Shown one piece after another: positions 1 through 26,680 of a stretch of DNA of 26,680 nucleotides. Position numbers and translations under genes: made by a program. The stretch covers positions 1-26,680 of IMG/VR virus record IMGVR_UViG_3300030012_001613; one strand, 5' to 3'. The notes beneath the pieces were generated by a model, which saw only the letters and a list, made by a program, of their open reading frames with translations, had not been told where the DNA came from and searched no databases. The DNA comes from a virus. Numbering within the stretch: position 1 is the first letter of the stretch; each line of letters begins with the position of its first letter.

Positions 1-370
1 CGATGATCTCGAGGCGCATCTGTGGGTTGGTCGCTCGGTCGATGCCGTGCTGGATCATGAGCCGCTCGATCAGGCCGACGATGACCTCGCTCGCCTCGTG
101 TCCGGCTCGGGCGTGCTGACTCACCTGACGAACATAGTTCAGCCGCGCCGTGTTCCGGGCGACCAGCTCATCGGCAAGCTGGGCGAGAACGATCGCCGCA
201 TCGGCGTCGAAGTCCTCGACCAGGTGAGCAAGCTGCGCCTCGATCACGCGGATCCGGGGATCGACCTCATCCACCGGATCGCCGTCCTCGTTGGTTGCTG
301 GCTTCAGCTTGGGATCCTCGAGGAGGTCGAGGAGTCGATACTGGTCTGGCGTGAGCCGATTGACGATCAT
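1..370 (-). CDS. Partial distal virion/tail-region protein, unknown function
   Basis: An open frame starts at ATG 370 and runs off the left edge of the window, giving 123 visible residues and no stop. The start overlaps the stop of the upstream tail gene as ATGA (367-370), the usual junction in this genome. The visible part begins MIVNRLTPDQYRLLDLL, then has a Pro/Asp-rich stretch and a long charged alpha-helical segment that looks coiled-coil-like (EAQLAHLVEDFDAD, LAQLADELVARN). There is no signal peptide, membrane segment or recognisable motif. Its place after the tail fibre-like gene suggests a virion or tail-associated protein, but this is inferred from position only. The end coordinate 1 is the window edge, not the gene end. 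Confidence 0.7.
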   Translation of the reverse strand, partial: MIVNRLTPDQYRLLDLLEDPKLKPATNEDGDPVDEVDPRIRVIEAQLAHLVEDFDADAAIVLAQLADELVARNTARLNYVRQVSQHARAGHEASEVIVGLIERLMIQHGIDRATNPQMRLEII

Positions 371-1797
371 GCGATGAGGCTGTCCGCGATGTTCTCGCTG
401 CCTGCGAGGTTGACGGGTGGCAGGATGCCGTTCTGGTACAGGTCGAAGACTCGGTCCATGAAGCGGAGCATACTGCCCTGGTCGCCGTTCGTCACGTCGA
501 CCGTGAAGCTGTCCTCGATGTTGAAGGCGGTCGGCCCGGGAATGATCAAGAACTTGACCCCGCCCGGAGCGGTGCTGATCATCTCGGCGAAGACCACCCC
601 GTCGATCAGGACGTTGGTGCCGTTCGTGAACGCGGTGGACTGCTCGATCGTGAAGTAGATGGGGTCGGCGAGGTCAGTGGCTGCCCGGAAGCTGCCGGTG
701 TGGACACCGTATGCGCTGTCGGACAGGGAGCCGTGGTTGATGGTGAAGCTGTTGTCGTAGCTCTTGCTGGCGTTGGCCAGTCCCACCTTCAGCACTCCCG
801 CCGACGAAGCGGTCCCAGACTTGCGTGCCAAGATGCCGACACCGTAGAGCGCGTCGGGCCTGACGCCTTGCGTGGCACCTGATCCGATGCTGCCGAACTC
901 CTGCTGCACGCATATCTGGGTGGAGCCGTCGCTCGCCAACTTGAGCGCGTTGCTACCGATAGCGACCGTGCTCGACTCCTTGAGAATCGTCGCGCCTGCA
1001 CTTCCGGTCCGGGCGATCCAGTTCAGGGGGAGGTTGGACTGGAACGACTCGAAGGACGAGTTGCGGAGCATGTTGCGCCCGGTCCTGCGGCCATCGCCTA
1101 AGACCGTCGAGGTCGCTGAGAAGTTTCCGACGTATCCGCTGCCGCCAGGCCAGCGGTGATCCATGGATGGGTACACCGCAGCCCCCCGGACCTCGAACAT
1201 CTCAGCACCCACCGGCAGCTTCTTCGTTCTCGCGTCTGCGATGCATCGGAAACGCAGGGTCTCGGTCCGGCATGTTCCGATGTTGCTGCCATGCGTCGCG
1301 GTCTTGGTGTTGTCAGCCTCTGCGCTCACGATCACGGTGCCGTTGCCCACGTTGCTCCCACCCGCTGAGGTGCTTCCGATCGTGATGACTGAACCGTCGA
1401 GGCTCTTGGAGTTGGCGATCATCTGATCCCGTAGCTCGAACAGGGCGTCCTTGAACGTCTTCCGGGGCAGGTTGCTGGGCGGCGTCTGCGCCTTGAGGTC
1501 CGCCTCCATCATCTCGATCAGGGTGCGACGTGCGACCGACTGAACCCTCATGAAGAAGTCCGAGCCGATCGAGTTCTTCAGGGCGTCGATGTCCTGGGTC
1601 AGCTCCTTGGTGAACTGGATGTCGGTGTTCTGGGTCGCTCCGAGCGCGTTGATGTACTCCTGGAGAGCCTCCTGCACCGATGTCCCAGATGCGTCGACGA
1701 TGTCGTCTTGGAACGTCTCCATGCGACTGAGTGCCCCGAAGAGCTTGCCAAGTCGTGCGAAGATGCCCTGCCCGCTTGTCGTGAAGTCTACAGTCAC
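367..1797 (-). CDS. Tail protein with carbohydrate-binding-like C-terminal half
   Basis: A 476-residue protein. The N-terminal ~130 residues are helical and charged (around METFQDDIVDASGTSVQEAL), followed by a Gly/Ser/Thr/Asn-rich beta region. From about residue 240 a segment starting NMLRNSSFESF, with LPLNWIARTG, GSNALKL and a later IYFTIEQS, follows the layout of family 4/9 carbohydrate-binding modules (jelly-roll: named, wounded first strand, Trp, then SGxxALKL-like strand). The last ~40 residues (RVFDLYQNGILPPVNLAGSENI) look like a conserved tail-end motif. It begins with ATG at 1797, overlapping the stop of the small Cys-rich gene (ATGA-type). It probably sits at the distal tail and may bind host surface glycans; the binding role is inference from layout. 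Confidence 0.7.
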   Translation of the reverse strand: MTVDFTTSGQGIFARLGKLFGALSRMETFQDDIVDASGTSVQEALQEYINALGATQNTDIQFTKELTQDIDALKNSIGSDFFMRVQSVARRTLIEMMEADLKAQTPPSNLPRKTFKDALFELRDQMIANSKSLDGSVITIGSTSAGGSNVGNGTVIVSAEADNTKTATHGSNIGTCRTETLRFRCIADARTKKLPVGAEMFEVRGAAVYPSMDHRWPGGSGYVGNFSATSTVLGDGRRTGRNMLRNSSFESFQSNLPLNWIARTGSAGATILKESSTVAIGSNALKLASDGSTQICVQQEFGSIGSGATQGVRPDALYGVGILARKSGTASSAGVLKVGLANASKSYDNSFTINHGSLSDSAYGVHTGSFRAATDLADPIYFTIEQSTAFTNGTNVLIDGVVFAEMISTAPGGVKFLIIPGPTAFNIEDSFTVDVTNGDQGSMLRFMDRVFDLYQNGILPPVNLAGSENIADSLIA

Positions 1798-2054
1798 CTC
1801 ATGCCGTCCTCTCGTTTCATGCGCCGCTTCCTACTCCATCGGTTCATCGCCTCCCTGCGGCGTTGACAAGATCCGCACGGCTTGAAGCCGAGGCTGCTGG
1901 TGACCTTCTTGATCTTGTCGCCAAGACCTCGATCGGGACCGGCGTACTCGGTGCAGGTCTCGCAGCACTGCTCGAGGTCGTCCTTGTCGCAGAGCTTCAG
2001 ACTGCACGTCTGGGTTCCGTTGGCGTTCTGGGCCGCGTAGATGCACTCGCTCAT
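1794..2054 (-). CDS. Small cysteine-rich protein with zinc-finger-like C-terminus
   Basis: I chose ATG 2054, which overlaps the upstream stop as ATGA (2051-2054); the frame stays open further upstream but that part is shadow of the cysteine-rich gene. The 86-residue product begins MSECIYAAQ and has eight cysteines, including a CCETC cluster and a CGSCQRRR motif followed by EAMNRWSRKRR. The order GLGD, then a Lys-rich helix, then GFKPCGSCQRRREAMN resembles a small phage protein family usually found among tail genes; I recall the pattern, not a specific name. The CxxC pairs could bind zinc and the basic C-terminus could bind nucleic acid or an acidic partner, but neither is shown. It is one of a run of Cys-rich genes. 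Confidence 0.7.
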   Translation of the reverse strand: MSECIYAAQNANGTQTCSLKLCDKDDLEQCCETCTEYAGPDRGLGDKIKKVTSSLGFKPCGSCQRRREAMNRWSRKRRMKREDGMR

Positions 2055-3508
2055 GATCTCACCCTGATGTCGACGCTCTTGTCGCCCGGTCCCTTGGCAT
2101 AGTAGTCTCCCGACGTGAAGAGGTCGAAGTACTCCTCGGCGGTGCATCCATAGCACCATGGAATGTCATCCCTGTCGATCAGTCCCGGGGCGTTGATCGT
2201 GATCGACTTCGTGTCGACGATGCGACCCCAGCCCACTCGCGGGTTGCCGCAGCTATCCCATCGAGCGATGCACTTCTCCTCCCAGCAGTCTCCGGCGTAG
2301 TCCGGGTCGTTGCCGCATTCAGGGTGACAGCTCGGAAGCTGCGAGGCTTGGGTGCAGTTGTTGAAGTTGCCGATGTTCGGACCATGGCACCAGTAGCTGC
2401 TGTCATGCTGCGGGCAGAAGCAGTTTAGGTAGGGCTTGCCAAAGTGGTCGCGGTACGATTCGCAGCACGCGCCAGCTCCTGCGTCGTATCCGTTGCCCAG
2501 TCCCCAAGCGCATCCGTCATACACGCCGGGGTTGTCCTGCTCGCAAAAGCAGTTGGCGTCCTGCGTGCAGTTCCTTGAGCATATGGGCTCGAAGCAGACG
2601 CTGCCCTCGATGAACCACGGGGAGCAGTTGCAGATGCATCGCTCGTCGTGCGCTTGGAGTGCGTCGCACGGATTGAACACCCCGCCACCTTCACGATCGA
2701 AGCACCAGTACTCCGACCCGGTTCTGCCACAACCGAGGGACCCGTTGCTGTTGCACTCGCACTGATTGAAGTCGCAGCAGGCAAGCGAGCCGACATCATG
2801 ATAGAGCCGCTTACCATGAACGCCCGGGGCATGGAAACCGATCACGCCCTGCCATGCTGTCTTTCCATCGCCGAGGTCGATGCAATCCAAGCTCGCCGTC
2901 CTGATCGAGTAGTCGAGGGGGGAGATGAACTTCTTGCTGTTCGGCGTTGCGATGAGGTCGCCCTCGGAGTGACAATCCCAGCAACCATCCGACGTAATGC
3001 CGCTCAGACATCCCGGGTTGAGCACGCTCTGCGTCAGTCTGCCGAAGGAGCCATACTGCGCGGACTTGCCAGAGTCGAAGACCGAGAACCTGCACGACTG
3101 CGTTGTCGATCTTGATGCTCCCGCGTATGGCGCGTCCGCCATCCACTCGTTCGTCGATGGGTCCATGCACGGCGTGGTTCGGCACTTCGGCCAGTACACC
3201 CCGCGCATCATCATATTCCCACCCTTGAGCCATGAATCTGAATACCATCCGCGTGCTGTGATCTCGTCGTGCCGCACGACTTCGACTGCACTACTCGGCA
3301 GGAAGAGCGCGTTGTGGCGCTCTGCCGTGGTCCGGCAGTTCAGCGTGGTGGCTCCGCCACCAGGCGGACAGATTCGCGTGCATTGCAATGAGTTCGAAAG
3401 AGAGATCCCGTCGTACTCGATCATGAGGCTGGTCTCGTCGCAGTTGCATCCGGACGGTGGTGACCCGTCCTTGCCGCAACAACAGGAAGCCCCAAGCACG
3501 CTAGGCAC
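2051..3508 (-). CDS. Cysteine-rich distal virion protein
   Basis: A 485-residue protein with about 44 cysteines (roughly 9%), spread from residue 9 (SCCCGKDG) to the end (WCYGC). Cysteines occur as CxC, CC and CxxC groups (CDFNQCECN, RCICNCSP, NCFCEQ, NCFCPQ), with repeated Asn/Gly/Asp/Tyr/Trp around them. There is no signal peptide, so it is not an exported protein by the usual route. The start is ATG 3508, overlapping the preceding gene by 8 bases. It lies among the distal tail genes, so it is probably a virion adhesin or tail appendage whose cysteines form disulfides or hold metal ions. I recognise no named family. Composition is unlike the head and tail-tube genes upstream. Confidence 0.75.
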   Translation of the reverse strand: MPSVLGASCCCGKDGSPPSGCNCDETSLMIEYDGISLSNSLQCTRICPPGGGATTLNCRTTAERHNALFLPSSAVEVVRHDEITARGWYSDSWLKGGNMMMRGVYWPKCRTTPCMDPSTNEWMADAPYAGASRSTTQSCRFSVFDSGKSAQYGSFGRLTQSVLNPGCLSGITSDGCWDCHSEGDLIATPNSKKFISPLDYSIRTASLDCIDLGDGKTAWQGVIGFHAPGVHGKRLYHDVGSLACCDFNQCECNSNGSLGCGRTGSEYWCFDREGGGVFNPCDALQAHDERCICNCSPWFIEGSVCFEPICSRNCTQDANCFCEQDNPGVYDGCAWGLGNGYDAGAGACCESYRDHFGKPYLNCFCPQHDSSYWCHGPNIGNFNNCTQASQLPSCHPECGNDPDYAGDCWEEKCIARWDSCGNPRVGWGRIVDTKSITINAPGLIDRDDIPWCYGCTAEEYFDLFTSGDYYAKGPGDKSVDIRVRS

Positions 3509-3866
3509 TACGCGGCTCCAGACCGTAGGCGTGGATGCTCACAGCAGTTCCAGAATGTAGCTGTCCCATCAATCGTTCCCCGGGCTGCATTATCAACTTC
3601 ACCCTCTGCACGCTCTCGTCCATCTTGTCCCTGAAGCTCACGATGCTGTGGACGATCACGTTGGATGATGCGACGGTCTCCTCGCCGACTGGAAGCAGGT
3701 GATGGATCCTGTACTGGTTTGACGTGCCGCCTTGACTAGCTGCCACCCACAATGCTGTGACCATTGTCGGACCCCCGAACGGTGCAGTGTAGAGCAGGGT
3801 CGCAACCGTCAGGTCGGTGCTTGCAGTGGTCACTTCTTTGGAGAAAAGCCTGCGCGGTACGCTCAT
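3501..3866 (-). CDS. Small virion structural protein (beta-rich)
   Basis: The start is ATG 3866, overlapping the upstream stop as ATGA (3863-3866); the longer open frame upstream is shadow. The 121-residue product begins MSVPRRLFSK and reads as alternating beta strands: ATLLYTAPFGGPTMVTALWVA, then RIHHLL, NVIVHSIV, VQRVKLIMQPGERLMGQ and a final VSIHAYGLE. This order (LYTAP, a short beta block, LxPGDxL-like turn, a last strand ending in Y-G-x-E) matches a small virion-associated family common next to tail genes of siphoviruses. Its exact role is unknown; a tail or capsid decoration component is the likely reading. The 8-base overlap with the Cys-rich gene downstream suggests the two are translated together. 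Confidence 0.7.
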   Translation of the reverse strand: MSVPRRLFSKEVTTASTDLTVATLLYTAPFGGPTMVTALWVAASQGGTSNQYRIHHLLPVGEETVASSNVIVHSIVSFRDKMDESVQRVKLIMQPGERLMGQLHSGTAVSIHAYGLEPRSA

Positions 3867-4849
3867 CGCATCATCTCCGCGAACATGCTCATGAAGCCGG
3901 GGTCGTGCTCTCGGACCGACATGCTGCCGGTGGTGCTGTCTGGCATTGTGCTCTCCTTGACAGTGAGGGACTCGTCCTCCTCGCAGCAGGTGACGCATCG
4001 CTCGTTCGTTGCGTTGAAATAGTAACCGCTCCCGGTGTTGACGACCACGACCCTAGTTCCTGCCGGGACTCGGGTGATCGGCATCTCGATCTCGCAGTCG
4101 GTTCCGTTGATCTGTCCACCCATGCCTCGAGGCTCGCATCCGTTCAACGCCTCGAACGGCTCACCGACCTCATCGTCGTCGATCACTCTCCTCACCATGT
4201 ACGGACTGCCATCAGCAGGGGTGCATGGTGGGTCGTTGCCTTCTCCTTGAATCGCTGCGAGGAAGGAGTCCGGGTTCTTCGGTGACTGGAAGACGAGGAT
4301 CGACTTGCCCTGATTGTTCGCCGAGGGGAAGAGCAGGACCACCATGCCCTTGAAGTTGTTGGCGTCGGTGGTGTCGGTTTCCTCACCCTGCTCGTCGGTC
4401 GGTCGCTCCAGGCTGAAGCCGTTGGTCGGGAATGCTGGGTTGTTGCGCTCCGCGCTCCAACTACGCCGACCAGCCGAGACCCAAGGAGATCCCTCGGTGC
4501 TCGTCTCATCGAGGAAGACCTCGGTCCACTTGTATCCGATGCGGGTCGGCGTCTCGTCTCCACCCTCGCCACCACCGCCTTCGTCTCCACGTCGCTCACG
4601 GTATCGACTCTGCGAGCCTTCAGGCGGTTCGCCCTCTTCCTCCTCGGCTCTGGTTCCGGGGAGGATACGATCGCCCAGCTTGGCGATGATCGGGAAGTTG
4701 CCAGCACCACCCCGTGGCTGCGTGCTCGTGCCGAAGCCAAAGTTCGTGATGAACTCGGTGTTCTGCTGCACCTGTCCGATCAGGTCGTTGAGGACCTCGG
4801 TGGTGAGCTTGCCATATTGGCCCTGGGTGAACTCCGGGAACTCAGGCAT
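3863..4849 (-). CDS. Virion-associated protein, unknown function
   Basis: A 328-residue protein starting MPEFPEFTQGQYGKL at ATG 4849, with a strong GAGGAG site seven bases upstream. The N-terminal ~45 residues are helical (LTTEVLNDLIGQVQQNTEF). A low-complexity Glu/Gly/Arg-rich linker follows at about residues 68-100 (EEEEGEPPEG, GDEGGGGEGGDE), then a beta-rich part with strands such as GMVVLLFPSA, KSILVFQSP and TRVVVVNTGSGYYF. Near the end, NERCVTCCEEDE adds a cysteine cluster, echoing the two Cys-rich genes downstream. It sits in the distal tail block and is probably a virion protein; the family is not one I recognise. Confidence 0.65.
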   Translation of the reverse strand: MPEFPEFTQGQYGKLTTEVLNDLIGQVQQNTEFITNFGFGTSTQPRGGAGNFPIIAKLGDRILPGTRAEEEEGEPPEGSQSRYRERRGDEGGGGEGGDETPTRIGYKWTEVFLDETSTEGSPWVSAGRRSWSAERNNPAFPTNGFSLERPTDEQGEETDTTDANNFKGMVVLLFPSANNQGKSILVFQSPKNPDSFLAAIQGEGNDPPCTPADGSPYMVRRVIDDDEVGEPFEALNGCEPRGMGGQINGTDCEIEMPITRVPAGTRVVVVNTGSGYYFNATNERCVTCCEEDESLTVKESTMPDSTTGSMSVREHDPGFMSMFAEMMR

Positions 4850-4852
4850 GCA

Positions 4853-5233
4853 TCACTCCTCGATGATGTTGAACTGGAGGAACAGGTTGCCGCTCGTGCT
4901 CTTGGCGAAGAGCTGCTGGTTCGCGAGTCTCATGATGGCGAACTCGCCACCCTTCAACTCGAACACGGGGAAGAAGTTGCTCGAGACATCCAGTCCGATC
5001 CGCACGGCTGTAGTCGTGTCGGTTCCGACATTCCGGAACCACGCCCAGCCCTGAGCTGACGCACTCACCTCGCCGAGGCTGATGGCTTCGTGCGATGAGT
5101 CTGCGACCTGTATGACACCGCTCGAGGTCTGCTCCCCTGTCACGGTGATCGTCTGCTGGTCCGGGGTGAACTGGAGCTGGTGGTTGTTCTTCTCGTAAAT
5201 GACCGAGGCCGATACGTTCAGTTCGTCTGCCAT
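4853..5233 (-). CDS. Small tail/virion structural protein
   Basis: A 126-residue protein starting MADELNVSASVIYEKNN at ATG 5233 with an AGAGGA site five bases upstream. The pattern is distinctive: an N-terminal MADEL-x-VSAS-x-x-Y strand, a TVTG turn, EAISLGEVSASAQGWAWFRNVGTD, a strand with IGLDV, KGGEFAIMRLA and a final NLFLQFNIIEE. I know this order (EALxLGDV, GWxxFRNxD, KAGExAxFR, YLIIE-like end) from small virion proteins of several siphoviruses in the distal tail block, without a specific role. It is entirely beta-strand-like, with no Cys. It is separated from its neighbours by short gaps and is probably in the same transcript. Confidence 0.7.
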   Translation of the reverse strand: MADELNVSASVIYEKNNHQLQFTPDQQTITVTGEQTSSGVIQVADSSHEAISLGEVSASAQGWAWFRNVGTDTTTAVRIGLDVSSNFFPVFELKGGEFAIMRLANQQLFAKSTSGNLFLQFNIIEE

Positions 5234-5251
5234 GGTTGTCCTCTTGGGGGG

Positions 5252-6085
5252 TTAGATGCCGGGGAGTGATCCGTCTGCGTCAGGGAACGGCTGCTTCCAG
5301 TACACGATGTCGACATGGCCGTCCTCATCGAGGTCGAAGGTGCCGTCCTTGTCATACCGTGGGACTTGGAGGGCATGATAGCTGGGGTCGAATAGATACG
5401 TATGCTGCACGCGGAACTTGTTGGCCTCGATGCGTTGAATGCTTGCGCCGCGATACAGAAGCGTCCCGTCAGCACAACCGAACCCGCCGCCGCGCTTGCC
5501 GACGAACGCCGCATAGCTTCCAAGCTGGTCGTCGAACTGCTGCGCGGAGACGACTGACTTCGTGATCTCGTACTGGTATCGCATCTGACTCGTCGGCTGG
5601 CCGCCTGCGTCAATAGGCTCGCCGCCGATGTCGCCCACCTGCTCGCCGAAGAAGTTGAGCGTCGGCGGTTGCGGGTTCGCACGATAGGCCAGAATGAACG
5701 ACCCCGTGACCTTGCCAGTGAGTTCCTCGTAGTTGATCGAATCCGGTCCAGAAGTCAAACCGGACGGGGTTGGCGGGTTCCGCGTCTGGAATTCGACGTT
5801 GCGATACTCGTACTCGATCGACCACGCATCCGTGGTTCCTGGTGCCTTGGTCAGGTTGTACGAATGGACCACGAGGAACGTGTAGAACTCATGCCGTGAA
5901 CCGATGCGCGGGAGGAACGTCGTAGTGCTCGAGCCTGGACTGTCGGGGTAGCTGGCGTTCATGCCCCGGATGACGTTCTGCTCCGCAGGGAACCCCCACG
6001 CCTTGAACGATCGCCGGATGATCGCCTTGCCATCAGCGACCTGCACCTGTCTCCCGTCGTTGGTCTCGATGACGTACTGGCTCAT
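5252..6085 (-). CDS. Distal tail-region protein with Asp-rich calcium-like loop
   Basis: A 277-residue protein beginning MSQYVIETNDGRQVQVADGK at ATG 6085, overlapping the tape measure stop as ATGA (6082-6085). Its position directly after the tape measure is where many siphoviruses encode the distal tail or baseplate hub protein, so a tail-tip role is likely by context. Sequence features: an N-terminal beta region, KAWGFPAEQNVIRGMN, a central part with SIEYEYRNVEFQTRNPP, and a late VQHTYLFDPSYHALQ. Near the C-terminus it has DKDGTFDLDEDGHVD, an EF-hand/thrombospondin-type-3-like Asp pattern encoded at about 5303-5353. I do not recognise it as a classic Dit or Tal protein, so the function stays open. 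Confidence 0.65.
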   Translation of the reverse strand: MSQYVIETNDGRQVQVADGKAIIRRSFKAWGFPAEQNVIRGMNASYPDSPGSSTTTFLPRIGSRHEFYTFLVVHSYNLTKAPGTTDAWSIEYEYRNVEFQTRNPPTPSGLTSGPDSINYEELTGKVTGSFILAYRANPQPPTLNFFGEQVGDIGGEPIDAGGQPTSQMRYQYEITKSVVSAQQFDDQLGSYAAFVGKRGGGFGCADGTLLYRGASIQRIEANKFRVQHTYLFDPSYHALQVPRYDKDGTFDLDEDGHVDIVYWKQPFPDADGSLPGI

Positions 6086-7191
6086 GCGAATCCGATCTTC
6101 TGGGTGAGGGTCTGGAGGAGCTGCTCGATCGCGCTGGTCTTCTTGTCGATGCTCTTCTGGGTCTTGGTGGCTTCTTCTTGAAGGGCCCGGATCTTCTCGT
6201 CGACGTTCTGCTCGCCGAAGGTGAACGTGCCGAAGGCGGTCTGGCCCTGATTCGTGAATCCGGTCTTCGTCTGGGCTTCGGTGCTGACCATGCCCAAGCG
6301 CGAACTGATGGCTCCCATGCGCTGCTCTTCGAGCTTGATCTGCTCCTCGAGTGCCTTCTTCTCATCCTGCGCTGCCTGCTTCTTCTGCTCGGCGATCTTC
6401 TTCTCCCGCTCTTCGCGCTCCTTGTCGAGTGCCGCTTGCTTCTCAGCCTGCTCGGCCAGCATGATCTCCTGCTTCCGCTGTTCGTTCTTGGCGTTGATGA
6501 TCATCTCCTGGACGACCATCTGGTCCCGGAGCGCGTCGGCTGCGTGCTTCAGGTTGAGTCTGGTCTGCTCGTCACCTGCCTCTCGAGCCGCCTGCGCGGC
6601 TTCGCGAAGCTGCGCCATCTTCTGGTTCATGCTGATGACGTTCTGCTCGAGTTCGATCTGGTGCTGTAGATGGCTGGCGTGCTCCTTGTCCGACTCGATG
6701 ATCAGATCGTACTGCATCTCGAGGAGCTTGGTCTGGGCCACGATCTCGTTTTCGCGTGCTCTGGCTCGTTGTGACTGCGTGAGTTGCTGCTGCTTCACCA
6801 GCAGCTCTTCCTGCAACTCATTTATGCCCATGAGTGAGGCGGCAACCTGCTCGAACCCGGCGACCAGAGCACCGACTCCGAACGGCAGGGTCTTGAGCAG
6901 CTCACCAGCCGAGGCCATCGACTCCCTGAAGCCTTCAGCGTCCCCGGTCAGACCCTTGAAGACACCAGCGACAGCATGGGCTGCCCCGCCGAGTCCCTTG
7001 ACAGCACCCTCGACGGCACCCATGACCGCGAACACCTTTCCCATGTTCACCGCCAGCTTCCCGGTCGGCGTGTCGAGCGCCTTGTCCATCGTCTTCCCGG
7101 TCCGCTTCACCCGCTCCTCGGCGGACTTCAAACCCTTCTCGAGCTTCTCGAGCCTTGCGACGATCTCGACTTCAAGCTTGCCTGCGGCCAT
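6082..7191 (-). CDS. Tail tape measure protein (short)
   Basis: A 369-residue protein with an excellent AGGAGG site seven bases before ATG 7191. The N-terminus has KLEVEIVARLEKLEKGLKSAEERVKRTGK, the helical opening typical of tape measure proteins, followed by a hydrophobic Gly/Ala/Val-rich part (about residues 48-125, FAVMGAVEGAVKGLGG, FGVGALVAGFEQVAASL) and then a long coiled coil rich in Gln, Glu, Lys and Ala (about 125-300; KEREEREKKIAEQKKQAAQ). The order helical N-terminus, hydrophobic segment, coiled coil and location after the tail tube and chaperone genes support the call. It is shorter than most; using about 0.15 nm per residue the tail would be near 55 nm. Its start overlaps the second chaperone-like frame by 20 bases. 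Confidence 0.85.
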   Translation of the reverse strand: MAAGKLEVEIVARLEKLEKGLKSAEERVKRTGKTMDKALDTPTGKLAVNMGKVFAVMGAVEGAVKGLGGAAHAVAGVFKGLTGDAEGFRESMASAGELLKTLPFGVGALVAGFEQVAASLMGINELQEELLVKQQQLTQSQRARARENEIVAQTKLLEMQYDLIIESDKEHASHLQHQIELEQNVISMNQKMAQLREAAQAAREAGDEQTRLNLKHAADALRDQMVVQEMIINAKNEQRKQEIMLAEQAEKQAALDKEREEREKKIAEQKKQAAQDEKKALEEQIKLEEQRMGAISSRLGMVSTEAQTKTGFTNQGQTAFGTFTFGEQNVDEKIRALQEEATKTQKSIDKKTSAIEQLLQTLTQKIGFA

Positions 7192-7351
7192 CTGCCAGCC
7201 TCCTCATCTCGGCCTCGACCTTCGCACGATGGTCTCCGCCTGTAGCGTTATCGGCATCCGACTCGATCAGGGCGTTGCAAACCCCATTGAACTGGCGGAC
7301 GGTCATGGCGAAGGGGTCGCCGATTCCGGGCAGGAGCCTCACGACCGTCAC
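7172..7351 (-). CDS. Second tail assembly chaperone-like frame
   Basis: A 59-residue frame between the first chaperone-like gene and the tape measure, in the -1 frame of the former. If read alone it starts at GTG 7351, overlapping the upstream TGA as GTGA, and reads VTVVRLLPGIGDPFAMTVRQ, FNGVCNALIESDAD and ends EMRRLADGRRQA. The phrase with PFAMTVRQFNGV resembles the distal part of phage tail chaperones (gpGT type), in which an FxMTxxQ helix recurs. In lambda-like phages this frame is joined to the upstream gene by programmed frameshifting; here the -1 frame is open for about 55 bases before the stop of the first gene, but I see no canonical slippery heptamer. The ribosome-binding site for GTG 7351 is poor (GGGAAG two bases away). 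So separate translation by coupling or frameshifting are both possible. Confidence 0.6.
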   Translation of the reverse strand: MTVVRLLPGIGDPFAMTVRQFNGVCNALIESDADNATGGDHRAKVEAEMRRLADGRRQA

Positions 7352-7776
7352 GACTTCCCGGAAGAAGTCACGCGGCCGTTCGTAGGGCGATCGGTGTCGT
7401 CCTCGTCAGCGTCATCAGCCTCATCATCGGGCGGCTCATAGCCGATCAGACGGAGTGCCAGATAGACCAGCTCGTCGACAGGAGCATCCAGAAGTCGATC
7501 GTGGTGACTGCTGTCGGTGAGGTACTTGATGACCTCGACCGCACCCTCGAGGCTGAAGCACCACCGCAGCAGTGCAGTGGTCAGACCCTTGGACTGCCGC
7601 AGCTCATGGATCGCGGCGTACTTCGCCTCGGTCGTTGCACCGACCTCCTCCATGTCCGCCAGAATCGCGACCCGCTCGAGCTGATACTTGTGCTCCATGA
7701 GCCCGATGAGGTTGGCAACCGTGGCCTCCGGGACTCTGATCGCCTTGCCTTCACGCTCGACCATGATGTGGCTCAT
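7348..7776 (-). CDS. Tail assembly chaperone-like protein
   Basis: A 142-residue protein starting MSHIMVEREGKAIRVPEATV at ATG 7776, overlapping the upstream stop as ATGA (7773-7776). Its place between the tail tube and the tape measure is that of lambda gpG-type chaperones, which coat the tape measure during tail assembly. It is helical (LIGLMEHKYQLERVAILADMEEVG, EAKYAAIHELRQ) and ends with an acidic, disordered tail (DDEADDADEDDTDRP) just before the stop, where such genes often frameshift. The following frame at 7172-7351 would supply the second domain. No catalytic motif is present. The name rests mainly on position and size, so it is probable rather than certain. Confidence 0.6.
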   Translation of the reverse strand: MSHIMVEREGKAIRVPEATVANLIGLMEHKYQLERVAILADMEEVGATTEAKYAAIHELRQSKGLTTALLRWCFSLEGAVEVIKYLTDSSHHDRLLDAPVDELVYLALRLIGYEPPDDEADDADEDDTDRPTNGRVTSSGKS

Positions 7777-8033
7777 GTCGCCGTCCTTCCGTTGAGGTAG
7801 TTGCGCCTCCGGTCAATGCTGACCGTCTTGATCTGTGACGGACGGAGAAGGGTGTGCTGGACACCCCTCTCCATCGCCGCTTCCTCCGGGATGTCCGGTG
7901 GGACTCCAACCAGTCGGACCTTGCCCTCGTGAGGTTCGACGCGGACGATCCAGTCGTCCATCGTGAAGACGCGCTGGCCCATCGGGTGCCAGAGCACCTG
8001 GCCGGGTTTCTTGCTTAGGCGGTCTCGTCCCAT
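7773..8033 (-). CDS. Small tail-region protein, unknown function
   Basis: An 86-residue protein, ATG 8033, overlapping the end of the tail tube gene by 19 bases. It reads MGRDRLSKKPGQVLWHPMGQRVFTMDDWIVRVEPHEGKVRLVGVPPDIPEEAAMERGVQHTL in pieces: a basic start, a beta block (VFTMDDWIVRVE, KVRLVGVP) and a C-terminal stretch with LRPSQIKTVSIDRRRNYLNG. The ribosome-binding site is weak, so it probably relies on coupling with the tail tube gene. I do not recognise a family. A small beta-rich protein in this slot could be a tail tube-associated factor, but nothing in the sequence shows this. Confidence 0.6.
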   Translation of the reverse strand: MGRDRLSKKPGQVLWHPMGQRVFTMDDWIVRVEPHEGKVRLVGVPPDIPEEAAMERGVQHTLLRPSQIKTVSIDRRRNYLNGRTAT

Positions 8034-8461
8034 GTCTCGATCACCGTGGTCCCGCTGGTTCCTTGGAACTGCTGCCCAGAGGACAGTGCGAAGTTCATGG
8101 TGATGGTAGCATCACCGGCCATCGTTGACGTGATGGCCACGTCGGTGATCTGACCGTTGAAGGTGTAGGTGCATCCGGTCTGGACGGTCAGGAGAATGGC
8201 GTGCGACTCTGCCGTGCTGCCGTGGGCATCCTGAAACACGCCCGGGCCGGTGTTGGAATCGTCGAAGGTCATGAACCCGCCAGCCGATCCGGAGATGTCG
8301 GCGATGCCGGGGATCCTGCGTCGTCCCGTGTCCCCGAATGCGGTCACGTCGTGCATCTCACGGGTGAACGTCGCGCTCCAGGTGTTGAAGTGAGGGTTGT
8401 GCTCGTTGGCAGCACCGAGAAGGCACGCGCCGGAGTTGCCACTGATGAAGGTCTCGGCCAT
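8015..8461 (-). CDS. Major tail tube protein
   Basis: A 148-residue protein starting MAETFISGNSGACLLG at ATG 8461, two bases after the TAA of the tail terminator gene. The middle shows the pattern of siphovirus tail tube proteins: WSATFTREMHDVTAFGDTG, then RRRIPGIADISGSAGGFM, and a late strand block (YTFNGQITDVAITSTMAGDATITMNFALSS). In this family the E-x-x-DVTxFGD and PGI-x-D-x-SGS phrases form the tube-fold core. It has no sheath neighbour, so the tail is non-contractile. The order tail terminator, tube, chaperones, tape measure is the standard siphovirus tail order and supports the call. Confidence 0.82.
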   Translation of the reverse strand: MAETFISGNSGACLLGAANEHNPHFNTWSATFTREMHDVTAFGDTGRRRIPGIADISGSAGGFMTFDDSNTGPGVFQDAHGSTAESHAILLTVQTGCTYTFNGQITDVAITSTMAGDATITMNFALSSGQQFQGTSGTTVIETWDETA

Positions 8462-8463
8462 GG

Positions 8464-8889
8464 TTAGAGTCCTGTCGTCTGAGTTGCTTGCACGGTCACG
8501 TTGACCGTCGCTTGGAGTATTTCATCGGCTCGATCTACGTCGGTCGAGTTCAGCACTGTGAACTCGGCTCGGTCGAAGTTGGTCGGAGGGGTCAAGGCCG
8601 TGGTCCCGTTGAACAGGCCGACCACAAGGTCCGCCAGTTCCGCGATCGCTGCCACGCCCTCCTCGTGTCGATTGACCACGCGCACCTGATAGGTGTCCGA
8701 ATACATCAACGCCCCGCCGAATAGGTGCTGCACTTCGGATCCGGTCTGCTCGAAGACGATGACCGGGAAGTCGTCACCGGGGTCGCCATGGGAGGGGTAT
8801 ATGCGTCCGCCCACCTTGTTGTGCAGCGACCCGGCGGACTTGTCCGCAGTGAGAACGTCGAATACTGCCGCGTCTAGTGCGAGTGCCAT
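8464..8889 (-). CDS. Tail terminator / tail completion protein (DUF3168-like)
   Basis: A 141-residue protein starting MALALDAAVFDVLTADKS, ATG 8889, overlapping the neck gene stop by one base. The pattern of an N-terminal helix, then VGGRIYPSHGDPGDDFPVIVFEQTG, YSDTYQVRVVNRHEEGVAAIAELADLV (cut here) and a final beta strand DEILQATVNVTVQAT matches the DUF3168 tail-terminator family (HK97 gp10-adjacent, lambda gpU-like fold). These proteins cap the tail tube and join it to the head. Its place between the gp10-like gene and the tail tube gene fits. Confidence 0.8.
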   Translation of the reverse strand: MALALDAAVFDVLTADKSAGSLHNKVGGRIYPSHGDPGDDFPVIVFEQTGSEVQHLFGGALMYSDTYQVRVVNRHEEGVAAIAELADLVVGLFNGTTALTPPTNFDRAEFTVLNSTDVDRADEILQATVNVTVQATQTTGL

Positions 8890-9383
8890 CAGTCGGGGAC
8901 CCTTGAGTTGGCGACGTTGATGCCGCTGCGGAGCTTGCTCTCGAATATCCTAGTGGCTCGGGAACCCCTGAGGTGGGCGAGTGATGGATCGATGAACGGA
9001 CGCGCCGCCATCTTCACCGTCCCGATCTCGAGGAACCACGCATACTTCACAGCCGTCCCGACGTTGGCCGGGAACATGCGGAGGACGCGGTCCTTGCCGG
9101 TCGTCGCGGGTGCGATCTTCTTGGCCGCCTGCCATGAGTTCATGAGGTTGCCAGTTCTCGATGCTGGCGGCTCGCCTGGTGCTGATGCCTGATGTCTTCG
9201 CTTGTTTCCCTTGCCGTACTTGTAGATACGGCCCGACCCCTGCTTGCTCAACTTCTTCCTGATGCGCCTCTGGAGACTGAGCGCGAGCGTGGTGAGACCC
9301 CTGTCGACGCCCTTCATCACGTCGTCCTGTATGCCCTTGGCGTCGAAGTTGGCATCGACAATGATCTCGAACTTCTTGGCCAT
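8889..9383 (-). CDS. HK97 gp10-like neck/tail-completion protein
   Basis: The start is ATG 9383, overlapping the head-closure stop by one base; the much longer open frame upstream is shadow. The 164-residue protein begins MAKKFEIIVDANFDAKG. It has the helix GVDRGLTTLALSLQRRIRKKL, a basic stretch (GRIYKYGKGNKRRHQ), PGEPPASRTGNLMNSW, and then FLEIGTVKMAARPFIDPSLA. The last two phrases are signature features of the HK97 gp10 family: PGxPPAxxTGxLxxS and FxExGTxxMxARPFxxPA. Such proteins act in the neck, completing the head-tail junction. The family is common and the match is strong. Confidence 0.87.
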   Translation of the reverse strand: MAKKFEIIVDANFDAKGIQDDVMKGVDRGLTTLALSLQRRIRKKLSKQGSGRIYKYGKGNKRRHQASAPGEPPASRTGNLMNSWQAAKKIAPATTGKDRVLRMFPANVGTAVKYAWFLEIGTVKMAARPFIDPSLAHLRGSRATRIFESKLRSGINVANSRVPD

Positions 9384-9733
9384 CAGACTCCCTCGTTGCT
9401 CGATGCGTCGACGATATGGTAGAAGTTCCGATCGCCTGTCTGCCGATGCCCGGGCGTTCGGACCCCGTTGACCTCGTACGTCCGACCCTCGATCTCCATC
9501 CGGTCGGTGACCTTGATGTCCGCGCCGCCCTTGAGGTACACGGTGACGTTCTCGACTGCCTGCTGTCGGTCGCCCTCGAAGCTCTCGGACTCCGATCGGC
9601 TCGCGACGTATCCGGTGACGTTCCCATGGAAGACGAAGGTGCGCTTCCGACTGCCGACCGCGTCCCGTCTGTACACGGGTCGCTGGACGCTGATCCGCTT
9701 GCCGTGGATGTTGATGCGCCCGACGATGCTCAT
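9383..9733 (-). CDS. Head closure / head-tail joining protein
   Basis: Start ATG 9733 overlaps the connector stop as ATGA (9730-9733); the 16 codons in frame further upstream are shadow. The 116-residue protein begins MSIVGRINIHGKRISVQRPVYRRDAVGSRKRTF. The core is beta-rich: FVFHGNVTGYVASRS, a helix with DRQQAVENVTVYLKGGADIK, VTDRMEIEGRTYEVNGVRTPGH and a final NFYHIVDA. V-x-DR-x-x-xxGRxYEVxGV followed by a Pro turn is typical of phage head-closure (SPP1 gp16 / HK97 gp7-like) proteins. Position after the connector fits. Confidence 0.78.
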   Translation of the reverse strand: MSIVGRINIHGKRISVQRPVYRRDAVGSRKRTFVFHGNVTGYVASRSESESFEGDRQQAVENVTVYLKGGADIKVTDRMEIEGRTYEVNGVRTPGHRQTGDRNFYHIVDASSNEGV

Positions 9734-10590
9734 CGAATCCTCCGGAACGGAGCGAGGAGCTGGAGCACGGCAGCGGTCCACTCGGCGACGGGGCGCACGG
9801 TGTAGCTGTAGTCCCCGACCGACTCCTGCTGGACGTAGCGGTCGCGATCACGGCCTCGGAAGGCGTCGCTGACCAGCTCGAAGGCTGCCTGCACAAGTGC
9901 GGGGGGGACTTCGGAGTATCCGCCCTTGTATCGCACCAGGACGCTCTGGAACTGATCCGGGAATCGGTTGAGGTTCGGGACCTCGTGGGATCGAGGGAAG
10001 GCATCGGCCCGCAGATGGATAAACCCGCGCTCGTAGTCGATGCGGTACTCGCTCTCTGCGTCGTCCGGCACCGACAGGTTCGCGGTGTTGACCAGCACGT
10101 CGCGGCCACCCATGCGGTGCATGATGTTCGAGGGTGCGTTGAAGACGGAGGTGCCACTGAATCCAGTGGTGCCGTCTATCGCTGCGGCCAGGAGGGCGGT
10201 CGTCTTGTTCGATGCGAAGGTGTGAGTCGTCGCCGTCTCATGGCCGTTCGACGCGACTCGAACGAGTCGTACCGAGGACGAGGAGACTGATACGGATGCT
10301 TGAAGGTCAGAGCTATCTGTAGACCCGACGGTGATCGCGTCACGAGCACCGAACGCAACGAGGTCAACGGACACGAGAGGAGGGTTCGCAACAGCCAGAG
10401 TCCGCGTAGCACGTCCATCGATGAACTCCTCGAAGCTCGACTCCTTCAGTTTCCGGTCACAGTACCGCTCGATCTGGTCGCTCACGTTGTTGATCAACGT
10501 CTCGATCAGAGTGTCGTCGGTTGAACCCGTGACCCCCATGTAGGTCTTGACATCTGCGACGGTCGTGAGTGCGTTGTCTGCGAGTGCCAT
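9730..10590 (-). CDS. Head-tail connector (gp6-like) with inserted beta domain
   Basis: I use ATG 10590, with AGAGGA five bases upstream, rather than the longer frame start at 10620. The 286-residue protein begins MALADNALTTVADVKTYMG. The N-terminal helices (DTLIETLINNVSDQIERYCDRKL) and the C-terminal LVRYKGGYSEVPPALVQAAFELV match phage gp6-like head-tail connector proteins. Between them is an insertion of about 150 residues (roughly 50-200) that includes RTLAVANPPLVSV and many Ser/Thr/Val strands; gp6-like proteins are usually about 100 residues, so this one is much larger, as in some phages with an internal beta domain. It joins the portal to the head-closure protein. Confidence 0.8.
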   Translation of the reverse strand: MALADNALTTVADVKTYMGVTGSTDDTLIETLINNVSDQIERYCDRKLKESSFEEFIDGRATRTLAVANPPLVSVDLVAFGARDAITVGSTDSSDLQASVSVSSSSVRLVRVASNGHETATTHTFASNKTTALLAAAIDGTTGFSGTSVFNAPSNIMHRMGGRDVLVNTANLSVPDDAESEYRIDYERGFIHLRADAFPRSHEVPNLNRFPDQFQSVLVRYKGGYSEVPPALVQAAFELVSDAFRGRDRDRYVQQESVGDYSYTVRPVAEWTAAVLQLLAPFRRIR

Positions 10591-10619
10591 GTCGGTCCTC
10601 TTCGCCGTTGCAAGAACCA

Positions 10620-10654
10620 CCCGGGCGCGGCAGCGGCGAGCAACCGCGCCCGGG
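10620..10654 (-). terminator. GC-rich hairpin, probable terminator or attenuator
   Basis: A perfect 11-bp inverted repeat (cccgggcgcgg at 10620-10630; ccgcgcccggg at 10644-10654) with a 13-base loop lies in the 86-base gap between the decoration gene (ends 10677) and the connector gene (starts 10590). On the transcribed strand the hairpin is followed by GTGGTTCTTG, a weak U-containing tail rather than a clean U-run. It would sit after the two most highly needed structural genes and reduce expression of the connector genes. The structure is seen; the terminator role is inferred. Confidence 0.6.
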
Positions 10655-10676
10655 CAGAGGGGAAAGGGTCAATGCA

Positions 10677-11159
10677 TCAGGTGGCACGGAGGACAGCGTT
10701 GTCCGCCGGGGAGGCGTCAAGCTGGCCCGCGTTGCTGAATGCCGCGCCGCTCTCGTTCGGGGACACGATGGCGACCGCGCTGAACAGCGTGGCACCGGTG
10801 TTGTCCTCGGTCGCGACGACCTTGAAGTACCGCTTCCGGCTCGCAGTCAGCGGGACGTGGAAGAGGTAGGTGCCAGCGTCGTCGCCGGTGCCGTCCGGGA
10901 GGTCGGTGGCTCCGCCGTCGATGTCGAGGCTGGTGGCGACCACGCAGCCAGTCACATCGCTGTAGCTGGAGTTGTCATCCGACTCCTGCACCTTCAACGC
11001 GGTGAAGTTGCCAGCAGTCGCTCCCAGGGTCACGATGATGGCAAGGTCCCCGCCGTTCATCCCCACCGTGTCGATCACGTTCGTGACCGCGCTGGTGGCG
11101 TTGTTCAGGGAGATGGGGGCCGAGTGGTTGAAGACCCGGCAGTTCTGGAGGTGTCTCAT
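10677..11159 (-). CDS. Capsid decoration-like/structural protein
   Basis: A 160-residue protein starting MRHLQNCRVFNHSAPISLNN at ATG 11159, with AGGAAGGA eight bases upstream. It has a beta-sandwich-like course: GDLAIIVTLGATAGNFTALKVQ, ESDDNSSYSDVTGCVV, a Asp/Gly-rich loop, TYLFHVPLTASRKRYFKVVAT and a final SAVAIVS. The phrases DLAIIVTLG-(A)-T, ALKVQESDD and RKRYFKVVAT recur in small proteins encoded directly after HK97-type capsid genes, where they decorate or cement the shell. It follows the capsid gene by 24 bases and precedes a strong hairpin, consistent with high expression. The decoration role is inferred from pattern and position. Confidence 0.65.
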   Translation of the reverse strand: MRHLQNCRVFNHSAPISLNNATSAVTNVIDTVGMNGGDLAIIVTLGATAGNFTALKVQESDDNSSYSDVTGCVVATSLDIDGGATDLPDGTGDDAGTYLFHVPLTASRKRYFKVVATEDNTGATLFSAVAIVSPNESGAAFSNAGQLDASPADNAVLRAT

Positions 11160-11183
11160 TGATCTGGTTCCTTCCTGTCAGGA

Positions 11184-12881
11184 TCAGTCGAGCTTCATGC
11201 CGACGACCGGGCCAGCTTCTGCGCTGGTGCCGGGGCTGTGGCACTGGATGTCGAACCGCTCGGTGCCTCGGACGACGATCTCGTCCTGCTCAAAGGCGTT
11301 GAGGGCCGAGTCGGAGAACGCGATGGTGTTCTCACGACGGTCGCCGAAGGCGCAACCGAGAGAGAGATCACCGAAGATGATGGGGAAGCGGAAGGTCTCG
11401 TCCGATGCCTGGCCGTCCGCACCGGTCGAGCCGGTCGTGATGTCGGGCATGACCTGCGTGAACTCGACAGGGTAGCCGAGGAAGGTGGTGCCCTGCGATC
11501 CCTGCTGGATCTCACGCGCAGAAGCTCCGCCGACCGCGTAGATCAGCTTTTCGCAGACGCCGTTCCAGATGCTCTTGTGCATGTAGAACTTCGCGCGGGG
11601 AGTGTCGGCGTATGGCGGCAGCGTTCCCATCATGTTGTGAAAATCGCCGATCGCGATGTCGGAAGGACGGCGATCAGCCGAGTCCAGCACGGTCACGCCT
11701 GCGTTGCTGCTGACGTTGTTCATCGCGTTGATGATGCCGACAATGCCACCGAACTCGCTGGTGCCGGTCCCCATGAAGCCGCATTCGTCTTCCTTGAGGG
11801 CCTGCGCGTAGGCGATCTCTCCCGCCACGCTGTCGCCGAGGTTCAGCAGAGCGTCCTCGTTCAGCTCGTTGCTGATCGAGGTCAGAACCATCAGCTTCTT
11901 CGCGACGAGCTGCACCGACTGGAAGGTCATGTCGCTCTCGGTCCCGGCGGTTGCTTCACCGACGAAGCTGGCCGTGAGGGTTGCGGACCGCTTGGGGATG
12001 CGCTTCGTGTCCGAGGTCATCGGCTCGATCTTCGCGTTCCTGCGGAACACACCGTACTCCTCGCGGAGACTGATCAGGGTGTTGCTGAACTCCTCGGGAA
12101 CAAGGAACCCGCCCTGGCTGTTCACGGTCTCGAGGTGGGCCTTGGTCTCGATCCCGTGGTTCGCGCAGTAGTCCTGTGACTTCTTGTGGCCCATGCAGGC
12201 CGCCGCCCATCGTCCGATGCGGTAGGCTTCGAGTTCCTGATCCGCGCAGCTTGCCACGCGGCTGATGTGCTTGAGGCTGCCCCATCGCTTGAGGCCCTCG
12301 CGCTCGTTGTCGATTCGCATATCGAATCCCTTCGAGTTGATCTTGTTGTTGTTGAGGGTCTTCGCGACCACTTCCATGGCTGCTTCGCCGATTGACTTGC
12401 CACCAGTGCCACGTCTTGAGCCATCTTGAGCAAGCAGGTCGCCTGTTCTCGGGTTGCGCAGACTGGTTGGCTGGCCAGCCCGAGAACCCGGCTTGACGCC
12501 GACACCGATGCGAAGACGCTGACGCGGCTTCATCTCACCGTTGTCTTCGTCTTCGAGAGCTTTGGTTTCCCGCTCATCGTCCTCGTCAGCCTTTTCTTCT
12601 TCTTCTTCCACGGCTTTTCGCTCGTCCTCATCATGAGGTCCGGGCTTTCCGTAGACTTTCTCGTCTTCGTCTTCCATCTCCATCTTCTCTTCGGCCTCGT
12701 CTTCTTCGGCCTTGAGTTCGATCTCGAGGTCAACGTCTTCGGCAGCGACCGGATTCCCTTCGGCATCGACGATCTGCACGTCCTTGAGGTACAGCGCTTT
12801 CGTCATGGGGAAGTGGTCGACACCGACCTCGTCAAGCAGACCCTGAAGGTCGGCTTCGACTTCGGTGAGTGACTTCTGCAT
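11184..12881 (-). CDS. HK97-fold major capsid protein with acidic N-terminal domain
   Basis: A 565-residue protein starting MQKSLTEVEADLQGLLDEVG at ATG 12881, with AAGGAA seven bases upstream. The C-terminal ~310 residues are a standard HK97 major capsid: NSQGGFLVPEEFSNTL near residue 252, then SFVGEATAGTESDMTFQSV, LVAKKLMVLTSISNEL and FMGTGTSEFGGIVGI (cut here). The first ~240 residues are a propeptide/scaffold-like region with an exceptionally acidic block at about 50-115 (AEEDEAEEKMEMEDEDE and similar) and a linker KPRQRLRIGVG. In HK97 the delta domain is about 100 residues and is removed by the prohead protease encoded just upstream; a similar cleavage before about residue 245 is likely here. 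It forms the capsid shell. Confidence 0.9.
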   Translation of the reverse strand: MQKSLTEVEADLQGLLDEVGVDHFPMTKALYLKDVQIVDAEGNPVAAEDVDLEIELKAEEDEAEEKMEMEDEDEKVYGKPGPHDEDERKAVEEEEEKADEDDERETKALEDEDNGEMKPRQRLRIGVGVKPGSRAGQPTSLRNPRTGDLLAQDGSRRGTGGKSIGEAAMEVVAKTLNNNKINSKGFDMRIDNEREGLKRWGSLKHISRVASCADQELEAYRIGRWAAACMGHKKSQDYCANHGIETKAHLETVNSQGGFLVPEEFSNTLISLREEYGVFRRNAKIEPMTSDTKRIPKRSATLTASFVGEATAGTESDMTFQSVQLVAKKLMVLTSISNELNEDALLNLGDSVAGEIAYAQALKEDECGFMGTGTSEFGGIVGIINAMNNVSSNAGVTVLDSADRRPSDIAIGDFHNMMGTLPPYADTPRAKFYMHKSIWNGVCEKLIYAVGGASAREIQQGSQGTTFLGYPVEFTQVMPDITTGSTGADGQASDETFRFPIIFGDLSLGCAFGDRRENTIAFSDSALNAFEQDEIVVRGTERFDIQCHSPGTSAEAGPVVGMKLD

Positions 12882-12910
12882 GATGCAGTTCCTTCTTGAT
12901 GCGATGCATG

Positions 12911-12963
12911 GGCTCTCTGCCCTGCCACCCGCTCGGCTTGGGCCATCGGTTCGGCAGGGAGCC
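12911..12963 (-). other. Inverted repeat in the leader of the capsid gene
   Basis: The 92-base gap before the capsid gene holds an inverted repeat: ggctctctgcc (12911-12921) against ggcagggagcc (12953-12963), with one mismatch on the minus-strand RNA, and a competing perfect 7-bp pair ccctgcc (12920-12926) / ggcaggg (12953-12959). No U-run follows, so a simple terminator is not supported. It could be an mRNA leader structure, processing site or attenuator of capsid expression. No convincing -35/-10 promoter is visible in the gap. Confidence 0.4.
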
Positions 12964-12973
12964 GGTCATCATT

Positions 12974-13651
12974 TCACTCGTACAGACGCCCGCTGCGTCT
13001 GCTTAGTTCCTTCTCGACTGCCTTGGCGATCAGACCCCTGCGGGTCTCGCCTTGCAGCTTGATCTTGTGCCTGCGCTTCACCCGGACCACCGGCCTCACG
13101 GTGGTCGGCTCGATGTCAACGCCGAGGAAGCTCTTGACCTGGACGGGCGTCACGAGGCCCTTGTCCACGGCTTGGACGAGGGCGTCCTGGTTCGCCGGGA
13201 GCGGAGCGATCGAGACCTCGAGGAGCTTCCAGCGGTTGAAGACCCGCTTGATCCTCTCGCCGAACTTCATGCGGTCGGCCTTGGTCGCTGATCTTGCCCC
13301 GCTCGGTTCCGGGACGAAGCCTACGCTGACGCCCTTGACGATGCCCTGTCGGACAAGTGCCTCGACGAAGCTCGGGAAGAACTCGCCGACGTAGTCCTTG
13401 GGCCTCTGGGCGAACGTCAGCGTGCCCATGACCGAGTCCTCGGTCCGCTTCAGGTTGGTGACCTTCCCGATGGGCTGGTCGTACTCGTGGTTGTAGAACA
13501 GCACGGGGTTCTTCTCGAAGTCCTTGCTGACCATGCCTTGAGGGATCAGGACCTCGCCGTCCCGGTCCACGCTGTTCGTGGTCAGCTTGGCGACGATGCC
13601 CCCGGCGTCCATCTTCACCGATGCGCTGAGTGTCTTGGTGCGTCGTTCCAT
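12974..13651 (-). CDS. HK97-type prohead protease
   Basis: A 225-residue protein starting MERRTKTLSASVKMDAGG at ATG 13651, with AGGA upstream. It carries the family landmarks: SVDRDGEVLIPQG near residues 27-39, NPVLFYNHEYDQPIGK with the likely catalytic His55, IVKGVSVGF with the likely catalytic Ser109, and LLEVSIAPLPANQDAL near 143-158. These fit the S78/HK97 gp4 serine protease fold (His, Ser and a third acidic residue). It cleaves the N-terminal scaffold region of the capsid protein during head maturation. The C-terminal ~45 residues are very basic (VKRRHKIKL, RRGLIAK), possibly for contact with the acidic capsid N-terminus. The capsid gene follows after a 92-base gap. Confidence 0.9.
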   Translation of the reverse strand: MERRTKTLSASVKMDAGGIVAKLTTNSVDRDGEVLIPQGMVSKDFEKNPVLFYNHEYDQPIGKVTNLKRTEDSVMGTLTFAQRPKDYVGEFFPSFVEALVRQGIVKGVSVGFVPEPSGARSATKADRMKFGERIKRVFNRWKLLEVSIAPLPANQDALVQAVDKGLVTPVQVKSFLGVDIEPTTVRPVVRVKRRHKIKLQGETRRGLIAKAVEKELSRRSGRLYE

Positions 13652-13666
13652 GATAATCCTATCGGC

Positions 13667-14557
13667 TCAACGGTTGGAAATAATCGGACGAAGAGTGCAG
13701 CGACAGTTCGGATGCAGGGGTGGAGTCCGCACGTCGGCGTAGTCGATGGCCAACGTCCCGCCCTTGGATCCCTTGAGCGTAGATCCTACAGTGAAGAACG
13801 GTGCCTTGATGTCCTGCGATCCGGTCCCCTTCATGGCCTCGCAGAACTCGCACGGATTCGGTGAGACCTGCCAGCTCATTCGGGTCACGCCCATATCCTC
13901 CCACGCGACGACCTGCCCCTGATTCAACGCACGGGAAGCCTCGGTCCTTGCGATCCGTTCGGCCCTCCATCGGACGGATCGGTCCTGATCGCCTTGTCTC
14001 TTGGCCCAGTCCTGCACGCGCTGGGTGATCTCCCTCGGGGTCGCACCCTGCTCGAGCGTATCGCCCAGGAGCTGCTTGATGGTGCCCCGAGCGGTGATGA
14101 CTCCCTGATTGCTCAGTCTCAGCATCTGCTGTTTCATCACTTGCTGGACTTGCTCCGCTGCCACCAGCTCGCCGACAACCATTGAGGGGAGGACCGTCTG
14201 GCCCATCGTGTAGCCTGCGATGGCTTGCCGGGCAAGGTACTGCTCGATGTAGACCGGGATGGCCTTGGCACGAGCTGCGATCTCGTTGTTGAGCTGGCCC
14301 CGGAGGTGCTCGTTGGTCAGCACCTTGGCCAGATCATCAGCATAGGATCCGGTGCCGCCTAGCTTGCTGACGGTATCTCGAAGAATCCCGCTGATGTATC
14401 GACGAAGCTCCAACTGGAAGCGGTTGTAGGCGGTCGCTGAGGTGGTGACAGCATCAGGGACAGCCGGGACCATCTTGGTGTGGACATATGGCGCAGTGAC
14501 ATCCAGAGCACTCTGGAGGATCAGCCGCTTGGATGCACCGCAGCAGTCGCAAGACAT
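13667..14557 (-). CDS. MuF-like (SPP1 gp7 family) minor head protein
   Basis: A 296-residue protein starting MSCDCCGASKRLILQSALD at ATG 14557, overlapping the portal stop by one base. It has the late MuF landmarks: IARTEASRALNQG at about 202-214, NPCEFCEAM with Cys236 and Cys239, and HPNCRCTLRP at about 282-291. These belong to the phage Mu gpF / SPP1 gp7 head morphogenesis family, a few copies of which sit inside the capsid near the portal. The N-terminal Cys3/Cys5/Cys6 cluster and the internal Cys pairs could bind metal. No toxin domain is attached; the protein ends directly after the MuF motif. It lies between portal and protease genes, its usual place. Confidence 0.88.
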   Translation of the reverse strand: MSCDCCGASKRLILQSALDVTAPYVHTKMVPAVPDAVTTSATAYNRFQLELRRYISGILRDTVSKLGGTGSYADDLAKVLTNEHLRGQLNNEIAARAKAIPVYIEQYLARQAIAGYTMGQTVLPSMVVGELVAAEQVQQVMKQQMLRLSNQGVITARGTIKQLLGDTLEQGATPREITQRVQDWAKRQGDQDRSVRWRAERIARTEASRALNQGQVVAWEDMGVTRMSWQVSPNPCEFCEAMKGTGSQDIKAPFFTVGSTLKGSKGGTLAIDYADVRTPPLHPNCRCTLRPIISNR

Positions 14558-17500
14558 CAGCCACCGCCTCCCGGAGTGGTGCCGGTTCCGCCGACCAGGC
14601 CACCACCAGAGTCAGCCGATGGCGCGGCTTGAGGCTTGCCCGTCTGGTCGTCGTCCTTGCCTCGTCCGATCAGTTCGTTGATCTTCGAGCGTAGCAGTGT
14701 CGGCAAGCCATGCTGGACCCCGTGGAACCTGCTGAGAGCCCCGGCCAGAAGCAGGGACGACTCCATGGTGGCCATCTCGTTGTCCTCGTCCATGACTGCC
14801 TCGGCCAGCGTCTCGACGTACTTCTCGGCCTCCGTCTCGGTCAGCTCCTGAGCCTCGAAGCCGCTGATGGACTGGAGCAGGTTGTTGAAGGCATCGATGT
14901 CCTCGGTGTCGACGGCCCCGTCGCCATTGATGTCCGCAGCGTCGTCGCCGTTGAGCCAAGCCTCGAGGAAGCGGTTGAGGTCGTCCGGAGTGACCTCACC
15001 GTCGCCATCGAAGTCGATCTGGCGGATGATCTGTGCCCGAACCGGGAGGCCGACGTTGATGTCCTCGAGGTCGCGGTCGATCTCGAGCTGCTTCTTCGCG
15101 TCGCTCTTCTTGGGGTGGCCCTTCGGCAGGAGGTCGTTGTCGGTGGTGTACTTCGCGTCCTTGGGCCGACCGGTTCGCACCAGATACAGGAACGAGTTGA
15201 CCCGGGCCATGCTCCACTGCTGCCTCGACATGCCCGGACGGTGCGAGGTCGAGAACGCACCCGCACCCCTGCGGTATACGGCCTTGAGCATCCCGAGGTC
15301 GACCTTCTTGCCCTTCTTGTCCCCGTGCTTCTCGTTGTGCTCCTCGACCTTCGCCTTCAGAGCCTTCTCCTGCGCTTCGGATATCTCGATCCCACCACGA
15401 GTGCCCGATGCGCTCCCGGGCTTGTTCTCGTCTGATCCAGTGACCCGCTCGCTGGGCTTGGCGGGGGTGGCACTGATGCGGTCCCCGGCGGCCTTCGTTC
15501 CGGCAGCCTGCTCGAGCTGGCGGTCCTTCATCTTGGCCCATGCGGTCCCTGCACCCTCGGGGTCGCTCGGATCACCACCCCACAGCAGCCAGGCGATGAC
15601 CCCAGCGGAGGGGTATCCCTCGTTCCCGGGCTTGGCCGCTGGGGCCTCGAGGTCGACCCGGTGACGAGCGAAGAACGACTGCATCCGCCGCACGGTCTCC
15701 GGGCTGAGGTTCTCGCGGTTCTTGATGTCCCTGGCTCGAGCGACTCCCACAGCCGTGCCGCCTCGTCCATGTTCTTCACGGAGTCGGAGGCCACGCTCGG
15801 CCATCTCGGACATGGTCTTCGTGGGGGTGAGGTCCACGTCCTCGATGGCCTTCGCGTGCTCGAGCCCGGTGAGTTCGGTGTAGTCCTCCATTTCACCACA
15901 GGGCATGTAGACGGTCGTCCCGTCCTCGAGTTCGTGCTCGTGAAACCCGGAGCAGCCCAGCTCCTCCGCACGCTCGAGGGCCTCCTCCTTCGTGGGGTAT
16001 ATGTCGATATCCGTGGCCCCGACCTCCTTCGTTCTGGCTCGCTCCATCGCGATCCGACTCTGGGAGAGCACGGCCTCGACTGCGTCGGAACTCGGCACGC
16101 CGAGCTTCTTGCAGAGAGTGATCGCGGCATGGGCGGACAGGTTGCCGTCAGCCACGTCGGCCAGCACCGACTTCATCGAGCGCACGACCTCGATCTCGTC
16201 GGGCTCCTCCTCCTGCGTCATGATCGGCGTGTCGATGTCTGCGAAGCCAAGGGGCGGACCGGGGACCGCCGGGGCAGAGCCAAGGGGCTGACCGTTGAAG
16301 AGCAGCTCGTCCGCCAGCGGGTTATCGTTCTCCTCGAGCCCTTGAGCCATCCGCGCTTCGTTGAGGGTCATCCAGCCACCGGCGACCGCTGCCTGCCGCT
16401 CTTGGAGCTGGAAGGCGTTGTCCGCTGGGACCGGGTTGTCGTAGGCGAGGCAGGCATCCTCCTCGATGCCGAACATGGGCAGCAGCACCTGGTTCAGGAC
16501 ATCCTCGTCCATGCGGAGCAGCGGCAGGATGGTGCTCTCGCGCCACTGAGCGAAGCCAGCGCGGGCCGAGGCTAGGTTCGGGTCGTTGGCCTTCATCATC
16601 GAGACCGGCACCCCGAAGACCGCAGCGATCTCCTCGACGATCTCCTCGCGACCGCTGAGGTCCTTGGGCGGGAAGTTCAGCGGTGTGAACTGCACGTCCC
16701 CGCTGACCGTCAGGAACTGGCCCGCCTTGCGAGTTCCCCGGAGCCGCTCGCTGACGTGCTGCTCGAAGACATCGAGGTCGGCGCGTCGGTGCGGACCGTT
16801 GACGACGACAGCATAGTCGGGCCGGGCGTGGTTCTCGAAGATCGAGAGGTCCATCTCATGCACCGCCTGGTTCGCAGCGACGGAGCCATAGGCTGCCTCG
16901 ACCTTGCCCAGTCCGTAGAAGAGGTTTTCGGGGTTCGGCCTCTTGAAGTGGATGACCTCGTCCGGGTCGAACTTCATGGCCTGCGTGTCGTCTGCACCAT
17001 AGATGTATCCGTCGATGAAGTTCTCCTTGGATGGGACGACCTGCATCCACTGGCTGGGCATGGGCCAGAGTTGAGTCGGAACGCCGAGCACGGGATCGAT
17101 GATCGGGTGGAGGTAGGCGTTGCCCGTCAGCTCCTGATAAAGCGTGCGGAGCAGGGTCAGGTCGAAGCCGTTGTACACGTGGTTGGCTTTACGGAGCACG
17201 TCGATCACTGGGTGGGTCTCAGTGACCTCCACCATGTCGTCCCCCATCTCCATGACCTTGTTGATCACGCTCGAGGAGGGCCGGACATCACCCTGACCGT
17301 CGCCCATCATGTACCGCTTCCGGGCGGTGCTCACCTTGCGGGTCCGCCACAGTGACTTCTGGCTCGAGTCGTTCCGGACGTAGAGGCGCAGCGGTGTCGC
17401 CGCGACTGCGGACCCGTTGATCCACGCTGCGGCGTAGACCCAGGATCTGAACGACCGAACCGCCACGCGATAGTTGAATGGCGGCTGGGCTGACCCCTCG

Positions 17501-17580
17501 CGTCCCATGGTGTCCACCATGCGAATGCTCGAGGCGTTGTACTTGTCCGTGTCGAAGAGTCGCTTGATCCATTGAAGCAT
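14557..17580 (-). CDS. HK97-family portal protein with large C-terminal multi-domain extension
   Basis: A 1007-residue protein, about twice the usual portal length. Residues 1 to about 440 are an HK97-type portal (FRSWVYAAAWINGSAVAATPL, YGLGKVEAAYGSVAANQAVH, EIVEEIAAVFGVPVSMMKAN), the ring through which DNA enters the capsid. The rest holds, in order: YPTKEEALERAEELGCSGFHEHE with YMPCGEM (about 530-560); ARDIKNRENLSPETV and GYPSAGVIAWLLWGG (about 612-665); RRGAGAFSTSHRPGMSRQQW (about 768-790); two dockerin/EF-hand-like loops, DFDGDGEVTPDDL (minus strand of 14977-15015) and DINGDGAVDTEDI (14895-14933); and a Gly-rich end. The middle motifs recur in phage head-region proteins. ATG 17580 overlaps the terminase stop by one base. 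No frameshift or internal stop is seen. Confidence 0.85.
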   Translation of the reverse strand: MLQWIKRLFDTDKYNASSIRMVDTMGREGSAQPPFNYRVAVRSFRSWVYAAAWINGSAVAATPLRLYVRNDSSQKSLWRTRKVSTARKRYMMGDGQGDVRPSSSVINKVMEMGDDMVEVTETHPVIDVLRKANHVYNGFDLTLLRTLYQELTGNAYLHPIIDPVLGVPTQLWPMPSQWMQVVPSKENFIDGYIYGADDTQAMKFDPDEVIHFKRPNPENLFYGLGKVEAAYGSVAANQAVHEMDLSIFENHARPDYAVVVNGPHRRADLDVFEQHVSERLRGTRKAGQFLTVSGDVQFTPLNFPPKDLSGREEIVEEIAAVFGVPVSMMKANDPNLASARAGFAQWRESTILPLLRMDEDVLNQVLLPMFGIEEDACLAYDNPVPADNAFQLQERQAAVAGGWMTLNEARMAQGLEENDNPLADELLFNGQPLGSAPAVPGPPLGFADIDTPIMTQEEEPDEIEVVRSMKSVLADVADGNLSAHAAITLCKKLGVPSSDAVEAVLSQSRIAMERARTKEVGATDIDIYPTKEEALERAEELGCSGFHEHELEDGTTVYMPCGEMEDYTELTGLEHAKAIEDVDLTPTKTMSEMAERGLRLREEHGRGGTAVGVARARDIKNRENLSPETVRRMQSFFARHRVDLEAPAAKPGNEGYPSAGVIAWLLWGGDPSDPEGAGTAWAKMKDRQLEQAAGTKAAGDRISATPAKPSERVTGSDENKPGSASGTRGGIEISEAQEKALKAKVEEHNEKHGDKKGKKVDLGMLKAVYRRGAGAFSTSHRPGMSRQQWSMARVNSFLYLVRTGRPKDAKYTTDNDLLPKGHPKKSDAKKQLEIDRDLEDINVGLPVRAQIIRQIDFDGDGEVTPDDLNRFLEAWLNGDDAADINGDGAVDTEDIDAFNNLLQSISGFEAQELTETEAEKYVETLAEAVMDEDNEMATMESSLLLAGALSRFHGVQHGLPTLLRSKINELIGRGKDDDQTGKPQAAPSADSGGGLVGGTGTTPGGGG

Positions 17581-18797
17581 CAGATGATCCTATATGAGAA
17601 GCGTCCGGCCATCTTGTCCTTGGCCCGGACTGCCAGAGCCAGGGCGCAGACCCCGTCGTCGTGACTGCCTTGGGGAGCGTTGTAGCGGACCCCCGTGCGT
17701 GAATGCTCGAACTCGAAGATGTCCAACTCGGCCCGGAGCCAGTTGTCTGGGAATCGGACCTCCTGCGCGGAGATGCTGGCGGCGAGGCCCTCCATCAGTT
17801 GTTGCTTGCTTGTCGAGGTGAACTTGAACCCCTCGACCTGTGGCAGTCGCTTCTGCAATTGCTCGACGACGGGATCGCCCAGCCCGGTCGAGTCAACCGT
17901 TGCCCAGCCATCTCCGACGATGTTGCAGATCCGCTCGATCGTTGTAGTCCAGTCCGTTCCGTGCCAGCGATCACAGACCGCCACTGTACCTTCATCGTCC
18001 AAACCGATCACCGCCGTGTAGTCGATCGACTTCGCGAGGTCAATGCCGAAGACGATCGGCGGGCGGCTCGAGGTCGGTGCGATGCAGTCCATGATCGCCT
18101 TGATGCCGAAGGGGTTCGCTCCATCATCGGTCGGCTCCGCCAGATAGAGCTCCTTGAAGATGTGCTCCGGCAGGATGCGCTTAGCATCCTCGACTTCGTC
18201 AGCAGCAAGCACTCCGGCATCGACAGCGTCGTATGCGGTCAGCTTGTGATATGCCATGTCAGGCGTGCCAGCTTCAGCGAGGCGGGCCAGATTGAAGGCC
18301 CAGTTCCTCCGCCCCTTGACGTTCCCGATCACCCGGACCGGCCCACGGGTTGCGGTCAGGGTCGAGCGCACCGCGATCCAAGCGTCTTCCTTGCACCGAG
18401 TCGCCTCGTCGATCACCGCCGCATACACGTCCTCGCCGTAGAGGCTGTCGGTGTGATCCGCGCCCTTGAACCAGATCCGGGCACCGTTCCACAGCTCGAC
18501 CCAGAGGTCGGAGTCGTGGTTGCTCCAGATCCGCTTCTGGGGGTCGGCTTGGGTCAGCATGGACTTCATCCGAGCGAACCCGATCGCCTTAGCCTGCGAG
18601 TAGACGGGAGCCACCCACCAGAACGCCATCCCCGGCCCGCCCGTGTTCCATGCCTGCTGTAGCAGCCAGGTGAGGCACCCGGCGGTCTTCCCCGACTTGG
18701 TGCTGGCCTCGATGACGACGACCCGGGCCGAGTCAGCGATCGCGGCGTGCTGCTTGGGGTACGGGGTCGGGAGCTGGAGCGTCGGAGCCTGCGCCAC
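17580..18797 (-). CDS. terL: Terminase large subunit
   Basis: A 405-residue protein starting at GTG 18797 with GGGGGGTG five bases upstream. It has an N-terminal ATPase: Walker A-like EASTKSGKT (30-38), Walker B AAVIDEA (126-132) and VRVIGNVKG (154-162), the coupling motif. The C-terminal RNase H-type nuclease has FGIDLAKSIDYT (Asp253), VDSTGLGD (Asp302) and SHDDGVCAL (Asp380/Asp381), which position the metal ions that cut concatemeric DNA. It packages phage DNA through the portal encoded next. Length is typical. Walker A is a variant with STKSGKT instead of GxxGxGK[ST], as seen in many terminases. Confidence 0.93.
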   Translation of the reverse strand: MAQAPTLQLPTPYPKQHAAIADSARVVVIEASTKSGKTAGCLTWLLQQAWNTGGPGMAFWWVAPVYSQAKAIGFARMKSMLTQADPQKRIWSNHDSDLWVELWNGARIWFKGADHTDSLYGEDVYAAVIDEATRCKEDAWIAVRSTLTATRGPVRVIGNVKGRRNWAFNLARLAEAGTPDMAYHKLTAYDAVDAGVLAADEVEDAKRILPEHIFKELYLAEPTDDGANPFGIKAIMDCIAPTSSRPPIVFGIDLAKSIDYTAVIGLDDEGTVAVCDRWHGTDWTTTIERICNIVGDGWATVDSTGLGDPVVEQLQKRLPQVEGFKFTSTSKQQLMEGLAASISAQEVRFPDNWLRAELDIFEFEHSRTGVRYNAPQGSHDDGVCALALAVRAKDKMAGRFSYRII

Positions 18798-18827
18798 CTC
18801 AGCACCCCCCCAAGAAGCGCGGACGCA

Positions 18828-19157
18828 TCACGGGCGGTCCTTGTGCGTCTCGCGCCATTCGGCGATGACTTGTACCGCCCTCCTCTTCATCCACTTCCCG
18901 GCGACTTGATGCTGGTCGATCCGATAGCCCTCGAGGTGCATGTATTTCCTCCAGAGCGGATCGAAGAGTCTGGGGTTGAGGTAGGTCCATCGGTTCCCCT
19001 TCTGCGGATCGAACCCGTCCAGCTTCTCGAGGGCGACGATGAAGGCCTCGTGGAGGATATCCTCGAACGTCCACCGAGGGAACCAACTCAGCCGGGGGGC
19101 GACCCAGTCCCGGAGCGAGTCATACAGCTCGGCCTGATTCAGCGGTTCGGGTTCCAC
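18828..19157 (-). CDS. Small protein resembling sigma-70 region 2
   Basis: A GTG start at 19157 gives 109 residues, overlapping the preceding gene by 19 bases; a GGGG site lies nine bases upstream. The far longer open frame upstream is shadow. Residues about 31-75 read FEDILHEAFIVALEKLDGFD, then PQKGNRWTYLNPRLFDPLWRKYMH, which matches the layout of sigma-70 region 2 (DLLQEGxxxLxxAxxxFDPxxGxxFxTY, then an aromatic helix). There is no region 3/4 or further DNA-binding domain; the C-terminus is a short helix (GKWMKRRAVQVIAEWR). It could be a stand-alone region-2 regulator of phage transcription, or a small packaging protein with chance resemblance, since it sits directly before the terminase. 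The resemblance is my reading and not a database result. Confidence 0.65.
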   Translation of the reverse strand: MEPEPLNQAELYDSLRDWVAPRLSWFPRWTFEDILHEAFIVALEKLDGFDPQKGNRWTYLNPRLFDPLWRKYMHLEGYRIDQHQVAGKWMKRRAVQVIAEWRETHKDRP

Positions 19158-19486
19158 TCGATCGGCCCCAGTTCGATCCGGTCGGTGGCGCGTCCTTCGT
19201 CGAGACGCTCGACCCGATCGAGCACCTGAGCCGCGTCGAGGTTGTCGCGCTGCATCGCCCGGAGGATCTCGATGGCTCGGAGCCGCTCGCGGTCGCCCTT
19301 GGACTCGTCGCTCGCGATCTTGGCGCACATCGCCGGAAGGGCGGCCTTCCATGCGTCCGGGATGTCCCAGTCGTTGGAGACAGCTCGGCGGATCGTGGCG
19401 AGGGCGGCCCTGGTCGGAGCTGCCCCCTGACCCCCAGCCCACTCGGGCAGGTTCTCGCTGTTCGCTTCCTGGCTCATGTTGATCAT
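19139..19486 (-). CDS. Terminase small subunit-like protein
   Basis: A 115-residue protein from ATG 19486 with AGGAG nine bases upstream, beginning MINMSQEANSENLPEW. It is mostly helical and charged: TRAALATIRRAVSNDWDIPDAWKAALPAM (cut at 20 in use), ERLRAIEILRAMQRDNLDAAQVLDRVE. It lies two genes before the large terminase, where a small terminase subunit is expected. The helix pattern with RLRAIEILRAM and DRVERLDEGRATD recurs in small proteins next to terminases, but I cannot assign the small terminase fold from sequence alone. An alternative is a small DNA-binding or regulatory protein. The following sigma-region-2-like gene separates it from terL. Confidence 0.5.
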   Translation of the reverse strand: MINMSQEANSENLPEWAGGQGAAPTRAALATIRRAVSNDWDIPDAWKAALPAMCAKIASDESKGDRERLRAIEILRAMQRDNLDAAQVLDRVERLDEGRATDRIELGPIEWNPNR

Positions 19487-19492
19487 ATCGGC

Positions 19493-20710
19493 TCACTCCT
19501 TGATTCGCTCAGCCTTCTCGCCGGTCAGGTTCTCCCACCGCGTGACGATCACGTCGCAGAAGCTGGGCTCCATCTCCATCCCGAAGCAGCGGCGACCAGA
19601 CTGATCTGCTGCGATCATCGTGGTCCCGGATCCGAGGAACAGATCCAAGACCAAGTCCCCAGTCTCCGAGCTGTTTTCGATGAACTTGGTGCAGAGCGCG
19701 ACCGGCTTGGCTGCGTTGTGGAATCTCTGACCCTTCTCCTGCTCTGACTCGAACCCGCCCTGTCCCGTCCTGTTCATCCTGATGATGTTGGGCTCGTGGA
19801 CTGATCTCTGCCCTGTCTTCTTCTTCTTCATGTGAGAATCGTGGACCGGGAGTCTCTGCATGAATCCGACAAGCTCGTGGTTGTTGCGATAGTTCGACCC
19901 CAGACCGAAGTCGCCCTTGTCCCAGACCAGCATATTGGAGATGGTGAGGCTCGCCCTCTTGGATGCCTCGATCCAACCTGACCAGGATCGCCAGTCGCAG
20001 AAGACGTAGAGGTGGGCGAACTCTCGGACATTGTTGTGGGCCGTCCGGAGCACTGTCTCGAAGAACGGCCTGACCATCTTGTCGTCGGCGACACTTGAGG
20101 ACACTCCGGTCGAGCTTCCGAAGATCGCATACGGCGGATCGGTGACGACCAAGTCGGCCTTCTGGTTGTCCATCAGTCGATCGAAGTGCTGGGGGTTGGT
20201 CGAGTCTCCGCATAGCAGTCGATGCCGTCCCAGCTTCCAGAGGTCCCCGGGCTTCGTCACTGGCTCGACGTTCTCCGGGATCTCGTCCTCGATGACCTCG
20301 TTGCCTCCGGCCATGGCCTCCACCATCTTGTCGATCTCCTTGGAGTCGAACCCGGTGATGGCTGCGTCGATGCTTTCGTCGTTCTCGAGGGCGACCAGTG
20401 ACTGAGCGAGCTGATCGTCATCCCATGCGGCCAGCTCTGCGGTGCGGTTGTCGGCTATGGCGAAGGCGGTCTGGGTCGGTCCGTCGAGCTGGGTCACGAC
20501 CGCCTGGATCGTTTCCCATCCGAGTTGCCTCGCTGCTTCGAGCGTCCCGTTCCCGGCGACGACTTTGCCTTGTTGGTCGATGACGATCGGCTTCTGCTGG
20601 CCGAAGGCTTCGAGGCTTTCCCGGATGGCTTGGAGGTTCCGCTCGTCGTGCTTGCGGGAGTTCTCCGGGTCTTGGTGGAGGTCTTGGACCTTCCTGTCTT
20701 CGACTTGCAT
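19493..20710 (-). CDS. ParB-domain / DNA methyltransferase fusion
   Basis: A 405-residue protein starting MQVEDRKVQDLHQDPENSRK, ATG 20710, with AAGGAG five bases upstream. Residues ~1-100 are a ParB-like nuclease/sulfiredoxin-fold domain (DPENSRKH at 14-21, GKVVAGNGTLEAARQLGW at 48-65). Residues ~155-405 are a beta-class adenine or N4-cytosine methyltransferase: DLVVTDPPYAIFG with the catalytic DPPY at 191-194, and SAM-binding LDLFLGSGTT (355-364). The order DPPY before FxGxG is the beta class. It methylates specific DNA sites to protect phage DNA or alter regulation; no cognate restriction enzyme is in the window. ParB-methyltransferase fusions are common in phages. It has no DNA-cleavage role seen here. 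Confidence 0.93.
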   Translation of the reverse strand: MQVEDRKVQDLHQDPENSRKHDERNLQAIRESLEAFGQQKPIVIDQQGKVVAGNGTLEAARQLGWETIQAVVTQLDGPTQTAFAIADNRTAELAAWDDDQLAQSLVALENDESIDAAITGFDSKEIDKMVEAMAGGNEVIEDEIPENVEPVTKPGDLWKLGRHRLLCGDSTNPQHFDRLMDNQKADLVVTDPPYAIFGSSTGVSSSVADDKMVRPFFETVLRTAHNNVREFAHLYVFCDWRSWSGWIEASKRASLTISNMLVWDKGDFGLGSNYRNNHELVGFMQRLPVHDSHMKKKKTGQRSVHEPNIIRMNRTGQGGFESEQEKGQRFHNAAKPVALCTKFIENSSETGDLVLDLFLGSGTTMIAADQSGRRCFGMEMEPSFCDVIVTRWENLTGEKAERIKE

Positions 20711-20964
20711 GTCTTCTCCTTGCGCCTGGTTCGTAGCTCCAACTCCGCGATCACGTTACGGGCGAGCGTCGTAGCGTATCTGATGTCGTTGCGGACATCG
20801 TCCGCCATCTCAGCCTCCTCGGCAAGTTCCGAGACGATCCGCATGGCCCCTCGATGGATCTGGACGATCGACCGCGTGGGCATGTCGTCGAGCTTGTGGC
20901 GATAGCTCGCGCCGTCCTCGCGCCATGAAGGCTTCCGGACGTGTCGAGCTCTATGTGCCATCAT
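20494..20964 (-). CDS. Small helical protein with long out-of-frame basic tail over the next gene
   Basis: The frame starts at ATG 20964, overlapping the upstream stop as ATGA (20961-20964), and runs 156 residues. The first ~83 residues look like a real small protein: a basic start (HRARHVRKPSWRED), then a helical part (TRSIVQIHRGAMRIVSELAEE and DVRNDIRYATTLARNVIAEL). The last ~72 residues (about KTGRSKTSTKTRRTPAST onward) lie over the start of the methyltransferase gene in another frame and look like Ser/Thr/Lys/Arg low complexity from that overlap (217 bases). Whether the stop at 20494 is used, or the true end is earlier through an error or recoding, cannot be seen. Function unknown. Confidence 0.55.
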   Translation of the reverse strand: MMAHRARHVRKPSWREDGASYRHKLDDMPTRSIVQIHRGAMRIVSELAEEAEMADDVRNDIRYATTLARNVIAELELRTRRKEKTCKSKTGRSKTSTKTRRTPASTTSGTSKPSGKASKPSASRSRSSSTNKAKSSPGTGRSKQRGNSDGKRSRRS

Positions 20965-21140
20965 TCATCCTCGTCTTCGTCGTCGTCCTCTTCATCGTCC
21001 TCTCCCTTCGAGAAGAGCAGATCGATCAGGACGTCCATCAGAACGCCTGACGCGGTGAAGTGGTCCAAGTCGAACTCGGTGCTCCACCAGAGTATACGCT
21101 TCTCGAGGTCTTCCTTGAACTTGTCGGCGGCTGTTCTCAT
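20961..21140 (-). CDS. Small acidic protein, unknown function
   Basis: I choose ATG 21140, overlapping the phosphoesterase stop as ATGA (21137-21140), with AGGA nine bases upstream; a longer frame start at 21173 is less likely. The 59-residue product begins MRTAADKFKEDLEKRILWW, continues STEFDLDHFTASGVLMDVLIDLLF and ends in a 17-residue acidic tail (EDDEEDDDEDEDE). The helical part followed by a polyacidic tail suggests interaction with a basic partner, but nothing identifies it. It lies between the phosphoesterase and the ParB-methyltransferase region. Confidence 0.6.
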   Translation of the reverse strand: MRTAADKFKEDLEKRILWWSTEFDLDHFTASGVLMDVLIDLLFSKGEDDEEDDDEDEDE

Positions 21141-21916
21141 GGCTGCATCCTGATCAGTTCCGCATCCCAGCACCTACCATGCAGTCGGCTGGGCCTGTCC
21201 CAGATGGCGTCGACGACGATGATCGCGCTACCCCACTGACTTGTATCCTGCCGCTTTGCCCATTCGGGGTCCAACGGTCCGCAGGTGCCGACGTTCGCGT
21301 ACCAGTAGGGCAGGGGGATCTTGGCGGTCCTCTTCGCCTGAGTCGGAGGGACCGGGCGGTGGGTGTGGCCTCGGACGGCCAGCGAGTGCGGGATCCAGCC
21401 CTCGTGGGCGATCATCTGGATGCCCTCGAGTTCGTCGGAGTTCGTGCCAGCATCGAACCCGTGCCAGAAGTGGACCTGACCTATCCGCATGATGGCTCGC
21501 TTCGACTTGGCATAGGGCAGCCATGACCATCGACGGAACTCCTCCCCGAACTCCGGGTGGTTGTTCCAGTGAACCATGCCCCGGAGGGCCTTGGGGATCC
21601 TTCTGGGATCAGCCGCCTGGAGGTTGTCGTCGTGGTTCCCGGTGTTGATCCACCGGATGCAGTCCGGCGGCAGGACTCCCCGGATTTCGGCAAGGAGTCC
21701 TGCCGCCGCCTCATACTCATCGACGAGCGCGTGGTCATGTTCGTCAGCGTGGACCGATGCGGCCCCAGCCTCGAACACGTCGCCCAGGTGACCGAAATGG
21801 GTCAGCCCGTCGATGTCGCTCAACGTCCTCAACAACCACTCTCGAGTGTCGGAGGGCGTGAACGGTGCGTGGGTGCAGCTTATCGCTGCAATCTTGGCTC
21901 TTCGTCGTTCGCCCAT
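21137..21916 (-). CDS. Calcineurin-like metallophosphoesterase
   Basis: A 259-residue protein starting MGERRRAKIAAISCTHAPFT at ATG 21916 with a perfect AAGGAGG site seven bases upstream. The metal-binding order of the family is visible: a first motif S-C-T-H (residues 13-16), HLGDVF (Asp46), NTGNHDDNL and GHTHRP near the C-terminus. In typical members the first motif is D-x-H; here Asp is replaced by Cys14, which may change the metal or activity. The family hydrolyses phosphomonoesters, phosphodiesters or nucleotides; a phage role in nucleotide or DNA-end processing is possible. It begins within the end of the upstream small gene (37-base overlap). Confidence 0.88.
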   Translation of the reverse strand: MGERRRAKIAAISCTHAPFTPSDTREWLLRTLSDIDGLTHFGHLGDVFEAGAASVHADEHDHALVDEYEAAAGLLAEIRGVLPPDCIRWINTGNHDDNLQAADPRRIPKALRGMVHWNNHPEFGEEFRRWSWLPYAKSKRAIMRIGQVHFWHGFDAGTNSDELEGIQMIAHEGWIPHSLAVRGHTHRPVPPTQAKRTAKIPLPYWYANVGTCGPLDPEWAKRQDTSQWGSAIIVVDAIWDRPSRLHGRCWDAELIRMQP

Positions 21917-22098
21917 GTCATCGCCTCCTTGGAGAGGTCAGTCGATAGGTGGATGAACGCTGTCGGGTTGATTGCAGCAGCCTCGAAGAAGATCACGCTG
22001 TCGTAGATTGTTCGAGGTCCGTCAGTAGCTACCTCGAAATCCATGAATGAGCCCGAGCATATCATGCAGAGCATCAGCGAGGTCTTGAAGCCAGACAT
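21880..22098 (-). CDS. Small protein, unknown function
   Basis: A 72-residue frame from ATG 22098, one base after the upstream stop region, with GAGG six bases upstream. It begins MSGFKTSLMLCMICSGSFMDF, then VATDGPRTIYDSVIFFEAAAINPTAF and ends HLSTDLSKEAMTWANDEEP. The first ~20 residues are moderately hydrophobic and could be a weak signal or membrane-touching stretch, but there is no clear signal-peptide cut site. Its last 37 bases overlap the start of the phosphoesterase. It fits the run of short reading frames after the membrane genes. I do not recognise it. Confidence 0.5.
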   Translation of the reverse strand: MSGFKTSLMLCMICSGSFMDFEVATDGPRTIYDSVIFFEAAAINPTAFIHLSTDLSKEAMTWANDEEPRLQR

Positions 22099-22099
22099 C

Positions 22100-22240
22100 T
22101 CAGCCCTCGAACTTCCCGCCGGTGACCAACTTCAAGAACGGCACCTTGAAGATCACTCCGGCGAGGAAGGAGGCGCAGCACAGGAGAGCGACCCCGAAGA
22201 AGCTGCTGAAGAACCCGGACGCGAATGCAAGCGTGAACAT
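22100..22240 (-). CDS. Very small hydrophobic membrane protein
   Basis: A 46-residue frame starting MFTLAFASGFFSSFFGVALL at ATG 22240, with AAAGG eight bases upstream. Nearly all residues 2-36 are hydrophobic or small (through LAGVIFKVPFLKLV), forming one or two membrane segments, and a short charged end KFEG. It follows the lipoprotein-like gene and lies within a run of membrane genes. Small hydrophobic proteins of this size next to other membrane genes can be holins or regulators of them, but no specific family is seen. Its frame is open upstream as shadow of the preceding gene, and the good ribosome-binding site decides the start. Confidence 0.6.
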   Translation of the reverse strand: MFTLAFASGFFSSFFGVALLCCASFLAGVIFKVPFLKLVTGGKFEG

Positions 22241-22617
22241 GGTGTCCGCCTTTCGTTGAGGATCTGCCGCACGATGCGGTAGGTCCATGCCCCGCTGATC
22301 AGTCCTGTGAAGACGACCAGCGGATAGAAGATGAGGTGGCTGTAGCTTGCCACCGCGTAGTTCAGGAGGACCAACACGATCCCCCCGATGACCGGGAACC
22401 AGCCCCGGGCACCCCTCGTTATTGCAAGCATGATGATCCCCCCGATCAAGCTGAAACCGCCGACGGCGGACAACACCGTCAAGGTCTCCACCTGGTTCGT
22501 GACTGGCGACATCATCATGCTCGATGCTTTTCCCGGCAGCACGTCCACCTTCGGCAACGAGCAAGCCGTCACCGAGGCCACGGTCAGCATGAAGGCGGAG
22601 AGGCTGGCGTACTTCAT
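22153..22617 (-). CDS. Lipoprotein-like polytopic membrane protein
   Basis: A 154-residue frame from ATG 22617, overlapping the upstream stop as ATGA (22614-22617). The N-terminus, MKYASLSAFMLTVASVTACSLPK, has a signal-peptide-like hydrophobic stretch and a lipobox-like V-T-A-C (Cys19). Later residues form about three hydrophobic segments: TLTVLSAVGGFSLIGGIIML, GWFPVIGGIVLVLLNYAV and LIFYPLVVFTGLISGAW. The last ~29 residues lie over the next gene in another frame (88 bases) and look like overlap shadow. A lipoprotein plus membrane segments is unusual; it could be a lysis-related or membrane-anchored protein of the virion pathway. Function not assigned. Confidence 0.6.
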   Translation of the reverse strand: MKYASLSAFMLTVASVTACSLPKVDVLPGKASSMMMSPVTNQVETLTVLSAVGGFSLIGGIIMLAITRGARGWFPVIGGIVLVLLNYAVASYSHLIFYPLVVFTGLISGAWTYRIVRQILNERRTPCSRLHSRPGSSAASSGSLSCAAPPSSPE

Positions 22618-22823
22618 TCGATCGTCTTCCTGATGGTGAAGGCCTTGTCGAAGTGCTGGGCGAGCTTCTTGCTGTTCCCGGTGATGCGGTGCTCGTGGCC
22701 CTCTAGCCGTTGCTCGATCGAGTGCAGCTTGCTGTTCACTCTCCAGAGAAAGCCGAAGATCCCAAGGACCGCCGGGGCGGCCAGGCCCATCATCATCTCG
22801 GTCAACTGTTCCACGTCACCCAC
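22614..22823 (-). CDS. Small membrane protein with coiled-coil region
   Basis: A 69-residue frame from GTG 22823, overlapping the upstream gene by 8 bases; a start at one of the later in-frame GTG/ATG codons is possible because the ribosome-binding site is weak. The N-terminal third is hydrophobic (MMMGLAAPAVLGIFGFLW), one membrane segment, followed by a charged helical part with coiled-coil character (KLHSIEQRLEGHEHRITGN). This topology (N-terminal anchor, then helical part) is like inner-membrane spanins or holin accessory proteins, but similarity to a specific family is not visible. Confidence 0.6.
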   Translation of the reverse strand: MGDVEQLTEMMMGLAAPAVLGIFGFLWRVNSKLHSIEQRLEGHEHRITGNSKKLAQHFDKAFTIRKTIE

Positions 22824-23082
22824 CAGACTCTAAGCGGTTGATCCTGATCTCGAGGCTGTTCATCCGAGTCACCTGCTGGCTGTTCATGGATTCGGAGAGC
22901 ACCTGCGACCTGACCAGCTCGGTGACGATCGAGCGCAGCTCTGCGATGTGCAGGGCGTTCGTCTCGATCACCTGATCCCGGCGTCCGATGGCAAGGAAGA
23001 CAGCAGAAGCTGCCCCGACCAGGATCACCGTCTCGAGCATTGACCACAGTCGACTGCCGTCAGCCTGGCCCTGTCTCTGCAC
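22816..23082 (-). CDS. Membrane-anchored coiled-coil protein
   Basis: An 88-residue frame; I choose GTG 23082, with GGAG about ten bases upstream, although ATG 23040 (MLETVILV) is possible. It overlaps the nuclease gene by 23 bases. After a basic start it has one hydrophobic segment (LETVILVGAASAVFLAIG, about 16-33) and then a long helical part (IAELRSIVTELVRSQVLSES and RMNSLEIRINRLESGG). N-terminal anchor plus periplasmic or cytoplasmic coiled coil is a layout shared by spanins and other small phage membrane proteins. It begins the four-gene membrane run. Confidence 0.6.
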   Translation of the reverse strand: MQRQGQADGSRLWSMLETVILVGAASAVFLAIGRRDQVIETNALHIAELRSIVTELVRSQVLSESMNSQQVTRMNSLEIRINRLESGG

Positions 23083-23401
23083 TGCCCACGATCTCCATCA
23101 TCTTCGGAAGGTCATCGACTCGGACGAGAAGGAAGAACTCACCACGGTCCTCCCGCATCATCACTATCGGCACGCTCCCGTCCTTCGCATCAGACACGGC
23201 CTGATCGTGGAACCGGATAGCCGCGATCGACTTGCGGGCCTTGACCTCGAGATGGAGTCCGGGCTGGGCGATCAGGTCGGCGGTGCCATCGCTGCCGCAG
23301 TATTGAACCGACCGACGCGCTGGGTGCCCGGTGGTCTTCTGCCACAAGGCAGCGGCCGCCCGCTCGTTGCGCTTCCCCTTATCTCGTGACGCTCGCCCCA
23401 T
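23060..23401 (-). CDS. PD-(D/E)XK nuclease, Holliday-junction-resolvase-like
   Basis: A 113-residue protein starting MGRASRDKGKRNERAAAALW at ATG 23401. The fold landmarks are visible: Glu13 in KRNER, Asp42 in GTADLI, and Glu52-x-Lys54 in LEVKAR, then AIRFHDQAVSDAKDGSVPIV. This is the pattern of archaeal-type Hjc and small phage PD-(D/E)XK nucleases, which cut branched or other DNA in recombination or packaging. Length is typical. It ends the DNA-metabolism genes, with an overlap at its end into the membrane gene, and starts inside the end of the preceding gene. Substrate is not determined by sequence. Confidence 0.82.
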   Translation of the reverse strand: MGRASRDKGKRNERAAAALWQKTTGHPARRSVQYCGSDGTADLIAQPGLHLEVKARKSIAAIRFHDQAVSDAKDGSVPIVMMREDRGEFFLLVRVDDLPKMMEIVGSAETGPG

Positions 23402-23711
23402 GCTGGTCCCTCCATCTGTATCTGGCCATCTTGAACCCGGTCAGCTTGAGACCGATCAACTCGGCGATCTCCCGCTCGTCCATGTAGTCGTTGAGGCAGT
23501 TGTAGGCGTGGTCGCAGACGCAGGCCTTGACCATTGCGAGCTTGCTGCTGCGTCTGGTCCAGAACTCATGCCAGTCGAAGCCCCCGTCCCTGATCATCTT
23601 GCCGCATTGCTCGTAGACCTCAGCCTTCAGCATCCCCACGGTGTGATCGGGGTCGGCTTGATGGTTGGCTAGGGTCTGAATCCAGAGGGGCGTGTACAAG
23701 CTGTTCTGCAT
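23379..23711 (-). CDS. Small helix-turn-helix-like protein, unknown function
   Basis: A 110-residue frame from ATG 23711, with AAGGA about ten bases upstream. It begins MQNSLYTPLWIQTLANHQAD and has a helical body (VYEQCGKMIRDGGFDWHEFW, LAMVKACVCDHAYNCLNDYM). The C-terminal part, DEREIAELIGLKLTGFKMAR followed by YRWRD, looks like a helix-turn-helix with a recognition helix. Cys residues (KACVCDHAYNC) could bind zinc. It may be a regulator in the DNA-metabolism block, possibly acting on late transcription, but I cannot name the family. The start overlaps the end of the preceding frame by 92 bases; a shorter start at 23633 lacks a good ribosome-binding site. Confidence 0.6.
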   Translation of the reverse strand: MQNSLYTPLWIQTLANHQADPDHTVGMLKAEVYEQCGKMIRDGGFDWHEFWTRRSSKLAMVKACVCDHAYNCLNDYMDEREIAELIGLKLTGFKMARYRWRDQHGASVTR

Positions 23712-23886
23712 GATCTCGGGCGTCCTTGCTCAGAGTGATGATCGGGGTGCGTTCCCCGGTGCGGTCCATGTTGATCAATCCGCCGCGCTCCAACTCCTCG
23801 AGCGTGTTCTCCACTTCGATGATCTCCATCCCGGCGATCTCGGCCAGGGAGCGGATCAGTTCATTCCGGTCAGTTGTTTCAGGCAT
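23620..23886 (-). CDS. Small winged-helix-like protein
   Basis: An 88-residue frame from ATG 23886, overlapping the preceding gene by 8 bases. Residues about 7-52 (NELIRSLAEIAGMEIIEVEN, TLEELERGGLIN, then a short hairpin RTGERTPIITLS) resemble a winged-helix DNA-binding fold: helix, helix with LEELxxxGLI, wing. The final ~30 residues (LVHAPLDSDPSQPSSRP onward) lie over the next gene in another frame and look like non-native tail. It is probably a small DNA-binding or replication-associated protein. No family is recognised with confidence. Confidence 0.5.
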   Translation of the reverse strand: MPETTDRNELIRSLAEIAGMEIIEVENTLEELERGGLINMDRTGERTPIITLSKDARDHAEQLVHAPLDSDPSQPSSRPRSHRGDAEG

Positions 23887-24337
23887 GAGTTTCCTCCAGT
23901 TCGGCCTGCATGAATCCGAGGGCGATGTAGGTCCATTCGTCGACCGGGGTCTGGGTGTCGATGTCGAACCCCACGCGCTGCTTGATCCTCACTCTGGCCG
24001 CCTCCAGTTCTTCCGAGGTCAATGCGCGGATATTCCTCCGGGCCTCGGTCGCCCAGTGATCTCGAGCCTGTTCCTCGCGGACGATGGTCTCGATCCGATC
24101 GTTGGGGTCCGGCTTGGGCTGTGCGTCCTGCTTGACTTGCTTGTAGGCGTCGAGGACCCATCTCAGCGCAGGCTTCTCCCTGCTGTAGGTCTTCGCGACC
24201 TGTTCGAGGGCTTGGCACAATGCCCACTGATCCAAGCCGTACAGGCTGTTCTTCCAGAGGTCACGCTCCTCCGGGTTCCATGATGCAGACGGCCACAGGC
24301 CGTTGATCTTGGTCTTGGTGCTTTCCCATGTCGTCAC
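23879..24337 (-). CDS. Replication-module protein, possible helicase-loading partner
   Basis: I choose GTG 24337, overlapping the replication-initiator stop as GTGA (24334-24337), with AAGGAGAGGA upstream; the 24 codons before it are shadow. The 152-residue protein begins with TTWESTKTKINGLWPSAS and has a helical body: LWKNSLYGLDQWALCQALEQ, AKTYSREKPALRWVLDAYKQ, IRALTSEELEAARVRIKQRV. The first part (W-x-x-S, LWKxxLxxLDQxxLxxAL, YSxxxPxLxxVLxxY) resembles N-terminal parts of small phage replication proteins that load or modulate the DNA helicase. It is directly downstream of the likely initiator. This role is inference from order and helical pattern; no ATPase motif is present. Confidence 0.55.
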   Translation of the reverse strand: MTTWESTKTKINGLWPSASWNPEERDLWKNSLYGLDQWALCQALEQVAKTYSREKPALRWVLDAYKQVKQDAQPKPDPNDRIETIVREEQARDHWATEARRNIRALTSEELEAARVRIKQRVGFDIDTQTPVDEWTYIALGFMQAELEETHA

Positions 24338-25107
24338 AGTTCGGTCCTCTCCTTGAATCTCGAGGCCCATGCCTCGTCTGGTTCGTCGTATGCCTCCGCG
24401 TCCAGCCATGTCGTCGGGCTCCTGAAGTATTCGCTCCGACCTTCTGGGCTGGCGTAGTAGTCTCCGAGCCTATCGCCAAGCCAAGCCGCAGCCTTGTCGA
24501 CCCCGGAGTGCTGTCCGCGAAGACCGACGAGGTGCTGGCGGATCATGAGCTTGGTCTTCGCGGGTTGCCTCCTCGCCCTCCACGGGATCCTCGTGTAGAC
24601 CGCTTCCACGGTCTCCTCCGAGATACTCCTCTCCTCTTCTTCCGAAGATGAATCTGAAACTGAAGATGAAGATGAAGATGAAGACCCCCTCGGACCCTTG
24701 GGGGTAGGCTTGTCCGTGGCTTTTCGGAGGCTTTCCTTGGGCCTGCCCCCACGCTTCCCTGCTTCGGATAGCTTCTGCCGGGTGGTCTCGTCCCGGACCA
24801 TCCTGCGGCTGGCGTAGGCGTCACCGACTGCCTCGATCTCCACCACGCTGAGGACTCCGTTCGCTTCTAGCTCTTCCAGGAGTGTCTCGCAGGTGTCGAG
24901 GTCCGTCCCCGCAGCTCGAGCCAGGTGACTGGCCTGCATGGGGACCTCCTTGGTGAGCATCAGGTAGCCGCGTCGAGGGCTCTCGTGCATGAAGCAGAGC
25001 ATGTCGATCCAGAGGCCACGAGCAGCGAGGGAGGTCGCCCGGAGCGTCGGCTCCTTGAGCCAGTCGCCCGTGTAGAACATGACCGCCGGGAGCTTCTTCT
25101 GGGTCAT
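24334..25107 (-). CDS. Likely replication initiator (DUF1376/DnaD-region-like)
   Basis: A 257-residue protein starting MTQKKLPAVMFYTGDWLKEP at ATG 25107, with AAGGTGG six bases upstream. The N-terminal ~110 residues follow the pattern of phage replication proteins that open with PAxxFYxGDWLxD: FYTGDWLKEP, SLAARGLWIDMLCFMHES, RGYLMLTKEVPM and LLEELEANGVLSV, then basic RRMVRDE. Such proteins bind the origin and recruit the helicase loader. The middle has a low-complexity tract (a run of Ser then Glu; minus strand of 24644-24684), and the C-terminal part (TKLMIRQHLVGLRG, WLGDRLGDYY) is helical. The gene after it fits the partner position. Confidence 0.65.
   Translation of the reverse strand: MTQKKLPAVMFYTGDWLKEPTLRATSLAARGLWIDMLCFMHESPRRGYLMLTKEVPMQASHLARAAGTDLDTCETLLEELEANGVLSVVEIEAVGDAYASRRMVRDETTRQKLSEAGKRGGRPKESLRKATDKPTPKGPRGSSSSSSSSVSDSSSEEEERSISEETVEAVYTRIPWRARRQPAKTKLMIRQHLVGLRGQHSGVDKAAAWLGDRLGDYYASPEGRSEYFRSPTTWLDAEAYDEPDEAWASRFKERTEL
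24644..24684. repeat. Trinucleotide/hexamer low-complexity tract in the initiator gene
   Basis: The plus strand reads (gaagat)-like repeats across 24644-24684, with gaaGATGAA units and one tctgaaact interruption. On the coding strand this gives a run of serine and related codons (SSSSSSSSVSDSSS), just before EEEER. It is a slippage-prone repeat within the coding frame, so its length may vary between related phages. Direct observation of sequence; no regulatory role is claimed. Confidence 0.6.
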
Positions 25108-25158
25108 GTTGCCACCTTTTCGGTCAGGTTCTGAAAGCAGGGGCGTCCCTCACCGATC

Positions 25159-25704
25159 TCACTGTGCATGTATCACCCCCTCGAGCCGATCGAGTGCCTG
25201 CATGGCTTGCTCGATGTTCTGCTTCTCGCGGGCCATCCACTCCTGCAAGGTGACCGAGGTCCCGCCGGGAAGGTTCGGAGCCCGATGCAGGGAGTCCATG
25301 ACCTCGCCGAAGTGGTTGACCACCCCCTCGATCAGGTCGTGAATCTTGGCGATCTCGCTGTCCTGGCTCGCCACTCGCTGACTCAGTTCCACGTTGAGCT
25401 GCTCGGCAAGCTCCTCGCCGTCCGGGGTGAGGGCGCAGAGCCTCACGTCGGTGCCGTTCACGCCACGCTCCTCTCCGACGTGCTCGAGGTATCCCTCCTT
25501 CAGGAGTTCGCTGATGCGCTTGTGCGCTCCCTTGACGCTCGCATAGTTCCCGGCGGTCTCGTCGCTCAGAGATCCATGCTCGTCGTAGGCCTTGAGAAGT
25601 CGCATCTTCGCGGTCACGCGCTCCTTGCTGCTCATCTTCGCGGCTTCTTGTGATGTCTTGGGGTCGGTCGATCGCGCCGCCCCATTGTGCTGAAACAGAT
25701 CCAT
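25159..25704 (-). CDS. Winged-helix-like protein of the DNA-metabolism block
   Basis: I choose ATG 25704 with AGGGGA five bases upstream; the 61 codons in frame before it overlap the Gp157-like gene and are shadow. The 181-residue protein begins MDLFQHNGAARSTDPKTSQE. Residues about 25-85 look like a winged helix (KMRLLKAYDEHGSLSDETAG, KGAHKRISELLKEGYLEHVG, then a wing ending LCALTPDGEELAE). The rest is helical, with a probable coiled coil (EWMAREKQNIEQAMQALDRL). The DPKTSQEAA opening followed by a winged helix is seen in small phage proteins of early or replication blocks; function here is unknown, probably DNA-binding. Confidence 0.65.
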   Translation of the reverse strand: MDLFQHNGAARSTDPKTSQEAAKMSSKERVTAKMRLLKAYDEHGSLSDETAGNYASVKGAHKRISELLKEGYLEHVGEERGVNGTDVRLCALTPDGEELAEQLNVELSQRVASQDSEIAKIHDLIEGVVNHFGEVMDSLHRAPNLPGGTSVTLQEWMAREKQNIEQAMQALDRLEGVIHAQ

Positions 25705-25712
25705 GGCTTCCC

Positions 25713-26213
25713 CTAGCTGATGCGGATGTGGCTGCCGTGCTCGACGACCGCCCATTCTGGTTCGTTGATGATGGCCTCGGTCGTCGCCTCGTCCTTGCGC
25801 TCCGGGTCGAGGATGTACACCTGCTTGAGGTACTGCGGCGGCATCCGCTCCAGGTTGAAGCTGACCTTCGGCCTGCTCGACTTGCACGAGCTGACGGTGA
25901 ACCTGTCGGTCCTGATCTTCTCGAGGTTGTGGAGGGTCATGATTCTCTTGAGCATGTTGCGGAGACGCTCCGCACCCAGGGCCGCGCTCCTTGCCTTCTT
26001 CTGGAAGACCTTCGCCTCGGCTGCAAGCATCTCCGCCCGGGCCTCGTAGTTGCGGACCATCTTGAGAACTGCGTCGGTCTTGGTCTTCAGGTCTCCGTTG
26101 GCCGCCTCGAACGCGGAAGACAGGGAGGAGTCGATCTCCTCCCCGCTTCCCTCGATCTCCTCAACAAGCTGCTGGAGTTGGATGTAGTCGGTCGCGATGT
26201 CGTACAGGTTCAC
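25713..26213 (-). CDS. Siphovirus Gp157-like protein
   Basis: A 166-residue protein from GTG 26213, overlapping the upstream stop as GTGA (26210-26213), with GGGAGGT six bases upstream. It follows the Gp157 pattern: an N-terminal helix (NLYDIATDYIQLQQLVEEIE), a mid part with KTDAVLKMVRNYEARAEMLA and RLRNMLKRIMTLHNLEKIRT, and a C-terminal beta part (FTVSSCKSSRPKVSF). The family, first seen in Streptococcus thermophilus phages and linked to phage resistance when expressed in the host, usually lies beside recombination genes. Here it is directly after a probable annealing/recombination protein. Biochemical role is not established. Confidence 0.82.
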   Translation of the reverse strand: MNLYDIATDYIQLQQLVEEIEGSGEEIDSSLSSAFEAANGDLKTKTDAVLKMVRNYEARAEMLAAEAKVFQKKARSAALGAERLRNMLKRIMTLHNLEKIRTDRFTVSSCKSSRPKVSFNLERMPPQYLKQVYILDPERKDEATTEAIINEPEWAVVEHGSHIRIS

Positions 26214-26680
26214 GCTGCACCTCCCACGATCTCGAGGCTGTCGATGTTGGTGTACTTCTTCCCGGTCTTCTTGCTGATCCGCTCGGCGGTCTTGACTCTG
26301 ACCGGCGTGTCGCTCGAGTATGCCTCGGTGGCCTTCGTCGACACGGTGCTGCTGAACGTAGTGAACTTGACGGGCTTGCCGTCCTCATCGAACTCGTCGA
26401 AGGTGATGGTCCACCACTCTCCGCGCTCGTTGCTCTGCCTGCTCACCGAGGTCACGTTCTTGATCTCCTCGCGAGTCGGGTCGTGCTCGACGCTGCCCTT
26501 GCCACCATCAGGCAGCGCGACGGTCTTGAGACGCTGCGGGACGACCCGCGCTTCGTCTTCCATCTGAGCCGGGTCGATGCGTTCGGCTCCCGGAATGGTC
26601 GCGACCTCGGTCTCGTCCATCATGCCGAGACCGACCAGGGAGAGCGTCACGCGGCGCTTCGCCTTCGTGATCCCCTTGAG
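26210..26680 (-). CDS. C-terminal part of a probable recombination/annealing protein (partial)
   Basis: The frame is open from the right window edge to a stop at 26210, so the true start is outside; 156 residues are visible. It opens with ITKAKRRVTLSLVGLGMMDE followed by TEVATIPGA, a motif (KAKRRxTLSxxGLGxxDExE) I associate with phage single-strand-annealing or RecT-like recombination proteins encoded next to Gp157. The visible C-terminal part (WWTITFDEFDEDGKPVKFTT, RISKKTGKKYTNID) is beta-rich and may be a separate nucleic-acid-binding piece. The assignment rests on the motif and the neighbouring Gp157-like gene; the catalytic core is outside the window. Coordinate 26680 is the window edge. 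Confidence 0.55.
   Translation of the reverse strand, partial: LKGITKAKRRVTLSLVGLGMMDETEVATIPGAERIDPAQMEDEARVVPQRLKTVALPDGGKGSVEHDPTREEIKNVTSVSRQSNERGEWWTITFDEFDEDGKPVKFTTFSSTVSTKATEAYSSDTPVRVKTAERISKKTGKKYTNIDSLEIVGGAA

What the first reader, a model, noticed from the sequence alone, without database searches (positions are those of the whole stretch)
2051..3508. A 485-residue virion-region protein with about 44 cysteines
Roughly one residue in eleven is cysteine, arranged in CC, CxC and CxxC groups across the entire length, without a signal peptide. Proteins folded in the bacterial cytoplasm rarely carry so many cysteines unless they bind metal or fold after release. Located among tail-tip genes, it may be an adhesin that forms disulfides outside the cell, or a metal-loaded spike.
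Basis: seen in the sequence. Interest (0 to 1): 0.72.

Follow-up and report, generated by a model that had tools for sequence, protein, structure and literature searches.

The report
Hypervariable cysteine-rich phage tail adhesin
A virus that probably infects planctomycete bacteria carries a fast-evolving, cysteine-packed protein in its tail-gene block; many unrelated relatives keep a "CCC" tag at its start, a matching cysteine at the end of a nearby tail protein and the same small partner gene, which suggests a host-recognition part fastened to the tail by sulfur chemistry.

Summary
In detail: 485 codons, 44 Cys (9.1%), coordinates exact, but on the minus strand. CC/CxC/CxxC spacing is what random placement of 44 Cys gives. 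No annotated library matched it.

A 40%-identical homolog keeps 32 of the 44 Cys. The same slot, directly upstream of a small six-to-eight-Cys protein ("C85"), is conserved in dozens of uncultured phages. The slot protein is hypervariable (30 sequence clusters), yet about three quarters of loci carry CCC at residues 5-10; the rest mostly have another N-terminal Cys cluster. Cys are far better conserved than other residues, and CxxC is not enriched, which argues against a zinc-ribbon or Fe-S protein. A tail protein nearby upstream is Cys-poor but usually ends in Cys (-1 to -4) or carries CVxCC near its end.

Best reading: a disulfide-rich tail adhesin whose N-terminal CCC is fastened to the C-terminal cysteine of a tail-fibre-like protein, with C85 as co-translated partner. 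Conservation, synteny and the terminal-Cys pattern are shown; virion location, adhesion, disulfides and the joint are inferred. The host is probably Planctomycetota (TerL relatives in 24/392 genomes versus 0/390 Pseudomonadota).

The parts
2051..3508 (-). Cysteine-rich protein (CRP), 485 aa, 44 Cys, GTG start, hypervariable
   Evidence: homolog in L033 at 40% identity; no Pfam, PHROGs, NCBIfam or phage-record match
3476..3484 (-). Codons of the N-terminal CCC motif (residues 9-11)
   Evidence: CCC at residue 5-10 in all 30 CCC-type CRP clusters (these were selected on CCC), and in about 54 of about 74 C85-anchored loci, which were not selected on CCC
1794..2054 (-). C85: 86-aa partner with invariant C4, C17, C31, C34, C63 and motif RGLGD...C(x)xC..RR...N; its start overlaps the CRP stop (ATGA)
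   Evidence: phrog_32048 (unknown function) matched by 9 of 20 members
2051..2054 (-). ATGA: 4-base overlap of CRP stop and C85 start (translational coupling likely)
   Evidence: similar 1-4-base overlaps in several other loci
3863..4849 (-). gp4849: tail-fibre-like protein, Cys-poor, with conserved C-terminal cysteines
3983..3997 (-). Codons of CVTCC (residues 285-289) of gp4849, the C-terminal Cys motif of the window-type phages
   Evidence: C..CC or C..C.C near the C-terminus in all 12 window-type homologs
3501..3866 (-). gp3866: small conserved protein between gp4849 and CRP, 121 aa, no Cys
367..1797 (-). gp1797: conserved 476-aa protein directly downstream of C85
4853..7191 (-). Preceding tail genes gp5233, gp6085 and a short tape-measure-like protein (369 aa)
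   Evidence: synteny in L033 and L042

Best explanation
CRP is the host-facing, hypervariable adhesin of a siphovirus-like phage of Planctomycetota. Shown: it is a real, conserved, cysteine-rich protein in the tail module; its cysteines are constrained while the rest diverges fast; an N-terminal Cys cluster (mostly CCC), the adjacent C85 gene, and a C-terminal Cys on a nearby upstream tail protein recur together across very divergent phages. Inferred: the chain is made and attached in the reduced state in the cell; the N-terminal CCC docks onto the C-terminal cysteine(s) of the upstream tail-fibre-like protein, forming an interchain thiol joint (most likely disulfides, possibly metal-bridged), while the body cysteines pair into disulfides after lysis and give a compact protein that tolerates sequence change in its exposed surface. 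C85, translated from an overlapping start, is a dedicated partner: a thiol or zinc-type chaperone or a third piece of the joint.
For: Same slot in close and distant relatives. N-terminal CCC upstream of C85 in loci fetched by C85, not by CCC; only 56 of 874 non-redundant ORFs in these loci have CCC near a start, nearly all in this slot. CCC is kept even where the body has almost no other Cys (L057: 5 Cys in 338 aa). Cys conservation 67-98% against 21-79% for other residues. CxxC not enriched. Odd total Cys in 22 of 30 clusters (p=0.016), as expected for 3 + pairs. C-terminal Cys in upstream tail proteins: 34 of 43 homologs have Cys in the last 4 residues or a C..CC motif, against about 8% and 0.5% of 834 background ORFs; the only Cys of 124-449-aa proteins in L060, L086, L087, L104 is terminal; also in unrelated proteins (L084-L087, L150, L199, L200). 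CRP and gp4849 diverge fastest in the block. Precedent: phages Milano and 7-7-1 have disulfide-linked virions, including tail fibres linked to baseplate (PMC10811340, PMC12796354).
Against: No structure: AlphaFold gave pLDDT 26 for CRP. No virion proteomics. Parity is only a trend, and the window protein itself (44 Cys, even) and within-family differences (22 even, 53 odd) do not follow it. CCC is absent in about a quarter of C85 loci, though most of those have another N-terminal Cys cluster. No C-terminal Cys was found upstream in L134, L161, L201 or in the long freshwater cluster within the sequence at hand, except L136 and perhaps L123/L129. Some upstream proteins were picked by looking for terminal Cys among a few ORFs. 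In L034, L036 and L064 small membrane-protein genes lie between the tail protein and CRP.
Confidence: 0.5

Rival explanations
1. Metal-clustered joint: the N-terminal CCC, the C-terminal Cys of the upstream tail protein and perhaps the six conserved Cys of C85 form a zinc or iron-sulfur site that holds adhesin and tail together; body Cys are disulfides.
For: CCC plus one Cys gives four thiolates; C85 has the Cys number of a zinc-binding protein and a partly confident helical model with CxxC at a helix start. Phage lambda gpL and the roseophage R4C hub carry a tail Fe-S cluster on four Cys (PMC10276861).
Against: No sequence or fold match of C85 to a metal-binding family. Adjacent CCC cannot easily bind one metal (established chemistry). 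lambda/R4C sites lie in one hub protein.
Confidence: 0.2
2. CRP as a whole is a metal-loaded spike or metal-storage protein.
For: 44 Cys and 11 His in a protein made without a signal peptide.
Against: CxxC is slightly depleted over 30 families (33 vs 43 expected); ordinary aromatic content; Cys content of the slot protein varies from about 1.5 to 10% while the slot is kept.
Confidence: 0.07
3. CRP is not in the virion but a late, lysis- or exclusion-related protein that oxidises at the cell surface.
For: In L034, L036 and L064 small membrane-protein genes of the kind seen in lysis cassettes lie just upstream; no proteomics exists.
Against: In the window and its close relatives CRP lies between tail genes and far from such genes; no signal peptide; terminal-Cys pairing with a tail protein.
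Confidence: 0.13
4. Ordinary variable tail protein; the high Cys content and the terminal Cys are lineage habits without a shared joint.
For: Tail proteins diverge fast in many phages; all the loci are metagenomic and partly related.
Against: Cys are the most conserved residues in nearly every family; N-terminal CCC persists where body Cys are lost; C-terminal Cys enrichment of upstream proteins in several unrelated families.
Confidence: 0.1

Closest known systems
Disulfide-networked virions of Agrobacterium phages Milano and 7-7-1 (PMC10811340, PMC12796354)
   Same: Phage virion parts linked by intra- and interchain disulfides, including tail fibre to baseplate; a reducing agent was needed to allow tail contraction in Milano.
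   Different: Those phages have about 1.4-2.6% Cys spread over capsid, sheath and baseplate; here about 9% Cys is confined to CRP and C85, CRP is hypervariable, and there is a CCC tag plus a partner gene. No match to CRP was found in the annotated phage collection.
Tail hub proteins with an Fe-S cluster (lambda gpL family, RcGTA/R4C hub; PMC10276861)
   Same: Cysteines used in a distal tail protein.
   Different: Four Cys in one conserved hub protein with one cluster; here 44 Cys, no CxxC pattern, no family match.
phrog_32048 (unknown function)
   Same: C85 matches it over about 42 aa (E 1e-6; 9 of 20 C85 members).
   Different: The match covers only the RGLGD...CxxC...LN half; the N-terminal four-Cys half is not covered. 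Only C85, not CRP.
Phage receptor-binding proteins / tail adhesins in general
   Same: Distal in the tail module, fastest-evolving, modular attachment by a short conserved N-terminus.
   Different: No sequence relation to any profiled RBP family; the conserved N-terminal motif is three cysteines.
Cysteine-rich YTV-domain cell-wall proteins of Planctomycetales (PMC8567305)
   Same: Cysteine-rich proteins at the surface of the probable host phylum.
   Different: Cellular proteins; similarity to CRP was not tested, mentioned only as host context.

Membership tests
Phage tail adhesin / receptor-binding protein | Encoded in the distal tail module after the tape measure | tested here: met
   Synteny with tail genes in L033 and L042
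Phage tail adhesin / receptor-binding protein | Diverges faster than neighbouring structural genes | tested here: met
   41% vs 46-90% for neighbours in G002; only a quarter alignable in G003 against 34-56% identity for neighbours
Phage tail adhesin / receptor-binding protein | Sequence or fold related to a known RBP | tested here: not met
   No Pfam, PHROGs, NCBIfam or phage tblastn match; no usable fold model
Phage tail adhesin / receptor-binding protein | Present in virions and binds the host | not testable with these tools
   No virion proteomics or binding data available
Disulfide-stabilised virion protein (Milano type) | Cysteines conserved and paired | tested here: inconclusive
   Conserved strongly; pairing suggested only by parity
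Disulfide-stabilised virion protein (Milano type) | Cys enrichment across virion proteins | tested here: not met
   Other window structural proteins have 0-2.4% Cys
Zinc-ribbon / Fe-S type metalloprotein | CxxC pairs enriched | tested here: not met
   33 observed vs 43 expected over 30 families; 2 vs 3.8 in the window protein
Metallothionein | About 20-30% Cys and no or few aromatics, short | tested here: not met
   485 aa, 9.1% Cys, 10% aromatics
lambda gpL / RcGTA hub Fe-S protein | Profile match to the hub family | tested here: not met
   No Pfam or PHROGs match
Secreted disulfide-rich protein | Sec or Tat signal peptide | tested here: not met
   By inspection of the N-terminus MPSVLGASCCCG and of the other CRPs; no predictor was run
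phrog_32048 (for C85) | Profile match | tested here: met
   E 1e-6 over residues 41-82

The most novel reading that the evidence does not exclude
A previously undescribed, widespread way of mounting interchangeable adhesins on phage tails: any hypervariable, disulfide-rich adhesin body that carries an N-terminal cysteine cluster (usually CCC) is stapled to the C-terminal cysteine of the tail-fibre protein, with C85, a co-translated small CxxC protein, acting as a dedicated thiol chaperone or redox partner. The phage thereby controls its own extracytoplasmic-style disulfide folding from the cytoplasm.
Probability: 0.33. Interest if true: 0.86.

Novelty: new variant of a known kind. Interest (0 to 1): 0.7.

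Why it matters
My searches of the open-access library found no paper on phages named as infecting Planctomycetota, and no match to this protein in the annotated phage collection. If the reading is right, a large, unannotated set of host-recognition proteins becomes findable by three features that survive when sequence similarity does not: N-terminal Cys cluster, C-terminal Cys on a nearby upstream protein, and C85. It would also pose a direct biochemical question: how a protein with dozens of disulfides is assembled onto a virion in a reducing cytoplasm.

Tried and rejected
AlphaFold on CRP with its one close homolog: pLDDT 26, useless, so no fold search was made with it. C85 model (pLDDT 73) had no significant PDB or viral fold match. 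Direct searches with CRP in viral contigs found nothing at first; synteny via terminase, tail gene, gp1797 and C85 solved this. PDB sequence search gave one 18-residue hit to a designed protein (7on8), rejected as chance. Cys-rich ORFs on the antisense strand of L008 and L032 were rejected as artefacts. An even-number (fully paired) Cys rule failed for the whole set; the 3 + even rule is only a trend. A Rosetta-stone fusion of tail protein and CRP was sought in the giant-gene phages (L199, L200) and not found: there too the two are separate genes, with terminal Cys on the first. A prophage of the window's terminase type in a Planctomycetota genome (G248) has a different, lambda-like tail module and no CRP in the 20 kb read. 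C85 search in 392 Planctomycetota genomes gave only 7 hits, mostly short peptides in another context.

Full report
CHECK. The interval 2051-3508 holds an ORF on the minus strand: 485 aa, GTG start, 44 Cys. The number of cysteines is extreme for this genome: most other structural genes have 0-2.4% Cys. The CC, CxC and CxxC groups, however, are what 44 randomly placed Cys would give. No library recognised the protein. The window is an uncultured virus record.

HOMOLOGS. CRP-based searches first found nothing. Going through the terminase and a tail gene gave IMG/VR contig 3300030331_004689 with a 40%-identical protein of 38 Cys in the same place; 32 of the window's 44 Cys are aligned to Cys. In a more distant relative (contig 3300025138_000175, terminase 75% identical) the slot holds a 348-aa protein that is hardly alignable, with 18 Cys, but again starting MSTLLAACCC. 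Gene by gene, CRP is the least conserved member of its block (41% in the close relative against 46-90% for neighbours; only a quarter alignable in the distant one), with gp4849 next.

THE SLOT. Downstream of CRP, overlapping its stop by ATGA, lies C85 (86 aa), with five invariant Cys and the motif RGLGD...C(x)xC..RR...N. Searching with C85 and with gp1797 brought loci that were not chosen for CCC. In about 54 of about 74 of these with a readable upstream gene (my count), the protein directly upstream of C85 carries CCC at residue 5-10. These fall into 30 clusters without mutual blastp similarity over half their length, 202-655 aa, with 1.5-10.3% Cys. In L056 and L057 only two or three Cys remain outside CCC, so CCC is kept for its own sake. 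Most other C85 loci still have a Cys-rich neighbour with another N-terminal Cys cluster: CDCDCC (L148, L152), CYCQTCCKC (L088), PCLCP (Phycisphaerae and other genomes L083-L087), CGC...CCFG in giant 2221-2297-aa proteins with 91-94 Cys (L199, L200).

CYSTEINE STATISTICS. Within families Cys is conserved at 67-98% against 21-79% for other residues. Spacing in the bodies is random; CxxC is not enriched (33 observed, 43 expected), unlike zinc-ribbon or Fe-S proteins. The total is odd in 22 of 30 clusters (two-sided p=0.016), which fits three N-terminal Cys plus paired body Cys, but the window protein is an exception and pairs of homologs do not differ by even numbers, so this is only suggestive. 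dN/dS in one close-knit family is 0.08-0.17: a real, constrained gene.

THE OTHER END. Upstream lies a tail protein (gp4849 in the window) with an N-terminal P.F..G..G.L.....N...R motif. It is Cys-poor, yet homologs carry a cysteine at the C-terminus: CVxCC about 40 residues from the end in the 12 window-type phages, or Cys at -1 to -4 (..IDGTCP..YDVTCI..RLSVEC) in others. Of 43 homologs 34 have Cys in the last 4 residues or the C..CC motif; background ORFs show 66 and 4 of 834. The same holds for proteins without blastp similarity to gp4849: genomes L084-L087 (..TTESCS..DVTETC), L150 (..QEACA), L199/L200 (..LVECAT), L060 (449 aa, its single Cys at -2). In four of these proteins the terminal Cys is the only one. 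Homologs are not independent and some cases were found by looking for terminal Cys among a few upstream ORFs, so the figures are descriptive. Counter-cases: L089, L134, L161, L201, and freshwater loci where no such gene was seen in the sequence held.

HOST. C85 relatives in the genome collection are Planctomycetota in 7 of 9 cases. Terminase relatives occur in 24 of 392 Planctomycetota genomes (best 53% identity) and 0 of 390 Pseudomonadota. The host is probably a planctomycete; no direct link was found.

MECHANISM. I favour a two-piece tail adhesin. gp4849-like proteins form the tail-attached part; CRP is the exposed, fast-changing, disulfide-rich part; the CCC tag and the terminal Cys meet in a thiol joint; C85 assists. 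Shown: gene, synteny, constraint on Cys, both terminal Cys patterns, C85 linkage, rates. Inferred: virion location, adhesion, disulfide state, the joint, the role of C85. Milano and 7-7-1 show that disulfide-linked virion parts exist; lambda-type hubs show that tail cysteines can hold Fe-S clusters, so a metal joint remains a rival. The structure model of CRP failed, and C85 has no fold relative.

NOVELTY. Tail adhesins and disulfide-linked virions are known kinds; a hypervariable cysteine-rich adhesin family with a conserved N-terminal Cys tag, a matching terminal Cys on a nearby tail protein and a coupled partner was not found in the literature available here nor in the family libraries.

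Noticed in passing
L173-L178 (Planctomycetota genomes): The C85 motif GLGD..K(R)..GI.PC.GC.RR...LN also occurs at the end of short proteins with a 'PGF.A' leader-like stretch, in L173 next to subtilisin-type (S8) and PatG-domain proteins; looks like a peptide-maturation cluster.
   Followed up: partly
L199, L200: Giant 2221-2297-aa cysteine-rich proteins (91-94 Cys) in unrelated uncultured phages, again between a protein ending in Cys and C85.
   Followed up: partly
L083-L087 (Phycisphaerae and other Planctomycetota genomes): Prophage-like tail modules with a 160-aa, 11-Cys protein starting with a SGHLL...GHLV...PCLCP repeat in the CRP slot.
   Followed up: partly
14557-17580 minus: Portal protein with a roughly 500-residue C-terminal extension containing DUF3721, DUF5824 and dockerin/EF-hand-like calcium-binding repeats.
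   Followed up: no
19493-20710 minus: ParB N-terminal domain fused to an N6/N4 DNA methylase, upstream of the terminase.
   Followed up: no
21137-21916 minus and L201:116-898: Metallophosphoesterase-like gene; similar phosphoesterase-like genes occur near C85 in other loci (L088, L131, L201).
   Followed up: no
22153-23082 minus: Two or three small genes with a hydrophobic segment, one with a lipoprotein-like start (MKYASLSAFMLTVASVTAC), possibly the lysis cassette.
   Followed up: no
L081, L082 (Nonlabens phages P12024S/L): A C85-like GLGD..CxxC..LN motif in a gene close to the terminase, without a cysteine-rich neighbour.
   Followed up: partly
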